DNA of 64,000 nt from a virus: positions 1-64,000 of IMG/VR virus record IMGVR_UViG_3300024518_005299. One strand, written 5' to 3'. The position numbers and the translations under genes were made by a program. Shown in pieces: positions 1-64,000 of the stretch (the first letter of the stretch is position 1; each line of letters opens with the position of its first letter). Under the pieces are notes generated by a model that worked only from the letters and a program-made list of their open reading frames with translations, did not search any database and was not told the DNA's origin.

Positions 1-157
1 ATTCGGGATGGACCCATTGTGGATTGTCGATGTCGCCAAAGTCTAGGTTGTAATTGTCGACGTTTGCCGCATCGCAAATCGCGTTCGCTATCGATTCGTC
101 ATCGGTGACGTAGACGACTTCCCCGTTACGGGGATCGAAAATTTCCCATTGAGTCAT
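1..157 (-). CDS. Hypothetical protein, N-terminal part (runs off the left edge)
   Basis: The reading frame opens at an ATG (complement of 155-157) and stays open for 52 codons to the window edge. It begins MTQWEIFDPRNGEVVYVTDD and is acidic; no family is recognised. The AGGAAAGAG just upstream is a good Shine-Dalgarno site and is part of the leader box shared with the gene at 444-1169. It is the last visible gene of the leftward, GC-rich group. Confidence 0.6.
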   Translation of the reverse strand, partial: MTQWEIFDPRNGEVVYVTDDESIANAICDAANVDNYNLDFGDIDNPQWVHPE

Positions 158-220
158 GTTCTCTTTCCTAGTTGAATTCCGGTTGCTACCATCCTAGTCG
201 GCATTCCGTTAGCCGATCTT
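158..220 (-). promoter_or_regulatory. Conserved leader box, copy 1
   Basis: Read leftward, this stretch has AAGATC, then after exactly 18 bases TAGGAT, then GCAACCGGAATTCAACTAG, GAAAGAG and the ATG. The copy before the gene at 444-1169 (1170-1231) has the same parts at the same spacing. TAGGAT fits the TANNNT pattern of a -10 element, but AAGATC is not a standard -35. It may be a promoter plus ribosome site repeated in front of separate genes. The function is inferred; the repeat is seen. Confidence 0.5.
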
Positions 221-385
221 GAGCCCATAGAACAAAAGTTCATGGAGGATTTCCGTGGCGAATTTCATCGCGCTATCGCGGTTCTCAAACCGCCGGAAAC
301 CCTCTCTCTTGCTCGTCTGATAGTGGACGATGAACGGGACCGTGAACGCGCCGAATCGCTTCTCAGCTCTTTCTAGTTGAATCAT
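209..385 (-). CDS. Hypothetical protein, 58 aa
   Basis: The frame could open earlier (463), but the ATG at 385 is preferred because AGAGAG lies at the right distance before it and the longer form would overlap the gene at 444. The protein starts MIQLERAEKRFGAF and ends FYGLKIG. No domain is recognised. Its first codons (ATTCAACTAGAAAGAG) repeat the leader sequence found before neighbouring genes, so that element has been captured into coding sequence or the true start is nonstandard. Confidence 0.45.
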   Translation of the reverse strand: MIQLERAEKRFGAFTVPFIVHYQTSKREGFRRFENRDSAMKFATEILHELLFYGLKIG

Positions 386-408
386 GATGCTCTCTGTAAG
401 GGTAATGA

Positions 409-427
409 CCGGGCAGATGCCGCCCGG
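409..427 (-). other. GC-rich hairpin between two leftward genes
   Basis: CCGGGC pairs perfectly with GCCCGG around a 7-base loop, between the stop of the gene at 444 and the start at 385. No U-run follows on the leftward strand, so it is not a convincing terminator; it could stabilise or process the mRNA. Confidence 0.35.
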
Positions 428-443
428 GGGACATGTCGCTAGC

Positions 444-1169
444 TTAGAAGAATTCGCTAGCATCAGCGGCGTTCATAGCGGATAGATCCCCCGCATCCTC
501 GTTATTCCCCCATTTGGGGACGAACGATTTCCCCTTTGTGTCCAAATCCGGATCGATCGTCCCCCACGGGAGACCGAACTTGCTAGCGCAGATCGGACCG
601 TATCCGACCGAACGGCTTTCCTTTGTCGAGAGATCGCGCGCGCAGAAACAGCAATTACCCGTTGCGACACCATGCTGAGTCGCGACCGTTGCCGGATTCA
701 ATTCCAAGGTATTGAGCAATTCGAGAACCGATTCCGATTCGGTAGCAGAGCGGAAACTACCGTCTGTCTGAATCGCTCCGAAGTAGAGATTGGAGCCAAA
801 GGGGCGACCGTCCGTAATGTTGACTTTTCCCGCCTTGGACAACGACAGAACGACCTTTGTCCACGATGCGCCGCTTGTTTGGAGCTTGATTTTCGGGAAT
901 TTCTTCCCTGCGTTTCGCGCACCGGTCAACATCGCGAGAATTTGGGGAAAGCTCGCGCTTGAGGTTTCGCGCTTCGGGTTTTGTGCCCATGATGCCAGAA
1001 CGTGTAGCCAAGAGCGCATCTTTGGGCTCAAGCTCGGTTTATGCGCGAGCGTGCATTCGAAATCGGAGGGATTCGTCTTTGCCATCAGAACGGCTTTCGC
1101 CTCGCGATCCGTCAAGAGGCTATCGACTGTGAAGGACTTTCCCGCGCGTGTTTCGACTGTGAATTCCAT
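444..1169 (-). CDS. DUF6011-like protein with a C-terminal Cys cluster
   Basis: A 241-residue protein. Residues about 170-200 contain GNCCFCARDLSTKESRSVGY followed by GPICASKFGL, the pattern of the DUF6011 family seen in phages and actinobacteria, where spaced cysteines probably bind a metal. The N-terminal 160 residues are not recognised. A good ribosome site (AGGAAAGA) precedes the ATG, inside the conserved leader box. Codon use is GC-rich compared with the rightward genes. The molecular function is unknown. Confidence 0.7.
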   Translation of the reverse strand: MEFTVETRAGKSFTVDSLLTDREAKAVLMAKTNPSDFECTLAHKPSLSPKMRSWLHVLASWAQNPKRETSSASFPQILAMLTGARNAGKKFPKIKLQTSGASWTKVVLSLSKAGKVNITDGRPFGSNLYFGAIQTDGSFRSATESESVLELLNTLELNPATVATQHGVATGNCCFCARDLSTKESRSVGYGPICASKFGLPWGTIDPDLDTKGKSFVPKWGNNEDAGDLSAMNAADASEFF

Positions 1170-1231
1170 TGTTCTTTCCTAGTTGAGTTCCGGTTGCCAA
1201 TACCTTAGTCGTCTTTCCGAAGAGGGATCTT
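1170..1231 (-). promoter_or_regulatory. Conserved leader box, copy 2
   Basis: It has the same order as at 158-220: AAGATC, 18 bases, TAAGGT (TANNNT), then GCAACCGGAACTCAACTAG and GAAAGA before the ATG. Shorter relatives with CAACTAGAGAC precede the genes starting at 1706 (1729-1737) and 2299 (2317-2325). The match extends well beyond a ribosome site, which argues for a shared regulatory element. Confidence 0.5.
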
Positions 1232-1470
1232 TAGAACCGATCTAGAATTTCCTCCGCTCTCTCTTTCGCTTCAGATTCGAGCCTAGTGACTCTCTCCCGC
1301 GCTTCGTCTTTCCTTTGCCGGATCATTCCCGGGACTTCTGCCAGAGTATCGCAGTATCCTATGGCCATCCCGAGACGCGAGACGAACCATTTCCCGTCCG
1401 TTGTCCATTTGATGCGGAAATCCGCCCCGTCGATTGTCGTGCTCATAGTTCCGTTTTCTGAAATTTGCAT
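1231..1470 (-). CDS. Hypothetical protein, 79 aa, helical C-terminus
   Basis: It starts at the ATG behind GAGGAAC, a strong ribosome site; an internal ATG eight codons later has a weaker one. The N-terminal half (DGADFRIKWTTDGKWFVSRL) looks like a small beta domain. The last 30 residues are a charged, probably coiled-coil helix (RKDEARERVTRLESEAKERA). Family and role are unknown. Confidence 0.6.
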   Translation of the reverse strand: MQISENGTMSTTIDGADFRIKWTTDGKWFVSRLGMAIGYCDTLAEVPGMIRQRKDEARERVTRLESEAKERAEEILDRF

Positions 1471-1517
1471 CGTGTTCCTCGTGCTGTAGTGCGGGATAGC
1501 GGACTAGCCCTAGTGTA

Positions 1518-1706
1518 TCATCGGTAGACCGTTGGTAGTTCTATCATGATGTGAAATTGACTCTTGACGCTTACGTAATAGCTCCATGCTCTGAACTTGA
1601 GCACTAGCTTCTGATTACTAGTAGTTCGTGCATCTCTCTCGATCATCCGAACGAACAGATTGAATCTCTCTAGATTGATACAGCTAGCGTATTGTGGAAC
1701 TTTCAT
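1518..1706 (-). CDS. Hypothetical protein, 62 aa
   Basis: A small open frame starting MKVPQYASCINLERFNLF. It is kept because CAACTAGAGAC, the leader motif of this operon, and an AAGAG ribosome site precede the ATG, and because it fills the gap between two better-supported genes on the same strand. No domain is recognised; composition is less GC-rich than its neighbours. Confidence 0.4.
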   Translation of the reverse strand: MKVPQYASCINLERFNLFVRMIERDARTTSNQKLVLKFRAWSYYVSVKSQFHIMIELPTVYR

Positions 1707-1744
1707 CGCTACTCTTGTCGTCTCGTCTCTAGTTGAACTTGAGC

Positions 1745-2299
1745 CTAGATCTCTAGTCCTTCGAATTCCCCTTCGACTATCGGAACGGTATCGGTTGCTA
1801 TCTCTCTCGGCACGACCGTTCGCGCAGCTTGCTCTAGCGCGCCTTGACCGTATGCTGTGAGGATATCGTTTCCCTCACACCGTATCGCTAGGATCCCTTC
1901 TGCGCGCAATGTGCGGTATCCCTGTCCGCTGCCCGTATTGACCTTCTTTCCGTGGGCGAACGTCCAGAATGACAGGTTGAGTCTAGTTGCATCTGCCATC
2001 GAATGCCCGATCCCCTGGACCGCCCCGTCTTGATCTGAATCGTGGACACCCTGTCGACCGATCATGTCCCGAACCGTTCCGTCAAGGCAGACGTAGATGA
2101 CTCGCATGATCTTCCCCCGACATGCTCGCATGAATTCCCAGACCTCGACCGCTTCGGATCGGACATCCCGACCGAACGCATCGAACCGAGGAGCAAACAC
2201 CGTGACCTCCCCTTTGAGCATGAATGAACCCTGCCGGGTAGCGTAGCGGTCGCGCTTCGCTTGCCAGAGTTCCGTTAGGTCGTATGTCGGGTCGGTCAT
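1745..2299 (-). CDS. Hypothetical protein, 184 aa
   Basis: The protein starts MTDPTYDLTELWQAKRDRYA and has mixed alpha/beta character with a central segment KIMRVIYVCLDGTVRDMIGR. No catalytic motif or family is recognised. Purine-rich AGAGACAGAGA stands before the ATG, again after the CAACTAG motif. It is the largest confidently coding frame at the start of the leftward group after the divergent control region. Confidence 0.6.
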   Translation of the reverse strand: MTDPTYDLTELWQAKRDRYATRQGSFMLKGEVTVFAPRFDAFGRDVRSEAVEVWEFMRACRGKIMRVIYVCLDGTVRDMIGRQGVHDSDQDGAVQGIGHSMADATRLNLSFWTFAHGKKVNTGSGQGYRTLRAEGILAIRCEGNDILTAYGQGALEQAARTVVPREIATDTVPIVEGEFEGLEI

Positions 2300-2339
2300 G
2301 TCTCTGTCTCTCTGTCTCTAGTTGCTGAAGTCTACCCTA

Positions 2340-2474
2340 CTACAGAGCGAAATTCAGGGATGACATGAGAAAGTATGCCGGGACCGTGCTCACCGCGGCG
2401 ACTAGCGCGAAGAGGCGGAACGCGAAGGAGTGGCGAACGTACTCGATGGTCATGTCTTTGGCGTAGTGGAACAT
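2340..2474 (-). CDS. Possible small membrane protein, 44 aa
   Basis: A 44-codon frame on the leftward strand begins MFHYAKDMTIEYVRHSFAFR and continues into a hydrophobic stretch of about 20 residues (LFALVAAVSTVPAYFLM), a plausible single transmembrane helix. No strong ribosome site precedes the first ATG. A second ATG eight codons in is possible. Support rests on position, strand and the hydrophobic segment only. Confidence 0.35.
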   Translation of the reverse strand: MFHYAKDMTIEYVRHSFAFRLFALVAAVSTVPAYFLMSSLNFAL

Positions 2475-2828
2475 TGTATTGTTTGGTTTGGAGTTTCGGT
2501 TGACAATTACTTATCGGGTCGATCTTGCTCGATCTTTAGTGCACTATTCATAAATCTTCAGTGACACATAGTGTGCCATTCTCGATGTGAGAAAAAAGAA
2601 AAAAGAACTAAAGGGGGGGGTTTTTCAGCTCGGCGGGGGGTGGTCTCGTTCTGAGACGCGGGGTGGCATGCTACAGCATTTCACGCGCCTTACCTATAAG
2701 ATGAAACAGCTAAACCCCTCAGGAGACAGTAATAAAATGTGGATTATACCAAATAATCCAATACTTTTCCCCGCTTTCTCCCTACTATATAGGTGTATGG
2801 ATTTCTTTTTAGTGTAGAGAGGACAGGA
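2475..2828. other. Divergent control region without genes
   Basis: It separates the leftward and rightward operons. It contains a TTGACA (2500-2505), a box TTTAGTGCACTATTC (2535-2549) resembling the recurrent promoter motif, the imperfect palindrome GACACATAGTGTGCC near 2562, A-rich tracts, then clustered G runs (about 2615-2680) with a small GTCTC/GAGAC hairpin, and the AT-rich TACTATATAGG near 2785. No convincing gene, tRNA or iterons were seen. It probably carries promoters for both directions; an origin cannot be excluded. Confidence 0.5.
2806..2818 (+). promoter_or_regulatory. Weak match to the recurrent promoter box
   Basis: TTTTTAGTGTAGA ends 10 bases before the ATG of the first rightward gene. 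It shares TTTAGTGTA with the better copies but lacks the following TAAT/TTAG, and a start site at normal spacing would fall in the ribosome site. It may be degenerate. Confidence 0.35.
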
Positions 2829-3074
2829 ATGAGTATTAACATATTACCGAGTGAGACACTTGAGCAGATGAAAGGGCAGGCTTTCACGCCCCAACCAGGT
2901 GAAGGCATCGTTTATATCAAATTAGTGATGATCAAGCCTGTTACTATGAAAGAGGGTGATCCTACTGAAGTAGTGGATAATGCTGCTGGGGTTGTCCTCT
3001 GTGGACAACTCAGTGAGGTTAAGGCCCAGCTAAACACTTGGTTTGATGAAACCGCTGAGGATTACCCATCATGA
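2829..3074 (+). CDS. Hypothetical protein, first gene of the rightward operon
   Basis: An 81-residue acidic protein starting MSINILPSETLEQMKGQAFT. This ATG is preferred over an upstream one (2793) because AGAGAGGACAGGA lies directly before it. It overlaps the next gene by four bases (ATGA), typical of translational coupling. No family is recognised. Confidence 0.7.
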   Translation: MSINILPSETLEQMKGQAFTPQPGEGIVYIKLVMIKPVTMKEGDPTEVVDNAAGVVLCGQLSEVKAQLNTWFDETAEDYPS

Positions 3075-3436
3075 GGGTGATCACTAACTTTTGTCGCCGA
3101 CTTAAGGTTGCGTGGCGCGCTTTTTGCTGTCCTTCTATTCTAGATGTTATTGAGCATTTTGAAGAGTTGCAGAGAAGTGATACAGATTTTGAACAATATC
3201 AAATTAAGCTTCGCAGTGCGATGTCTAAAATGGTGTGTGGTCTGTTGCCAAATATTCAACAGGAACTCCCTATTGAGCTTACTGTTAAAACTCAACACCT
3301 ATTGACCGCAGCAGAAGCTGATGAGATTTTAAAAGAGTCGCGTAGTGGATATCAATATCCACTTGACCAATCTAACACACGAATAAAATTAGCTAAACAT
3401 AATGATATATTTGGCCCTAATGGATTTGAGGAGTGA
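3071..3436 (+). CDS. Hypothetical protein, 121 aa
   Basis: It begins MRVITNFCRRLKVAWRAFCC and is mostly helical after residue 25 (ILDVIEHFEELQRSDTDFEQ). It overlaps its predecessor by four bases. It has no recognisable domain; the cysteines at the N-terminus do not form a clear metal site. Confidence 0.6.
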   Translation: MRVITNFCRRLKVAWRAFCCPSILDVIEHFEELQRSDTDFEQYQIKLRSAMSKMVCGLLPNIQQELPIELTVKTQHLLTAAEADEILKESRSGYQYPLDQSNTRIKLAKHNDIFGPNGFEE

Positions 3437-3441
3437 ACATA

Positions 3442-3717
3442 ATGGGTACTACATTTGGTGAAGGCATGAAGCCTGAAAACAAAATTACTATTTCTAAAAG
3501 TGGTGACGTACCAGCTCGCAAGCTGAACACCACCACTAAACAGACCGACAGAAGTTTCGCACAACCCTCACCGACTGTGGAACAGCCGGTAGTTGTCCCG
3601 AAGGTACATGCTAATAAACAGGATGCTGCCGAAGCTCTGGAGAAGAACTCTAAAAAGAAACGAAAGTACACTCCTCAAGACTCCAGGGACTTGGGTTCCA
3701 CTAAGTCCCCTGAATGA
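3442..3717 (+). CDS. Hypothetical basic, low-complexity protein, 91 aa
   Basis: The ATG at 3442 is chosen because TGAGGAG lies nine bases before it; a GTG at 3433 is the longer alternative. The protein (MGTTFGEGMKPENKITISKS...) is rich in Lys, Thr, Ser and Pro with a KKKRKY cluster near the end, so it is probably disordered and could bind nucleic acid. No family is recognised. Its stop overlaps the start of the sigma-like gene. Confidence 0.6.
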   Translation: MGTTFGEGMKPENKITISKSGDVPARKLNTTTKQTDRSFAQPSPTVEQPVVVPKVHANKQDAAEALEKNSKKKRKYTPQDSRDLGSTKSPE

Positions 3718-4337
3718 TCGCCGGAAGTGGCATTAAGTATGCCGATGTAGAAGACCTGGTCGAAACTATCGTATCGATGAAGAAAGCGAAATACTCCTTT
3801 CCAGGGGTTGACGCTGAAGATTTGGCGCAGGACATCCGCTTAGAGTGCTGGAGAGTCCTCAGGTTACACGATCCCGACAAGGAAGGAAAGTCGTTATTCC
3901 ATTTTGTCGCAAGGTGTGTTGATAATTTTCTTTACAATAAGTTTCGCGGAATTTATTTAGACAATAACCCACCTTGTTTACGTTGCCCAGATTATATTAA
4001 AGAAACGAAAACGTGCCGGATCGAAGAGGTAGGTTGCGATCGTATCGTGGCTTACAGAGATAGGATGGCGCGCAAACGCGCTATTGCCGCGCCACTTTCG
4101 TACAACGCGCAACTAGATACTGATGATAGCGTGGACTTTACCCAACACGAGTCGATGAGCGTGGGGTCGACTACTGGTGTTGTGGATCTAGATGACGCTT
4201 TAAGGACTAAGCTAGACGACGCCTTAGTGCCTTACTACGATAATATGATTAATGGAGAGATGCAGTCAGTGCCCGCCCATTACAGGCGGCTGGTGCAACG
4301 ACAGGTTAGGGCGATTATAGAGGAGCAGGGAAAATGA
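3714..4337 (+). CDS. Sigma-factor-like protein (sigma-70 region 2 type)
   Basis: A 207-residue protein. Residues 33-78 read DAEDLAQDIRLECWRVLRLH ... FHFVARCVDNFLYNKFRG, matching the helical pattern of sigma-70 region 2, which binds core RNA polymerase and the -10 element. A cysteine group follows (C88, C91, C101, C108 in NNPPCLRCPDY and beyond), a feature I associate with phage sigma-like proteins. No clear region 4 HTH is visible, so -35 recognition may be absent. There is no strong ribosome site; translation probably couples to the overlapping upstream gene. It is a candidate reader of the TTTAGTGTATAAT boxes, by inference only. Confidence 0.6.
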   Translation: MIAGSGIKYADVEDLVETIVSMKKAKYSFPGVDAEDLAQDIRLECWRVLRLHDPDKEGKSLFHFVARCVDNFLYNKFRGIYLDNNPPCLRCPDYIKETKTCRIEEVGCDRIVAYRDRMARKRAIAAPLSYNAQLDTDDSVDFTQHESMSVGSTTGVVDLDDALRTKLDDALVPYYDNMINGEMQSVPAHYRRLVQRQVRAIIEEQGK

Positions 4338-4906
4338 AGCATTATCATGTCACGCCTTCTGATGAGTATAAGTGCTCATGTGGGAAGGCATTTGAGTCAT
4401 TGTCTGAGATTTGGTCTCATGTAGATAGTCATAGCTATACTGAAGTAACTGACGGCGTGACTAAGTGTCCAGATTGTAAAGGCGCGGCTTACTTGCCCAA
4501 ATTAGAGGGATGTCAAAATGTAGGGCACAAAAATGTGATATGGAGAGCGGATGAGTTAGTTCCCGACGCATTATGGGATGCCCAGCCTGGCCACGCACAT
4601 TATGTTAAGGACGAGGTCCATCTCTTGACTTTAGAACTTTTGCGCCGCGCTCGTAAGATTTTCTTCATGAAGGATGACTGCACACCAGAGAGCATTAATC
4701 ACCTTCTAGATGATATTGATGAGTATTGCCCTCAATTTGTAGAGGATGAACCAGATAAAGACAAAAGGTATGGTTTAGGGGAAGAATTTGAAGAGGCGCT
4801 AAATTTAATTGAAGGCGTAATGTCCGATGAGGTCGTCGGCTTCGCCTGGTATGATGAAGCAAAGAAATTTTTGAAAGAGAACGGGAGGGATGTCGATGAC
4901 TCTTGA
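4334..4906 (+). CDS. Hypothetical zinc-finger protein, 190 aa
   Basis: The N-terminus has C14-x-C16 and H29-x3-H33 (CSCGKAFESLSEIWSHVDSH), a C2H2-like finger, followed by a second pair C45-x2-C48 (CPDCKG). The rest is acidic and helical. It could bind DNA or RNA; the family is not recognised. It overlaps the sigma-like gene by four bases, with an AGGAGCAGGGA ribosome site. Confidence 0.6.
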   Translation: MKHYHVTPSDEYKCSCGKAFESLSEIWSHVDSHSYTEVTDGVTKCPDCKGAAYLPKLEGCQNVGHKNVIWRADELVPDALWDAQPGHAHYVKDEVHLLTLELLRRARKIFFMKDDCTPESINHLLDDIDEYCPQFVEDEPDKDKRYGLGEEFEEALNLIEGVMSDEVVGFAWYDEAKKFLKENGRDVDDS

Positions 4907-5237
4907 TAACGCACTGCCGCAACCGGAAGATTGGTTTAATAGCAATAATCCCTACAAACCTTATGATCCCGAGAATCCTTTTGGTTTAGTTTATGCTCCC
5001 CCTGTTAATGCTGCCAGTCCATCTATTTTAGAACTCGCCAAGGCATTAAGGGATTGTTTGAAGACAGCCCAAGAAGGAATATCGACTGCCCCTCTTGATG
5101 AATTGATCGGGAAGTATGAATGGGACATAAGTGATTTCCTACCTGAAATTATAAGCGAACCATTCACTATTGACGTCTTCTCTCTACCAGACGATGATGA
5201 TTATCATCCCTATGAAAGAACAGGATTTGGAGATTAA
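4896..5237 (+). CDS. Hypothetical acidic protein, 113 aa
   Basis: The frame has ATGs at 4890 and 4896; the second is chosen because GGGAGGG ends immediately before the first and only the second has usable spacing. The protein is Pro/Asn-rich at the N-terminus (PYKPYDPENPFGLVYAPPVN) and acidic at the end. No domain is recognised. Confidence 0.6.
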   Translation: MTLDNALPQPEDWFNSNNPYKPYDPENPFGLVYAPPVNAASPSILELAKALRDCLKTAQEGISTAPLDELIGKYEWDISDFLPEIISEPFTIDVFSLPDDDDYHPYERTGFGD

Positions 5238-5239
5238 TA

Positions 5240-5908
5240 ATGGTGGCTAATAAGGATTATGAATTAGATTCAGAACTAGCTAAGATGGTTACGGGGCGCG
5301 AGAGAGCAAAACAACAATGCGCGCATCGCTTCATAGTCAGGGATGTCGAAGGGGACAACAACTTTCTCTGCCGAGAGTGCGACGAGCGGTGGCCTCGACA
5401 TCCTGAAGTAATGGAAAAAGAAAAGTCGCCCATGCTCGATGTTGGAGAAGCCATGAGGGGGAGTACGAGTTTTAATGATGGGGACATCAACCTTTATCAA
5501 CTTGCCGACAAACTTGCGATTACGCCTCATCAAGCATCGGAATTTATTCGCAACACTTTTGAAACAAAACCGACTTATGAAGAGATGTATCCATTAGGAA
5601 GCAAGAAGCCGATTAGTATTCAAGTTGGCAATATGCCTGCGCGCACTTCTAATCCTTTAGAGATTGATGCGTACTTTAAAGCTAATTTCAAAACGGTTCT
5701 AGAGGGTCACGATTCTGTGCTATATTCAGATAGATATGATACGTATGATAAGTTTCCAGATATTGTAAGTATTGATATTAATGTAGATTGCCCGCCCATC
5801 CAAACCAATTTAAGATTGCGCCCGATCTCTATTGATTCACCTATGTATTGTATGATTAAATTTAATGATGGATCCATACAAAGAGTAGATATAGATGGGA
5901 CTCTCTAG
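5240..5908 (+). CDS. Hypothetical protein with a Cys pair, 222 aa
   Basis: Residues 27-49 carry a His and two cysteines (QCAHRF ... FLCRECDERW) that resemble half a zinc ribbon. A central segment (LYQLADKLAITPHQASEFIR) looks like a small HTH. The C-terminal third is beta-rich. The role is unknown; the position just before a putative small terminase may be incidental. Confidence 0.55.
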   Translation: MVANKDYELDSELAKMVTGRERAKQQCAHRFIVRDVEGDNNFLCRECDERWPRHPEVMEKEKSPMLDVGEAMRGSTSFNDGDINLYQLADKLAITPHQASEFIRNTFETKPTYEEMYPLGSKKPISIQVGNMPARTSNPLEIDAYFKANFKTVLEGHDSVLYSDRYDTYDKFPDIVSIDINVDCPPIQTNLRLRPISIDSPMYCMIKFNDGSIQRVDIDGTL

Positions 5909-6785
5909 AAAACGATATTCACCTGACGAAATACGGACCATTCGTCAGCTGCACAAAGAAGGTTACACTCACCAGCAGATCGCCGATAAGGTGCGCCCAG
6001 GTGTAAAGACCGCTTGGCGATCTATAGGTGAGATGATCCGGAAGGAGCGCAAGGCTAAAGTGCTAGGAGAATCCGCTACCCAGCCTGCGGCATACAGCAT
6101 TGTCCCACCATCTCAACCTTCTACCAAGATTACACTTCCTAGCATCATGGCGGATTCTCTGACAGCAAAAGAATTTATGACTATGATGAATGATGATCAG
6201 CGCGCCCTTTTTGTCGCTCATTACGAAGACTTAAGGGGTGATGCTGATGAGGAAGCATTGACACGCGCCGAAAATGAGATGCTGATTCGTGCATCTTATT
6301 CTAATGTAAAATATTTGCGCGCGCAATCACTTCTGAACACTTCTGAGTCTTACCTGATGGCAGATATGGAGGGTGGTCTTTCTGACTCGGACGCGGATAA
6401 GGCAAAGCGCCGATTCGCGGGTAATCGTGAAATGTATAAGAAAGAAGTTGAGCAATGGCACAAAGAATATATGGAGTTAGTAAACGACCTTAAGCTGACT
6501 CGTAAGCAAAGATTAGATAAGATCAAGGATACGCGCAACACGTTCCTTGACCTTCAACAAGAATTAACAGACCAACTAAAGCGCGATTCTATCGTAGAGG
6601 ATATCAAACGGATCAATCGTTTGACTGAAGATGAGTTTCGTCGAATGGCGCGTGGCGACAAAGGCCCAGATGGCAGAGTATATAATTGGTTATTGGGAGC
6701 ATTTTCAGAATATATATCTGACGAGCCACCGAAGGAGGGGGATGATGAAAACAGGAGTTTATCAGATTCTAAACCTGAAGAATAA
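5895..6785 (+). CDS. Putative terminase small subunit (HTH protein)
   Basis: A 296-residue protein. The first 50 residues form an HTH (RYSPDEIRTIRQLHKEGYTH then QQIADKV), as in DNA-recognition domains of small terminases. A long helical and coiled-coil central region follows (about 95-250), suited to ring assembly, and the tail is acidic. The position 2.6 kb before the large terminase supports the call, but several genes lie between. It could be another DNA-binding protein. Its 3' end overlaps the following GIY-YIG gene. Confidence 0.45.
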   Translation: MGLSRKRYSPDEIRTIRQLHKEGYTHQQIADKVRPGVKTAWRSIGEMIRKERKAKVLGESATQPAAYSIVPPSQPSTKITLPSIMADSLTAKEFMTMMNDDQRALFVAHYEDLRGDADEEALTRAENEMLIRASYSNVKYLRAQSLLNTSESYLMADMEGGLSDSDADKAKRRFAGNREMYKKEVEQWHKEYMELVNDLKLTRKQRLDKIKDTRNTFLDLQQELTDQLKRDSIVEDIKRINRLTEDEFRRMARGDKGPDGRVYNWLLGAFSEYISDEPPKEGDDENRSLSDSKPEE

Positions 6786-7671
6786 TAAGTTTTACATAGG
6801 GAGCACTGGCTCTAAAGCGGGATTTATTAAACGTTGGAATGATCATCGATTATTGTTAAAGAAAAATTGTCACCATTCGGTTCATTTACAACGAGCTTGG
6901 GATAAATATGAAGTTGATGCTTTTGTTTTTGAGGTGATTGAATACATTGTTAGATTGGATGAGATGACTGATAAGGAATGGAAGACCTTGATTTTTCAGA
7001 GAGAACAATATTATCTAGATGTATTTTTATTTGCTAGTGATAATGATAATAGATTTCATAAGTTAGGGTATAATATTTGTCGGGTGGCTGGAAGTACGCT
7101 TGGTTTAAAATTAGAACTATCAGAAGACAACCTTAACTTACGTCGTGCTCAGGGTTCGGCATTAGGTAAGTTGAATACTAAATTAGCACGACTTGATGTC
7201 CTAGCCATACTAAATGACTTGTTTATTCATCAAATTTCAGTTAGTGATTTGATTATTAAATACCAAATTAGTCAATCTTCAATCATGGATATTAAACATA
7301 ATCGTACCTGGCAAGACATTGATCGATCTATATATCAAACATTGCCTAATCCGCCAAGACAAAAATTGAGTGCATTAACAAAACAACGGATGTCATTTGC
7401 CAAACGTGGTGAAGGGACGCATCTTTCAAAATTGACAGAATCAAAAGTGATAGAAATTAAAGCAATGATTCAACAAGGTCTAGATAATCATAAAATTGCT
7501 GCAAGATTTAATGTTGATCATAGTAATATTAGTAAAATTCGTACTGGAAAAACCTGGAGGCATATTAATGACGAGAGCAAAATCGCCATACCCCGTCAAA
7601 CCGACGATAATTGTGGACACGAGAGAAAAAACAGCTCATGCTTTATTTCAAGAATCGGAAGAGGGAGATAA
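6745..7671 (+). CDS. GIY-YIG homing endonuclease 1
   Basis: A free-standing endonuclease of 308 residues. GVY (4-6) and YIG (17-19) give the catalytic motif, followed by the arginine segment (IKRWNDH) and a glutamate (FVFEVIE). Residues about 75-130 closely match the copy at 35528, also at DNA level. The C-terminus is an HTH (HKIAARFNVDHSNISKI) ending KTWRHIN. The ATG at 6745 follows GAAGGAGGGG. The last 100 bases overlap the ERCC4 nuclease gene, whose ribosome site GGAGG is made by the Trp-Arg codons of this gene. It is visibly AT-rich compared with its neighbours. Confidence 0.85.
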   Translation: MKTGVYQILNLKNNKFYIGSTGSKAGFIKRWNDHRLLLKKNCHHSVHLQRAWDKYEVDAFVFEVIEYIVRLDEMTDKEWKTLIFQREQYYLDVFLFASDNDNRFHKLGYNICRVAGSTLGLKLELSEDNLNLRRAQGSALGKLNTKLARLDVLAILNDLFIHQISVSDLIIKYQISQSSIMDIKHNRTWQDIDRSIYQTLPNPPRQKLSALTKQRMSFAKRGEGTHLSKLTESKVIEIKAMIQQGLDNHKIAARFNVDHSNISKIRTGKTWRHINDESKIAIPRQTDDNCGHERKNSSCFISRIGRGR

Positions 7672-8111
7672 AGATGTAAAGGCATATATAAGAGAAAAAG
7701 TTGATGCTGGGGATTATACTATACAAGAGATACCAAATCTTGTAGTGGTAGAAAAAAAAAAGAGATGGAAAGGAATTGTTCACTAATCTGATCTTAAAAA
7801 AAGACAGGTTCTTGCGCAGCGTTGAGAAAATGCGCGCATTTAAATATAAGTATATTATTATACAACAAACCTATGCTGAGTTTCTAGATGTTAAAAACTG
7901 GGCTCATGTAAGTAAAAGCTATCCACGAAGATATCAAGCGATTGCGGCTATAGAGAGCTGGCTGATTTCGTTGTCGCAAAGTGAGGGTATTCATTTTATT
8001 TGGGCGGGGCAGAAGTATGCGCCGCGAATCGCTAAAAAGATTCTCTGCAAATCTTATGAGTATGAAAGGAAACGTTTAATGAGAGAGGATAAGGATGATA
8101 AAGCAATTTGA
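7568..8111 (+). CDS. ERCC4-type nuclease, split by a one-base frameshift
   Basis: Frame one starts at the ATG at 7568 (GGAGG before it) and gives TIIVDTREKT (about 13-22), DAGDYTI (46-52) and VVVEK, the order of the ERCC4 nuclease motif (D...GD...ERK-x3-D). It then stops at 7786. The following frame continues with RDGKELFTNLILKKDRF and a helical C-terminus to 8111. Dropping one A from the A10 run at 7752-7761 fuses them into an intact nuclease of about 180 residues. It would cut branched or flap DNA in repair or recombination. The break may be mutation, sequencing error, or expression by polymerase slippage. Confidence 0.65.
7752..7761 (+). other. A10 run at the frameshift point
   Basis: Ten consecutive A residues lie exactly in the catalytic ERK-like motif of the nuclease. 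Nine would restore one continuous frame. Runs of this length are known to support RNA polymerase slippage in bacteria and are also common sites of sequencing indels. Confidence 0.7.
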
Positions 8112-8364
8112 TTATGAATGGTTTAACAGTCTAGGTGATAAAGAGTTGATGGATGTTGCTTTTATGGAGGCAATGCGCGAAACCATATCTAGCCCCACAC
8201 AAATAAGACATCTTCTAGCTGCTCTAGGAGAAAGATTGAATAGTAAAATGGTGGCAGATCAGGCACGAGCATCGTCTATAATGAGAGAGATGGATGAAAC
8301 GCTTGACGAGGTCAGGAAGCTCCAACAGGAAATTAGAGATAGAGAGGAGAAGGAGAATGGCTGA
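8095..8364 (+). CDS. Hypothetical protein, tandem paralogue A
   Basis: An 89-residue helical protein. Its first 60 residues (WFNSLGDKELMDVAFMEAMR, then SP, LL and LGERL) align with the next gene (WFHCLTDEQLLPIILAESMR, SP, LL, LGARL), indicating a tandem duplication. The C-terminus is a charged coiled coil (RKLQQEIRDREEKENG). The start overlaps the nuclease gene. Function unknown. Confidence 0.65.
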   Translation: MIKQFDYEWFNSLGDKELMDVAFMEAMRETISSPTQIRHLLAALGERLNSKMVADQARASSIMREMDETLDEVRKLQQEIRDREEKENG

Positions 8365-8581
8365 ACATATGATAAAATGGTTTCACTGCTTAACAGATGA
8401 ACAATTACTACCTATCATCCTTGCGGAGAGCATGCGCACCCAAGGCTCTCCCGAATTAGCAAGAGATCTTTTAGTTGTCTTAGGAGCAAGATTAAAAGCT
8501 CAAGTAGCTGGAGAGATTGACCCAGTGTCAGATTCAGGACGAGCATGGCCTGATCCCCCGACAAGAGCTGATGGGGTATAG
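8357..8581 (+). CDS. Hypothetical protein, tandem paralogue B
   Basis: A 74-residue protein starting MAEHMIKWFHCLTDEQLLPI, related to the gene before it. The ATG at 8357 is preferred to an earlier one in frame (8294) because GAGAAGGAGA stands before it and the extra residues would only overlap the upstream gene. Its C-terminus diverges and is Pro-rich. Function unknown. Confidence 0.6.
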   Translation: MAEHMIKWFHCLTDEQLLPIILAESMRTQGSPELARDLLVVLGARLKAQVAGEIDPVSDSGRAWPDPPTRADGV

Positions 8582-8717
8582 CATGTGGTATATGCTAGAT
8601 GGTTCTGATCATACAGTTCTAGTAGCGGATCTGACAAGGACAACCAAAGAGATCCCGCCTAAATCTTGGTATGAGGATCGCGCCGGTTATATAATTGAAT
8701 GGAGAGATAAGAAATGA
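8571..8717 (+). CDS. Hypothetical small protein, 48 aa
   Basis: The start is uncertain: ATG at 8571 overlaps the upstream gene, and another ATG lies at 8583, two bases after its stop. The conserved-looking body is MWYMLDGSDHTVLVADLTRT ending IIEWRDKK, a compact, probably beta-rich fold. Four-base overlap with the next gene fits operon structure. Function unknown. Confidence 0.5.
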   Translation: MGYSMWYMLDGSDHTVLVADLTRTTKEIPPKSWYEDRAGYIIEWRDKK

Positions 8718-9058
8718 ATCAACGTATTGGAGAAGGAGCCACCACTTTAGATATGCTCTATAGTAGCTATCCTTGGTTAAAAGAGATGATGGATGAGAAA
8801 GACGCCGAGTTTCAGGAAATGTTCGATAATTACCAAGATATTGGACGAGAAATGCATAAAGGTATGACTGAGCTTGAAGACAAGTTAGGGAGAGCCCGTG
8901 GCGCCCTAGAGTATCTACGCGCACCTACGATGGGTTATGAGGGCGACTGTAGTCATGAGGAGTTCGCAGAGAAGTATGCTACTAACGCAGATACTAGATT
9001 GGCGCTCACTACCTGTATAGCTTTGGCACAAAAGACATTGGATGAATTAAATGAATAA
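8714..9058 (+). CDS. Hypothetical coiled-coil protein, 114 aa
   Basis: Charged and helical throughout (KEMMDEKDAEFQEMFDNYQD and MTELEDKLGRARGALEYLR). No family is recognised. It sits two genes before the large terminase and overlaps both neighbours by a few bases. Confidence 0.6.
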   Translation: MNQRIGEGATTLDMLYSSYPWLKEMMDEKDAEFQEMFDNYQDIGREMHKGMTELEDKLGRARGALEYLRAPTMGYEGDCSHEEFAEKYATNADTRLALTTCIALAQKTLDELNE

Positions 9059-9374
9059 CCAACCACCGATTAGTAAGTCGCGCCTGAAGAACTTTCGCGC
9101 GAGGATTAAAGATCTCAGCGACCAAGAATCAGAACTGCGTGCCCAAATGCGTCACCTGTATGATGAATTTGCTCTAGATGCCTTTGATTCTGAAATGGCT
9201 CTGCGACACGTGCGACAAGCATATTTTGAGATCCAGAAGTACAGAATGCATGAACAGTTAGCAGACCTAATGGAATTCCACCCCTTCTTTAGCATCAACC
9301 CCATGAGTTCTAATTACTTCCATCAATTTGATGAGGACGACGAAGATGAAAGGGATGATGACTGTATACTATGA
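9051..9374 (+). CDS. Hypothetical coiled-coil protein with an acidic tail, 107 aa
   Basis: Residues 10-75 form a charged helix (RLKNFRARIKDLSDQESELR). The C-terminus is a run of Asp/Glu (FDEDDEDERDDD). The position directly before the large terminase makes a packaging accessory role possible, but nothing in the sequence proves it. Confidence 0.6.
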   Translation: MNNQPPISKSRLKNFRARIKDLSDQESELRAQMRHLYDEFALDAFDSEMALRHVRQAYFEIQKYRMHEQLADLMEFHPFFSINPMSSNYFHQFDEDDEDERDDDCIL

Positions 9375-11416
9375 CCGTTGCTGCCAAAATTATAACTGAT
9401 TCGAAAGTCATTGAGGACTCACTGTATGTTCACGATAAAAAGCAATATCCTTATATCGTAAATAGAATAGCGAATGTTTGTCTAACAAAGTTAGTAGAGT
9501 TAATATTTAAGAACCAGTTCGGCAATCCACTTCAATTACTTCCCTTCCAAAGTGTTATGCTGCATATGATGTGGCATAAAAAATTCCCCATGGTGTTAGC
9601 CTGTCGTGGAGCAGGTAAAACATTTATGTTAGCAATTTATTGTTTATTAAAGTGCTTGCTAGTGCCTGGTACGAAGGTCGTGGTGGTTTCCGGTGGCTTC
9701 CGTCAGGCAAAGTTTACGTTCCAATATATTGATGACTTAGTGAAGCAATCTCCCATCATCCAGGAAACCATTCGGAAGTACCATCCTGGTAATGACTTCG
9801 GTGTTAAGTTTGCCACGGATCGAGTTTATCTTAAGGTAGGCGTCAATACGCAGATTACTGGCATTCCAGTGGGTGACGGAACCAAAGTGAGAGGTATGCG
9901 AGCCACGACGTTGGTCTGTGATGAGGTTGCGTCAATTGACGATCATGTGTTCGATACTGCGATTGGTCCGTTCCTGTCAGTGAAGGCAGACCCTGCAGAG
10001 GCAGTGATGTTGCGCGAGTTCACAGAGAAATTGCGAGGCATGGGTGTGAATGCAGGTATTATAAATATGATTGAAGAGGCGCGCCGAATGACTGGCAACC
10101 AGCTAGTCTTGTCTGGCACGGCTACTTATCAGTTCTCGCACTTCTTCCGTCGATACGAAGCCTATAAGATCTTTGCTTCATCTGGTGGCGATGCTAAGAA
10201 AATCAAAGAAGGGTTGCGTCGTCAGAGTAGAGATGGGACTATCAACGTCAGTGATGACATGTTGGCAAGATGGCAGAAAATGTATTCAGAGTACGCTATC
10301 TTCCAGCTTCCATACTATGCCATGCCACCAGACTTCCTAGATGAGGATATCGTTGCTAATCATAAAGCAATCATGGATGAAGTCATTTTCGGACACGAAT
10401 ATGAATGTAGATTTAGTAAAGATACTCATGGCTTCTTTCCGCGATCTATTATTGATGCAGCATCCCCCGGAATGCCGGGTCTAGGCGAAGTAAGTCGTGA
10501 ATTTCATTATGAATTGTATGGCGAGCCCGGATTCCAATATGTGATGGGTCTTGACCCTGCTCGACACAATGACAACTTTGGTCTAGTAGTCCTGAAGTTA
10601 GTGGGCACTACGGCACAGGTAGTCTATGTCGATGCTTGGAATAAGACCGAGTATGGCAAGAGTATCGTTAGGATTAGAGAGACTCTACGGAGATTCCCTG
10701 GCGTCATGCGTATTGCTTGTGATACTGGCGGTGGCGGTGTTACTATTCAGGAAATGTTTGCTGACTCAAAGCATATTGACACGAGTAAAGGTGAAGTGCC
10801 AATTATCTCGATTGATCCTGAGACGGAGCATAAAGCTATCCCTAATGCCCAAAGAATGCTCGAGATGATTAATTTCCACACTTGGTCCGCGCCTGCGAAC
10901 CATGCTTTAAAACGAGATATCACCACAGGGCATATTCTATTCCCGGGGCGTCTAGATGATAATATTGTATTAAATCAACATGCCAAGAGAATGATCAACG
11001 AGGTAGAATTTGATCTAACAAATCCAGAACATGTCGTAGCTGCTGAACATATCAATGACTTACTTTATGGGGTGGATAATAGTGATGGAGACCCGGTTAC
11101 GTTAGGTAATTATCGTGAAATGATGGAATTAACTAATGAGCTATGCACTATTATTCAAACAGTAACCGAAAAGGGCAGCGAGACGTTTGGTCTACAGAAG
11201 TTGGCAGATCAACCTGACGGGCTAGATGTCAGGCGTCGAGATCGGTATAGTGCGCTCTTACTTGCTAGTCATGCAGCTAGAGTAGTAAAAGGACATGGTC
11301 ATGAGAAAGGCTGGGGCTCTGCCTATGGTGGGACTCCACAGGATATCTTAAGGAATTCGCCGCGTCGTGGTCATGGACATTACCCCATACGTAAACATGG
11401 TGGGGTGGCCTACTAA
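9371..11416 (+). CDS. terL: Terminase large subunit
   Basis: The 681-residue packaging motor ATPase and nuclease, which pumps DNA into the prohead through the portal and cuts it. Walker A is ACRGAGKT at 77-84; Walker B is LVCDE at 181-185 (TTLVCDEVASIDDHVFDTAI). The C-terminal RNase H-like nuclease starts at about 390 with GLDPARHNDNFGLVVLKL, where D395 is the likely first metal ligand. The length is on the long side for the family. The order small genes, terminase, portal, protease, capsid is the usual head order. Confidence 0.93.
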   Translation: MTVAAKIITDSKVIEDSLYVHDKKQYPYIVNRIANVCLTKLVELIFKNQFGNPLQLLPFQSVMLHMMWHKKFPMVLACRGAGKTFMLAIYCLLKCLLVPGTKVVVVSGGFRQAKFTFQYIDDLVKQSPIIQETIRKYHPGNDFGVKFATDRVYLKVGVNTQITGIPVGDGTKVRGMRATTLVCDEVASIDDHVFDTAIGPFLSVKADPAEAVMLREFTEKLRGMGVNAGIINMIEEARRMTGNQLVLSGTATYQFSHFFRRYEAYKIFASSGGDAKKIKEGLRRQSRDGTINVSDDMLARWQKMYSEYAIFQLPYYAMPPDFLDEDIVANHKAIMDEVIFGHEYECRFSKDTHGFFPRSIIDAASPGMPGLGEVSREFHYELYGEPGFQYVMGLDPARHNDNFGLVVLKLVGTTAQVVYVDAWNKTEYGKSIVRIRETLRRFPGVMRIACDTGGGGVTIQEMFADSKHIDTSKGEVPIISIDPETEHKAIPNAQRMLEMINFHTWSAPANHALKRDITTGHILFPGRLDDNIVLNQHAKRMINEVEFDLTNPEHVVAAEHINDLLYGVDNSDGDPVTLGNYREMMELTNELCTIIQTVTEKGSETFGLQKLADQPDGLDVRRRDRYSALLLASHAARVVKGHGHEKGWGSAYGGTPQDILRNSPRRGHGHYPIRKHGGVAY

Positions 11417-11613
11417 TGGATAAATCAAAATTTCCACACGCTATTGACTGTTATTTATTAGTGTCCCGAAATGGATGGCCGCCATATCCTGAGGATGACC
11501 CCACGGCGACGGCTATTGTCTATTCCGAGGAAGAGGTCGACTCTGTTAAAAAACAACTTTTAGATGAACATCCTGGAGGATGGTTGGTAGAACGCCCTCT
11601 CGATGTGCGCTAG
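11416..11613 (+). CDS. Hypothetical small protein, 65 aa
   Basis: It begins MDKSKFPHAIDCYLLVSRNG, with a start overlapping the terminase stop by one base. No domain is recognised. A promoter-like box follows immediately, so this gene may close the early or packaging operon. Confidence 0.6.
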   Translation: MDKSKFPHAIDCYLLVSRNGWPPYPEDDPTATAIVYSEEEVDSVKKQLLDEHPGGWLVERPLDVR

Positions 11614-11625
11614 TTAGTGTATAAG
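11614..11625 (+). promoter_or_regulatory. Recurrent promoter box before the portal gene
   Basis: TTAGTGTATAAG lies 54 bases before the portal ATG, directly after the previous stop codon. It shares TTAGTGTAT with the other copies and ends in a -10-like TATAAG. No standard -35 is apparent. Confidence 0.6.
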
Positions 11626-11679
11626 AGGATAGTGATCCTTGTTTTGAGCGATCATGATTCCTAAAAAGGAGATGGCAAT

Positions 11680-14133
11680 ATGGCAGAGCATGAACCCGGT
11701 AATAAAACTCGTGGGGATCTTACAGAGCCCGATGCAATGGACATCTTAAATGCTGCTCCTATTGTAGATAGTCCCACCGCGCCTGGAGACCTAGATGCTT
11801 TCCGCTCGGCTTATGCCAAGGCAGACTATGGTAGTGTTTATGCACGGAGTCAACCAAAAGCTAGTGCCGGTGTTGGATTTTATGGCGAGCATGCTGGTAA
11901 TGGCCTATTTTCTCCTCCAGTAGAATTTGGCGGTGGTGGTGGTTTTCACCAAGCTCACTTTAGTCCTTTTGATGCTTTTAGCAATCCAGCTCGCTATGGT
12001 GGTGGGTATGGTGGGTATGCTGGTAGAGAAGGTTGGGTTTATAATCGGGGTGGCAACTCTAACATTGATCATCAACGCATAGCACAATGTATCCTCCTTT
12101 ATAAGACCGAAGGAGTAGTTCAGACTATTGTGCATCTACTAGCTGATTTCGCTGTTGAGAGTATAGATCTAATTCATGAAGACGTAACAGTACATAGGTT
12201 TTTCCAAGCATGGAAAACTAAAGTAAAACTCAAAGAACGCTTGCATCGGTTTGTGGTCGATTTACTGCGTACGGGTAATGTGTTTATCTGGACACAAGAA
12301 GCAAAGTTAAAGCCTGCTGAGAAAAATCACATGAAGCGTGGGCTAGCTGCTAAACTTATTGGTGATGAACTTGTTGTTGAATTACAAGACGCTGATGGGA
12401 AGCGCCTCAAAGATAAGACTATATCTGTTGAGTTGGCGAATGATGATTTTAGTCGCTTGCAAAAATTAGGTGAGGCATGTCGCGAACATGCCACGGCAGG
12501 CAAGGTGAACGAAGTCATGTTGGAAAAGGTTGAGGCTGGCACTCGCAATGACCCAACAGATCCACGAGCTGCTGATAAGAAGGATAAGAAAAAAGGTTTG
12601 ATTCCATGGGATTATGTCTCTCTCAACCCGCTACAGATGGAGCCTCGCGGTTCGCGCTTTGCTAATGAGCATTATTGGGTTATGCTATTAAATGCTCGTG
12701 ATATGAAGCCCTTATCTAAATTCATGTCATATCGTTATTATGCGGATATCGGCACAACAAAAGTAAATCTTCCAGAGATTTTCCAAGGCAAGCTACAACC
12801 TGTAAAGGCAGGGTCTCCATACGCTGCAGAGCTAAGATTGGACGAAGGTCGACTATCTGTTATCCAAGACGTTACAAAAGCCGATTATGAAGACTGGGCT
12901 ACCCCACAGATCTATCCTGCACATAAAGAGGTTGCATTCAAACGTTTGATGCGTCAATCTGAGATCTCCGCAGTAGAATCTATGAAGCATGCCATCACCC
13001 TAATCAAATTGGGCGATGTAAAGGAAGGGTTCGTTCCTGATCCAGAGCAAATAGAACGAGTTGCAGCCGCCATCGCCGGTGGCTCGCAAACTCATCACTT
13101 AGTATGGGATGATCTTATCGAAGGCCAAGTCTTGCAGCCTGATATTGGCAAGATAATGGATCCTAAGAAATATACTCAAGTTGATAAAGATATCTACGCT
13201 GCTCTTGGCGTATCTGAATCTGTCATGACTGGTAATGGTAGTTTTGCCAACTCTTTTATGTCTATCAAATTGCTACTAGAGAAACTAGAGACTATTCGTT
13301 GCAAACTAGAAGATTGGTTGCAAGTAGAAGTCAAGAAGATTTCTGATGCTATGAAGTTTAGACGGCTCCCGATCATCAAGTGGGGCTTAATGAATTTACG
13401 TGATGAAAATACTGAGCGCAAGCTGTGGATTGACTTGTATGATCGAGGCATAGTTTCTGATGAATCCATGCTAGAAAGATTTGGCACCGATTTTAATGTT
13501 GAGACCGAACGTCAGAAGTTTGAGAAGAAGGTCAAGGAAGACAATAATAAGGGTGTTAAAAAGCCAGACGATCAGTTCCGTTCACCAGTTATGGTGTCTC
13601 GCGGCCCATTTAATCGTGACCTAATTAATAAGCCGCCCCCCGCAGCTGGAGGTAAAGGTGGTCGCCCAGTTAAAACCGGCACCCCTCAGAAGAAGAAGCG
13701 TGAGACTAAACCACAGGGGATGGGGAACGTGCATAAGTTTCAGCAGTATCATCAATTTGCCACGTCGGCACTTAAAGCCATCAGTGATATTTCTACACAG
13801 CTAGCTGTAAAAAATCAAGAGGTGCGCGATTCCCGTTCTCTAACTAAAGCTCAAAAGACAGACCTAGAGGGTATCATAGTTGGTGTTTTGGCAGGGCTTA
13901 ATCCTGAGACACCATTTACTGAGAGTTTAGTGTATGATATATTAAAGGGTGATGACTCTATTTCTTTAAATGAGAGATGCGAAAGAATCCTAGCTCTTTA
14001 TCAAAGTGAAGCCGCTGATGCTGGTAATAAGGAAGAGCGGTTTGATTTGATGTGTAATATATTCGCCGCGATCAATGCAGATCTACTAGAGGACTCAAAT
14101 GAAGAAGCTGTTGGAACTCCTGAAGAAAGCTAG
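11680..14133 (+). CDS. Portal protein
   Basis: An 817-residue protein forming the dodecameric DNA gate at the capsid vertex. The N-terminal 120 residues are Gly/Tyr/Ala-rich (YGGGYGGYAG). The core starts near 135 with VVQTIVHLLADFAVESIDLI, LRTGNVFIWTQ and IPWDYVSLNPLQMEP, a pattern seen in phage portals. A QSEISAVESMKHAITLIKLG segment and a long helical region follow. The C-terminus is a helical extension. Position after the terminase and before the prohead protease supports the call. AAAAAGGAG precedes the ATG. Confidence 0.8.
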   Translation: MAEHEPGNKTRGDLTEPDAMDILNAAPIVDSPTAPGDLDAFRSAYAKADYGSVYARSQPKASAGVGFYGEHAGNGLFSPPVEFGGGGGFHQAHFSPFDAFSNPARYGGGYGGYAGREGWVYNRGGNSNIDHQRIAQCILLYKTEGVVQTIVHLLADFAVESIDLIHEDVTVHRFFQAWKTKVKLKERLHRFVVDLLRTGNVFIWTQEAKLKPAEKNHMKRGLAAKLIGDELVVELQDADGKRLKDKTISVELANDDFSRLQKLGEACREHATAGKVNEVMLEKVEAGTRNDPTDPRAADKKDKKKGLIPWDYVSLNPLQMEPRGSRFANEHYWVMLLNARDMKPLSKFMSYRYYADIGTTKVNLPEIFQGKLQPVKAGSPYAAELRLDEGRLSVIQDVTKADYEDWATPQIYPAHKEVAFKRLMRQSEISAVESMKHAITLIKLGDVKEGFVPDPEQIERVAAAIAGGSQTHHLVWDDLIEGQVLQPDIGKIMDPKKYTQVDKDIYAALGVSESVMTGNGSFANSFMSIKLLLEKLETIRCKLEDWLQVEVKKISDAMKFRRLPIIKWGLMNLRDENTERKLWIDLYDRGIVSDESMLERFGTDFNVETERQKFEKKVKEDNNKGVKKPDDQFRSPVMVSRGPFNRDLINKPPPAAGGKGGRPVKTGTPQKKKRETKPQGMGNVHKFQQYHQFATSALKAISDISTQLAVKNQEVRDSRSLTKAQKTDLEGIIVGVLAGLNPETPFTESLVYDILKGDDSISLNERCERILALYQSEAADAGNKEERFDLMCNIFAAINADLLEDSNEEAVGTPEES

Positions 14134-14242
14134 AAAATACTTAGGCGTAGCGCTTGGGTATTTAAAGAAGCTATTCGTATGGGGTAAGAAGACTGATGAA
14201 ATATTGGCAGAGGCTGAAAAAGAGCTAAAGTCCGAAGAGTAG
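14099..14242 (+). CDS. Small amphipathic protein overlapping the portal end, 47 aa
   Basis: In a different frame from the portal and overlapping its last 35 bases, it starts MKKLLELLKKARKYLGVALG and ends in a charged helix. GAGG stands before the ATG. The 30 N-terminal residues form a Lys/Leu amphipathic helix that could associate with membrane or partner protein. It is short, so the evidence is start context, length and charge pattern. Confidence 0.5.
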   Translation: MKKLLELLKKARKYLGVALGYLKKLFVWGKKTDEILAEAEKELKSEE

Positions 14243-14252
14243 GCGGTCGTCC

Positions 14253-14269
14253 CTAGAATTCTCTTCTAG
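14253..14269 (+). other. Small hairpin in the intergenic gap
   Basis: CTAGAA and TTCTAG pair around a 5-base loop, followed by TTGCTAATTT rather than a U-run. It is too weak to call a terminator. Confidence 0.25.
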
Positions 14270-14308
14270 TTGCTAATTTACAAATACCATTATCTAAGGA
14301 GCTTAATC

Positions 14309-14533
14309 ATGGCAATCGCAAGTACCCCAGGACCATTTGATGGAGAAGTCGGTGGCAATCGTAATCGTATTCGTCGTATTACCTTTATGGTGTCTCCGAT
14401 CAAAACCGTTTCTCATTTAGATAATCGTTCCTCCGGGAGTGTAGGAGCCTACGGGAAGACTCGTAGTGATTCTAGCGATCCTGCAAATATTCACGTGACT
14501 CCTCGCGATCGTTATATCACCGAGGAAGAATAA
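14309..14533 (+). CDS. Hypothetical small structural-region protein, 74 aa
   Basis: It starts MAIASTPGPFDGEVGGNRNR, with AAGGAG before the ATG, and is basic. An upstream in-frame start at 14270 lacks a ribosome site. No family is recognised; its location among head genes suggests a minor virion component. Confidence 0.6.
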   Translation: MAIASTPGPFDGEVGGNRNRIRRITFMVSPIKTVSHLDNRSSGSVGAYGKTRSDSSDPANIHVTPRDRYITEEE

Positions 14534-15153
14534 TGAATGATTTAGTAAGGGCGCGTTTGTTAGGTCTTACCCTTGAAGAGTTTCAGTCTCTAGTAGGCCA
14601 CGATCCTTTAGACACCTATACTGAGTTTACTAAGGGTGGGACTATGAGACCGAAAGACGCTAAGCAATATAGCGACGATGATGCCAAGCCGAAGGATAAG
14701 AAGAAGAAAGATAAAAAGACAGATGCGACAGGGTCTGATGTTTTTGAGACTGATGAGGATGTCAGAAATAAAACAGCTAGAGAATTAGAGCATTATTGGG
14801 ATCGTCCCATCGAGTCTGAAGCTGACGAGGCTCTTTATTATGGATTCCATATTCATGGTAAAGATAATGCATATGGTTTGCACGCTCATTATCCTAGTGG
14901 TCCATTAGGCGGTGGGCACAAACATGGTCCTCAAGATCAGCTAGGTCATCACACTCACCGATATAGTCGGGAAGAATTGCTACAATTTAAATTTGCTAGT
15001 CCTGGCACTATGATTGAGATAGATGGTCCTCACACGCATCAGCATAATGCCCCTGACGGCAAGCATATCCACCAGGAAGAGAACTTTGGCCCCGCTAGCG
15101 GTCCACGCGCTGAGATGATTAAGAAGCGTAATGAGAGGGTGGATAAGAACTAA
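14533..15153 (+). CDS. His-rich protein between portal and protease, 206 aa
   Basis: Residues 45-65 are a Lys/Asp-rich linker (KPKDKKKKDKKTD). Residues 105-190 hold about 18 histidines in repeated short motifs (FHIHGKD, GLHAHYPSG, GHKHGP, GHHTHRY, GPHTHQHN, GKHIHQEE), likely metal binding. No known enzyme motif is seen. Possible roles are virion metal binding or head morphogenesis; this is inference. The start overlaps the preceding stop by one base. Confidence 0.6.
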   Translation: MNDLVRARLLGLTLEEFQSLVGHDPLDTYTEFTKGGTMRPKDAKQYSDDDAKPKDKKKKDKKTDATGSDVFETDEDVRNKTARELEHYWDRPIESEADEALYYGFHIHGKDNAYGLHAHYPSGPLGGGHKHGPQDQLGHHTHRYSREELLQFKFASPGTMIEIDGPHTHQHNAPDGKHIHQEENFGPASGPRAEMIKKRNERVDKN

Positions 15154-15175
15154 ATCCGCCAACTAGATATAAAGT

Positions 15176-15188
15176 TTTAGTGTATTAG
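15176..15188 (+). promoter_or_regulatory. Recurrent promoter box directly before the protease gene
   Basis: TTTAGTGTATTAG ends six bases before the ATG at 15195. If it acts as a -10 element, transcription would start at or next to the ATG and the mRNA would be leaderless. This fits the lack of a ribosome site there. Confidence 0.55.
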
Positions 15189-15194
15189 ACTGTT

Positions 15195-16937
15195 ATGGGT
15201 AATAAAGACTATTCTAAAATACGAGCAATAGCCGTTCGAGAGGTTAAGTTCGCACGACCTTCTAAGCTCAATAGCGAGAAGATAACTGCAGCTTTATCTA
15301 CGCTCTCGCGAACATTGGATAATGTTGATGAGCTACAGAAGCAGGCTGATTTGTTGCACGTAGAGGCGGTATTAGTCAGCGAAGGCATTAATGATAATGA
15401 TGATGCTTTTACCCGTGAAGAATTAAAGCGCGCCATCTCAAGTCCGCTTTTAAAGCCTATGAATTGGCAGCACGACGATAAACGTATCCTAGGTGCTATG
15501 TATGCCGTCGAGGCTCGTGATCTTAAGGGGAATCCCCTTACTGTAGAGGAAATTGATAATCAGCCGATTGAGTTAGTTATCCAGGGTGTTGTTTGGCACC
15601 AGCTTCCTCACATTAAAATAACTGCGGATGAGATTGTCCAGCGTATTGAGCAGGGCAGTCTTTTCGTATCTATGGAATGTTGGTTTGACAATTACGGATA
15701 TGGGCTTTATAACCAGTCTGGTGAATTGTTTGATCACATCGCTCGTAAACCAGAAACCGCATTCCTGGACGCACATCTTCGTGCGAACGGTGGAACTGGT
15801 ATATTTAATAATATGCGTATCGGTAGAGCACTAGTTGGTGTCTCCTTTGGTGGTATCGCCTTTGTAGATCGCCCAGCTAATCAACGCTCATTTATTCTCA
15901 ATCACTTTGCATTCGATCCAATTAAAGTATTGGAAGAAATCGGTGCAGGCAGTGATGACTTGGCTCAGGATCAAGTCATTACAAAAACAACGTTGTTTAG
16001 TAATGAACCAATGGAGGTTAACATGAACGATCTGAACCGCGCTGCCGCAGGTAACGCTGACGAGATCACCCAGAGTGTTGAGAAGCTTCTCGATGCGCGC
16101 GAGCGCGCCGAAGCTAGCAAGCGCACGAAGGCTGATCTAGATGTCGCCGTTTCCCGCGTAACAGCTCTAGAAGACAGCCTTAAAGGGGCTGAGAGTACTC
16201 TAGAAAGGCTTCAGACGGCTATCGAACAGGCATATGCCGGTGCAACTTCTGACACACCTGAGGAGATCGCCAAGATCGATCGTGCTCTAGAGGTCACAGG
16301 AGATGGCGCAGGTGACGCAGTATTTGCTGCTAAGGTTGCTTGGATTGCAGATAGTCGTAAGGCAGTTGCTGAGGCTCTTGTTGAAAGCAAGACCACGGCG
16401 TCTGACACTGAGCTGATCGAAGAGAATAAGCTGCTAAAAGCAGAACTTGATTCTATAAAAGCTGATCTACGAACTAATGAAATTAATTATCTCTTCGCTG
16501 AGGTACTTGAGTTCACTAAGGAAGAGGTCGCAAAATATCTAAAAGACGGTCTCGCGAAGGCTTCTGACGAAGACTATAACGAGTGGTTTGAAGATAAGCA
16601 AATCTTTGCTAAGAAATTCATTGACTTTAAGAAGAAAGACAAGAAGGACGGCAAGGACAAGAAAGAAGACACGGAAGCGGGACTTCTTTCTCCATCACAG
16701 CGTGAGACTCCTATTGATGACGAGGGTGCAACTTTGAACACTCGTAACGGTAGCGCTCCTGCTGACATGTCACGCACCCCCCGTTCTAAGTTGACGGCGG
16801 ATCTTGACACCATGTTTGAGGAGGTTGACGAGCCTAACCTAGCTGGCGCTGGCGCTGGTGAAGGTGATAGTAATTCCCCAATGGGGCATCTAGTGGCTAG
16901 TCTTCTACCGAGTACCAATAAGGACAAGGAGGTCTAA
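15195..16937 (+). CDS. Prohead protease fused to scaffold
   Basis: A 580-residue protein. The N-terminal part (about 55-250) has the prohead protease pattern: MNWQHDDKRILGAMYAVEAR with H93, and SLFVSMECWF with S159 as the likely catalytic pair. The C-terminal part (about 277-580) is a charged coiled-coil scaffold (SVEKLLDARERAEASKRTKA) with a Lys-rich segment. The protease would process scaffold and capsid during head maturation. No ribosome site precedes the ATG, and an in-frame stop just upstream excludes an earlier start. The scaffold half also has its own internal start. Confidence 0.75.
   Translation: MGNKDYSKIRAIAVREVKFARPSKLNSEKITAALSTLSRTLDNVDELQKQADLLHVEAVLVSEGINDNDDAFTREELKRAISSPLLKPMNWQHDDKRILGAMYAVEARDLKGNPLTVEEIDNQPIELVIQGVVWHQLPHIKITADEIVQRIEQGSLFVSMECWFDNYGYGLYNQSGELFDHIARKPETAFLDAHLRANGGTGIFNNMRIGRALVGVSFGGIAFVDRPANQRSFILNHFAFDPIKVLEEIGAGSDDLAQDQVITKTTLFSNEPMEVNMNDLNRAAAGNADEITQSVEKLLDARERAEASKRTKADLDVAVSRVTALEDSLKGAESTLERLQTAIEQAYAGATSDTPEEIAKIDRALEVTGDGAGDAVFAAKVAWIADSRKAVAEALVESKTTASDTELIEENKLLKAELDSIKADLRTNEINYLFAEVLEFTKEEVAKYLKDGLAKASDEDYNEWFEDKQIFAKKFIDFKKKDKKDGKDKKEDTEAGLLSPSQRETPIDDEGATLNTRNGSAPADMSRTPRSKLTADLDTMFEEVDEPNLAGAGAGEGDSNSPMGHLVASLLPSTNKDKEV
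16023..16937 (+). CDS. Nested scaffold protein from an internal start
   Basis: Inside the protease gene, in the same frame, GGAGG (16013-16017) stands five bases before ATG 16023, the best ribosome site in the gene. It would give a separate 304-residue scaffold starting MNDLNRAAAGNADEITQSVE. Lambda C/Nu3 is a known precedent for this arrangement. The protein is a charged helical scaffold that guides capsid assembly and is later removed. Confidence 0.6.
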   Translation: MNDLNRAAAGNADEITQSVEKLLDARERAEASKRTKADLDVAVSRVTALEDSLKGAESTLERLQTAIEQAYAGATSDTPEEIAKIDRALEVTGDGAGDAVFAAKVAWIADSRKAVAEALVESKTTASDTELIEENKLLKAELDSIKADLRTNEINYLFAEVLEFTKEEVAKYLKDGLAKASDEDYNEWFEDKQIFAKKFIDFKKKDKKDGKDKKEDTEAGLLSPSQRETPIDDEGATLNTRNGSAPADMSRTPRSKLTADLDTMFEEVDEPNLAGAGAGEGDSNSPMGHLVASLLPSTNKDKEV

Positions 16938-16939
16938 TC

Positions 16940-17419
16940 ATGGCACTTAAAAGTGGAGGCCTAAGTCACATTCACGAGACTACAATAGATTATTCTCTGA
17001 ACCGCGCTGCGGAACCAGGGACCGTCTGTGTAGCTTCGGGCACTGCTGGCTTAGTAGATGTTGTCGCTGCTGATCAGATTGTATTGAACGAGGGGTCTGG
17101 TATTTATCCCATCGGTCTGCTTCTGAACACCCGTGAATCGTTTGACTATGCTAAAGAAACAGAGCGCTCGCAGTATGATACCGATGATATCGGTACACCT
17201 GTAACGCTGCTACGTCGTGGTGAGGTTGAAACCAACCTCGTGATTGCCAATGGCGGCGTTGCTATTGCCGCAGGTCAGCCCGCTTATCTCGCCCAAGATG
17301 GCAAGATTGGTAATGCTAACCTCGCTCCTTCCGGAGCCCTTAGTGACGGTCAGAGAGTTGGTCAATTTATGTCTGCTGTTGTCAGCACTTATGCAAAAGT
17401 TCGCATAGAACTTCAATAA
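16940..17419 (+). CDS. Putative capsid decoration protein, 159 aa
   Basis: A beta-rich protein just before the major capsid gene, with AGQPAYLAQDGKI and GQRVGQFMSAVV segments and a C-terminal YAKVRIEL strand, the pattern of DUF2190-type head decoration proteins. The gene at 20674 has the same layout and may be a paralogue. GGAGG precedes the ATG. It probably binds the outside of the shell and stabilises it. The call is from pattern and position. Confidence 0.55.
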   Translation: MALKSGGLSHIHETTIDYSLNRAAEPGTVCVASGTAGLVDVVAADQIVLNEGSGIYPIGLLLNTRESFDYAKETERSQYDTDDIGTPVTLLRRGEVETNLVIANGGVAIAAGQPAYLAQDGKIGNANLAPSGALSDGQRVGQFMSAVVSTYAKVRIELQ

Positions 17420-17437
17420 TCAAAGGAGGAAATAATA

Positions 17438-18466
17438 ATGTATGAGAAGCAAAATGAGGAAACTCTTACGCTCCTACGTGCCATGGCCTCCCGCGATCAG
17501 CGAAAGGCAGAAGCCGCAAGAAAGGCTTTCGCACAGGAGCTTATATCTCCCCTACGTCGAGGCATCTTTGATGCTGACAACCTAGGTGATATTTATAGCC
17601 CACAGGTCATCCCTTATGGATCGACAGCTAGCTACCCGCTAGATTTTGTCCGTCCTGGTGATGAGGACACTTACACCGCTTATACTCTTCCCGAGCAGGG
17701 TCGTCTGCCCGAACGAAGAGTTGAGGCATCGGAAATCAACGTTCCGACCTTCAAGATTGGTAACTCAATCGACTGGGACATTAAGTTCATGAAGGAAGCA
17801 CGTTGGGATGTAGTCAAGCGCGCATTGCAAGTCTTCGAGGCTGGCTTTGTTCGTAAGATTAACTCTGATGGCTGGCGCTGTGTTCTCGCCGCTGGGGCAG
17901 ATCGTGGTCTGGTCGTGGAGGCTTCAGGCACTGCTGTCCTCACTGGTTCGTCTAGTTGTCTCACGACTGCTCCGAATCCTGGTGAGTTCACAAAAGAGCT
18001 AGTAAGTCGAATGCATACCGCAATGACGCGCGGTGCAGGTGGTAATGGTAACGCCGGTCGTTTGACTGATCTTTACCTATCTCTAGAAGCAATGGAATGT
18101 GTCCGTGCATGGGATGCCAGTCGGGTAGACGATTTTACCCGCCGTCAAATCTTTATGAGCGCTGAAAAGGGCTTAGCTCAGATTTATGGTGTTATCCTAC
18201 ACGCGATGACTGAGTATGGTCAGGATCAGGAATACGATGCATTCCTTGAGACCGTCCTAAGTCTTTCCAAGCCGACGGGGACCGAGCAGTTCGTAATGGG
18301 GCTCGACCTAAGTACGGAAGATTCTTTCGTGATGCCAATCAAGGAAGAGTTGGAGGTCTATGATGACGAAGCGCTAGTTCGCTTCCAACGCATGGGCATA
18401 TTTGGTTGGATGCGGCATGGATTTGCATGTCTTGACAATAGGCGCGTTTTAATTGGAGCCTTTTAG
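17438..18466 (+). CDS. Major capsid protein
   Basis: A 342-residue protein in the expected position after protease/scaffold and decoration genes. It has a helical N-terminus (residues 1-45), then an HK97-like order: an extended segment (YTAYTLPEQGRLPERRVEAS), a long helix (EARWDVVKRALQVFEAGFVR) and a domain with DLYLSLEAMECVRAWD. It lacks a long N-terminal delta domain, which fits a separate scaffold. AAAGGAGG is a strong ribosome site. A terminator follows shortly after the stop. Confidence 0.8.
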   Translation: MYEKQNEETLTLLRAMASRDQRKAEAARKAFAQELISPLRRGIFDADNLGDIYSPQVIPYGSTASYPLDFVRPGDEDTYTAYTLPEQGRLPERRVEASEINVPTFKIGNSIDWDIKFMKEARWDVVKRALQVFEAGFVRKINSDGWRCVLAAGADRGLVVEASGTAVLTGSSSCLTTAPNPGEFTKELVSRMHTAMTRGAGGNGNAGRLTDLYLSLEAMECVRAWDASRVDDFTRRQIFMSAEKGLAQIYGVILHAMTEYGQDQEYDAFLETVLSLSKPTGTEQFVMGLDLSTEDSFVMPIKEELEVYDDEALVRFQRMGIFGWMRHGFACLDNRRVLIGAF

Positions 18467-18501
18467 GATCATTCTAAAAAACTCCGAATAACACTCGGCG
18501 A

Positions 18502-18514
18502 TCTAGTGTATAAG
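18502..18514 (+). promoter_or_regulatory. Recurrent promoter box after the capsid gene
   Basis: TCTAGTGTATAAG lies directly before the terminator hairpin. A start site 6-7 bases downstream would fall inside the hairpin's first arm, so transcripts made here would lack part of the terminator. Confidence 0.55.
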
Positions 18515-18515
18515 A

Positions 18516-18548
18516 AGAGTAGCAGCCGAAAGGTTGCTGCTCTTTTTT
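18516..18548 (+). terminator. Rho-independent terminator after the capsid gene
   Basis: AGAGTAGCAGCC pairs with GGTTGCTGCTCT (12 pairs, two G-U) around a GAAA tetraloop, followed by TTTTT. It would stop transcripts coming from the capsid gene. Confidence 0.85.
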
Positions 18549-18569
18549 CTTTTATACGAGGATAGGATA

Positions 18570-19385
18570 ATGGGTAAGATGACGGAGGAGAAGGCAACTA
18601 GGGTAGTTGAGTTATATAAGAAGTACGGCACCGGAGAGAGAGTGGCGAAAGAGTTGGACGTCACTCTTTATATGGTGTATAAGCATCTACGAATGAATGG
18701 GATAGAACCCAAGAAGAATGGTAGCTGGCAACAAAAAGCTGACGCTCAGGCGATGGTTGACCTATATCAACAGGGGCAGTCTATTACACAGATTGCTGAA
18801 CAGTTTAAAATGGCACCTAGTTCGGTTTGGGAGCGTCTTACGCATGCTGGGATAGAGCTACGAAGTCGTGTTGAAGGCTTGGTTGCTGTTGGTTATAAAA
18901 AGCGTGGTGCTGATGAAGAAATTATTAAAATGTATCAAGATGGCATGAACGCAATGCAAATAGCAAAGCATTATGGATTGAAATATCAGGATACTATATG
19001 TGAGGTGCTTCATAAACACAACATCAAGATTGAAATTCACGGTGAGCGCAGCCCCCATTGGAAGGGTGGCAAATTAGAGTTAAATAAGATGGTGAGGAAT
19101 TGTGCAAAATATGTCAATTGGCGAGATGAGATTTTTCGTGCATCTGACTATACCTGCGAGGTAACGGGTCAGCGTGGGGACAGGCTCAATGTTCACCATA
19201 AGAAGACATTAGCTGAGCTACTAGATGACTTCATGCAAGCCAATCCTAATGGATTTACATCTCAGGAAGAGCGCTTGGCGGCTATAGAGAGCTTTGATCC
19301 TTTTTGGGATAAGGATAATGTGATGGTTGTGACGGAAAAAGTCCACCAGTCTATGCATAGCTCCGTTAGTGTATTAGATATATAG
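18570..19385 (+). CDS. HNH homing endonuclease with N-terminal HTH repeats
   Basis: A 271-residue protein. Three HTH-like repeats occupy residues about 10-150 (VVELYKKYGTGERVAKELDV, MVDLYQQGQSITQIAEQFKM, IIKMYQDGMNAMQIAKHYGL). The HNH nuclease follows near 190-215 (YTCEVTGQRGDRLNVHHKKT). The start at 18570 has AGGATA before it. It sits alone between the capsid terminator and the connector gene. Its last codons (SVSVLDI-stop) coincide with a promoter box and lead into the downstream ribosome site. It probably cuts alleles lacking the insertion. Confidence 0.8.
   Translation: MGKMTEEKATRVVELYKKYGTGERVAKELDVTLYMVYKHLRMNGIEPKKNGSWQQKADAQAMVDLYQQGQSITQIAEQFKMAPSSVWERLTHAGIELRSRVEGLVAVGYKKRGADEEIIKMYQDGMNAMQIAKHYGLKYQDTICEVLHKHNIKIEIHGERSPHWKGGKLELNKMVRNCAKYVNWRDEIFRASDYTCEVTGQRGDRLNVHHKKTLAELLDDFMQANPNGFTSQEERLAAIESFDPFWDKDNVMVVTEKVHQSMHSSVSVLDI
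19366..19377 (+). promoter_or_regulatory. Recurrent promoter box inside the HNH gene's 3' end
   Basis: TTAGTGTATTAG overlaps the last codons of the endonuclease and ends 18 bases before the ATG at 19396. An AGGAGG ribosome site lies between them. A normal start site would give a leader of about 12 bases containing that site. Confidence 0.55.
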
Positions 19386-19395
19386 GAGGTCCATT

Positions 19396-20331
19396 ATGGC
19401 AACTAACGGTAAGATTTTAACAGTGGGCACTGCAGCGACCGAACTGGATATCTTTATTACAGCCGGTCAGAATGGAGTGCCCTTAGACCCTACAAGTATT
19501 CGCTTTAGGATTTTTGATCCTACAGGCACTGAAGCTGTAACAGAAACAGTTGGCACTAAACGAGACGTTGGGGTATATACTGCGTCTGGTGCTCTTATCC
19601 CTACTGGCTTTCCTCTAGGTGAAGATTGGAGTATCCAGTGGGATATTGTAACATCTAGCACAAGCGGTTCATCTACAGAATTATTCTGTGTAGCCAATGC
19701 AACCCTCGCGACATCATTTGCTAACCCGGCGGATAACAGCATAGAAAGTCTTTTTGACAGGGTGCGTATTAATGTTGGTGATCCTAATGGGTCAATCTTT
19801 AATGATGGATTTTTAAGACGTACAATTAGAAAAGCAGTCAGTCGTTTAAATCGTCGTTTGGGGTTAGTGCAAGTATCACAGAATAGTCATTATGTTTGGC
19901 TTATTGCATTCACATCTAGAAGCAATACGCCAACCCTTACTTTGGATCTTCTAAATGGCATAATTGATCCTGATACGGATCCTTATGCCGACATTCTCGT
20001 CCTACAAATGGAGGAAATTCTATTAACGGGAGAAACTGTCGCTCTTGGGCGTCTTAATCAACACACCGCAGGCACATTTGGTAGTGGCATAGTCGGCATC
20101 GGAGGTGATGGTGTGTCAGTGACTGATGTGGATGGCACAACAATCTCCAAAGCAGTGGGGCGCTTGTCTCATAGAGCAGATCTAGCCAAATTTACACTTA
20201 AGAATATTCGCGAAGAGCTAGAGAAGGCTATTGCAGATCTTCGCTGGAGGCTAGCTGGTGGCGCGGGCATAGATGTCACAATTCCAAGATTTCTCCATGG
20301 CGGCTATGGAGGTCATTACGGGGGTTATTAA
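19396..20331 (+). CDS. Putative head-tail connector with N-terminal beta domain
   Basis: A 311-residue protein. Residues 1-105 form a beta-rich, Ig-like domain (SIRFRIFDPTGTEAVTETVG ... WSIQWDIVTSS). From about 115, SLFDRVRINVGDPNGSIFND and AVSRLNRRLGL resemble phage head-tail adaptors. The tail end is Gly/Tyr-rich (GGYGGHYGGY). Position after the capsid supports a neck role. The connector assignment is by pattern. Confidence 0.5.
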   Translation: MATNGKILTVGTAATELDIFITAGQNGVPLDPTSIRFRIFDPTGTEAVTETVGTKRDVGVYTASGALIPTGFPLGEDWSIQWDIVTSSTSGSSTELFCVANATLATSFANPADNSIESLFDRVRINVGDPNGSIFNDGFLRRTIRKAVSRLNRRLGLVQVSQNSHYVWLIAFTSRSNTPTLTLDLLNGIIDPDTDPYADILVLQMEEILLTGETVALGRLNQHTAGTFGSGIVGIGGDGVSVTDVDGTTISKAVGRLSHRADLAKFTLKNIREELEKAIADLRWRLAGGAGIDVTIPRFLHGGYGGHYGGY

Positions 20332-20664
20332 ATGCTAGTATTCTTCAGATATCCTAAAGGATCAACTATTATTAATGGCAAGCGCATCTATGGTTATTTA
20401 GAGCGCCATGCTCCCGTGATAATTCCTTGGGAGGTTTACAAGATGTATCGGGGCAATTTGATTCAGGCATCTTACAACAAGCATATTCTGGAAGAATTAT
20501 TTCCAGGTAGTGAATTTCCCAATCTTTCTTTTACATATCATGAGATTCGTTTTTTGAATTGGGAGCAGATGTGCGCGCTCTGTAGCGCGCTTGGTTTCAC
20601 GACCAATCGATCTAATACTTCTCGTCGAAATAAGTTGAGAAAGTTTTTTAAATTTCATTGCTGA
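20332..20664 (+). CDS. Hypothetical basic protein, 110 aa
   Basis: It starts MLVFFRYPKGSTIINGKRIY immediately after the previous stop, with a basic C-terminus (SRRNKLRKFFKFHC). The N-terminal segment looks beta-rich. No family is recognised; it is likely a minor neck or head component given its neighbours. Confidence 0.55.
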   Translation: MLVFFRYPKGSTIINGKRIYGYLERHAPVIIPWEVYKMYRGNLIQASYNKHILEELFPGSEFPNLSFTYHEIRFLNWEQMCALCSALGFTTNRSNTSRRNKLRKFFKFHC

Positions 20665-20673
20665 GGTATACAT

Positions 20674-21222
20674 ATGGCTTTATTGTTCGATCAGCAAATT
20701 TTAGACACACGAGCTGATTACGTCAATCCGTTTCATGTCGAGCGTGGAGGTATTCTTTCGCTAACGGCATTGAGTGGCGTCCAGTATGCTACTTATGTAG
20801 GTGCTCCGGATAACAACACAGTTCCTTTAGGTCTAGCTCAACATGATCAAGAAGAGGTAGATCTTTACAGGGCATTGGCGCCATGGATTTATGCTAGGCG
20901 TTATTCTGAATACACACCATATCCTTATATTATTGCGGGCACTGTTATAACTAACGCTATTCATCCAGATATTGATGGTTCAACTATTATGCCAGGAGCA
21001 CCCGCTTATCTGGCATCATCTGGTCTAATTACGACTGTGACCACCTTTAGCAATCGAAGGGTTGGGACTTTTGATAGCTTACTAAACGATCCCACTCTGA
21101 GAATTTCTGCTGATACTAGCAATGGGTCTGCTCTACGCGTGGGAGGCAGACAATCTATTGCAGATCCTCAACCGGTGATAGTTCCCACTGCAGGTTGGGC
21201 ACGTATCCGTATCCATATCTAA
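20674..21222 (+). CDS. Putative decoration or cement protein, 182 aa
   Basis: A beta-rich protein whose C-terminal half follows the layout of the protein at 16940: a Gly-Ala turn (MPGAPAYLASSGLI), then RRVGTFDSLL and a closing WARIRIHI strand. It is larger by a 50-residue insertion with aromatic residues (YARRYSEYTPYPYIIAG). It may be a second decoration protein or a neck protein of the same fold. GAGG precedes the ATG. Confidence 0.45.
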   Translation: MALLFDQQILDTRADYVNPFHVERGGILSLTALSGVQYATYVGAPDNNTVPLGLAQHDQEEVDLYRALAPWIYARRYSEYTPYPYIIAGTVITNAIHPDIDGSTIMPGAPAYLASSGLITTVTTFSNRRVGTFDSLLNDPTLRISADTSNGSALRVGGRQSIADPQPVIVPTAGWARIRIHI

Positions 21223-21226
21223 TCTT

Positions 21227-21826
21227 ATGCTACCGAAATCTGCTAAAATGATTCAAGAATTTCTAGATGCATATAAGGCAGTCTCTGGATGGGATCCTTA
21301 TAGAACTGAGCGTACTAGATCTATTCTATCTATAGTGCTGGAATATATTGAAGGTGACGTGTTGGAGATTGGTGCGCACCAGGGTAGGACCACCAAGATA
21401 TTCTGTGAGGTGGGCCTGAAATATAATCGCCATGTATTTGTAGTAGACCCTTGGGATGGAAGACAACAAGGTAGTCAAGCCGCTTTTGACACATTCAACG
21501 TCGCCACAACTGCATGCAAGAATCTTATGGTGCAACGCAAAGGTTCTGAAGATCCCATAGTGTTAGAAAACTTTCAGAAAGATGATGTCAAATTTGCTTT
21601 TATTTTGATTGACGGCATGCACTCCTATGAGGCTGTTAAGAATGATTTAGAGAAGTATAAAGGCTTATTGGAATTACACGGCATTATTTGTATTGATGAT
21701 TGGCATGGGCCATATGGGTTTTCTAAAGCGATTCGTAGGGCTGCTGTAGATCATTTAGATACTAATTATCAGGAATTTAAAACACCCGATTCCTTCATTG
21801 AACACTATTTTATCAAACTATCATAA
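21227..21826 (+). CDS. Class I SAM-dependent methyltransferase
   Basis: A 199-residue enzyme of the Methyltransf_24 type. Motif I is LEIGAHQGRTTKIF (46-59), which binds S-adenosylmethionine. The acidic FVVDPWDG strand and FILIDGMHSYEAVKNDLEKY, then GIICIDDWHG, are typical of the family. The substrate is unknown; sugars, small molecules or protein are all possible. It lies within the neck genes, an unusual place. No strong ribosome site precedes the ATG; an alternative start is at 21248. Confidence 0.75.
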   Translation: MLPKSAKMIQEFLDAYKAVSGWDPYRTERTRSILSIVLEYIEGDVLEIGAHQGRTTKIFCEVGLKYNRHVFVVDPWDGRQQGSQAAFDTFNVATTACKNLMVQRKGSEDPIVLENFQKDDVKFAFILIDGMHSYEAVKNDLEKYKGLLELHGIICIDDWHGPYGFSKAIRRAAVDHLDTNYQEFKTPDSFIEHYFIKLS

Positions 21827-22365
21827 TGGTTACTAAAAATAATATTACACCACTAGGCACGCCCGATGATGATGGTTCATTTTCTGATATTCAATCAGGA
21901 TTTGGCGAGTGCTATGCTAGCTTGATGGATAGTTCGTTTGCTGCGCTTGGGCGTAATATTATCTTACATCTACAACCACAGAAGATTATTGATACGTCTG
22001 GCGTGCAGGCTAGCACTCCCGCCGTGCATTACAATCCTTTTATGCGTAGAGGTGGACGACAAGTTCCTAGCACTATTTCGACTACGCGCACTCCAGCCGT
22101 ACAATTAATACATCGTGACGTGACTTACATAGCGAAGATTAAGCATGGTCCTAAGAAGGCAGACGACAAGGGTGGTCTTGAGCTTCTAGATGATGAAGTA
22201 ATGACTACTCTAGTAATAGCTGCACAGCCCCATGTAAACGTGGCGATATCAGCAACTATAGATGGTAGGCGCTATAGCAGTGCTGAATACGTACATCCCT
22301 TTGGTTTCCAGACAAATAGATATATTTTGGTAAAATGGAAGCGCATTAACGAGAGTGAAAACTAA
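21826..22365 (+). CDS. Putative head-closure or neck protein, 179 aa
   Basis: A beta-rich protein with a basic middle (YNPFMRRGGRQVPSTISTTR) and a C-terminal strand pair (YILVKWKR). The frame overlaps the methyltransferase stop by one base. No family is recognised; a neck role is suggested only by position between connector and tail genes. Confidence 0.45.
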   Translation: MVTKNNITPLGTPDDDGSFSDIQSGFGECYASLMDSSFAALGRNIILHLQPQKIIDTSGVQASTPAVHYNPFMRRGGRQVPSTISTTRTPAVQLIHRDVTYIAKIKHGPKKADDKGGLELLDDEVMTTLVIAAQPHVNVAISATIDGRRYSSAEYVHPFGFQTNRYILVKWKRINESEN

Positions 22366-22367
22366 GC

Positions 22368-23369
22368 ATGACGCGCAAGATTGATCTATCGCTTCAGGCA
22401 GAAATGGAGAGTTTGGGCGAATCTCTTCGTAAGGTGACTGCTGCAGCATTTGCGGGCGCTCCCGGCGTAGCTCCTTCAATTAAGGGCAAGCGCAAATCTG
22501 CCCAGCTAACTTTTAAAATTCGTAGTGCTAACGAAAAACAAAGTTTAGAAAGTCGCGCTCGTCGTGAAATTTTAGGTAAAGTTTTTTCAGATCGCGCTCC
22601 TGAAATTGAACGTGTGATGAAGACCGCGCTACAAGCTGCAATTGCAGGGCTGGTAGGCGCAGGTAATGCAAACGTCAAAGTATTCAATCGATCCTTAGGT
22701 GTAGCAAAACCAAAGCGCGCATTAGAGCAAGAGGCTTTTGCGAAGTTTATCAAGAGTAAGGCGGGCGCTGGTGAAATTGGCTTGCCAGATCCTAATGAGT
22801 CGATTCGTAATTTAAAGGCTGCCCTCCTACAATCTATTACTGTAGATGTTGTTGTACGTAAGAACGGACCTCAAATTAAATTTGTCTTTGATCAACGTAG
22901 GCTATTGAAACTTACGCCACATCCAGACCAGTTCGAGGGAGGGACAAGAGCCAACTTCTTCTCATGGCTAAGTTTGGTTACGGGGCCTGACTTTTTAAGG
23001 AGTGGCATTAGTGGCTATTCGCTCGTAAGGGCTAGTGATATCAAGGCTTCTCTACGCACATCTAGTAGCACTAGAGGGGGTAGAAGTTCTAGAGCTAGTA
23101 TTCGTCGTATCAACATTGCAGAGAACCTCATAAGTCTTTCTCGCACACGAGGTAATGCTGGGAATTTTGCTGGCATCATGATGCGTAATCGCGCCAAAGG
23201 TGGTGGTCGTTCACCCGCAGAGGCATTCGGTGGACAGATTGAAGATTATCGTCCTAGTAGCCGCTTTGAGGGCTTTTGGGATACATACTGGTTAAAGGTA
23301 AAAGCTGAATTGAGCATTTGGGGTAAGAGGATAGTATTAGCAACAACTAAACAATTGCTAAAAGGATAG
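22368..23369 (+). CDS. Putative neck or tail-completion protein, 333 aa
   Basis: A basic protein, helical in the first half (ESRARREILGKVFSDRAPEI) and with a Ser/Arg-rich loop near 225-250 (SLRTSSSTRGGRSSRASIRR). It ends with a helix (WLKVKAELSIWGKRIVLATT). The pattern resembles minor head-tail joining proteins but no family is named. A GIY-YIG gene follows. Confidence 0.4.
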   Translation: MTRKIDLSLQAEMESLGESLRKVTAAAFAGAPGVAPSIKGKRKSAQLTFKIRSANEKQSLESRARREILGKVFSDRAPEIERVMKTALQAAIAGLVGAGNANVKVFNRSLGVAKPKRALEQEAFAKFIKSKAGAGEIGLPDPNESIRNLKAALLQSITVDVVVRKNGPQIKFVFDQRRLLKLTPHPDQFEGGTRANFFSWLSLVTGPDFLRSGISGYSLVRASDIKASLRTSSSTRGGRSSRASIRRINIAENLISLSRTRGNAGNFAGIMMRNRAKGGGRSPAEAFGGQIEDYRPSSRFEGFWDTYWLKVKAELSIWGKRIVLATTKQLLKG

Positions 23370-23376
23370 GATAAGG

Positions 23377-24177
23377 ATGGCGACTGGAGTATATCAAATA
23401 CGGAATATTGTGAATGAGAAATGTTATATAGGAAGTGCTGCGGGGAAGAATGGGTTCGACGGTAGGTGGGGTATTCATTTACATTATTTAAGACATTCCA
23501 CGCACGCTAATAGTTATTTACAAAATGCATGGAATAAACATGGAGAGGATGCTTTTGTTTTTGAGATTATAGAAGAATGTGTGTCTGATCAATGCTTGAT
23601 GCGTGAACAACACTATCTAGATGCTCAACAACCAGAGTATAATATCAACCCTACGGTAAGTAGTCGTCTTGGTGCAAAACTTAGTGATGAGTCAAAGGCT
23701 AAAATAAGTAAAGCTCATATGGGTAAAAAGGTATCTATTGAAGAAGCTCAGCGTCTTAGAACATTAGCCTGTGGGGCAAAGCGGTCTGCTCAACATCGAG
23801 AGGCGATTAGTCAAGCTCAAAAAGGTAAATCAAAAAGTGATGAACATAGAGCTAAACTATCTCAAGCAATGATTGGTAATCCAAATCGTGTGGGAACTAA
23901 ACATAGCGCACAGTCTAAAATTAAAATTGGCGCTGCTCATAAAGGAAAGGTGGTAAGTCAAGAAACACGTATAAAAATATCTCTTGCTATGAGTAAGCGT
24001 GTAGGTTCACAAACACCATCAGCGAAGTTGGATGAAAACAAAGTTAGAAGCATTTTACAAATGTTGAATAATGGCGTTAAGCAAAAAGACATTGCTAATC
24101 AATTCAATGTTTCTGTTAATACTATTTCTAGAATCAAATTAGGGCTGGCATGGAAACATGTTACGGGAGGTGTTTAG
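23377..24177 (+). CDS. GIY-YIG homing endonuclease 2
   Basis: A 266-residue protein: GVY (4-6), YIG (17-19), RWGIHLHYL and FVFEIIE complete the nuclease domain. Residues about 105-205 carry several NUMOD-type DNA-binding repeats (SDESKAKISKAHMGKK, SAQHREAISQAQKGK, SDEHRAKLSQAMIGN). An HTH (KQKDIANQFNVSVNTISRIK) closes the protein. AAGGATAAGG precedes the ATG. Its last codons (Thr-Gly-Gly-Val) form the GGGAGG ribosome site of the next gene, which starts with GTG right after the stop. Confidence 0.85.
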   Translation: MATGVYQIRNIVNEKCYIGSAAGKNGFDGRWGIHLHYLRHSTHANSYLQNAWNKHGEDAFVFEIIEECVSDQCLMREQHYLDAQQPEYNINPTVSSRLGAKLSDESKAKISKAHMGKKVSIEEAQRLRTLACGAKRSAQHREAISQAQKGKSKSDEHRAKLSQAMIGNPNRVGTKHSAQSKIKIGAAHKGKVVSQETRIKISLAMSKRVGSQTPSAKLDENKVRSILQMLNNGVKQKDIANQFNVSVNTISRIKLGLAWKHVTGGV

Positions 24178-25236
24178 GTGTTCCATAAGTTGAGATTTTT
24201 GTTAAAGCACAGCTATAGGGAGTTTATTGACGCCGAACTTTTAAGAGACGGAAATTATGACACTATAACATCAGGGCAACAGTTTTATGATGGTGTTGAT
24301 CTTAGTAAATTAGTACCAGATACTGATGCTGAAGTGTTGGCTGAGGGTGGCTATGCCGCTGGTCAAGTTTGGCAATCACTTTTTATTAATTGGTGCTATC
24401 AAAATCCGCCAGCTCTTAATCCGTCAGTCATTCTGAATCATTGGCCTACTGCTTTTCGGGCAAGTGGTGTTTATATTGATGGTGCATTTCGTTTAGAAAA
24501 TGACGCTGTCTATCCTCATAGCGTGGATCACCTTAATGGACGTATCATTTTTGATAGTCCTATTACAGATTTTGATAAATTGATTCATGCAGACTTTACT
24601 TATAAGACAGTCAAGGTTTTAAATTTACGTGAATTTAATAATCAGTTGAGGAATGGTATATTAGAACAGCAATATAAAACTAACCCATTTACAGGAGGGC
24701 AATTAGTTTACCCATCAGGTAGCAATAAAATCGTACCACTCCCCATTATATTTGTCGAAGATGTGGGGCGTACTTTTGACGGAGGATACCAATTAGGCGA
24801 TAGGTCTCTTATCGCGCGTGATGAGTTAACTTGTGAGATTTGGGCATTAGATGAAAGTGTTCGAGATAATCTTATTGATCTTGTGTCCTTTCAGGAGGCA
24901 AAAAATGTCCCGATTATTAATTATAATATTGCCCCATTTCCTTTGTCAGGACTTAAAAATGAGTTAAGTCCAGCATATGTACCATATATTAGTTTAGCAT
25001 TAAATGAGCCTCTGCCAGGACCGGCTTTCTCAGGATTGAATCCTATAGCATATAGAGGGTTTATTAAGGAAACTGAGCTGGTAGATTTAGACACCAATTT
25101 CGGTGAATCTCATACTCAACAGGACGTCTTTGAGAGCGCTGTGGTACGTCTGGTGGTTGAGACTTATCCCATTATGCCTACGACCCCATTTGGCTTCGAT
25201 ACCAATTTAGAGGGTGACGGAGGTCTGGAGGGCTGA
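24178..25236 (+). CDS. Putative tail-terminator or neck protein, 352 aa
   Basis: It starts with GTG, one base after the stop of the endonuclease, using GGGAGG inside that gene. The protein is beta-rich (SGVYIDGAFRLENDAVYPHS; GRIIFDSPITDFDKLIHADF). No family is recognised. Placement just before the tail tube gene suggests a tail-completion role; this is inference. Confidence 0.45.
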   Translation: MFHKLRFLLKHSYREFIDAELLRDGNYDTITSGQQFYDGVDLSKLVPDTDAEVLAEGGYAAGQVWQSLFINWCYQNPPALNPSVILNHWPTAFRASGVYIDGAFRLENDAVYPHSVDHLNGRIIFDSPITDFDKLIHADFTYKTVKVLNLREFNNQLRNGILEQQYKTNPFTGGQLVYPSGSNKIVPLPIIFVEDVGRTFDGGYQLGDRSLIARDELTCEIWALDESVRDNLIDLVSFQEAKNVPIINYNIAPFPLSGLKNELSPAYVPYISLALNEPLPGPAFSGLNPIAYRGFIKETELVDLDTNFGESHTQQDVFESAVVRLVVETYPIMPTTPFGFDTNLEGDGGLEG

Positions 25237-25259
25237 ATAACTAAGGATAAATAACGATC

Positions 25260-25272
25260 TTTAGTGTATAAT
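25260..25272 (+). promoter_or_regulatory. Recurrent promoter box before the tail tube gene
   Basis: CTTTAGTGTATAA with the following T gives the best single copy, TTTAGTGTATAAT. It sits 60 bases before the ATG at 25333, in a real intergenic gap, with a TAGGAGG ribosome site in the leader. Confidence 0.7.
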
Positions 25273-25332
25273 GAAATGAGCATTATGCTTATCAGATGCA
25301 TCTGAATAGACTACGCAACTTAGGAGGTTAAA

Positions 25333-26715
25333 ATGTCAAACAGGAGAACTTTTTATGCCATCGAGCAGGTGGCTATCAAAGACAATGCTGTTGCTCCAAC
25401 TAATAGTGTGGCACCACTTCACGCGCGTGAATACGCTTCGGGTCTTTTTGCTTGTGATGCTATAGATGAGGTAGCCGGCCTATGGGAGGTCCCTCGTGGT
25501 TTGCAGTCGATGTCAATGTCGACTAATTTCAATCGCGAAACTGTCTTCCAACTCGGTCAGGTTGAACTCTACGAATATAGCGAGCGCCAGCCCGATATCG
25601 AAGTTACCCTTGAAAAAATTATCGATGGTACCAAGCCGTTGTGGTTCATGCTAACCGATCCGTCATTTACGGATCTAGTTGGAAAAACTGCGTTCTATCG
25701 TAGCGATATTGTTATGAATATCTACTCGGATACTCAATTCCGAGCCAATACCGCAACCCCATTATCAACAGTATTAGCTTCAGGTATGTATTTGTCCTCA
25801 GTGACATATACCTTCCCGATTGATGGTGCTGTAACTGAATCAGCAACTCTAGTTGGAAACGACAAGAAGTGGGCTAGCTTTGACGCTACGCTTCCCACTG
25901 AAACTGTTTCTACCTACCCACCCGCACTCACCCCGACCGATAGTGAAACTCCAGTTGGCGTACCATCTGGCGTGTTTGGTCATGAAGGGGATGCTGGCAA
26001 GCAAGAGCTAGCTGGTGGCGATGGTGGCTTTGGTATTCTAGTTGTAGGTTCTGGTGTGCAGCGTCGTGAGGAAGTCGACATCCGTCGTTCGATATTACCG
26101 TCCGATATCCCAGGTGTCCTCGTCGCTCTCGGTTCTGGCGTGAGCACTGTGCAATTAGAACAGAAGGGTTATATGGCTGTGGGTTGTTCTGGCGCCGTTG
26201 ACTCTGCCGGAAATGCACGCACTCAACTAGTAGCTTCTGCCAACGCAAGTGGTGTCGTTGACCATATCCAGTCAATTACTGTCAATGCAGATATTGGTAG
26301 GGATGACGTCTTCGAACTCGGTTCGAAACGTCCATTCTCCAAGTATGTGACCTTCCCTGTGGAAGTAACAACTGCAATTGAAGTAGTGACTTCACAAGGT
26401 GATCTAGTAGATGCTGAGGCGGGGGTTGATTGTGAAACATCTTCTCAAACCACAGATAATACTATCATCATTCGTACTTGTGATGGTCTCCAAGTTGATG
26501 CTGGCGATGTTAACGTTCTAACGAATATTGACATGGGAGGTGGTGAAGCTGGTGGTGATAATATGACCATCACTTACAACTACAGTTCATTCAACAGTCT
26601 TACCGTGAGTCATGATAGATTCCATCCGAATCACCGTGTGTTGGTGTTCGAGCGTGGTGGTAAGTTCAATGTTGGTGCTGCGCCATTCCCCAATTTATTT
26701 GATGATGGTGCGTAA
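25333..26715 (+). CDS. Major tail tube protein
   Basis: A 460-residue protein. The N-terminal part has a segment common to tail tube proteins of large phages: RGLQSMSMSTNFNRETVFQL and QVELYEYSERQPDIEVTLEK, with TKPLWFMLTDPS. The middle and C-terminus are beta-rich with Gly and Ser, perhaps an extra surface domain. It has its own promoter box and is followed by a strong terminator, as expected for a highly expressed virion protein. The tape measure lies three genes downstream. Confidence 0.7.
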   Translation: MSNRRTFYAIEQVAIKDNAVAPTNSVAPLHAREYASGLFACDAIDEVAGLWEVPRGLQSMSMSTNFNRETVFQLGQVELYEYSERQPDIEVTLEKIIDGTKPLWFMLTDPSFTDLVGKTAFYRSDIVMNIYSDTQFRANTATPLSTVLASGMYLSSVTYTFPIDGAVTESATLVGNDKKWASFDATLPTETVSTYPPALTPTDSETPVGVPSGVFGHEGDAGKQELAGGDGGFGILVVGSGVQRREEVDIRRSILPSDIPGVLVALGSGVSTVQLEQKGYMAVGCSGAVDSAGNARTQLVASANASGVVDHIQSITVNADIGRDDVFELGSKRPFSKYVTFPVEVTTAIEVVTSQGDLVDAEAGVDCETSSQTTDNTIIIRTCDGLQVDAGDVNVLTNIDMGGGEAGGDNMTITYNYSSFNSLTVSHDRFHPNHRVLVFERGGKFNVGAAPFPNLFDDGA

Positions 26716-26739
26716 TAGCAATAGTTAGGGATTGATAAA

Positions 26740-26772
26740 GGCTCGCCCTCCTAGTGGGGGCGAGTCTTTCTT
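26740..26772 (+). terminator. Rho-independent terminator after the tail tube gene
   Basis: GGCTCGCCCTC pairs with GGGGGCGAGTC (11 pairs, two of them G-U) around CTAGT, followed by TTTCTTT. It separates the tail tube unit from the assembly genes. Confidence 0.85.
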
Positions 26773-26792
26773 TGGGTATGGGAAGGATAGGT

Positions 26793-28097
26793 ATGGGAGA
26801 CGAGGTTGATGTTACTGAATTATTAGATGCAGTAATCTGGGGACGTCGCATCATTGAAGTCAGCGACGATACCACATTTGTATTACGTCCGCTCACATTG
26901 GAAGAGCGCAATATGGGGAATTACATCTACAAACAATCCATGAAAAAAATGGCGGCAGATGGCACCTTAACGCGCGAACAGCTCATCAAGCAGTCGATTC
27001 AGCATGGATTATGGAAAGCTGACTATAGCGATGATTTAGAAAAATTACGTGCAGAGGTAGTAGTTCAGACAAAAGTGCTTGAAGAAGAAGAGGCTGATAA
27101 AATGCTTGATAGTCAGGGTAAGCCAAAGCGTAAAACTCCCACCTCAAAATATATAAAGCTTAAAGGACGGATTGATAAACTCACAGAGACCATCCGTAAG
27201 CTCGAAGAAGCCTACGCTTCATATATCGAATTACCGAGCGCGGAGCATCAAGCAGAGTGTTCAAGGGGTACTTATTTCCTACATTGCGCAACGCTGTCTT
27301 TCCCTAGCATGAATCCAATTTGGCCTTCTCTGCAGGATCTAAAAGATTCTACTGACACCGTCCTAGTATTAGAGTTGATGCGCGCCTACTACGCTGAATC
27401 AATAGCGAGTGAGGCTGAAATTCGTAGGATAGCCCGTTCAGGATTTTGGCGCTGTAAGTGGATGGGGTCAAAAAAGAATCGTGGTGTAAAAACACTCTTT
27501 GATAGAGAAATGTACGATCTGACTATGGATCAATTCCAACTAGTATATTGGTCACAGATTTACGACTCGGCATATGAAGCTATGGAGCCGCCATCTGACG
27601 AGGTTGTTGATGATGATAAGCTATTCGATCGCTGGCTTGATGACCAGAATCAAAAGCGTAAACAAAAGAATAAAGCGTCTGCCTTCAATAAGAAGACTAA
27701 CCACCTGACTAGGGGCGCTGATGGACAAGAGGTCGGTTTTGACGCACAGGGCGAATTCTGTGAAGACTGTACGTGCGGCATTAAAGACACGGCAGCAGCT
27801 CGCGGTTATGATAAACGTGGGCATGTTCACGATCCTAGTTGCTCTTATGGAGTTTATATTTATTATAACAATGATAAAAGGCAATCTAAGGTAGAAGAGA
27901 TTCAGTCTATTAATCCACTAGTGGTACGTAAAATACTTGGCAATGAACAAAAGCGTCTTGAGGTTGCTGGTGTCGAGGGTATAAAAGAAGAGCATCTCAG
28001 AGGAGATAGGACTCGTTCTGCGCTAGGTATGGGGACGCAATATCATGGTAGTGGAGAGGCAGGTAGAGGTAAACAGGGCAGAGTACGCCCCAGTTAG
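26793..28097 (+). CDS. Putative tail assembly protein with a Cys/His cluster, 434 aa
   Basis: The ATG at 26793 is preferred over upstream ones (26754, 26778) because GGAAGGATAGG stands before it. The N-terminus (DTTFVLRPLTLEERNMGNYI) resembles tail assembly chaperone starts. The middle is a charged coiled coil (LTETIRKLEEAYASYIE). Near 330-355 a Cys/His group (CEDCTCGIK ... GHVHDPSC) probably binds metal. Position between tail tube and tape measure supports a tail assembly role. Confidence 0.5.
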   Translation: MGDEVDVTELLDAVIWGRRIIEVSDDTTFVLRPLTLEERNMGNYIYKQSMKKMAADGTLTREQLIKQSIQHGLWKADYSDDLEKLRAEVVVQTKVLEEEEADKMLDSQGKPKRKTPTSKYIKLKGRIDKLTETIRKLEEAYASYIELPSAEHQAECSRGTYFLHCATLSFPSMNPIWPSLQDLKDSTDTVLVLELMRAYYAESIASEAEIRRIARSGFWRCKWMGSKKNRGVKTLFDREMYDLTMDQFQLVYWSQIYDSAYEAMEPPSDEVVDDDKLFDRWLDDQNQKRKQKNKASAFNKKTNHLTRGADGQEVGFDAQGEFCEDCTCGIKDTAAARGYDKRGHVHDPSCSYGVYIYYNNDKRQSKVEEIQSINPLVVRKILGNEQKRLEVAGVEGIKEEHLRGDRTRSALGMGTQYHGSGEAGRGKQGRVRPS

Positions 28098-28106
28098 GAG
28101 TAGATA

Positions 28107-28640
28107 ATGGAGTTTGAATTAGTGATAAAAAAGAGATTAAATGGTATGACGGCTCGTCTCTTAGCCAATATTGAGCATACTGTAGGCGTCAAGCTTAATC
28201 AAATACGTAATAGTGATGAGTTCACATTGACGGGTGGTGATCTTAATATTATCCGTAATGAGATCCTCAATGCTGCTGGGGACACAACTAGGTCTCTAGC
28301 GCCCTTAGTAAGCGTGTCTAAGCCTGGTCAGATATCATTTAGCAGGAATACCATTGCGGCACTTAATAAGGCTGAGGTCGATATTTTAGAAACATCTGAT
28401 ATACCACTATTTAAAGTCTTCGGTGATTTTAATTTACTGTATAAAATTCGCAAGGAAGTGGGTGTCGGTGTAGTGTATAATAAAACATATACGTGTGTGG
28501 GAATTGACGATATCGTGGATTCTCTTATACCGTTTTTGGATTCAGCACAGATTGCTGGTATCAAGATTGCTGACGGTGAGTATTGTGGTTGGCGAGATGC
28601 TGTATGTGAGCTATATCTGGAGGAATTAGGAGATGAGTGA
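28107..28640 (+). CDS. Putative tail assembly chaperone component, 177 aa
   Basis: A protein starting MEFELVIKKRLNGMTARLLA. It has no known domain. It lies in the usual place for tail assembly chaperones and overlaps the next gene by eight bases. In many siphophages two such frames are joined by programmed frameshifting; no slippery heptamer is obvious in the overlap. Confidence 0.45.
   Translation: MEFELVIKKRLNGMTARLLANIEHTVGVKLNQIRNSDEFTLTGGDLNIIRNEILNAAGDTTRSLAPLVSVSKPGQISFSRNTIAALNKAEVDILETSDIPLFKVFGDFNLLYKIRKEVGVGVVYNKTYTCVGIDDIVDSLIPFLDSAQIAGIKIADGEYCGWRDAVCELYLEELGDE
28469..28481 (+). promoter_or_regulatory. Promoter box match inside coding sequence
   Basis: TGTAGTGTATAAT lies within the previous gene (codons for GVVYN). 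It matches the TAGTGTATAAT core perfectly and is 150 bases before the next gene and 900 before the tape measure. It could be an internal promoter or chance. Confidence 0.3.
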
Positions 28641-29352
28641 CGGAGTGGAATTTGATTCAGTAGTGGAAGGAAAGGAAGTTAAGCTAAGGCTTATAGTCGA
28701 GAATCTGGACATCGAGCGGAAGTGTGACCATGAGTATCACCTGGCGTATACCCAGCTTATGCAAAAGGGTATTTTGCCAAAGGCGACATTAGAGCGAGAC
28801 ATGAAAGAGCATGATATTTGGAGGGATAGTGACGAGGAGCAGCTTGCCGAGATCCAACGTCAGTTAGTTGATCTTCAAATTAAACTAGAAGCGGCTACAA
28901 CTCATGAGGAAGGATTAGCTATCGCAAAAGACATGGGTATCTTGCGAGCTGATTGTCTTAAGCTAGTTGAGGCCAAGGCGGCAGTTTTGTCTAATTCATG
29001 TGAGTCTTTGGCTGATGGTATTCGCCGCGATGCTTATATCGCTTATGCTACGGTATATATGGACACCGGAAAGAAGGTTTTTCGTGATTATCACGACTTC
29101 CTATTACGCGCTAATGAGCCGGTGGTATACGCCGCCCAAGAACAGCTACTGTCTATTGCTGCGGAAACATTTCAAGCATCTTTGATGGGCTTGCCCGAAG
29201 TAGATTATGTGCGCTCTGTAGAAACACAAATCAAGGATGACGCCGATCGAGTAGAGGCTGAGGCTGCTACGGCAACGAAAAAGAAAGCTACTCGTAAAAA
29301 GGGTAAGAAGAAAGCTAAGAAGAAAACAACTAGACGTAAGTCAATTAATTAA
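28633..29352 (+). CDS. Putative tail assembly chaperone component, 239 aa
   Basis: Acidic and helical for most of its length (EQLAEIQRQLVDLQIKLEAA), then ending in about 30 residues dominated by Lys, Arg and Thr (KKKATRKKGKKKAKKKTTRR). It stands directly before the tape measure gene with a GGAGGAATTAGGAG ribosome site. The role is inferred from position; the basic tail is unusual and could bind the acidic chaperone body or nucleic acid. Confidence 0.5.
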   Translation: MSDGVEFDSVVEGKEVKLRLIVENLDIERKCDHEYHLAYTQLMQKGILPKATLERDMKEHDIWRDSDEEQLAEIQRQLVDLQIKLEAATTHEEGLAIAKDMGILRADCLKLVEAKAAVLSNSCESLADGIRRDAYIAYATVYMDTGKKVFRDYHDFLLRANEPVVYAAQEQLLSIAAETFQASLMGLPEVDYVRSVETQIKDDADRVEAEAATATKKKATRKKGKKKAKKKTTRRKSIN

Positions 29353-29372
29353 TCTTTACTTAAGGAAGACGG

Positions 29373-32300
29373 ATGGCTGATAAATTTTCAATTGAGGCGA
29401 AGCTGCTTATTTCTGGAGTAGATGTCAAGGGAGATTTAAATGCAGGTACGCTAAAATTTAAGATCGATACGTCTGCGCTAAAGAAATTAGTGGTAGATGC
29501 AGCTGCCGCTGCGAAAAAAGTCAAAGCCAAGTTTGATAATATCAAGCTTAAAAAGCTCAAGCTTGAGGTTAATAAGAGTAGCCTGAAGTCGATCGAGGCG
29601 CAAATTCGAAAAGCGGTTCAGAGTGCTGTTGCAAAAACTAAGGTTAGCCTTCAAACTTCAGTAGCTGGTGGAACTAAAACCGACCCATTCAAAGCACAGC
29701 GACAGGCAGCAGTCAAGTCATCTCAGTCGTTAATGACCCTACATCAATTAACCAAACAGGTTAATCAAGGTTTAAGATCACTGATTCGCACTATGAATTC
29801 TGCGCGACCTGGTCCGGCGGCGGCGGCAGGTAAAGGAAGTCTTCCGTTCCCCGCTGGTGCTCGTACTATTAGCGTAGGCGCACTAGGTGGTAGCGGAGGC
29901 GGTGGCGGTGGAGGCGGCAGAGGCGGCGCTGGTGGTGGATTTGCTGGAGGTGGAAACGGCGGTGGTGGGGTTAGACAGCTAGCAGCTGGGTTAAATACCG
30001 TTACAGCATCAACCAATGAGGCAAAAACAGGATTCCAAGAATTAGTAGACTTGTCAGAACAGGTAGGTAGGAAAGCCGCTGCATTCCGTGGTGTTGCTAT
30101 CGCTATCAACGCTGTTGTGACCGCGTCACAGGCAGCAGCAAAATTCATTATCGAATTCAATGACTCATTGATCGAAGTTAATAAGATTCTTCAACTAACT
30201 GATAGATCACTACAAGTATTAGGTAATGATCTGTTTGAGTTATCTGCTAAGACTGGTGTCGCAGTTGATCAAACTATTGCAATTTCAGAATCGTTTGCTC
30301 GTGCTGGCTTGTCAGGACGTGGATATGGTTCTATCGTTGAATTGACGGATCGCGCCCTTGTTGGCTTGCAAGGCACAACACTAGAAGCCTCGCAGGTTAC
30401 CCAGTTATTCATTCAGATTATTCAGCAGGTCGAGGGTGGTGTTCGTGGTCTAAATAAAGAGCTTATTACCTCAGCTAAACTATTCGATGTTTTAGGTAAG
30501 GCAGAGGACATTACTGCATCTAAAGCAACAGACGTACAGGCTGCATTCAAACGTTCCGCAGCTTCACTCTTTGCAACTGGTGTTTCTATTGAACAAGCTA
30601 CTACCCTAATCTCTGTTCTCCAAGAGAGAACTCAGCGTGGTGGTGATGTTATCGGTACTGCACTTAAGACCTTAGCCTCTCGTATCTCTAGCTCTACTTC
30701 AGACGCTACTAAGGCTCTTAATTCAATTGGTGTAGCTACTATCGACCAAGAAGGCAATTTGCGCAACTTGTTTGAGGTTCTAGAAGATACCGCTGTTGCT
30801 TTCAATGGCTTAACAGAATCTGAGCAGGCAGACGTAGCCGTTAAAGCAGCTGGTATTCGCCAAGTGGAGGTCTTCCGTGCTGCCGTACAAAACTTTAATC
30901 GAGTACAGGATGTAAACAATCAACTCATAGCCGCTAATGGTGATGCTGCTCGTAAGGCAGCTGCTGAACAAACCAAGCTAGCAGTTGTTATAGAAAAGAT
31001 TAAGAATGCTTTTCAAAAATTAGTAAGGACCGCCTCTGAGGGTATCATCGGCGAAATATTCGTTGGTGTAATTACTCTTGCTGAAAAGGCTGCTACTAGT
31101 GTAGCTAATCTAGATAGAAAGTTCGGTGGCGTTCTCTCTACGCTTACTGGTTTATTAGGTCTTGGCTTAGGTATCAAAGTAATCGCGCCATTAGTTGCCG
31201 GCATTAGCAAGGCTATTGCAGCCGTAGGTGGTCTTGGACGACATACTGGGATAGTAGCTAGCACTGTACAAAACAAGGTAAACCCCGCTATCATGCAGAC
31301 AGCAGCGGCGACGGCCAATGCTAATAGTCAAATGGCACAGTTTTCAGCTAGCACTGCTCAGGCAGCTGTTAACGCTCAACGCCTTGCAGCCGCGTCGGGT
31401 GGCGGGATCGGCAGTCCAGGCGCCGTCATGGTTGGTGGCAAGTCTCGACAAGGTCCACAATTCGGCACGGTCCTTGGGGGTGTAGAAAAACAAACCTCTA
31501 GACTTTCTAAAGGCTTGGGAAAAATTGGCAGTATGTTTAAGACTGTGTCGACTAGTTTTATAACCCTTGGCTTAGTTGCTAGTGGCGCAGGCGCTGCCGT
31601 TCAAGGTCTTGCTGAACAGTTCCGAAAAGCCGGCGACTCTGCGTCAGCTACTGCAGCAGATGTTGGTGGAGGTCTTTTAAAAGGAGCTGGGCAGGGAGTT
31701 TTTGCAGGTTCTCTTATCGGTGGTCCTGTAGGTGCCGTATTAGGTGGAGTCATTGGTAGTCTTATTGGTGTATTTGAACCATTAAAACGGGCTCTAGGGC
31801 TTGCGGGTGAAACTGTTGAGGATTTACGTCGACAATATCTTAAATTGGGCATAGTACAATCTGAGAATGGGGAAATTACTGCTGAAGTTTCTGATCAACT
31901 AGATAAGGCATTACGTAATCTAAAAGCCGTTAAGGGTCTCGAAGGTAGGGATTTTGATAAAATTGATTTATCTGATCCTGAGCGTGATCGACAAAGAAGC
32001 AGCGCATTCAAAGGCGCTCGTGGCTCATTTGATGTTTCTGCCGTTGGTTCAGAATTTGGTGATCAACTCAATACCACCATTAATAAATTATTAGCAGCTC
32101 AAGGCGCTACAGGCTTAGATATTGGAGGGCCTGGCTTTAATAAAGCGGATTCTCCTACTCTTAAAAAAGCTAGTGAGAAAACAATTAGAGAAATTGAAAA
32201 GGCATTAGTTTCTGCAGCGCTAGAATTTGAACTTGATCCCGCAGTCATAAAATCAATTGTTGCCGAAAATCTTAAAAAAATAGCTGCTGTTACTGTTCAA

Positions 32301-35300
32301 AGTCCATTAGCAAAAAGAAATACCGGCGCGGCGATTCCGCCTATCTTAAAGGAAGCAAAGGCGGCTATTGCGAAAGCAGCGGCGCGTCAGATTACAGACG
32401 TTAGGGTCCGAAGGGTTGTTGGTAAACGTGAAGAGACTGCTTCGGCTATTGGATCGATTGGTGGTCAAGCTCCCTTAGGCAATATTGAAAAATTTCTTGA
32501 TGTTCCAGTAAATAGATTAGAAGTTGCATTGCGTACTTTTATTGCTGATTTGGGACGAGAGGTGCTAAAATTAAATGAAGCACAGCTGAAGGCAAGCACC
32601 CCACAAAAACAACTAGCTGATGCAATGGCGGAAAATGCTCAATCAAATCTTAAATTTATTCAAGAGCGCATTGCTTTAGAAAAAACAGATGCTTCCACGC
32701 GTGCAAGGGAGGCGTTCTCTAAAGCTCCTAACGCGAAGAATAAACTTTTTGAAACTCTACCTCAACTTATTGGATCGTTCGCAGCTGAAGGAAAAGAGCT
32801 GGATAATAATGCAGTAACTAAGCTAAGAGAACAACAAAAGACACTTGCGGAATTTATGAATACGGCTGGCAATTTAGATATTGCTGATCTATTCAGTACA
32901 GATGAGGCTACGGCGAAAGAGATTAAGGAAAGATTTTCGCGCACTACGGGTGATGCGGCGAAGGCTGTGTTTGAGGCTCTAGTTGGTGCTCAAAAGCAAA
33001 TTGCAGCAAAAGGTATTGTCGATCCCAATCAGCAGCGTCAAATCACAGCATCAGCGCTGTCCGACGCGTCGAGTGATGTTGATGCGCTTGGTAGTAAACG
33101 ATTTGATGCTGTTGCCGAGAACGCAGCAAAATTTAGCAAAGCGCTACTTAAATTAGATGAAGAAGGCTTTAGGGCTATCATCAAAACAAATGCCTTATTA
33201 GTCACCGCACTTAAAAAGCGCATCAGTGAGGAGGCGCGTCTATTGTCATTGGATAAGCGTCGTCGCGAGGCTACCGCTTTGAATGCTCGCGCTGCGGTGG
33301 AGGAACTCACTGGTATTCGTCGTCTAGTTGCTGAACGAGAGATCGAAACACAACTCATCAATGCAAATATTGCAGCGTCACAAACCAGATTAACTTCTCT
33401 TAGTCAAGAAGAAGCGAAGATCAGGGCTATTAAAGAGACAGAATCAAATCGTGCTAGTATCCTTACTCGACTTAAAGTCATTGAAGAGACTCGGGCGAAT
33501 GAGGAAGTTAAGCTATCTAGTCTAGTGGGTAAGAAACGCGTGAGTGATATGCGTAATGTCTTGCAAGTTGCTAAATTAGCTACGGCTGCATCTAAGAAAG
33601 TCGTTAGTGAAGAGCGTAGTCGTATCGGCGCGTTGGCTGATATTAGCACCATACTATCTGTAGATCAATCTCAGTTAACAAAGTTCAATGCAGAATTAGC
33701 TACTCTAGGTGCTCAGTTTAAGAATTCACAGGCGCAACTAGCAGCGGAAGCAGCTGTCGTCAATGCCACTATCACCGATCAAGCTGAAAAGGAAAAGCAA
33801 CTAGGTGATATAAAGAAGCGCGGCGCAGCAATCGCCCTCGCGCAAGCCAAAGCCGAAGCGGACATTATTGCTAAGCGTCGTGAGGCGATTAAGCAGGTGT
33901 CACAGCAGCTACTAAGTAATCAGCAGGAACAAGTGACTGCGCAGAAAGCTATTATTGACGCCACTAAAGGCGTGTCCGATGCTTTTGAAAATTACCTACA
34001 GGCTGTAGATGGCGCTATCATGGCGACCACTCGTTACAACTTAGGACTAGAAATAGCTTCAATTGCGGCTGAAAAAGTTACCGGCGGGTTTACTGGTATA
34101 CGTGATGAGCTAGGCGCAGTGCAAGACGCCTTCCGTGATGCTGAACAATTAGCGCGTGATCTAGGAGCCAGTGAATCAACTCTAGTAGATATTAGACGAG
34201 AGTCTATCAATCAACAGTTAACTCTATTCAATAACTTGTTGCAACAGCAGTCACAACTAGCTCGTAGTTTCTTCACTAGCTCCGCGCAAGATCAAGCAGA
34301 TCTCTTTCAAGGCCTTCAAGAAGCCCAGGGGGTCGCAGACGTACTTGGTGGAAGCTTTGAAGCCTTTAAGAAGAAGGGCGAGGGTGCTATTAATGATCTA
34401 GGTGCTCGGCTTCTAGCCTTACCCCAAGAAGCACGACAACGGGTCGTTTCCTCTCTAGAGACGTTATCTGGAGTCGGTGGCTCAGTTGGTGGTTTTACTG
34501 CTGATGAATTACTTACAGCTATTGAAACAGCATCTCTAGGTGTTAGTGGAGAAGGATTACAAGTAGATCCTCTCTTCGAGGTGCAAAATCGTATTGCTCA
34601 GCTTACTGAAGAACAGGCTCGTTTGGCGACAGAAGAGCTTATCACAGCTAATGAAGGAGTGCAGACAGCTAAAACACAACTAGAGATTGCTGAGGCGGCG
34701 AAGGATCTCGCGGAGATTCAGCTTGATCGTATTAAAGAGGAGGGCGAGAAGCTTCGTGGTAAACTTAATGATCTCCAGGGTAGTTTAAATACTATCCTAT
34801 TACAGCAAGATCAAACAGCGAAATTGGGATTTAGTGCTGTGACTAGCGCCGTGGCAAGAGCGGCAAATGATGTTGTAACAAAATTGCCTGACGCTTTTAG
34901 TGTTAAAGTGGCTGAAGCTTTCCGGGAAGTCCTTCAGGCAGGCGGGCAGTCCATCCCTACTGTGCGTGAATTTAGTGGGAATAAGTTAAGTCAAAGTACC
35001 CCCAAGGGACGTGGAAGGGAGCAGGTGGACGCTAGGCGTGCTCAGGGGGCTAATCTGGCTGAACAGGCGCGGGTGGCATCGCAAGGCGCGAACGGCACCG
35101 TGGTCCCTGCTAGCGCCGCTCAGGGGGCTCCTACTGGGAGAGGCTCGAACAATCCTAATGATCCAGGCTCTGAGCAGACAAATCGTAACTTATCGTCTAT
35201 TCTAGATGAATTAAAGAGCATTAAAACTAATAGTGATGCCAATCTAGTAGCCACTCAAGAAATCCGTGATACCAATGGTAATCAAATTGGCACAGCTGCT

Positions 35301-35531
35301 GCCACAGTAGGTGGTACCGGACAGCCAGAGATCACTATTAATGTTGAGGGGACTTCGACCGTGACAGTGACTGGATTTGAAGCAGCGGTTACCCGTATAG
35401 GCGCAGCTCTTGCTGAGACATTTGGTGGCTTTGCTACCGAGGAAGAGGCAAGGCGAATTGCTAACGAAGTTTTGGATAACATAAGAAAAGAATTATTACG
35501 TCGTAATATTATTACTCCAACAACATTATGA
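29373..35531 (+). CDS. Tape measure protein
   Basis: A 2052-residue protein that sets tail length and is ejected ahead of DNA. It is mostly helical. A Gly-rich linker lies at about 171-206 (GGSGGGGGGGGRGGAGGG). The domain at about 250-560 (FELSAKTGVAVDQTIAISES, LISVLQERTQRGGDVIGTAL, LKTLASRISSSTSDATKAL) is the conserved phage tape-measure core. Hydrophobic segments occur near 600-630 and 760-800 (GVFAGSLIGGPVGAVLGGVI). Long coiled coils follow. Length implies a tail near 300 nm. AAGGAAG precedes the ATG; the stop overlaps the next gene. Confidence 0.93.
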   Translation: MADKFSIEAKLLISGVDVKGDLNAGTLKFKIDTSALKKLVVDAAAAAKKVKAKFDNIKLKKLKLEVNKSSLKSIEAQIRKAVQSAVAKTKVSLQTSVAGGTKTDPFKAQRQAAVKSSQSLMTLHQLTKQVNQGLRSLIRTMNSARPGPAAAAGKGSLPFPAGARTISVGALGGSGGGGGGGGRGGAGGGFAGGGNGGGGVRQLAAGLNTVTASTNEAKTGFQELVDLSEQVGRKAAAFRGVAIAINAVVTASQAAAKFIIEFNDSLIEVNKILQLTDRSLQVLGNDLFELSAKTGVAVDQTIAISESFARAGLSGRGYGSIVELTDRALVGLQGTTLEASQVTQLFIQIIQQVEGGVRGLNKELITSAKLFDVLGKAEDITASKATDVQAAFKRSAASLFATGVSIEQATTLISVLQERTQRGGDVIGTALKTLASRISSSTSDATKALNSIGVATIDQEGNLRNLFEVLEDTAVAFNGLTESEQADVAVKAAGIRQVEVFRAAVQNFNRVQDVNNQLIAANGDAARKAAAEQTKLAVVIEKIKNAFQKLVRTASEGIIGEIFVGVITLAEKAATSVANLDRKFGGVLSTLTGLLGLGLGIKVIAPLVAGISKAIAAVGGLGRHTGIVASTVQNKVNPAIMQTAAATANANSQMAQFSASTAQAAVNAQRLAAASGGGIGSPGAVMVGGKSRQGPQFGTVLGGVEKQTSRLSKGLGKIGSMFKTVSTSFITLGLVASGAGAAVQGLAEQFRKAGDSASATAADVGGGLLKGAGQGVFAGSLIGGPVGAVLGGVIGSLIGVFEPLKRALGLAGETVEDLRRQYLKLGIVQSENGEITAEVSDQLDKALRNLKAVKGLEGRDFDKIDLSDPERDRQRSSAFKGARGSFDVSAVGSEFGDQLNTTINKLLAAQGATGLDIGGPGFNKADSPTLKKASEKTIREIEKALVSAALEFELDPAVIKSIVAENLKKIAAVTVQSPLAKRNTGAAIPPILKEAKAAIAKAAARQITDVRVRRVVGKREETASAIGSIGGQAPLGNIEKFLDVPVNRLEVALRTFIADLGREVLKLNEAQLKASTPQKQLADAMAENAQSNLKFIQERIALEKTDASTRAREAFSKAPNAKNKLFETLPQLIGSFAAEGKELDNNAVTKLREQQKTLAEFMNTAGNLDIADLFSTDEATAKEIKERFSRTTGDAAKAVFEALVGAQKQIAAKGIVDPNQQRQITASALSDASSDVDALGSKRFDAVAENAAKFSKALLKLDEEGFRAIIKTNALLVTALKKRISEEARLLSLDKRRREATALNARAAVEELTGIRRLVAEREIETQLINANIAASQTRLTSLSQEEAKIRAIKETESNRASILTRLKVIEETRANEEVKLSSLVGKKRVSDMRNVLQVAKLATAASKKVVSEERSRIGALADISTILSVDQSQLTKFNAELATLGAQFKNSQAQLAAEAAVVNATITDQAEKEKQLGDIKKRGAAIALAQAKAEADIIAKRREAIKQVSQQLLSNQQEQVTAQKAIIDATKGVSDAFENYLQAVDGAIMATTRYNLGLEIASIAAEKVTGGFTGIRDELGAVQDAFRDAEQLARDLGASESTLVDIRRESINQQLTLFNNLLQQQSQLARSFFTSSAQDQADLFQGLQEAQGVADVLGGSFEAFKKKGEGAINDLGARLLALPQEARQRVVSSLETLSGVGGSVGGFTADELLTAIETASLGVSGEGLQVDPLFEVQNRIAQLTEEQARLATEELITANEGVQTAKTQLEIAEAAKDLAEIQLDRIKEEGEKLRGKLNDLQGSLNTILLQQDQTAKLGFSAVTSAVARAANDVVTKLPDAFSVKVAEAFREVLQAGGQSIPTVREFSGNKLSQSTPKGRGREQVDARRAQGANLAEQARVASQGANGTVVPASAAQGAPTGRGSNNPNDPGSEQTNRNLSSILDELKSIKTNSDANLVATQEIRDTNGNQIGTAAATVGGTGQPEITINVEGTSTVTVTGFEAAVTRIGAALAETFGGFATEEEARRIANEVLDNIRKELLRRNIITPTTL

Positions 35532-36274
35532 TGCATGGAATTTATCAAATACAAAATCTTGTGAATAGCAAGCTTTATCTTGGAAGCACTACTGTCTATG
35601 GATTTAATCGTCGTTGGCGTTCTCACTCAACTGCTTTGAAACGAAATAAGCACTCCAATAGACACTTGCAGTTTGCTTGGAACAAGCATGGGGAAGAAGT
35701 CTTTATATTTGAAGTTATTGAGTATGTCATTAGATTAGATGAGATGACTGATAAAGAATGGAAAACCTTGGTTCTTCAGAGGGAGCAATATTATCTAGAT
35801 ACAATTTTATTTGCTAGTTGTAAAGATCAAAGATTTCATAAATTAGGGTATAATATTTGTCGTAGGGCTGGTAATACATTGGGTTGTAAAATGTCTGAAA
35901 AAACTAAAGCAGCGATGAGTAAAGCTCATAGCGGTGAGAATAATCCTATGCATGGTAGAAATCATTCAGCTTCTACTAAAAAGAAGATAGCGATGAAAGC
36001 CACAGGAAGAGAGCATTCGATAGAATCTCGTAGGAAGATGAGCGAATCACGTAAGGGTAAGCAAGTAGGATCAGACAATCCTATGTATGGCTCGATTCGT
36101 TCTCGTGGAGAGTTGAACGCGCAGGCAAGACTTACTATAAATAATATAAAAGATATTAAAAAATTATTGACTGAAGGCATATCCCAATATATTATCGCTC
36201 AATTATTCAATGTGCGACAATCAACTATTAGTAGAATTAATACTGGTAAAAGATGGGGGCATATAAGTGGCTGA
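35528..36274 (+). CDS. GIY-YIG homing endonuclease 3
   Basis: A 248-residue protein starting in the last codons of the tape measure. GIY (4-6) and YLG (17-19), RRWRSH and FIFEVIE form the nuclease. Residues 74-125 (RLDEMTDKEWKTLVLQREQY) nearly repeat endonuclease 1, including at DNA level. NUMOD-like repeats (SGENNPMHGRNHS, KATGREHSIESRRKM) and an HTH (YIIAQLFNVRQSTISRIN) follow. It ends KRWGHISG; the Trp-Gly-His codons supply GGGGG, the ribosome site of the next gene (GTG 36267). No clear ribosome site precedes its own start. Confidence 0.85.
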   Translation: MMHGIYQIQNLVNSKLYLGSTTVYGFNRRWRSHSTALKRNKHSNRHLQFAWNKHGEEVFIFEVIEYVIRLDEMTDKEWKTLVLQREQYYLDTILFASCKDQRFHKLGYNICRRAGNTLGCKMSEKTKAAMSKAHSGENNPMHGRNHSASTKKKIAMKATGREHSIESRRKMSESRKGKQVGSDNPMYGSIRSRGELNAQARLTINNIKDIKKLLTEGISQYIIAQLFNVRQSTISRINTGKRWGHISG

Positions 36275-37754
36275 TCCTCAATCGACTATTCCCGGTTTAA
36301 GCGCGTCTTTTATACAGGTAAGTTATGGAGGTAGTATATTACGCCCGTCACCATTGATTGCGCACTCTGTGCAAATCGAGCGTGATGATGCTGACAATCG
36401 AGAAGTTATCCGTACGACTAGGACGTTAACGGGCACGATCCTTACTTCGGGGATCAGCTACCATTTTGTTAGGCAGAAACAGCGTGAATTAGAAGACGCA
36501 TTTTCGATAGATAATCTTGAGTTTAAGATTCTTGCTACAGCGGGCCATCCATGTTTGGTCGCTGGCACGCCAATTGAGTCTGGTGTTTATCCTCTCGTGC
36601 AGTCTATTGATATTCGAGAAGACCAACAATTTAATCGTTTATCGTACAGTATTGTCTTGGAGGACGCAACCGCTCCGAGCGGGATCTCTGGCTTAGTCAC
36701 CAACCTAGCAGACACTTGGTCTTACACGGAGAATGACACAGAATGTCTAGTTGATATCACTCACAATATTAGTGCTCAAGGTGTAAATACTGCAATCTCT
36801 GGATTGCCATCTAATGCCTTAAGCAATGCGCAGGCTAGGGTCAATCAGCTACTTGGTCTCGCGTCAGCGCCTCAAGGGTTCCCTTCTCATGTAGAGCCGG
36901 GTAGTGGCAGTAATGTAAGGTTCTATGAAATAACTACATCTCGTGAAGAAACCGTCAGCGCTGAAGATGGGTCTTATGCTGTTTCAGAAAACTTCAAGTT
37001 GGTCTCGGGACTATTGCCTTTTAATGATGAAAGGACTGCTCAATTTCAACTAGACGATGCTAGTATCACGACCATTACGCTTCAAGGCACCGTTCGTGGC
37101 ATGGGGCGCACTAATGATGGGGCTCCTGCTGGATCTAGTCGCTCTAGTGGAGGAACTGGATTCGTCAATGCTCTAAGTGGTTTTGAGAACTTAGTACGTC
37201 CAGAGTGGACTAGCGATGCATTGAATGTTTATGATCGATATGGTGGGTCTGGCGCATTAGTTATTGGTAGGCCTCAATCAACTTCGATCTCGCAGAATCC
37301 TTGTAATGGCACGATTGGCTATAGCGTCACCTATACAGACAATCCAACGGAAAACCTACCTAGTGGTATTCAAGAAAGAGCCTGTTCGGTTCAGCGCAAT
37401 GATCCTGTTGTTTCTAATGCAATTATTCCTGTTCCATTTAGCGCCCTGGGTCCTGTATTTCAGAGACTATGCTCGACCTCAGCGGGCACCTATGAGGTCA
37501 CTTGTAATGTAATTGCAACCAATACTGGTCAAGAAGTGATAGATACAAATAGAGCGATTGAAGTTGCGGAACAAGAAATCATTAAATTACAGCCTAATCC
37601 CGCAAATTTCATTAAGCTTAAGTTGACTGGTCGCCCTCAAAATGTGGATAGAATTAATAGAAGCATAAGTACGACTTGGACTTGGACGTTCAGTCAAGAT
37701 ATCGCCACCGTCCCCTCAGACACAGGTCCAATCACATTAGGGAGGATAAGCTAA
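36267..37754 (+). CDS. Tail protein (distal tail or tip region), 495 aa
   Basis: It starts with GTG, overlapping the end of the endonuclease. The first 140 residues are beta-rich (SVQIERDDADNREVIRTTRT; YPLVQSIDIREDQQFNRLSY SIVLED), resembling domains of tail-tip proteins that join the tube. The rest is Ser/Gly-rich beta structure. Directly after the tape measure is the usual place of the distal tail protein. The exact family is not established. Confidence 0.5.
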   Translation: MADPQSTIPGLSASFIQVSYGGSILRPSPLIAHSVQIERDDADNREVIRTTRTLTGTILTSGISYHFVRQKQRELEDAFSIDNLEFKILATAGHPCLVAGTPIESGVYPLVQSIDIREDQQFNRLSYSIVLEDATAPSGISGLVTNLADTWSYTENDTECLVDITHNISAQGVNTAISGLPSNALSNAQARVNQLLGLASAPQGFPSHVEPGSGSNVRFYEITTSREETVSAEDGSYAVSENFKLVSGLLPFNDERTAQFQLDDASITTITLQGTVRGMGRTNDGAPAGSSRSSGGTGFVNALSGFENLVRPEWTSDALNVYDRYGGSGALVIGRPQSTSISQNPCNGTIGYSVTYTDNPTENLPSGIQERACSVQRNDPVVSNAIIPVPFSALGPVFQRLCSTSAGTYEVTCNVIATNTGQEVIDTNRAIEVAEQEIIKLQPNPANFIKLKLTGRPQNVDRINRSISTTWTWTFSQDIATVPSDTGPITLGRIS

Positions 37755-38287
37755 TGGCTACATTCCCAACCGTTTCATTCTTACAATTTGATGTTGACAC
37801 AGACCCTAGTGGTGTTCGTGACTTAGAAGCGAGTGCAGTTAAGGTATTAGATACGACCATTACTGGATGTTTGGATCTTGGTAATACTAATACTTCTACC
37901 TCTGGTGCGATTAGTGATACTACGATGTTTGTTTTTCGTGTGTCTGATCTAGGTGATGCTTCTGGTGTCTATAATTTACGATTTTACTTAGAGAATGCCT
38001 CAGCATTTAGTGTTGGCAATTATCGCTTCTTGTATAAAGTTGCAACTCACTATCAAGGTGCGGGTTTCACTCTTGGTCTAGGTGACTTAGATATTCCAGT
38101 TGTTCAGCCAACGACACAGAATGTCTTAAGTACAAGCGGTCAGCCTACTTTGAGTGGGACCTTTGACGGGCATGTCTCACAGTATATTTATCTAGCTGTT
38201 TTTACTGATACTGACGTCCCATTCGGAAGTTACGGAGGTTGTGGAGCTGGAAGCTTTAGATATAAAATGGTGTATGACTTCTCATGA
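37754..38287 (+). CDS. Putative tail protein, paralogue pair A, 177 aa
   Basis: The ATG at 37754 overlaps the previous stop (TAATG) and follows GGAGGATAAG. The protein is a single beta-rich domain. Its ending (YIYLAVFTDTDVPFGSYGGC GAGSF) parallels that of the next protein, so the two are probably tandem duplicates. It is likely a tail-tip or fibre accessory. Confidence 0.55.
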   Translation: MATFPTVSFLQFDVDTDPSGVRDLEASAVKVLDTTITGCLDLGNTNTSTSGAISDTTMFVFRVSDLGDASGVYNLRFYLENASAFSVGNYRFLYKVATHYQGAGFTLGLGDLDIPVVQPTTQNVLSTSGQPTLSGTFDGHVSQYIYLAVFTDTDVPFGSYGGCGAGSFRYKMVYDFS

Positions 38288-38874
38288 GTTCAGGTGTTCC
38301 ATTTCCAGTTTTACAGTTTTCCTCATGGGATAATTCTGAATTTGCAGACCCTGTAGGAACGCGCCACTTAGTATCTGGTGCTTTTGCCTATGATAAGTTA
38401 GTGGGGATAGGCTGCGATTTTGCCATGGCGTTTAATAACCTTCAACTTAATGCTGGGGAAAATCAGCCTTTCGTAGGGTCGAACGTGGCGGTTATTAACT
38501 TCAGCGTGCCCAATATGGGCGAGCTGCAAGCCTCTGGATTGACGGCGGTTTCTAACTTTAGATTATGGATTCCGGCAGGCTCCGGCTCTATCATAGACAC
38601 CCCAGGAGCCCACTTAGAGTTTTTCACAAGCGGTGTTTGGTCACCTAATGTTGACTTTCCTAGTGGCCATGGGCAGCCCTTTTTACGAACTTTACCTACT
38701 CAATTTAATGTTCGCCAAATAGACGGCAGGGCTGAATTGACTAGTTATACAGATGTTGAAGTGTCAGAATGGATATATATTAAAATGTTTCTAGACGAAC
38801 GATTCCCTTTAGGAACTTTTGGAGTATGTGGCAGTGGTAGCTTAAGACCAAGGCTCACATTTGATTTTTATTGA
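38284..38874 (+). CDS. Putative tail protein, paralogue pair B, 196 aa
   Basis: A beta-rich protein ending WIYIKMFLDERFPLGTFGVC then GSGSLRPRLTFDFY, matching the end of its neighbour. It overlaps that gene by four bases. A promoter box follows its stop. It is likely a tail component; no enzyme motif is seen. Confidence 0.55.
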   Translation: MSSGVPFPVLQFSSWDNSEFADPVGTRHLVSGAFAYDKLVGIGCDFAMAFNNLQLNAGENQPFVGSNVAVINFSVPNMGELQASGLTAVSNFRLWIPAGSGSIIDTPGAHLEFFTSGVWSPNVDFPSGHGQPFLRTLPTQFNVRQIDGRAELTSYTDVEVSEWIYIKMFLDERFPLGTFGVCGSGSLRPRLTFDFY

Positions 38875-38885
38875 TATTCAAGTAC

Positions 38886-38899
38886 TTTTAGTGTATTAG
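38886..38899 (+). promoter_or_regulatory. Recurrent promoter box
   Basis: TTTTAGTGTATTAG lies in the gap before the small gene at 38954, giving a leader of about 45 bases that contains two hairpins. Confidence 0.6.
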
Positions 38900-38904
38900 A
38901 ATCA

Positions 38905-38933
38905 TAGGGGAATATCCCCTAGAACTAGTTCTT
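38905..38933 (+). other. Two adjacent hairpins in a leader
   Basis: TAGGGG/CCCCTA with an AATAT loop (38905-38921) is followed at once by the palindrome GAACTAGTTC and TTTT (to about 38937). They sit just downstream of the promoter box. They may protect the 5' end of the short mRNA, or end upstream transcription. Confidence 0.4.
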
Positions 38934-38953
38934 TTAACGTTTAGGAGGTCATC

Positions 38954-39139
38954 ATGGCAACTATCAATGGAGCTTCCAGTACCAACAATGTCAATCGTAT
39001 GCGCATGAGTAAGTCGCGTCGGCTATTACTCTATAGCGATCGTAACCCAACCACGGATGCGTTTGTCGGTGTTGCTCAGTTTGTGAGCCGTTTGTCTGTG
39101 ACTGAGGTCACACTGACTAACCCGTTCACCATCGCCTAA
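38954..39139 (+). CDS. Small basic protein with its own promoter and terminator, 61 aa
   Basis: It starts MATINGASSTNNVNRMRMSK, with TTAGGAGG before the ATG. The middle is basic (RMSKSRRLLLYSDRN) and the end is beta-like (FVSRLSVTEVTLTNPF). It forms a single-gene transcription unit between a promoter box and a terminator, so it may be made in large amounts. It is probably a minor or abundant small virion protein; no family is recognised. Confidence 0.65.
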   Translation: MATINGASSTNNVNRMRMSKSRRLLLYSDRNPTTDAFVGVAQFVSRLSVTEVTLTNPFTIA

Positions 39140-39166
39140 TTGGGCGAGCTGACTGGTTTGATATGA

Positions 39167-39197
39167 GCGGCTACCTGAGATATGGTAGCCGCTTTAT
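39167..39197 (+). terminator. Rho-independent terminator
   Basis: GCGGCTACC pairs perfectly with GGTAGCCGC around an 8-base loop, followed by TTTATT. It closes the small unit at 38954. Confidence 0.8.
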
Positions 39198-39224
39198 TAG
39201 AATGGGGATAGGATAGGGTAAGAT

Positions 39225-39752
39225 ATGGCGCTTTTTGATTTTGAAATCGTTTATTCAGGCATAGCGTCAATTCCGACAGCTCCAGATATTGAAGTTGGTA
39301 TTACAGTATATTCTCGATTTGTTAATTTATATAATGAGTTACATGAAATCTCAATGTATTTGAATCCCGACATTATGAGTAGTGGGTTTAACGCTATTCA
39401 AGTAGGCGGTACGGCAATTGGTGGATCATTAGAGCAATATATAGGCTTGGTAGTTAATCAAAGGAATCAAAGAAGAATAATTGTATATGCTAATAGTAGA
39501 GAATTTATTTGTCATACACGACCAGATGAAAGATTTGAAATAGATGATACGGTGCTTGTATATGCACATATTAGTCATAGATCAGGACGTTTTGGTAGTC
39601 CGGTTTGGAATGCAACTAAGAAAATGTTAACACGACCAGGTATATTATCTATGATTGTGGATTTACAGGGCGCGGGCGGATCAGGTATTGGTAGAATAAA
39701 CGTAGACCCATATTCAGGAGAGATACATTATGGCTCGGGCTTGGAATCCTAA
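39225..39752 (+). CDS. Hypothetical tail-region protein, 175 aa
   Basis: It starts MALFDFEIVYSGIASIPTAP, and overlaps the adhesin gene by 23 bases. It is beta-rich with a Gly-rich end (GAGGSGIGRINVDPYSGEIH). No family is recognised. The overlap and position suggest it is co-translated with the adhesin, perhaps as an attachment or assembly partner. Confidence 0.5.
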   Translation: MALFDFEIVYSGIASIPTAPDIEVGITVYSRFVNLYNELHEISMYLNPDIMSSGFNAIQVGGTAIGGSLEQYIGLVVNQRNQRRIIVYANSREFICHTRPDERFEIDDTVLVYAHISHRSGRFGSPVWNATKKMLTRPGILSMIVDLQGAGGSGIGRINVDPYSGEIHYGSGLES

Positions 39753-42700
39753 TCCTGGTTCAGTAAATTATTGGAGGAGTGACAATCCATGTTTGGTATT
39801 ACTCCATCTTATGGGTGATGACGAACCCCCTCCACCAACAGCAGCGTCCTTAGGCCCATGGTCCACATTTCGTAAAGATAGCGGTCCAATGAAGCTTCAT
39901 GTTACTGATGGGACAAATCCTGACGCGGCTAGTTTTGAAACTAATATTGGAGTAGCCACTACTGGACTTGCACCTTCACAAAACTTTGGTGATGGAACAG
40001 GACATCCAACTACGAGTGATAGCGGTTTAATATTCAATGGCTCTAGTTGGGTTGCTGGAGCACATGCTGAGGGGTTTGGCGTTAATTTTGGTGATTACTT
40101 AATGGAGCGTGAAAACGCTACCAGTAATGGTGGTATGGGCACCTGGAGTTTTTCTAACCCAAGTGGCTTGACGATATGTGGCTGGTGTAATTTTGCAAAA
40201 ACTTCAACAAACACTTCTACTTATCGTCGTATTGTTGGGGTTCGTAGTATTGAAGGATCAACCAACGGTGGTTGGAGTGTGTCTATACGTCCTAATGATA
40301 TGTCGTTACGTTGGGAATTTGTAATTGCTGGAGGCACACGGTTACGAGCCGTTACCACGATTGGAAATGCCAATAACCCTGTGCCTGATGAACCGTTTTT
40401 CTTTGCGTGTCAAATTAGTCGTGATAGAGAAAATGAACAGGGTACAGGATATACTAGTTGTAATGCTAGTGGAGTAATGTCTATTTGGATTGGGACTCCT
40501 CAAAGTGGTTTAATTCATACTACACGAGGATCATTTGCTCACTCTAATGTTTGTGGATGGGGACCACTTCGTGCAGATTATATCTCTTATGGAGGAACTG
40601 GTAATGGAGTAAACGGGATTTCTAGTAGTGAGCATTTGTCTCCAAATAGCGTTATTGACTCTATTGCGGTGATAAACGACGCGCCCAGCACTTCTGGCTT
40701 GGAAGTCTTACGTTTGAATGGTTGGAATCATGTTCCGGCAACTTCAGATGTAGAGCATTCTAGTTTTGTACCAGTATTACCTGGTACAGAGGATCTAGTG
40801 GGATATTGGGATTGGATTGATGAGTTTACTTCACAGGGTGAAGATAGTTTTGTACTATTAAATAAAGCCCCCACAACATCAGGCATTTTACCGATTGATT
40901 TTATCGCCCCCGGTGGTGCGTCTTTTGGTGCAACTTTTTCCACTGCTGATAATACGGCTGATCCGGTTGTACCATTTACTAATAAGTCTATGATTCCAAA
41001 CGAGACTACGACGGTTGGTGGGCAAATTAGCAATGTTAATGATACAGGGATTGGAGTATTAATTCCTGCCGGTAGTGGGATTAATCATCTTTTTCCATCC
41101 ACTAATCCAGGCAAAGAGGGATGGACGTGGATTTATTGGGCTCAAAATGCAGTGGAGATAGGATGGCAGCATAAGACATTAACACAAAATAATACTAAGT
41201 TTGTTGAAAACTATGGAGATGCCTCTAACTTTGAGAATCCAGGATCATACAATGTAAACTTTAGAGGTAGTGGTATTATCAAAGAAGGCATTATGTATAC
41301 CCCAGCAGCCACTACTAATAATCGTAATTTACGAAAAGTAGCTACAGATGAATGGCACCTTAGAGCTATCGTGTGGCAAACAGATGCCACGATGGTGTAT
41401 AGTTATTGGGATGGTAATTCATTAGAGTTTGCTAGTCAACGCGCCCATCCTTCATCTGGCTTTTCTAAAGAAGGACATGTTGAAGATCCGGACGCCAGCG
41501 TTTTTCGTATTCGGAATGCTACGCCAGGTAGTGTGACGACTTCACAATGGGGTCCTGTTGCAGTATATAATCGTATTCTAAGTGTGGCTGAAATGTCTGG
41601 CTGGGCTTTAAGCGGTGTGAGTACGGTTCCGTTCGTATCACCTATTGGTACGAATTTTAAACAAACCTTAGGTTATTGGCCACTAGACGAATTTACAGTA
41701 TATCATCCAACAATTGTGTCTGGGGTGCGTCTGAATGATGAGAGTTGGTATCGTCATCATTTGACAAATGTTAGTGGGCAATTTAGCTTTGATGCCGATC
41801 CGCTTAATTCGCGTATTGCTAATAATGCCTTGCAGGTTGATACTAGTGGAGCTATGGTTTCCTTAGAAAGAATTTTCACTGGAAGCAACTTAGATATGTC
41901 AAATACACGCGTTGTAGGATCCAGCGGGTTCTCGATGGGTTGTTGGATGCACTTACCATCCGGAGATTTAGAAACCCAAGGTAATGGCTCTAGTGGATTA
42001 TTTGGCGACCATATGTTTATGGGTTGTTGGGACCAAGAGGTTGATAGTCGATCCTGGTTTTTGGGCATGGTTGATAATAAGATACGTGGTCGTGTTGTTT
42101 TAGATGACGGAACCGTGCGTAATTTTAGCACCAATCTCACGCCTCGTTTTAATGATAAGTTTTTCGTGGGCATGGACGTGCAACCATCAGGTAGTGTGTT
42201 GAATGGTCGTATGTTTTATGCTGAAGAATTTGCAGATGATGAGTTTTTAGCTATTCATGATTCAACATTTGGTAATTCAACCGACGTCTTACAGAGTGTT
42301 GGCGCCAGTGGTTTTAGTATTCTAAATGCTCCTAATTTACAATTTGGTTTTCCATCAGGAACTAGGATGAATAATCCATTTGTTTATGCTGGCGCCCCTA
42401 TTGTATCGGATTGGATTGGTATTAAACAGGCTGGAATTAATGAGGTAACTTTAGGTTCAGGGGCTGTTTCTGTTACGGATCCTGAAAACATTAGTCATTG
42501 GAAATTTGATGATCAAGCTTCGCGTTTTGTTGACTTTGGTAAGGAGCAAAACTTTTTATTCCCCATCAATCAAGATGGCAATAAAATTGGTGTCATAGGC
42601 GCTATCCATAGTAGTGGCGTTGTCATTAGACGACCAGAATATTATGATACTTTAGCTAATAATCCTCAATCACGTCGCCTAGATTTAGGATCGGGCAACC

Positions 42701-44241
42701 AGTCGTGGACATTCTTAAGTTGGGTATTCCCGCCTACTATTTCAAATTCTGATCGCCATTACATCATGGCCAAGAGTGATGGTATGTCTGGTATTCAGGT
42801 TTACACACCGCCTGATAGTTTGAACCCAACTACGAATGCCTCGGGCATAATATCAGCTAGTGAAAATGGAAGCTTAGCTCCAGGACAATGGAATCATCTA
42901 GCCGTAGTATTTGATCGTAACAATAACGAATTCACAACGATTGTCAATGGTCGTTATGCCGGTACTACCTTTGACACTTTAGTAGAAGTGCCTGTAAATA
43001 ATTCTGGCATGGCATTCGGTGGTCGTGGAGATCAACAACTTGTGGCTTTGCCTGGAGGTAGTGCGTTTTCTGGTTATCTAGATGACCCAATGTTATTCTC
43101 CAGGGCTCTTACCCTACCGGAAGTCTCAGGGTTAGCAGCTAATAGTTATAGCTATAATGATGGGTATACTGAATTTACAGGAGGCCCAGTTGGTGGTTAT
43201 ATAAGTGGTCTTCCACAATTTATTATCTCAGGCTTAATTGGTTCGTTCTTACATGGTTCGGCTCAAGACGTTGAATTGATTGGTGGTTATGTCAGTGGTG
43301 TCGAGGGATTGTGTATTCCATATGGTGGTTTTATACATGGTAAAGCATTCACCAGTGGGCATATAGGCGCATTCCTACATGGATCTAAAGAAGCCAGTGG
43401 AGTCTTTGGGCACTTCATTCATGGTATTGATAGCGTTAGTGGATTCATTGGTCATTATGCGTTCGGTGCATGTGAGTCTAATGGCGAGTTTGATGTGATC
43501 CTTAATTTTTCTGTTATTACCAATAAAAGTTTTGATGCGCGGCTAGGTGTTGAGAAGACACAATTTATTGACTTTGATGCTAAGCTAGGTGTTATTCGAA
43601 TTACACAACCACCAAGCTGCACGTTTGAAGCGCCTCTAACTGGAGAGCTTGGATCGGGCACACCATTTGTACTAACCGTTAGTGGTAGTGGTATTGCGCA
43701 AGATAATAAAGATATCATTGGAACTCGTTTTACATTTGCTGATTTTAAAGACGCTGAAAAGGGTACGTTAGTTGGTGGTGTTGCTAATAGTGGGTTATAT
43801 CAAGCACAGCGCGAGTTTGATACGGCAGGTTGGTTCACGCTGAAAATCGAAGTTATCGACAGCTTTGGTTATCGTGCTAGTTGCTGTCGTCCATTTTTAC
43901 TCGTGCCATCCGGCTCTACATCAGGCGCATTCATCAATAGCCTACCAGGAGTTTCAATTGAAAGTTCAACAAATACTGGTAGTGCCATTAATACGGTATC
44001 CTTTACGCACTCATTATCGGGTTTAGATACAACCAGCGGGTTGTTATCGTACACGGATTACAGTGATCAACAAGAGAGTTTAGTTGACAGCTTAGAGATG
44101 CCAGTGGGCACTCAGTTTGTTGACTTTGTTAGGAGGCATGACTACACCATGCCAGGTTTTTACTGCCCTATCTTTGTTGTCTCGGGCGAGTTCGGCATTG
44201 TGTCGGATACCGTTGCGAATGGAATTGACTACATTGTTTAA
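39730..44241 (+). CDS. Large tail adhesin with LamG-like domains, 1503 aa
   Basis: Four concanavalin/LamG-like domains follow one another at about 100-340, 430-640, 700-930 and 950-1140, each with a WxxxxW-type strand and calls such as WNHLAVVFDRNNNEFTTIVN. Residues about 1153-1247 are short repeats of the type SGxIGxFLHG (LIGSFLHGS, HIGAFLHGS, VFGHFIHGI, FIGHYAFGA). The C-terminal 200 residues look like Ig/PKD domains. It probably binds sugars on the host surface. It is rich in Ser-Gly pairs. A LAGLIDADG gene starts one base after its stop. Confidence 0.7.
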   Translation: MARAWNPNPGSVNYWRSDNPCLVLLHLMGDDEPPPPTAASLGPWSTFRKDSGPMKLHVTDGTNPDAASFETNIGVATTGLAPSQNFGDGTGHPTTSDSGLIFNGSSWVAGAHAEGFGVNFGDYLMERENATSNGGMGTWSFSNPSGLTICGWCNFAKTSTNTSTYRRIVGVRSIEGSTNGGWSVSIRPNDMSLRWEFVIAGGTRLRAVTTIGNANNPVPDEPFFFACQISRDRENEQGTGYTSCNASGVMSIWIGTPQSGLIHTTRGSFAHSNVCGWGPLRADYISYGGTGNGVNGISSSEHLSPNSVIDSIAVINDAPSTSGLEVLRLNGWNHVPATSDVEHSSFVPVLPGTEDLVGYWDWIDEFTSQGEDSFVLLNKAPTTSGILPIDFIAPGGASFGATFSTADNTADPVVPFTNKSMIPNETTTVGGQISNVNDTGIGVLIPAGSGINHLFPSTNPGKEGWTWIYWAQNAVEIGWQHKTLTQNNTKFVENYGDASNFENPGSYNVNFRGSGIIKEGIMYTPAATTNNRNLRKVATDEWHLRAIVWQTDATMVYSYWDGNSLEFASQRAHPSSGFSKEGHVEDPDASVFRIRNATPGSVTTSQWGPVAVYNRILSVAEMSGWALSGVSTVPFVSPIGTNFKQTLGYWPLDEFTVYHPTIVSGVRLNDESWYRHHLTNVSGQFSFDADPLNSRIANNALQVDTSGAMVSLERIFTGSNLDMSNTRVVGSSGFSMGCWMHLPSGDLETQGNGSSGLFGDHMFMGCWDQEVDSRSWFLGMVDNKIRGRVVLDDGTVRNFSTNLTPRFNDKFFVGMDVQPSGSVLNGRMFYAEEFADDEFLAIHDSTFGNSTDVLQSVGASGFSILNAPNLQFGFPSGTRMNNPFVYAGAPIVSDWIGIKQAGINEVTLGSGAVSVTDPENISHWKFDDQASRFVDFGKEQNFLFPINQDGNKIGVIGAIHSSGVVIRRPEYYDTLANNPQSRRLDLGSGNQSWTFLSWVFPPTISNSDRHYIMAKSDGMSGIQVYTPPDSLNPTTNASGIISASENGSLAPGQWNHLAVVFDRNNNEFTTIVNGRYAGTTFDTLVEVPVNNSGMAFGGRGDQQLVALPGGSAFSGYLDDPMLFSRALTLPEVSGLAANSYSYNDGYTEFTGGPVGGYISGLPQFIISGLIGSFLHGSAQDVELIGGYVSGVEGLCIPYGGFIHGKAFTSGHIGAFLHGSKEASGVFGHFIHGIDSVSGFIGHYAFGACESNGEFDVILNFSVITNKSFDARLGVEKTQFIDFDAKLGVIRITQPPSCTFEAPLTGELGSGTPFVLTVSGSGIAQDNKDIIGTRFTFADFKDAEKGTLVGGVANSGLYQAQREFDTAGWFTLKIEVIDSFGYRASCCRPFLLVPSGSTSGAFINSLPGVSIESSTNTGSAINTVSFTHSLSGLDTTSGLLSYTDYSDQQESLVDSLEMPVGTQFVDFVRRHDYTMPGFYCPIFVVSGEFGIVSDTVANGIDYIV

Positions 44242-44877
44242 ATGAGAAAAACACTTCATCAAAAGGATTTAGATTTTTTTCAAACACCTAATGAACTTAA
44301 TTGTTATTGGGCGGGTTTCATAGCGGCTGATGGAAATATCCAGCCTTCTAAAAATACTGTATGCGTTGTGCTTGCAGCAAAAGACAAATGTCATTTGGAA
44401 AAATTAGCAAAAGATATTCAGTATACTGGATCTGTTAAAGACACTATTACTAAACTAAATAATAAATCTTATCCGGGTGCCCGTTTGAGTATTTGTGGCG
44501 CATCTAATATCATCCACGATCTAGAATTGAATTTCAACATCATAGCCAATAAGTCTTTGACCTTACAATCACCCCAACATCTATCTAGAAGATTATCGTT
44601 GGCATTTATTATTGGATATTTTGATGGTGATGGCTCTACTGGAGTATACAAAAGTACAGGTCGTAGAATGGTGTTTTTAGGCACTTACGATATGCTTAGC
44701 TGGATTAAAGTAATATTTGATGAAGAGTTTCCACAACATGTTTATAAAAATCTGCCCACTGTACGTAAACATAAGGGCATATATGAATATGGCGTTTGTG
44801 GTAAAAGGGCAGAGTATATCATGTCCAAATTGCGAGAAATTGATGTGCCTCGTCTGGGAAGAAAGTGGGCTAGATGA
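44242..44877 (+). CDS. LAGLIDADG homing endonuclease 1
   Basis: A 211-residue monomeric-type endonuclease with two motifs: YWAGFIAADG (22-31) and FIIGYFDGDG (about 121-130), whose final acidic residues bind metal. It begins directly at the stop of the adhesin and overlaps the next gene by four bases. No strong ribosome site precedes it. It is AT-rich compared with neighbours. It probably homes between phages lacking it. Confidence 0.85.
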   Translation: MRKTLHQKDLDFFQTPNELNCYWAGFIAADGNIQPSKNTVCVVLAAKDKCHLEKLAKDIQYTGSVKDTITKLNNKSYPGARLSICGASNIIHDLELNFNIIANKSLTLQSPQHLSRRLSLAFIIGYFDGDGSTGVYKSTGRRMVFLGTYDMLSWIKVIFDEEFPQHVYKNLPTVRKHKGIYEYGVCGKRAEYIMSKLREIDVPRLGRKWAR

Positions 44878-47120
44878 CATGTTCAGACGATCCATCAGGA
44901 GTATTTGAATTTATAACTCGTCCTATTACTTATCCTAGACTACCGTTTCAGTTGACGTCAGGTGAGTTGGTGACGTTTGAATCAAGATTCTTTTCATTAC
45001 CGGCATATAGTCTATTAGCTGCCAAACGCCTATTTACAGAATCGGCTTCTCATCCTATCGCCAGTGGTGACGTTAAGCTTTACATCAATAAAGATGCGGG
45101 GATCGCTCCTAATATTGAGCCCACTCTAAGCGGCGTTGAGTATCTAGACGGGACGCCACACTATGTGGATTATATAACAGACATGCGTTCGCTCCTTAGT
45201 GAGGTAGTTAACTTACAAGCAGCAGATTCTGATTGGCTTGCATCTCATTTTCTAGAAGCTCATTTAAGTAACGCTCGTGCAACCTATGCTACAGACGTGG
45301 GGGATGGTCAATTTGTACATCCCGAACCAACTAGCACGGTCCCTTCTGGAGCAACTCCTCCTGGATCTTCAGGTTCTATCCAGCCTCCTGGTGATGGATT
45401 TGAATTAGGCGCACAACAAATGATGGATATTGATATGGATGAGATTATGTATCTTCCAATCATCCGTCCTAAAAATCAAAGTTCAACATCGATTGATACT
45501 GCTTCTATTCCTACTGAGCCAATATTTCCTGCCGTGATTACTACAGCAGGTGCAGCGCCAATATTAAATTCTTTTGATGAAAATAATTATAATCAGCTTG
45601 CTTTAGGGGTTCATGCCTCTGGCGGTGGGTTGTTAGTGACTGGAGATGTATTAATCAATGGAGCGCAGGCTCCTGATCTTACATCACCTTCCGTTAAGTT
45701 TTTGACTGGGTCTGGTCAAACCGGAGTAGCAGAAGGAGCATTTAGAGAAGAAATTCCATGGGCTTTATATCCTGCGCAAAGGGAACTTTGTTCTTACTAC
45801 ACGCCAGAAGTTGCGATTAACACAATCAACGCATCGGGGCGGCAGGCGCTCTTCGATGTTCCCGGCGTGTCTTTAACAAACAATACAGTATTGCTTCTAA
45901 ATGTATCCGAGGCGGGTACTAGTGGACAAGTAGTTGCTAATTATCCTGCAAATTACCATGCCACAAGTGGTATTGATGCCAATGGACATGCACATAACGG
46001 TGTTCATGTTTGTAATAAGTTGATCTATGATGTAGGTAGTAACCCGGCAGTTGGTTTTAGTCCTGTTAATGGTCAGAAAGTATTTGCTCATTATCTCGAT
46101 TCGTCTTCTACCAGTTCGAAAGGTCGTCCGTGGTCGTCTGCAGCAGCAAAATATCAAAATGGTGATAACCTATTTGGAAAGGGTCAAATCGTTACCGCGT
46201 TTGATGGAAGCACTGGTTCGGTTATTAACTGGGCTAGTACTAATAATACATTTTCGCCAGTGTCTTGGGCAGAGCTTAAAACAGAGGCGTTACAACCCAT
46301 TGTCTTCTTTGGTCATGCGAGTGTTAATTTTCAGACAGCAGACATACAGGCGGGGTCTGATCGTGGAGTTATATCGCTTAAACAATATGCACAATGGGGA
46401 TTTATTGATACTATCGTCTTTCCTGATTTAGATCGCGCGCAGGGTGGACAACGTAAGACGAGTACTATCACTACAACAACTAGTAGTTATAAAGAAGGTA
46501 AGAATTCTATTGGGGAATTTGCTTGGATTGAGTTAGATGATTCTCCGGTGACTACGACATCCGACATTATATTTTACGAGAATACATTTGGTGTTAACAA
46601 TATCTTTTCATTCTTTTTTGATCAAAGGCCCGGTAATGGATTTGTGCATGTCAATGGAGATATTTATGTGCAGTGGACCCTTCTCTCATTTGCGGCTGGT
46701 GATGCCACTTTGCGCAATAATCTATTTGCTCCTATCGGTGATAGGTCATTTATATTAACGCCACCGGAGAGTCGATCTGATGTGATCGTCACTATTGGAT
46801 TTTTCCCATCATGGGCGCGACGTCGTTATATTACTGTTAATAACCAAGTTTCAGTTCCAAGGAACATTGAGTTGTCGCCAGCTAATTCATCCACTATTTC
46901 ATTTGATCCGGATATTGGATTTGATGATACTTTTGTCACAGAATATAGCGCTCCAGTTTGGGATCCAGACAATGGGGTAAATTATCTTTATTTTCGATGG
47001 AGCGATGGTGGTTCGACCAGGATCTTTTTTGCTCATATGAATACAGATTTTGTCATTTTTCGAATTAACCAAGTGTCTGAGGGCGTCTTATTTGGTAGGC
47101 CAGTCCTATTGTCAATTTAA
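44874..47120 (+). CDS. Putative tail tip or baseplate protein, 748 aa
   Basis: A beta-rich protein with a Pro/Ser/Gly linker near 150-175 (VPSGATPPGSSGSIQPPGDG) separating an N-terminal domain from a larger C-terminal domain. The latter contains ANYHATSGIDANGHAHNGVH and many aromatic strands. No family is recognised. Position between adhesin and hub-like genes points to tail tip or side fibre. A promoter box lies just downstream. Confidence 0.5.
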   Translation: MTCSDDPSGVFEFITRPITYPRLPFQLTSGELVTFESRFFSLPAYSLLAAKRLFTESASHPIASGDVKLYINKDAGIAPNIEPTLSGVEYLDGTPHYVDYITDMRSLLSEVVNLQAADSDWLASHFLEAHLSNARATYATDVGDGQFVHPEPTSTVPSGATPPGSSGSIQPPGDGFELGAQQMMDIDMDEIMYLPIIRPKNQSSTSIDTASIPTEPIFPAVITTAGAAPILNSFDENNYNQLALGVHASGGGLLVTGDVLINGAQAPDLTSPSVKFLTGSGQTGVAEGAFREEIPWALYPAQRELCSYYTPEVAINTINASGRQALFDVPGVSLTNNTVLLLNVSEAGTSGQVVANYPANYHATSGIDANGHAHNGVHVCNKLIYDVGSNPAVGFSPVNGQKVFAHYLDSSSTSSKGRPWSSAAAKYQNGDNLFGKGQIVTAFDGSTGSVINWASTNNTFSPVSWAELKTEALQPIVFFGHASVNFQTADIQAGSDRGVISLKQYAQWGFIDTIVFPDLDRAQGGQRKTSTITTTTSSYKEGKNSIGEFAWIELDDSPVTTTSDIIFYENTFGVNNIFSFFFDQRPGNGFVHVNGDIYVQWTLLSFAAGDATLRNNLFAPIGDRSFILTPPESRSDVIVTIGFFPSWARRRYITVNNQVSVPRNIELSPANSSTISFDPDIGFDDTFVTEYSAPVWDPDNGVNYLYFRWSDGGSTRIFFAHMNTDFVIFRINQVSEGVLFGRPVLLSI

Positions 47121-47131
47121 GATTTATTCTA

Positions 47132-47144
47132 TTTAGTGTATAAT
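47132..47144 (+). promoter_or_regulatory. Recurrent promoter box before endonuclease 4
   Basis: TTTAGTGTATAAT, a perfect copy, lies 17 bases before the ATG at 47161, with AAAAGGAGGATAGG between. It may have served the tail gene at 47871 before the endonuclease gene arrived. Confidence 0.7.
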
Positions 47145-47160
47145 TAAAAGGAGGATAGGA

Positions 47161-47874
47161 ATGCAAACAGGTGTGTATCAGATTAGAAATCTTAAAAATG
47201 ACAAGCTCTATATTGGCAGCGCCGCCGGTCAACGCGGTTTTGAGCACCGCTGGGGTAATCATTTGAGTGATTTGAATCTTGGTCGACACGACAATTCTTA
47301 CTTACAAAGAGCTTGGGATAAGTATGGTGCTGAAGCTTTTATTTTTGAGATTCTAGAGATGTGTCTTTCCGAGCAATGTATTGAGCGAGAGCAGCACTAT
47401 ATGGATTCTTTACTTTTTGCTAGCTGTAATGATCAGAGATTTAAACAATTAGGATATAATATTCTGAGGGTGGCTAGTAGTTCGTTAGGGTATAGACATT
47501 CTGATGAAACAAAGATTAAGATGAGCCAATCAGCTAGTGGCAAGAACCATCCTATGTTTGGTAAAAATCTTACACAAGAGCGCAGAATGAAGATTAGTAA
47601 AGCATTACAAGGTAATAAGAACTCTCAAGGCGTTGTGCGTTCTGAAGAGGAGAGGCGACGAATCTCACAATTGCATAAAGGAAAGATAGTGTCTTTAGAA
47701 ACGAGAAATAAGTTATGTTTAGCAAATGCCAAGCTAACAATAGAACAAGTGCGTCAAATTAGACATATGTTAGCATTAGGGTGTGCTCAACAAAAGATTG
47801 CGGAAGTTTTCAATATGTCGAAAAAGGCTATTTCTAAGATTAAATTAGGACAAACATGGGGTGACATCAAATGA
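47161..47874 (+). CDS. GIY-YIG homing endonuclease 4
   Basis: A 237-residue protein: GVY (4-6), YIG (17-19), HRWGNH and FIFEILE. NUMOD-like repeats at about 115-185 (SDETKIKMSQSASGKN, TQERRMKISKALQGN, SEEERRRISQLHKGK), then an HTH (QQKIAEVFNMSKKAISKIK). It ends TWGDIK; the TGGGGTGA of its Trp-Gly codons is the likely ribosome site of the next gene (ATG 47871, overlapping its stop). A strong GGAGGATAGG site and a promoter box precede it. Confidence 0.87.
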   Translation: MQTGVYQIRNLKNDKLYIGSAAGQRGFEHRWGNHLSDLNLGRHDNSYLQRAWDKYGAEAFIFEILEMCLSEQCIEREQHYMDSLLFASCNDQRFKQLGYNILRVASSSLGYRHSDETKIKMSQSASGKNHPMFGKNLTQERRMKISKALQGNKNSQGVVRSEEERRRISQLHKGKIVSLETRNKLCLANAKLTIEQVRQIRHMLALGCAQQKIAEVFNMSKKAISKIKLGQTWGDIK

Positions 47875-48527
47875 ACTCGCTAACTTTTTTTGCTCCATCG
47901 GGGGCTCCTGCGTCAGGGACTGTGATTGAAGCTTTAGATCCGCCCGGTAACACCTCAGGTGCTAATAGCGTAGGATTTTTTGGAGCAGGCGGTCCTCAAG
48001 GGGTGCCATTTGCAATTATCGTTAATAAGTACCAGGATTCCACCTATATTACAGGCGTAAGCGGTTATAATATGGGCGTTGCTCCATTTGGAGTGAAGGC
48101 TAGTGGAGAACTTCTTAATACCAAATTTGAAGATACAACCTTGGCTAACGTTGCTGGTGTCGCTGGGGTAACATTAGCTGACATCCCCCAACTTTCTGGG
48201 ACCGTGCTCGTGCGCTTTGTACCATCAGGAGTTACTCCGGTGAGGACGCAAAATGTCCTATGTCGTACTGTAGTTCTTAATGCATCTAGCGGTGTAGACG
48301 ATGTGGCTGGCGTACCTGTAGGTTTAAAAATCCAAGGCTTTGAGCCTGGTGCTGATAGTTCTTGGACTCAAACGGCTGGCATTGGCGCTCTAGATAATCG
48401 CGTCTTCCTAGTTGATCACAATGCTACAGATCTAGTGCATGATTTCTTCGTATCACTTTCAGCTTCACCAGAGGCAGTTGGTGAACGTAATGATTTTGGT
48501 TTCCTATTCATAGTTGAGTTCCTTTAA
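47871..48527 (+). CDS. Putative tail protein, 218 aa
   Basis: A beta-rich protein starting MNSLTFFAPSGAPASGTVIE. Its C-terminus (HDFFVSLSASPEAVGERNDF) has a pattern seen in phage structural proteins and loosely resembles the endings of the proteins at 37754 and 38284. No enzyme motif is seen. Confidence 0.5.
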   Translation: MNSLTFFAPSGAPASGTVIEALDPPGNTSGANSVGFFGAGGPQGVPFAIIVNKYQDSTYITGVSGYNMGVAPFGVKASGELLNTKFEDTTLANVAGVAGVTLADIPQLSGTVLVRFVPSGVTPVRTQNVLCRTVVLNASSGVDDVAGVPVGLKIQGFEPGADSSWTQTAGIGALDNRVFLVDHNATDLVHDFFVSLSASPEAVGERNDFGFLFIVEFL

Positions 48528-48528
48528 G

Positions 48529-48608
48529 ATGTCAAAAGACATCAAGATAGGTGTCTACACTATTACTAATATTGGAAACATGTGATAGTTTTAAAATGGA
48601 GAGGTTAA
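48529..48608 (+). pseudogene. Remnant of a GIY-YIG homing endonuclease
   Basis: After the previous stop, an 18-codon frame (48529-48585) reads MSKDIKIGVYTITNIGNM and then stops. GVYTITNIGN matches the N-terminus of the four intact copies (GVYQIRNIVN in endonuclease 2) at 7 of 10 positions. At 48597-48608, TGG AGA GGT TAA reads Trp-Arg-Gly-stop, like the ends of the intact genes, and provides the GGAGAGG ribosome site of the next gene. It looks like a gene with its middle deleted. Confidence 0.5.
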
Positions 48609-48611
48609 ACG

Positions 48612-49085
48612 ATGAATTTAAAAACGATAGCAGAAAGTGCGCCATATCATTTGGCGACTAGTATCAATCAAACTCCTTTCCACAGATTTTGGGTAGTGTT
48701 GTTAGAAAATGGTTTAGAGGTTTATCAATCTTGTGATGATCCTAAGTTAAAAGAACCAAATTCGTGGATGCGCCTTAAACAATTTTGTCAAGACAACAAT
48801 GTGAAGCCTGCGAGTATGGCGGTTGCAAGCGCAGACTTAAATCCACATACGCAGATTAATCTAGATCCTCTTGCGGAGGGTTATTTCTACACCAAGCGGA
48901 TACGTAAGTTAATAGCGGCTAATCCTAATTTTTCGGGTCGTGAAGACCACGCCCAGGGTGTCGGACAGCTATATAAGGATACGCTAAAAATTATCTGGGA
49001 GCTTGATGATGGTAGGATTGAAATGGAAGAACGGAATATCAAAGATAATCCAAAATCCAACTTGGTATCACTTATAAGAAAATAG
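48612..49085 (+). CDS. Hypothetical tail-region protein, 157 aa
   Basis: A mixed protein starting MNLKTIAESAPYHLATSINQ. It contains FWVVLLENGLEVYQSCDDPK, likely a small alpha/beta fold. It lies directly before the hub-like gene and is separated by one base. Function unknown. Confidence 0.55.
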   Translation: MNLKTIAESAPYHLATSINQTPFHRFWVVLLENGLEVYQSCDDPKLKEPNSWMRLKQFCQDNNVKPASMAVASADLNPHTQINLDPLAEGYFYTKRIRKLIAANPNFSGREDHAQGVGQLYKDTLKIIWELDDGRIEMEERNIKDNPKSNLVSLIRK

Positions 49086-49086
49086 G

Positions 49087-52000
49087 ATGACTTATAGTCT
49101 AGCGGGAGAAAGCATTAGCGTTGAGGGCTTGGGGCTTGGTGACTGCAGCCCAATTATTACCTTCCCGTCTGGGCAAGTTCCCCTTAGTCAACCAGGCCAT
49201 GACTTAGAAGCGGCATTGCTGCAAATCAATGCTAGTTTTGGTTTTAATACCACCCCTCATAATTTCAACACATCATGGGTGCCTACCCGCGATGACCCGC
49301 AGGGATTTCATGGCGCTAGTGGACAGGCGCCTCTTCCCGGGGAAATCATCGGCTTTACTGTTGGTCAATTTTTAGTCAGTGGTGAGATTGTTCACTCAGA
49401 ATACCGAGTGAATTCAGGTGGCACTATCCTACAGATTAATCTTCGTGATACTCGTCGCTGTCTAGATGCCATTAAGTTGATGACAGAAGACCTTAAGGAT
49501 AATCCTGGGTCTGGCGTGATTTCTGTCGCGCGCGGTGTTCGTATCACCAAAGGTTTTACAGATATTGAAGGGAATATTTCCGAGGCACTCTTTCGGGAGT
49601 ACCGCAAGGTTTTAGAGCAAGGCTGCACATATCCTCAGATTCTAGATGCTATTCAGCTTGCTATTGATACAGGTGAAATTCAATTTGATATCAGCAAGAT
49701 TCCATCTAGAGAAGATCTTGAAGCAAATCTGGGTGGTGATGCGGCTGCGATTCGATTTAACTTTACAGGAGAGCCCCTCTCAGAAGCCATCACTCGTATT
49801 TTAGAAGCCACAGCGTATGATTGGTATTGGAGTATGTCCGAACAAAAGATACGCCTTATCAATCGGAAGATAGCTTTTGAGCTACGCGAAGATGAGCTGC
49901 TTAATATCGTCGCATCTCTAGGTGCAGCTAGTGGACTTGAGCAAACAACAAGCTTACAGTTCGGTGATGACTTAGTGACCCAACCACGTCGTGTTCGCCT
50001 ACTTGGCGCGCACCAAGAGGGCTGGTTGAACTCTGCGCTCCTAGCTGATATTGATGGTGTTGACGCGCCAGCATCCGGTATAGTTTTTACTCCAGCATGG
50101 CCTAACTTTTCCGTTCAATTCACAGATGCAGTAGGCATCTTGCGTGATTATATACCTGGTGATACAGAACTTCGTGCTGCTCTTAAAAGCATTGAGCATT
50201 GGACTTATTTTAAGAAGTATCAGACTACGGCACCTAACCTGGGCTTGACGTCTCCTGGATTTGGCTTGCCTATTGATGCGGGTAGTATTGCTGCACAACA
50301 TCCAGATTTTGCGAGTCGCGCTGATCCAGCCCAGCCTATTGCTACTCTAGGTGGTAATGAGTCAGGACAACTTCGTTTGATTAATAATCGTCGTGACGCT
50401 AATCAGAACTGGGTGCTCAATTTTTATAATCGTGTTCGTGATCATGCTACGAGATTCTTTGGTCGCGCCTATCTAGCGTCTGGCATTTTGGCTAATGAAG
50501 CTTCTGGTGCCTTCAAGCTTGCGACTGCAGCCTGGGGGAATGTTGAGAACCAGGTAGAGGGGCAGAGCATTAGTGCTACGGGCTCTAGTGGCCTCTTTGT
50601 CAATAACTATGAGATAAATCGTGATCTTGGTCCTCTCGCGCCTTTCAAAGGGACAGACGACAAGATTGCTTCATATGCTGTTTTGCCGTCTGGTACGGTT
50701 TATGGCACTGAGGGCGAAGAGCCACCCGCAGCCTTCGGTCAGTGGACGGAAGACTATAACATAGGTAACGTCCCAGCAACTTCAGGTCGCCGTGCACGTA
50801 CTGGAGAGCATTACATTCCTGTTACTCTTCTAGAGGTGGGCGATTTAGTCATCGATCCTCGTGATCCTTTAGCTGCATTTGAAGCGTATCCAGAGGGGAC
50901 TGTATTATGCGAGCTTCCAATTATCGCAGGCACAGGTTTATCTGAAAACTTTACTTTTCGTAATCTTGTTACTTTAACGGAAGACGCGCTAGACTCTGCT
51001 GGGTCTGGCATATTTGATTTACCTGATCCAGGTTTGTTGGTAGAGCCATATCAAACGTTAGTAGGAGTAGCTCTTCCGGTTACATTCACTGAACGTTATG
51101 GTATGTCATTTCCACAAGAATGGACGAGTGGAACTTTAAGTACAGATTGTGATAGTGAAATGGTAGTTGTAGATGATACATTTGCTCCATGGAACTTTCC
51201 ACCACAGGGACGAACGACCTCTCTCCAATTAATGGAGGATCGTGCTTTCCGTCGCTTGCAAGGCTTGATCGCGCCCGCAGCCAATTCTCAATTTGCTCAG
51301 ATTGAACTCGTTGGATTGCCAACAATCTCTTTTGACTCATTCTCTAATGCAGCACCCAACGCTAGTGGATTTATAGGCATTAGGAATCATGGTATCACTG
51401 ATGTTAACTTTAGTCTTGGCGTTGGTGGCATCCTCACAAATTATCGCATTGGAAGTTTCTTTGCAGAGTTTGGAAAAGAAGCACCTCTCGGTGAACGTCA
51501 ACGTGCAATTCTAAATGGTATTATTAATCCCATAGATGTTGATTTAGCCAGTCCACTTACGCCAACAGAAAGGACTCGTCCCCGTCGACCCAATGGTCCG
51601 ACAGTGATTAGCAACATCCCAGGGCGGGGCGAGACAATTCGTCGTGCTACTATTGATGAGGTGAATTTCGCCTTGACATTCAACAACACCCCTGATGCTG
51701 GTACGCAAGAACGCTATCGTGGCGTGACTAAACAAGAATACACAGTACCTGCTAAAATTGCTGGTAGCACTGATCCAGATTTTGATGATACGGTTGGAAA
51801 GGGCGGCGCATTTTGTATAGATGGATTTTTGAATATTGGTGATGAAGCACTTTACCACGTAAATGAATCTAAACTCCCAGGGCAACTTAGGGTTATCCAA
51901 CGTTACTGGGCTGGCGGTCGTCCATTCTCGAATGGTACTGTGGTTTTTGTCAGCGGCATTGGCAGTACGTCTTCCTTGTTTGATGTGGCAATTCAAGGCA

Positions 52001-52449
52001 CGAGCCCTCTTCGCCGTCTAGCTGACGTGCCTCTTTTAAATGGAGCAGTGAGCGTTGGAGAGTTTTCAACTTTAGCTGCTCAAGCATCTCAAGGTACTCC
52101 TCGTGTTTTAGAACGTCCAGGTTCGGCATTGGCTGTTCCGGGTGTATTTCTTAATCCAGGTGGTAACTCTTCACTACCAGTGGAGATTGTGTCGATCACA
52201 GATGTAGGAACCTCGGGGGCTATTGTGTCAGTGAGGAAGCTGACAGACAATGGCGATATAGATAAAAATGCAAGTTTAGAAACGAACGTTGTTCCTATTC
52301 CACATGCAGAGTTTGTGATCGTAGGTGACAAAGGGGTGTTCTTGAGTGCTGCAGTTTTAAATACAAACTCAAGTAGTCCCGGGACGGGTGAGGAAGAGGT
52401 AGGCAAATTCTTTATGTCAAATAGACAGAATTTTATCAAGTTTGGATAA
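49087..52449 (+). CDS. Putative tail hub or tip protein, 1120 aa
   Basis: The first 300 residues resemble hub-type proteins (gp27/late-control-like): VSGEIVHSEYRVNSGGTILQ INLRD, then an alpha/beta region (FNFTGEPLSEAITRILEATA YDWYWSMSEQKIRLINRK). The middle and C-terminal parts are large beta-rich blocks with many Ser-Gly pairs. It is the last tail gene and the likely tip centre where the fibre attaches or the channel opens. The family match is by pattern only. Confidence 0.5.
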   Translation: MTYSLAGESISVEGLGLGDCSPIITFPSGQVPLSQPGHDLEAALLQINASFGFNTTPHNFNTSWVPTRDDPQGFHGASGQAPLPGEIIGFTVGQFLVSGEIVHSEYRVNSGGTILQINLRDTRRCLDAIKLMTEDLKDNPGSGVISVARGVRITKGFTDIEGNISEALFREYRKVLEQGCTYPQILDAIQLAIDTGEIQFDISKIPSREDLEANLGGDAAAIRFNFTGEPLSEAITRILEATAYDWYWSMSEQKIRLINRKIAFELREDELLNIVASLGAASGLEQTTSLQFGDDLVTQPRRVRLLGAHQEGWLNSALLADIDGVDAPASGIVFTPAWPNFSVQFTDAVGILRDYIPGDTELRAALKSIEHWTYFKKYQTTAPNLGLTSPGFGLPIDAGSIAAQHPDFASRADPAQPIATLGGNESGQLRLINNRRDANQNWVLNFYNRVRDHATRFFGRAYLASGILANEASGAFKLATAAWGNVENQVEGQSISATGSSGLFVNNYEINRDLGPLAPFKGTDDKIASYAVLPSGTVYGTEGEEPPAAFGQWTEDYNIGNVPATSGRRARTGEHYIPVTLLEVGDLVIDPRDPLAAFEAYPEGTVLCELPIIAGTGLSENFTFRNLVTLTEDALDSAGSGIFDLPDPGLLVEPYQTLVGVALPVTFTERYGMSFPQEWTSGTLSTDCDSEMVVVDDTFAPWNFPPQGRTTSLQLMEDRAFRRLQGLIAPAANSQFAQIELVGLPTISFDSFSNAAPNASGFIGIRNHGITDVNFSLGVGGILTNYRIGSFFAEFGKEAPLGERQRAILNGIINPIDVDLASPLTPTERTRPRRPNGPTVISNIPGRGETIRRATIDEVNFALTFNNTPDAGTQERYRGVTKQEYTVPAKIAGSTDPDFDDTVGKGGAFCIDGFLNIGDEALYHVNESKLPGQLRVIQRYWAGGRPFSNGTVVFVSGIGSTSSLFDVAIQGTSPLRRLADVPLLNGAVSVGEFSTLAAQASQGTPRVLERPGSALAVPGVFLNPGGNSSLPVEIVSITDVGTSGAIVSVRKLTDNGDIDKNASLETNVVPIPHAEFVIVGDKGVFLSAAVLNTNSSSPGTGEEEVGKFFMSNRQNFIKFG

Positions 52450-52505
52450 ATTTTTAAAAGCACGCACGAAAACGTCTACTTGACACATAATAGTCTAGAG
52501 GAACT
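52450..52505 (+). promoter_or_regulatory. Promoter-like gap before the replication genes
   Basis: The gap holds TTGACA (52480-52485) running into CATAAT (52486-52491), then TCTAGAGGAACT and the ATG. The two hexamers are adjacent, so they cannot act together as -35 and -10. TGACACATA also occurs at 2560 in the divergent control region. This is a likely start of the middle or early transcript. Confidence 0.35.
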
Positions 52506-52976
52506 ATGACAATCATGATCAAGAAGTATGCTAGCCCTTCTACACCAACAGTTTCCCATAACATTTATAACTTCGTCGTTGAAGCTATTTTAATAAATAG
52601 ACACGGCGCCCTTGTTGAGGGAGGGTGGAGGAAGAACGGACCGTTCGCAAAGGAGTGGGGTCAGCTGCTGACCAAGGTGATGCGTGTCGGCAAACTCGGC
52701 ATTAGCACACAACAACTTGCGTGGTTCGTGCAATTCTACAAGATAACAGACTTAGACTATAAAGAGTTTGGACTTCTACGTTGGAAGATCAAACATTATT
52801 TTAAATGGTGTAATATTGATAAGTTTGTTGCGTATTATATCTCTCTGCATAAGACACTAGTTGGTCAGAGGAGTAGTTATGTTGAAGATACAACAGGATA
52901 TAAGGTCAAGGCAGCTAGTAGTAAAAAGAGAACACTTAGTGATATATTGAGGGAGTTAGAGAGTGAAGATAATTGA
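52506..52976 (+). CDS. Hypothetical protein, first gene of the replication block, 156 aa
   Basis: A basic protein (MTIMIKKYASPSTPTVSHNI) with many aromatic residues in the middle (FVQFYKITDLDYKEFGLLRW). AGAGGA precedes the ATG. It overlaps the RecA-like gene region and may bind DNA, but no family is recognised. Confidence 0.6.
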   Translation: MTIMIKKYASPSTPTVSHNIYNFVVEAILINRHGALVEGGWRKNGPFAKEWGQLLTKVMRVGKLGISTQQLAWFVQFYKITDLDYKEFGLLRWKIKHYFKWCNIDKFVAYYISLHKTLVGQRSSYVEDTTGYKVKAASSKKRTLSDILRELESEDN

Positions 52977-52986
52977 GGAATTAAAA

Positions 52987-54012
52987 ATGGTAGAGAATGA
53001 TAAGGATGCCAAGCGCGAGCATAAGATATTTATAAAAACTTTACAAAAAGAATATACCGACATGGAAGTTTGTGGTGCTCACGAACTCAAGCTACCCAAA
53101 AGTAATTCTACTGGTTCGCTAACTCTAGATATTAATCTTCATATCCCTTGTTATGACGGTGCGATAGTTGAGATCATTAGCAATGAAGGCGCCGGCAAGA
53201 CTACCTTAGCTTTGTCGATTATGGCAGAGGGCGCTAAGCGTGGTAAGCAACTACTATACATTGATCAAGAGCGCGCCCTTCAACGCACTCTCGTGGATTC
53301 ATTTCCTGAGTTGCGCGAGCCGGGTGTGTTAGAGATTGTTAGCTCTGAGACGGGTGAGGGGGCTTTAGGCATAGCAGAGGCTTGGGCGTTACAATATCCT
53401 GGCTCAATTACTGTGGTAGATTCTGTAGATGCCCTGATCCCTTCTCAGGTTGAACAGAAAGCGTTGGGTGAAACCGATGTAGGCTCGCTACCCATGTTGA
53501 TGAGCAGAGGTTGCCGTAAGCTTTCTCAGGCTGTTGGTAAGTCTGGCAGTGTTATCATTTTTATTAATCAGTGGCGCACAGCAATTGGAACTTATGGCGA
53601 TCCTAATAAAGCTAGTGGCGGAAAGGCCCTGCCGTTCTATGCACGTCAACGTATTGAGCTATTAAACATCACGTCTAAAAGGCGGATCATGGATGATGAT
53701 GGTGTGCAGATTGGGCATATTGTAAAATTCAAAGTTTTAAAGAATAAGGTCGCGCCACCATTTGTGAGTGGTGAATTTCCTTTGATTTATTCTAAAGGTA
53801 TTGATATTTATACAGAATTAGCTACACTGGCTGGGGATTTTGGCATTATTGAAATGGATAAAAAGTATTACTTAATCCCAAATGACAAAGGCGAGATAAA
53901 AAAACGCCCCAAAGCAACGGTTGTCAATATGCTAAGGGCAGACCCTGAGTTTTATCAATCTACTCTAGATGATTTAAAGGAGTTATATCCGGAGACCTTC
54001 TCTAGTGAGTGA
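52987..54012 (+). CDS. RecA/UvsX-like recombinase
   Basis: A 341-residue strand-exchange ATPase. The Walker A loop is SNEGAGKTT (65-73), with Ser in place of the usual first Gly. Walker B is SITVVDSVDAL, and VIIFINQWRT matches the RecA motif that senses nucleotide. It pairs broken DNA with homologous sequence in recombination-dependent replication, and would also complete homing of the endonuclease genes. The ATG at 52987 is chosen over GTG 52963 because TGAGGA stands before it. Confidence 0.88.
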   Translation: MVENDKDAKREHKIFIKTLQKEYTDMEVCGAHELKLPKSNSTGSLTLDINLHIPCYDGAIVEIISNEGAGKTTLALSIMAEGAKRGKQLLYIDQERALQRTLVDSFPELREPGVLEIVSSETGEGALGIAEAWALQYPGSITVVDSVDALIPSQVEQKALGETDVGSLPMLMSRGCRKLSQAVGKSGSVIIFINQWRTAIGTYGDPNKASGGKALPFYARQRIELLNITSKRRIMDDDGVQIGHIVKFKVLKNKVAPPFVSGEFPLIYSKGIDIYTELATLAGDFGIIEMDKKYYLIPNDKGEIKKRPKATVVNMLRADPEFYQSTLDDLKELYPETFSSE

Positions 54013-54790
54013 TAAAAAACATAAGAATGTCCGACATGGACATGCTACAAGAAAGGATGGTACCTCTAAGGAATATAATGCATGGAGAGGTATGATTCAA
54101 CGTTGTACAAATCCCAATGCTACGAAGTATCCGCGCTATGGAGGGCGTGGGATCAAAGTATGTGATCATTGGTTGGGTTCATTTGAGAATTTTTTTGACG
54201 ATCTAGGATTTGCGCCGTCATCAAGTTATTCATTAGACCGTATTGATAATGACGATGATTATAAGCCTGAGAATTGTCGATGGGCGACTGCTAAAGAACA
54301 AGCGCGGAATAGACACAATACAGTAACTTTTAATGGACAGAGTCTTGCTGAATATTGCGAAGAACATGAGTTGAATTATCATACCGTGATGACTCGTATA
54401 CAGAGAGGCTATTCTGTCGAACGTGCTATTTCAATGCCAGTTTATAACAGGATTAGTAAAGGCGCTCAGCATCTTGCTGATATTATCAGAGAAATCTTCC
54501 CACATCAAAAAGTTGTTTGTGAATATAATGTTGCAGATAGGGGATATTTACCATTAGATTTTTTTATTCCAAGCTTAAATATTGCCATGGAATATGACGG
54601 AGAGATGCATACCATTTTTTCACCTCTATATCATGTTGACCGTGCTGGTTTCTTAGCAATGAAAAAGCGAGACTTAGAGAAGGACGAGTTGTGCGAGCAA
54701 AAGGGGATTACTCTAGTGCGTGTGGCATATAGTGAAAATATGAGTAGAGGCTTGGTGTTAGATAAGATAGAGGAAGCGCAAAATGGCTAG
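54005..54790 (+). CDS. Homing endonuclease: HNH-like domain fused to a Vsr/EDxHD-like domain
   Basis: A 261-residue protein starting at GTG inside the recA end. Residues 24-100 follow a phage HNH-like pattern (YNAWRGMIQRCTNPN, YGGRGIKVCDHWLGSFENFF, SLDRIDNDDDYKPENCRWAT), then a NUMOD-like segment (VTFNGQSLAEYCEEHE). Residues 180-235 look like the Vsr/EDxHD fold: LDFFIPSLNIAMEYDGEMHT with D185, E196, D198 and H202, and KKRDLEKDEL ... ITLVRVA. The phage enzyme I-Bth0305I of that fold is also found at recA. Its last codons form AGAGGAAG, the ribosome site of the helicase gene. Confidence 0.7.
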   Translation: MSDKKHKNVRHGHATRKDGTSKEYNAWRGMIQRCTNPNATKYPRYGGRGIKVCDHWLGSFENFFDDLGFAPSSSYSLDRIDNDDDYKPENCRWATAKEQARNRHNTVTFNGQSLAEYCEEHELNYHTVMTRIQRGYSVERAISMPVYNRISKGAQHLADIIREIFPHQKVVCEYNVADRGYLPLDFFIPSLNIAMEYDGEMHTIFSPLYHVDRAGFLAMKKRDLEKDELCEQKGITLVRVAYSENMSRGLVLDKIEEAQNG

Positions 54791-56273
54791 AAATGTTGCC
54801 GCCGAATTTAACTTACTGGCTGGTTTGTGCCGGAACCCAGAGATATTTTTTAATGTCCAACAGCACCTTTCTGCAGATGACTTTACGGAGAAGGTCAATC
54901 AAAAATTCTTCATAGTTTTACAACGGTTACTAATGAACTCCACGGGTGAGTTGGTAGTGACCCAACCTGGATTGTTAGCAGAGGCGGCGTCTTTAGGGTT
55001 TAAGGATTTCTATAAGATTTGCAGAGACGGTGAATTGATCGAGGCATGCCTAGATCATCAATCAACTCCAGCCATCACAGGGCGCGCCTTCTTACACGTT
55101 AAGCGCGAGTCTGTTAAAAGAGGCTATCAATCATATTTCAAACAAAAGCTTAAATATATTGAGGATACGACTGATGATACCAACAGCATCATCGACACTG
55201 TAGACTCTGGGCTAATTGATCTATCTAATAAATTACAAGGCGTAGTAGATGACGAGATCATCCATTTGCCTTCACGCGCTATTGAGATCATTGACGACCT
55301 AGCGGATCATCCGGGCGAGCTTGGTGTTGATATCGGCTTTCCGATTTGGCAACGCGCCACTGGTGGATTGCGCAATGGTACTATTACTTTTCTAGCTGCC
55401 AACGCTAAATCTGGTAAGAGCCAGATTGGGGTTCGTGCCGCAGTTGAGTTATCGCGCTATATGCCGGTGCTTTATTGTGACAGTGAATTGAACGAGATCG
55501 CGCAGGGTGTGCGAGCGTTTGGTATGCATGCTGAAGTGAATTATGAGGTCTTAGAGACTGGCTATTGGAAAGCGGATCATGATAAGATTATCCGCGATGG
55601 CTATAATAAAACCTTTGCTTTACAATGTGGTATCGATCGTCAGACGATCGAGGATGTAGACATTCGAGCAGAGTTTGCTACACGTAAATTGTATTATAAG
55701 CAAATGACTGGCATGACCGCGCGTGAGATACTACCCTTTTTACGTCGTTGGGTCATGCAGCATGTTGGATTGGATAATGATACACGACAAGCTCGTTGTC
55801 TAATTGTTTGGGATTATATTAAGTTGGCTCGAATTGATGAAGTCAAAGCGATGGGGGTAGGTGCTCATGATGTGTTGGGCGACACCTGTATGGCTTTACA
55901 TGATTTTGCTGAAGAGTTTAATCTACCCATCTTGGCGTTTGGACAAACCAATCGTGCTATTGACAAAGACTTTGCGATGATTGCCGGCGCGAAGAAGATT
56001 GTGGAGCTAGTAGATTCTATTAGTTTGTTTCATAAGAAAGACGCTCATGACTTAGTCACATCACCACAAGGAACACACGAGATACACATCTTAGGATCTC
56101 GATACGGTAAGGGCGTGAGCACCCATATTAATGTAGAGGCCGATCTAGGGATCGGGAAGTTCCAAGAGCTGGGCGTGGCTACGCTTGTACAATCAACACC
56201 CGTAACCCCGGCTGTTCCTGTAGGAGGGGCGGTAAAAAATCCGACCACTAGTAAATCTAAAACGAAACCATGA
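54783..56273 (+). CDS. dnaB: DnaB-like replicative helicase
   Basis: A 496-residue hexameric helicase. The N-terminal domain occupies about 1-100; the ATPase domain has Walker A ANAKSGKS (206-213), an acidic ALYCDSELN-type segment (VLYCDSELNE) and Walker B-like RCLIVWDYIKLARID. FGQTNRA matches the DnaB glutamine-sensor region. It unwinds DNA ahead of the polymerase, probably with the primase encoded next. The C-terminus is a disordered Pro/Thr/Lys tail. Overlap of four bases with the next gene suggests coupled expression. Confidence 0.87.
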   Translation: MARNVAAEFNLLAGLCRNPEIFFNVQQHLSADDFTEKVNQKFFIVLQRLLMNSTGELVVTQPGLLAEAASLGFKDFYKICRDGELIEACLDHQSTPAITGRAFLHVKRESVKRGYQSYFKQKLKYIEDTTDDTNSIIDTVDSGLIDLSNKLQGVVDDEIIHLPSRAIEIIDDLADHPGELGVDIGFPIWQRATGGLRNGTITFLAANAKSGKSQIGVRAAVELSRYMPVLYCDSELNEIAQGVRAFGMHAEVNYEVLETGYWKADHDKIIRDGYNKTFALQCGIDRQTIEDVDIRAEFATRKLYYKQMTGMTAREILPFLRRWVMQHVGLDNDTRQARCLIVWDYIKLARIDEVKAMGVGAHDVLGDTCMALHDFAEEFNLPILAFGQTNRAIDKDFAMIAGAKKIVELVDSISLFHKKDAHDLVTSPQGTHEIHILGSRYGKGVSTHINVEADLGIGKFQELGVATLVQSTPVTPAVPVGGAVKNPTTSKSKTKP

Positions 56274-57370
56274 CAATGACAAGAGAGCCATCAAAAGATA
56301 GGTTGACTAAAGAAAAGATTGAGGGCGTGCGTAAATTGGCACATAAAAATATGCGCCTGATTATGAAAAAGCTAAACTTTAGTGGGGATGATTTTGGTAG
56401 TCGTCTTGTAGGATGCTGTCCTATTCCTCACAATAATGGTCAAACGCCTAATGATAATCGCCAAGCATTTAGTTGGGATTTTGACCGACAGATGTGGCAG
56501 TGCTTTACCAATCAGTGCCATCAGATTCACGGGGCGGATATTTTTGCGCTTATTCAATGCGCGAAAGACTGCGGGTTCATTCAGGCCCTGCAGTGGATTC
56601 TAGATGCTATAGAAAAAGACATTGGTGATATTAAAGAACTTGATAATGAAGAGTCTCAACGATTAGAGCAGGTCATTCGTAAACGATCAGAACTTGTTAA
56701 ACATAAGCGTATGGAAGAGGCGTTGATGACTCATCTACAGCCTAGTGCTTATTTTGCTGATCGAGGATTTTCAAAAGAAGTTATTGCGGAATTTAAATGT
56801 GGAGGCGAATGGCACAAATATCAAACCTATGGTGAAGATAGAGTAGTCGTTCCAATTTATGATCCGCTTGATGGATATCTTGTCGCTTTTACATGTCGTA
56901 TATTGGACGACAATAAGATTAATAAATGGCGACCTAAATGGTGTCATACTCTTAATTTCGCAGAGATACGCAAGAGGTCTCAAGATCGCGCTGACGAAGA
57001 AAAATTTCATGCCTCGTCTGTGCTCTATAATCTTTATCGTGCTTCTCAGCATATGGGGGCGTCTAAAACTATCTTTGTAGCTGAAGGCCCCGGGGACGTT
57101 ATGAAGATGTGGGATGCTGGAATTAAGAATGCCGTAGCTGTTCTAGGCACCGGGTTTTCCAAACATCATAGAACACTCTTACATAAGATTGGTTGTCAGC
57201 AAGTAGTCTGCGTTTTTGATAATGACTTAGCTGGACAAAAAGCTAGCAATGTAGTGAAAAAAATGTGTGATAATTATTTTGAATTTAAAAACGTAACTTT
57301 ACGAGAAGGAACAGACCCTGGAAGTCTTCTTCCGATGCAGTTACGTATGGTTTTGAGGGAATATTTATAA
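56270..57370 (+). CDS. dnaG: DnaG-type primase
   Basis: A 366-residue primase. The zinc-binding domain has Cys49/50, His54, Cys78 and Cys83 with CHQIHGADIF, as in CHC2-type fingers. The TOPRIM catalytic domain is IFVAEGPGDVMKMWDAG with the invariant Glu near 272, then CVFDNDLAGQKAS with metal-binding Asp near 316. It makes RNA primers on the lagging strand. It is shorter than cellular DnaG and lacks a clear helicase-binding tail. Confidence 0.87.
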   Translation: MTMTREPSKDRLTKEKIEGVRKLAHKNMRLIMKKLNFSGDDFGSRLVGCCPIPHNNGQTPNDNRQAFSWDFDRQMWQCFTNQCHQIHGADIFALIQCAKDCGFIQALQWILDAIEKDIGDIKELDNEESQRLEQVIRKRSELVKHKRMEEALMTHLQPSAYFADRGFSKEVIAEFKCGGEWHKYQTYGEDRVVVPIYDPLDGYLVAFTCRILDDNKINKWRPKWCHTLNFAEIRKRSQDRADEEKFHASSVLYNLYRASQHMGASKTIFVAEGPGDVMKMWDAGIKNAVAVLGTGFSKHHRTLLHKIGCQQVVCVFDNDLAGQKASNVVKKMCDNYFEFKNVTLREGTDPGSLLPMQLRMVLREYL

Positions 57371-57903
57371 TGAGCGTTTATGAGAAGATGAGGGTGTATT
57401 TTTCCTCACCCTATGAGCATGATCGTGCTGAAACGTCGTGGAAGTCAACAATAGAAAACTTTATGATAAGGAAGTTAGATTGGCGTATTCAAACTATCGA
57501 CCCTTGTTCAGACTTATGTGATGAAGCTAATCTTATTGATGAGATGAAGGCTAACGAAGACTGGTTAGGAGTATATTCGTTTTGTGCAAATATTGTGGAG
57601 AGCGATCTTGCAATGTTGAATCGTTGTGAGGGTATGATCGCATACCTACCCTGTAACGCAAGAACTTTTGGCACTACCCATGAGATTATTTATGCTTTAG
57701 CAAATAATATTCCAGTAGTGATGGTTATGCCAGAAGGGATTGACAAAGTGCCGCATTGGTTATGGGGAATTTTAGGTCCGAATCGCATCTTTGACAATCT
57801 AGAAGAAGCGGCAACGACTTTAGTAAAGAGAATGCAAGTAGCAAGAGGAGAACAAGCAAATGACACAGTTCATTACCCTAAGCGGTCGAGAATTGACTTA
57901 TGA
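57370..57903 (+). CDS. Nucleoside 2-deoxyribosyltransferase-like protein
   Basis: A 177-residue Rossmann-type protein. MRVYFSSPY opens the fold; ESDLAMLNRCEGMIAYLP and FGTTHEIIYALANNIPVVMV match the NDT/DUF4406 pattern, in which the Glu after the GT(x)n turn (near 104) is the catalytic nucleophile. It probably acts in nucleotide salvage or modification. The start overlaps the primase stop; GAGGGAA precedes it. The end overlaps the remnant start of the kinase gene. Confidence 0.65.
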   Translation: MSVYEKMRVYFSSPYEHDRAETSWKSTIENFMIRKLDWRIQTIDPCSDLCDEANLIDEMKANEDWLGVYSFCANIVESDLAMLNRCEGMIAYLPCNARTFGTTHEIIYALANNIPVVMVMPEGIDKVPHWLWGILGPNRIFDNLEEAATTLVKRMQVARGEQANDTVHYPKRSRIDL

Positions 57904-57916
57904 TAGATGTCAGTAA
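57860..57916 (+). pseudogene. Orphaned former 5' end of the dNMP kinase gene
   Basis: AGAGGAG and an ATG at 57860 open an 18-codon frame, MTQFITLSGRELTYDRCQ, that stops inside the LAGLIDADG gene. Its first residues (FITLSGR) match the start of the kinase gene 680 bases downstream (MAKFITLSGKKQTGKD). This looks like the original kinase start, cut off by insertion of the endonuclease gene, with the kinase start regenerated behind it. Confidence 0.65.
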
Positions 57917-58547
57917 ACAAAGATTCAAATATCAACATACCATCCCTATACCGGATCTTGATAGTGAAGCATTTTGTTACTGGTTAGGGTTTATCTTAGC
58001 TGATGGATGTATTACTGATACTGACAGTGGTTCTGATCGTTTTATTATAGGCCTTAAGCAAGATGATAAAGATCATTTAGAAAAGTTACGCAAGTGGTTA
58101 AGATCTAATCATCCAATACGTTATATAAGAAAAACCAAGGCTTATGATTTTAGGATACGATCTCAAGGATTGTGCAATATGCTAGGTGAGTTTGGCGTCA
58201 CCCCTAGAAAGTCACTTACTGCTTGTGTGGACCCTAGATTAAAAAATAATCGCCATTTTTGGCGTGGAATGATTGATGGAGATGGCACTATATTTATTGA
58301 TACTCGTGATAAATTATTTTGTTTTGGCTTGCTCGGTACTGAAAATGTATGTATAGATTTTTGGAATTTTTGTTATGACATTGATTCTACTTTTAATAAG
58401 GTTTCAATTTGCAAACCCCCATGGAATGGATATTCTGTAAGATGTTCTGGAAGAAAAGCTAAAAATATTGCTAGAAAGCTTTACGGAGATTGTAATATTT
58501 ATCTGGATAGAAAGAAAAAATTAGTAGAGGAAAATATTGATGGCTAA
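57900..58547 (+). CDS. LAGLIDADG homing endonuclease 2
   Basis: A 215-residue protein with two catalytic motifs: YWLGFILADG (27-36) and FWRGMIDGDG (about 120-129). It is inserted at codon 10 or so of the dNMP kinase gene, leaving the old start upstream. Its last codons (KKLVEENIDG) contain AGAGG, the ribosome site for the kinase's new start. It is AT-rich. Confidence 0.85.
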   Translation: MIDVSKQRFKYQHTIPIPDLDSEAFCYWLGFILADGCITDTDSGSDRFIIGLKQDDKDHLEKLRKWLRSNHPIRYIRKTKAYDFRIRSQGLCNMLGEFGVTPRKSLTACVDPRLKNNRHFWRGMIDGDGTIFIDTRDKLFCFGLLGTENVCIDFWNFCYDIDSTFNKVSICKPPWNGYSVRCSGRKAKNIARKLYGDCNIYLDRKKKLVEENIDG

Positions 58548-59289
58548 ATTTATTACATTAAGTGGAAAAAAACAGACTGGCAAGGATAGCGCCGCAAAGA
58601 TTATTCGTCAGTACTTAGTAAGTGAGAGCTTTAGTTTTTGTTTAGATAATGAAGGCGTAGTGCGCCTACAAAGCTCCGTAGGTATTGGTCCTTTAGGTGT
58701 GGAGGGGATTAATCGTGTGCACGTTGTGCATTTTGCAGACGCTCTCAAAAAGGCATGCAATATCATTTTTGGTATTCCATTAGAAGACATGGAGACTGAA
58801 GAGGGAAAACAGAAGGTAACACATGTAAAATGGCCATGCAATATGGCATCATATGATATTGATCAGGAGCCGACATGGGTCCCCTCTAGTCGGTATATTG
58901 ATTATTGTCATAAGAATAATCGTGAAATTAATGGTGGCGCTAGCCACATGACCGTTCGCGAGATTCTTCAATTTGTAGGAACTGATCTTCTGAGGAATCA
59001 ACTAGATCCAGATATCTGGGTAGAGTCAGTATTTCGTCAACCATGGAAAGAAGACGATGTTGTGATCATTGCAGATGCACGCTTCCCCAATGAAGCAGAT
59101 ATCGCCCTTCAACATGGGTTGTTGATCAATATTGAACGTGAAACTAATTTGGCGAGTGATGGACATAGGTCCGAAACAGCCTTGAATGATTATGCTGATT
59201 ATCATTATAGTGTGGATAATAATAGCTCTGTGGATGATTTCGTTATGCATTTAAATAATGTGATGTCAGAACAGAATATCTTAACATGA
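58540..59289 (+). CDS. Deoxynucleoside monophosphate kinase
   Basis: A 249-residue P-loop kinase: GKKQTGKDS (9-17). Further matches are HFADALKKACNIIFGI (lid region) and VVIIADARFPNEAD, as in phage dNMP kinases. It supplies dNTP precursors by phosphorylating dNMPs. ATG 58540 is chosen because AGAGGAAAA stands before it; the frame's TTG at 58537 is less likely. The start region is a near copy of the remnant at 57860, so the endonuclease gene has displaced the original start. Confidence 0.75.
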   Translation: MAKFITLSGKKQTGKDSAAKIIRQYLVSESFSFCLDNEGVVRLQSSVGIGPLGVEGINRVHVVHFADALKKACNIIFGIPLEDMETEEGKQKVTHVKWPCNMASYDIDQEPTWVPSSRYIDYCHKNNREINGGASHMTVREILQFVGTDLLRNQLDPDIWVESVFRQPWKEDDVVIIADARFPNEADIALQHGLLINIERETNLASDGHRSETALNDYADYHYSVDNNSSVDDFVMHLNNVMSEQNILT

Positions 59290-60296
59290 AAATACCATAC
59301 GTTTCACCTTCACGCTTAAAGACTGCTGATGCTTGTGAATTTAAATACTTTCTTCATTATATATGGGGGTGGAGCGATGAGCTATTTACTTATACGTTCT
59401 GCAGCGAGTTTGGTAGTGCAGTCCATTACACGCTTGAGGAGTATGCGGAGTCTAAAGGTACGGCTGATTACAAAGCTATCTATCATAAGCATGTAATGGA
59501 CCTAAAGCCTTTTATGAAAGATATGAATAACGCGCCGTCGAAAGCCCGTGGTTCGTTTTTTGTTGAAAAAGATTGTGAGTTTTGTCCATTTTTTGGTGTA
59601 GAAGACGGGACTTGTGGCGTAATGCCTTTTGTTGTTGAGGACATCGTCACCCTATATAATGTTGATGAGTTTGAGGGCTGTCCCAAGAAACTATATAACG
59701 AGGGGCTAGGCATGGTTGAAGATGCCATCGTTCGTTATGGTGAATATTTTGACACAGGTGTTAAAAGCAAGGATAATCCTAACGGTAAGGTAATCGGTAT
59801 TGAGGCTCCTACTAGAAAAGAGGCTGATCCAGAAGGTCCACATATCACGTGGGGTGTTGATAAGGATGATGAGCCCATCAATATGAATGGGTTTATTGAT
59901 CTAGTTGTTGAGTATGATAAGGAAACACTATTAATTATTGATTACAAAACAGGATATTCTGTTCCTGAGTATGAGAAGTTTCTTCAAGACCTTCAGCCTA
60001 GAATGTATTCCTATGCGGCAAAGCGCATGTATCCTCAATATAAATATCACTGGGTGCAGTTTGATTACTTTAGAAGCCTAGTACCTTTAGAGCATGCATT
60101 TACAGATGAAGATGATGAGCTGACGCGGCAATACGTGGTTGAGCTTTATCATAAAATTAAAGATGCGCGCTCAATCAAGCGTCGTGGAGAAGACTGGTAT
60201 TGTAAACATCTATGTAATCGTCCATTCTGTGATCAAAAATGGAAAGAATTATTAAACGGCTTAGACGGCTCTAATCCCAACCCTCCCAAAAGATGA
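59286..60296 (+). CDS. PD-(D/E)XK nuclease of the RecB/Cas4 type
   Basis: A 336-residue exonuclease-like protein. The catalytic residues are H47 (FGSAVHYTLEEY), D205 (GFIDLVVEYD) and D219-x-K221 (LIIDYKTG), followed by the QPRMYSYAAKRMYP motif. Cysteines at 17 and near 306, 310 and 315 (CKHLCNRPFC) resemble the iron-sulphur site of Cas4/AddB; a further CEFCPFF pair lies near 97. It probably processes DNA ends with the recombinase. It overlaps the kinase gene by four bases. Confidence 0.75.
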   Translation: MKIPYVSPSRLKTADACEFKYFLHYIWGWSDELFTYTFCSEFGSAVHYTLEEYAESKGTADYKAIYHKHVMDLKPFMKDMNNAPSKARGSFFVEKDCEFCPFFGVEDGTCGVMPFVVEDIVTLYNVDEFEGCPKKLYNEGLGMVEDAIVRYGEYFDTGVKSKDNPNGKVIGIEAPTRKEADPEGPHITWGVDKDDEPINMNGFIDLVVEYDKETLLIIDYKTGYSVPEYEKFLQDLQPRMYSYAAKRMYPQYKYHWVQFDYFRSLVPLEHAFTDEDDELTRQYVVELYHKIKDARSIKRRGEDWYCKHLCNRPFCDQKWKELLNGLDGSNPNPPKR

Positions 60297-60670
60297 TGGA
60301 AGATCCACGCTGTAAATATTTATGGGGTCAGCCTAAAGATATGACAGTTGATCAAAAATTTAGGTTGTTGTTACGTTTATTGCGTAAATACTTCCCACCA
60401 GATTTCCCTGTGCGTGTTCGTCGTGTGACAAAAGACCTTTTGGGTCCTGACGCTCCTCATGGTATAGTTTGGATGGTAAACGAGGGTAAACCCAATTCGT
60501 ATTATAAAATCCTTATTAATAAAAATTATCCATGGAATTCACAATTTGATACAGTCATGCATGAATGGGCGCATACGCTCACCTGGCATATAGTAGGTAA
60601 TGGTAAAGATCATGGCGACCCCTTTCATCGTTGTTTCGGTAGTTTGTATCGAGCTTTTGTAGAAGATTAA
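60293..60670 (+). CDS. SprT-like zinc metalloprotease
   Basis: A 125-residue protein with the zincin motif HEWAH (90-94, HExxH) inside FDTVMHEWAHTLTWH, and a third ligand likely H107 (GKDHGDPFH). Domain size and layout suit SprT-like metallopeptidases. It may remove proteins linked to DNA. ATGs at 60293 and 60296 are both possible; no strong ribosome site is visible. Confidence 0.65.
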   Translation: MMEDPRCKYLWGQPKDMTVDQKFRLLLRLLRKYFPPDFPVRVRRVTKDLLGPDAPHGIVWMVNEGKPNSYYKILINKNYPWNSQFDTVMHEWAHTLTWHIVGNGKDHGDPFHRCFGSLYRAFVED

Positions 60671-60673
60671 AAA

Positions 60674-61060
60674 ATGATTTATAACTTTCAATGTAGGACT
60701 TGCCAAGCAGATCTAGAAGTGATATTTGCCGCTAGTGAATATGATAATAAGGTAACTGCGGATAACAGGCTCAAGCGTAAAAAATGTGAGAAATGCAACT
60801 CGATTTCGTTTTATCGACACATAATAGAGGCACCAAGCGTCTTGGGTGGAAATAAAGGTTACGTGAGTATGGAGCGCTGGCAACAGAATAATCCAGACCA
60901 CGCCAAAAAACACGAAGAAGAACTTAAAAACAAAATGGAAGACCGTCATCGTAAGCGCGTGCTTAATAAGATCAACAAGCAGATAGGCGGCGACCGGAGC
61001 GAGGATAGGCATAAGGATTATGGTAGCGGCAAGGAAGAAAAGTTAGACTCTAATGATTAG
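60674..61060 (+). CDS. FmdB-like zinc-ribbon protein
   Basis: A 128-residue protein with two Cys pairs: MIYNFQCRTCQADLEV and KKCEKCNSISFYR, as in FmdB-type zinc ribbons. The C-terminal half is charged and helical (KKHEEELKNKMEDRHRKRVL). Role unknown; possibly nucleic-acid binding. The C-terminal DNA (GGCAAGGAAGAAAA) acts as the ribosome site of the next gene and reappears at 61354. Confidence 0.6.
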   Translation: MIYNFQCRTCQADLEVIFAASEYDNKVTADNRLKRKKCEKCNSISFYRHIIEAPSVLGGNKGYVSMERWQQNNPDHAKKHEEELKNKMEDRHRKRVLNKINKQIGGDRSEDRHKDYGSGKEEKLDSND

Positions 61061-61340
61061 GACTCAAGAATCTCTTGATGAGCTACTGCAGTCGTGTGAA
61101 TATGCCGCTTACGTTGACCACGCGATAGGCTCACACAACCCTCATATGCTTTGGACTATTCTTGGTGATCTGCGCTACAATCTATTATGGATTATCATGC
61201 GTGATGATACTAATGAATTATTCATTGAATGTATTATGCCTACGGTCTCTCCATTAAACGTAGACGGAATTCATATGGATGACGCACAACTCGTGCAAGA
61301 ACATAGCGATTATATGTTTGATAAATATAAGAATAAGTGA
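61053..61340 (+). CDS. Hypothetical protein, 95 aa
   Basis: It begins MIRTQESLDELLQSCEYAAY, with start overlapping the zinc-ribbon gene. A middle segment is hydrophobic and aromatic (MLWTILGDLRYNLLWIIMRD), which could be buried or membrane-associated. No family is recognised. Confidence 0.55.
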   Translation: MIRTQESLDELLQSCEYAAYVDHAIGSHNPHMLWTILGDLRYNLLWIIMRDDTNELFIECIMPTVSPLNVDGIHMDDAQLVQEHSDYMFDKYKNK

Positions 61341-61353
61341 ATAATATGGCGAA

Positions 61354-61395
61354 GGCAAGGAAGAAAAATTGAGCGACCAAAGTGATGGTATATAA
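61354..61395 (+). pseudogene. Possible orphaned leader and start of the polymerase gene
   Basis: GGCAAGGAAGAAAA (14 bases identical to 61028-61041) precedes TTG AGC GAC CAA, which reads MSDQ and stops after 8 codons. The polymerase gene starts MSDKKMAH at 61992, behind the endonuclease. It is a weaker parallel to the kinase remnant. Confidence 0.3.
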
Positions 61396-61999
61396 TTATA
61401 ATAAACATTACTTTGATAATATTGATTCGGCTGAAAAGGCTTATTGGTTGGGCTTTCTTTGGGCTGACGGATGTCTTTTTAATAGCAAGACTCATCCTAA
61501 ACATGTTATTTTTTCACTTCATAAAAAAGATAGATTGTCTATTAAGACGCTTTTAAATGCGCTCGAATCTAATCATCCAATTCGTACTCAGAAAAATAAA
61601 TATGATCGTGTAGAATTTTACGGTGCAGATTTTTATGATTCTCTTTTTCAAAAAGGATTTGAACCCCGTAAGTCTAAGTTAAATAGGATACCAAAATTTC
61701 CCTCAAGATATGATTTTGATTTTATAAGAGGCGTTTTTGATGGTGATGGATGTGTTTATTATCATCAAGCTCGCAATCAAACCTGTGTTGAAATAGCTGG
61801 TAATTTTAAAATAGTTGATTATATTTTAAACGTTATGCAGTTCGGCACATGTTCTCGTATGTCTTTGAAAGGTACTTGGCGTTGGAGGGCTTCTGGTAAT
61901 CAGGTAGCTAAAAGATTCGCACAAAACATTTATTATGATAATAATATAATATGTATGAAAAGAAAACGTGAAAAATTTAAGAGGTTTATTAATGTCTGA
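61385..61999 (+). CDS. LAGLIDADG homing endonuclease 3
   Basis: A 204-residue protein: motifs YWLGFLWADG (20-29) and FIRGVFDGDG (about 112-121). It is related to endonuclease 2 in layout. It lies directly before the DNA polymerase gene, overlaps its start by eight bases, and its last codons (KFKRFINV) form AAGAGG, the ribosome site of that gene. The GTG at 61382 is an alternative start. It is AT-rich. Confidence 0.83.
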   Translation: MVYNYNKHYFDNIDSAEKAYWLGFLWADGCLFNSKTHPKHVIFSLHKKDRLSIKTLLNALESNHPIRTQKNKYDRVEFYGADFYDSLFQKGFEPRKSKLNRIPKFPSRYDFDFIRGVFDGDGCVYYHQARNQTCVEIAGNFKIVDYILNVMQFGTCSRMSLKGTWRWRASGNQVAKRFAQNIYYDNNIICMKRKREKFKRFINV

Positions 62000-64000
62000 C
62001 AAAAAAATGGCGCATTTACATTGTCATACCCGTCATTCTTTTTTAGATGGTCAATCTTCTATAAAAAAATTGGTTGCTAGAGTAAAAGAATTAGGGATGG
62101 AGTCTTTGGCGGTTACCAACCATGGTAATATATTTTGCTGTGTTGAGTTTTATCAAGAGTGTAAAAAGGTAGGCATCAAACCCATCATGGGTATGGAAGC
62201 CTATCTTACTGATGATCACGCGAATAAAACTAGGCATGCTCATCACCTTATTCTACTAGCTGAGAATGAGATTGGTTGGAATAATATTGTACGATTGACA
62301 ACTAGAGCTAATGAAAACACTTATTACAAGCCCCGAATTGACTTTAAGGATCTAGCTGAACATAAAGAAGGATTGATTGTTCTCACAGCTTGTATGGCTG
62401 GCCCTGTATCATATTGGTTATTTGATAAGATGACGTGGGCAAAACCAGGTGAGGAGTCTGTACTAAAAGAGGCAGCCAATATACCAAAAGCCTACGAATA
62501 CTTGAGAGAGCTAGTAAAGATAATTGATTCAGACAACCTCTTCTTAGAAGTGCAAGATGGAGGTATTCCAGAGCAGCTTATTATTAATGACCGACTGCGT
62601 AAAATGGCAGCAGAATTTAATCTACCAGTAGTAGCAACCCAAGACTCCCATTACGTATATAAAGAAGATGCTGCGGCGCACGGTTTTTTAAAGGCAATAG
62701 CGTGGGGTAAGGCTGGAGTTCCAGCAGGAGAGAGTGGATTCTCGACCGAAGAATTCTACATTAAGTCTAGAGAGGAATGGCTGGAGGGCTCGGATCTTAC
62801 CGAAGCAGAAGTGGATAAGACGCATGAGATTGCTTCTAGATGCAATGTTACACTACCACTTCATCAGATGCGACTACCCAAATATCCCACTACAGACCCA
62901 CGCCCTTCTATTGAAATACTAAAAGAGAGGGCGCGCAAGGGTTGGACGCGTCGTAAAATTGAGGATAAGAATGAAGTATATGCCAAACGAGCTAAGCATG
63001 AGCTGGCTGATATTGAGCAAGCCGGTCTGGCTGATTATTTTCTTATTGTTTCTGATATTACGGACTATTGTCGTGATAATGACATTCTGCTTAGCCCCAG
63101 TCGTGGCAGTGCTGGGGGCAGTCTTATCAGTTTTCTCCTCGGGATCACACAGCTAGACCCTATTCAGTATGATTTGATTTGGGAGCGATTCTATAACGCT
63201 GGGCGTATTGGCTCGATGCCAGATATTGATACTGACGTGGAGAAGAGCCGCCGTGACGAAGTCATTGAATATATCCGCAAACGCTTTGGAGAAAAGAGAG
63301 TGGCGCAAATCGTTACCCTCTCTTCTCTAGGTGCTAAACAAGTAGTACGTGATGTTTTTAAAGTCGCGGGTGTTGATGAAAATACCAAGAATATCATAGC
63401 TGGATTGATACCAGCTAAGAATGATGACCATACTTCCATTAGCTTGGCAGAAGCCATTAAGGCAGTTCCCAAGCTTAAAGAGTATGCGGAGGATGATGAC
63501 AAGTTTGACATTAAAAGGTATGGAAGGGTTATTCGAACAACGTCCTGGAGGGAGCTGTTTGACATCGCCCAACGTTTAGAGGGGTGCTATAAGACTTCTG
63601 GGGTGCATGCCGCTGCAGTTGTTATTGCCGATGATGATTTTGATAATGCTGGTATACCTTTGGTAAGAGCGAAGGGTGAAGATAATAAGCCAAAAATGAT
63701 CTGTGGATGGGACATGGATACCATTGATACTTTTGGGTTGTTGAAGGTGGATATGTTAGGGCTCGCTACTCTAGATGTTCTTAGGTCTGCCCTTGCAATG
63801 ATCAAGGCTCGTCACGTAGAGCATGCGGATATGCCTAAACCTCAAGAGTTTTTGAATAATTTAAAGCTAGATGATAAGAAAGTTTTTGAGGTACTACTAC
63901 ATGGTCATACTCAAGGGGTTTTTCAACTAGAATCGAACTTAGGTAAGTCATGGTCTAAGAAATGTAAACCAACTAATATTGAAGAGATTGCAGAATTGAC
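61992..64000 (+). CDS. dnaE: DNA polymerase III alpha subunit (C-family), partial
   Basis: 669 codons are visible before the window ends. The PHP domain opens MSDKKMAHLHCHTRHSFLDG with metal-site histidines H8, H10 and H12. The palm has MPDIDTDVEKSRRDEVIEYI with acidic residues at 411, 413 and 415, then GEKRVAQIVTLSSLGAKQVV. This is a C-family replicase, as in bacterial DnaE, here carried by a phage. The ATG at 61992 follows AAGAGG in the endonuclease gene. Confidence 0.9.
   Translation, partial: MSDKKMAHLHCHTRHSFLDGQSSIKKLVARVKELGMESLAVTNHGNIFCCVEFYQECKKVGIKPIMGMEAYLTDDHANKTRHAHHLILLAENEIGWNNIVRLTTRANENTYYKPRIDFKDLAEHKEGLIVLTACMAGPVSYWLFDKMTWAKPGEESVLKEAANIPKAYEYLRELVKIIDSDNLFLEVQDGGIPEQLIINDRLRKMAAEFNLPVVATQDSHYVYKEDAAAHGFLKAIAWGKAGVPAGESGFSTEEFYIKSREEWLEGSDLTEAEVDKTHEIASRCNVTLPLHQMRLPKYPTTDPRPSIEILKERARKGWTRRKIEDKNEVYAKRAKHELADIEQAGLADYFLIVSDITDYCRDNDILLSPSRGSAGGSLISFLLGITQLDPIQYDLIWERFYNAGRIGSMPDIDTDVEKSRRDEVIEYIRKRFGEKRVAQIVTLSSLGAKQVVRDVFKVAGVDENTKNIIAGLIPAKNDDHTSISLAEAIKAVPKLKEYAEDDDKFDIKRYGRVIRTTSWRELFDIAQRLEGCYKTSGVHAAAVVIADDDFDNAGIPLVRAKGEDNKPKMICGWDMDTIDTFGLLKVDMLGLATLDVLRSALAMIKARHVEHADMPKPQEFLNNLKLDDKKVFEVLLHGHTQGVFQLESNLGKSWSKKCKPTNIEEIAEL

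Follow-up and report, generated by a model that had tools for sequence, protein, structure and literature searches.

Homing endonuclease genes (HEGs) that interrupt a gene and replace one of its ends have been described in fungal mitochondria. In the mORF hybrids (Allomyces macrogynus atp6; Glomus atp6, atp9, cox2, and nad3) an intron-less HEG lies in the gene, and a foreign 3' end, with largely synonymous differences, takes the place of the native end, which is left beside the element (PMC3630166). In the phage ShiLan, an HNH HEG is inserted in a DNA methylase gene; the insertion opens with 11 residues similar to the 11 that follow the site, the DNA identity being lower (66-68%), a likeness left unexplained by the authors, who considered it a possible intron signature (PMC11855218). 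In T4-type insertions (mobE/nrdA of Aeh1, mobA/gene 60) the interrupted gene remains in two pieces whose products assemble (PMC2988022). According to a 2026 preprint, free-standing HEGs are largely limited to intergenic sites, avoiding the disruption of host genes (PMC13405050).

We analyzed a 64,000-nucleotide stretch of viral DNA (the window, hereafter W), positions 1 to 64,000 of the IMG/VR record IMGVR_UViG_3300024518_005299, which comprises 131,680 bases (131.7 kb). In W, an intron-less HEG is flanked by two copies of the start of a kinase gene, alike in protein but different in DNA. As in the fungal mORF hybrids, the HEG is inserted in a gene whose severed end is replaced; however, while the hybrids concern the 3' end of mitochondrial genes, W concerns the 5' end of a phage gene and does not strictly meet that description. 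The replaced part is only 11-12 codons long, and it includes a new start codon with a ribosome site at the end of the HEG. The Streptomyces phage Jada, described below, is the closer, 3'-end match to the mORF kind. With ShiLan, W shares the insertion of a phage HEG at a conserved coding site, but in ShiLan the methylase frame continues across the insertion, with the HEG out of frame (PMC11855218). With the T4-type insertions it shares a free-standing HEG inside an important gene; in W, however, the gene is restored as a whole and the fragment discarded (PMC2988022). In the open-access literature searched (subscription journals were not covered), no description was found of a carried 5' gene end, or of an end-replacing arrangement in phages. 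Within that literature the 5'-end phage version of gene-end replacement therefore appears new, the mORF kind being already known.

Table 1. Coordinates of the features at the kinase locus of W and of the kinase-start copies in the related contig L007.
Feature	Position	Strand	Remarks
NDRT (nucleoside 2-deoxyribosyltransferase-like) gene	57370..57903	+	PF05014 below cut-off, E=1e-4
AGGAG, Shine-Dalgarno site for the old start	57846..57850	+	nine bases before ATG 57860
Native kinase start left stranded, MTQFITLSGR (codons 1-10)	57860..57889	+	matches position of intact L074 kinase start
Intact LAGLIDADG HEG, 215 aa, two motifs	57900..58547	+	PF14528, PF00961
First LAGLIDADG motif, YWLGFILADGCI	57978..58013	+	D35 invariant in 11 aligned HEGs
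Second LAGLIDADG motif, FWRGMIDGDGTI	58257..58292	+	D126, D128, G129 invariant in 11 aligned HEGs
AGAGGA, Shine-Dalgarno site for the new start, within the last HEG codons	58526..58531	+	GAGGAAAATATTNATG conserved in L007
New kinase start in a different spelling, MAKFITLSGKKQ (codons 1-12)	58540..58575	+	third positions 10/11 identical to L007 new start; AT-rich, as is the HEG
Deoxynucleoside monophosphate kinase, complete, P-loop GKKQTGKD	58540..59289	+	PF21448, E=5e-16
L007 kinase-start copies	3901-3933 and 4001-4033		

The ATG at 57860 opens MTQFITLSGRELTYDRCQ in a reading frame of 18 codons (stop at 57914-57916), preceded by the AGAGGAGAA ribosome site that is common to the old-position starts of W and of two relatives, L007 and L074. 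The NDRT reading frame spans this stranded start and terminates at a TGA overlapping the start of the HEG (ATGA, 57900-57903), and the HEG stop in turn overlaps the new kinase start by 8 nt. The kinase at 58540 begins MAKFITLSGKKQTGKD (MAKFITLSGK). The original prediction had claimed a short-lived start with a good ribosome site at 57860, a kinase start running into the P-loop at 58540, and two starts alike in protein but not in DNA; all three claims held, and the DNA it quoted (CAGTTCATTACCCTAAGC versus AAATTTATTACATTAAGT) was exact. Old and new start agree in 7 of 10 residues but in only 19 of 30 nucleotides, and five of the six degenerate codons differ. We scanned about 271,000 ten-codon positions on both strands and in all frames of the 131.7-kb record for matches to the kinase start. 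Apart from the self-match (BLOSUM62 score 48), the sequence at 57860 scored highest (37; next best 31), and it sits upstream, in the same direction and with its own ribosome site.

The HEG is an intact LAGLIDADG homing endonuclease, as judged from its motifs and predicted fold; that it cleaves a specific site is inferred. The two LAGLIDADG helices with their acidic residues and the alpha-beta fold are present, as judged from the motif alignment and an AlphaFold model (pLDDT 89.8), and the best PDB folds were I-Tsp061I, I-AniI, and I-DmoI. These share the two-motif monomeric fold with the W enzyme but are intron-encoded, while the W enzyme is found without an intron. A search of positions 54700-63000 against Rfam (E<=1) gave no match and revealed no intron RNA core enclosing the HEG. 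The old start, the HEG, and the kinase each occupy a different frame, while an intein would require a single one. The intron and intein readings were rejected on these grounds.

No close relatives of W were found in GenBank, and a DNA search of the GenBank phages with the W region gave no match. Relatives free of the HEG were found in IMG/VR by patterns derived from the kinase. The contig L074 has the gene order of W (helicase, primase, NDRT, kinase, Cas4-like nuclease) without the HEG, and its NDRT passes directly into an unbroken kinase (MPRFITLAGRKQVGKD). The kinase starts at the 57860 position, with the same register, AGAGGAGAA ribosome site, and NDRT overlap as in W, and continues into KQVGKD; the sequence at 57860 is therefore the native kinase start. 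This is what the original prediction had expected of an uninterrupted relative, namely a kinase running from the 57860-type start straight on into its P-loop. The end of the NDRT lies inside the kinase start in L074, while in W and L007 the insertion supplies a new end. The 60 nt upstream of the L074 kinase match the old start of W at 44 positions and the new start at 28. Over the first 30 nt of the kinase itself the values are 21 and 15, although against other, more distant relatives they are nearly equal. As the L074 kinase is only 44% identical to that of W and no closer uninterrupted relative is known, the exact ancestral site in W remains unseen.

In a second set of relatives (the L050 group, L051, L054, L070, and L079), a HAD-like phosphatase, so named from its sequence motifs alone, replaces the NDRT, and the kinases are intact. 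These HAD-type kinases begin with MVKF, MPKF, MAKF, or MARF (L070, MAKFITLAGR), and their native starts resemble the one at 58540, with ATGNYTARR and an upstream stop overlapping by 8 nt as in W. The original prediction had stated that it would be refuted by an uninterrupted relative with a 58540-like start and nothing like 57860 in the same place. Such starts do exist without the HEG, but since a HAD gene rather than an NDRT lies upstream, L070 does not represent the same place. The relatives first obtained from the kinase search (L002-L006) were set aside as too distant and carrying long N-terminal extensions. Scans based on the NDRT returned only the L007 contig.

L007 shares the gene order of W and contains both kinase starts, around a HEG that is internally deleted and dead. 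The first codons of the remnant (GTG ATT AAT ATA AGT CAA CAA) are joined out of frame to its last (TAT TTA GAT CGA AAA AAG AAA TTT GTT GAG GAA AAT ATT). The 10-residue kinase-start peptide recurs identically 100 bp upstream of the kinase start. Both starts read MTRFITLAGKK (11/11 residues), yet only 24 of 33 nucleotides agree; all differences are synonymous, with seven of ten degenerate codons changed. L007 represents a relic, in which the endonuclease is dead and the gene retains the new start. At residue 8 of the kinase start, the two W copies have S and the two L007 copies have A. The L007 new start equals its own old start at every residue, a likeness not explained by a simply imported start. 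W and L007 also share an identical stretch of 35 bases at about 57748-57800, 60-110 bp before the old start (NDRT codons 127-139, third positions 11/11). It may be a co-conversion tract or the result of local constraint.

The kinases of W and L007 are 55% identical overall, with about half of the third positions identical (0.49). Over codons 1-11 of the new start, however, the agreement at third positions is 10/11; it drops to 4/11 at codon 13 and to 1/11 at codon 19. The similarity breaks at codon 11-12, and the old start is cut off at codon 10-12. The two new starts match each other at 25 of 30 nucleotides, while old and new start match at 19/30 within W and 22/30 within L007. As the helicase start of W and L007 likewise scores 10/11, constraint on gene starts may contribute to the third-position signal. 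Third-position GC in W was 0.09 in the new-start codons, 0.35 in the rest of the kinase, and 0.23 in the HEG, although the AT-richness of gene starts may have other causes. In gene trees of the helicase (100/98) and the Cas4-like nuclease (91/96), W grouped with the HAD-type phages, whereas the kinase tree, which has long branches, placed it with L007 (98/99). This conflict is consistent with transfer of this segment. From the double start beside a dead HEG in L007, the break at codon 11-12, and the mirror case in Jada, we infer, with strong support, that the new start arrived and travels with the HEG, as the original prediction had proposed.

We screened 87 loci with related HEGs for duplicated flanks at the protein level, using swapped flanks as the null (99% level 38, maximum 45); with ten further named or environmental phage records the total came to 97 LAGLIDADG loci. 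W scored 41, above the 99% level, and two further cases, Jada (L083) and L099, exceeded the null maximum. No such duplication was found in the ten further records, and most of the annotated HEGs among them are located in genes whose division resembles that caused by introns. A further locus with a score of 41 (L101) was rejected, as its match appears to be low-complexity, GC-rich sequence.

In Jada the duplicated sequence is a 3' gene end. On the 5' side of the HEG it reads GTC AGA GGG TAT TGG TTG TGG CAA AGT CGT AGG AAT ACC CCA GAA ATG GGC TCT TAG, and on the 3' side GTG CGT GGC TAC TGG TAT TGG CAG TCA CGT CGT AAT AGC CCG GAG ATG GGG TCA TGA. The insertion point is exact, at a codon boundary after ...ATTTTGATGGAA. 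The end of the intact gp204 (NADAR domain) of phage Gilson is identical to the stranded end of Jada at all 57 positions and to the rewritten end at only 37 of 57, so that here the stranded copy is clearly the one nearer to the uninterrupted relative. The rewritten end preserves the meaning of 17 of 19 codons, and 12 of its 14 degenerate codons differ, compared with 25-27% between the gp204 genes of related phages; close relatives vary far less than the rewritten spelling departs from them. The body of the Jada NADAR gene was later lost by a deletion, a 10-base repeat recombination that fused the gene to the preceding one at AAGCTCGGTG, and the rescued gene is therefore no longer whole. Streptomyces phage Forrest (L166), 99% identical, was considered as the empty site of Jada and rejected, as it carries a deletion and is not an ancestor; Gilson is the right comparison. 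The Forrest deletion connects a small gene, the same as that involved in Jada, with sequence beyond the HEG. In L099, a segment of the active site of a metallophosphatase (IIFLGDYFDDFSDT) recurs before the HEG as LIYLGRYVDDFGDS, so that the segment is present on both sides; no phage relative of this phosphatase was found.

The double start, its correspondence to an uninterrupted site, the intact enzyme fold, the anatomy of L007, and the mirror case in Jada are shown. In each of W, L007, and Jada the native end is left stranded and the rewritten end runs without a break into the working gene; the end concerned is the 5' one in W and L007 and the 3' one in Jada, and the HEG is intact apart from L007. 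We consider it likely that, as a whole, these loci reflect a mobile unit consisting of an intron-less LAGLIDADG gene and a replacement for the gene end severed by its insertion. In this view, the enzyme would cut HEG-free kinase genes near codons 10-12, at the P-loop, and donor-templated repair would insert the cassette at the cut. The native first 10-11 codons would be left stranded upstream, and the 11-12 codons of the cassette, spelled differently for nearly the same peptide and served by a ribosome site in the last HEG codons, would restore an intact kinase. That the enzyme cuts at the kinase-start junction is inferred with moderate confidence. The insertion would part the two halves of the site; an exact copy of the gene end would rejoin them, while a different spelling would not. 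Since an exact copy of the start beside the P-loop would form the site anew, the different spelling may shield the donor from its own enzyme. This idea, also part of the original prediction, is no more than plausible. For W, a spelling selected for this purpose cannot be distinguished from one taken ready-made from a distant kinase. Among the observations that speak against the mechanism, simple import does not predict that old and new starts agree at residue 8 within each genome (A/A, S/S), and the HAD-type native starts resemble the one at 58540, including the 8-nt stop overlap.

The latter observation is the basis of the most serious alternative, in which 58540 is a resident HAD-type kinase start and a block of NDRT, broken start, and HEG recombined in upstream from an NDRT-type phage, so that the start was never carried by the HEG. 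Besides the shared ATGNYTARR and stop overlap, the grouping of the W helicase and Cas4-like genes with HAD-type phages favors it. However, the resemblance between W and L007 breaks at codon 11-12 of the kinase, the cut point of the old start, and not at the ATG; the kinase itself places W with L007; and in Jada the insertion, which begins exactly between two codons, includes the rewritten end. We therefore regard this alternative as unlikely. Even less probable is a duplication of the old start, made on or before insertion, with later drift. The starts are indeed alike in protein, and identical in L007, but an unselected old copy should decay, while FITL(S/A)G(R/K) persists in W and L007; most degenerate codons (5/6 and 7/10) differ; the new starts of W and L007 are closer to each other than to their own old starts; and in Jada the stranded copy is unchanged.

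Two further alternatives can be almost entirely dismissed. The pieces might be joined by a group I intron, an intein, or ribosome bypass, with 57860 still the true start, and many relatives of this HEG family do reside in introns of phage genes. Against this, Rfam gave no match, the HEG occupies the whole space between the pieces, these lie in different frames, and the downstream frame, judged from its sequence, encodes the entire kinase, P-loop included, with its own start and ribosome site; by the same judgement, function does not require both gene pieces. Alternatively, the short frame at 57860, with its good ribosome site and stop, might be an independent leader or small gene resembling the kinase by chance, but it is the best match in the whole record, recurs in L007, and occupies the position of the L074 kinase start.

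Under the mobile-cassette explanation, W, L007, and Jada are HEG insertions into coding sequence in phages that manage without splicing, by way of a replaced gene end. We lean, though not strongly, towards a bolder reading, in which some intron-less phage HEGs carry a rewritten 5' or 3' end that makes the gene whole again and abolishes the cut site. This would be a third route beside introns and inteins, leaving a scar that can outlast the HEG, as in L007, and a natural counterpart of engineered home-and-rescue gene drives, in which a homing nuclease targets an essential gene and carries its rescue (PMC7968924). Those drives are engineered in Drosophila with Cas9 and compare with W in logic only (PMC7968924), but W may serve as a natural example beside such designs. 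The reading provides a testable rule, that in the carried end the protein is preserved but the cut site is not; since both Jada and Gilson are isolates, the rule is open to testing at the bench. Gene-end replacement would account for gene starts and ends that occur as strays in phage genomes, and may account for the 11-residue likeness in ShiLan (PMC11855218).

Further LAGLIDADG sequences were observed in W and its relatives. A third LAGLIDADG gene of the window (44242-44877) lies between two tail-region genes, its ATG abutting the upstream stop (TAAATG) and its end overlapping the next gene; no duplicated flank was seen there. L033 has a LAGLIDADG gene (3974-4615) that extends into the start of a thymidylate-kinase-like P-loop gene, with no stranded start visible, and in the distant relative L003 (3694-4680) a LAGLIDADG-like segment lies in frame inside the NDRT, without evident intein splice motifs. 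The second LAGLIDADG gene of W, at 61382-61999 (window 61343-61999), adjoins and overlaps the start of the DNA polymerase III alpha gene (61993); L007 lacks this second gene at that place. An old DnaE start before this second HEG was looked for, and no convincing one was found. The tail of an FmdB-like gene is copied just before it (YGEGKEEKLSDQSD versus YGSGKEEKLDSND at 61021-61060), with a small reading frame between. Two more LAGLIDADG domains lie outside the window (record positions 69107-69340 and 96281-96748) in long reading frames of 1014 and 719 aa and are probably inteins.
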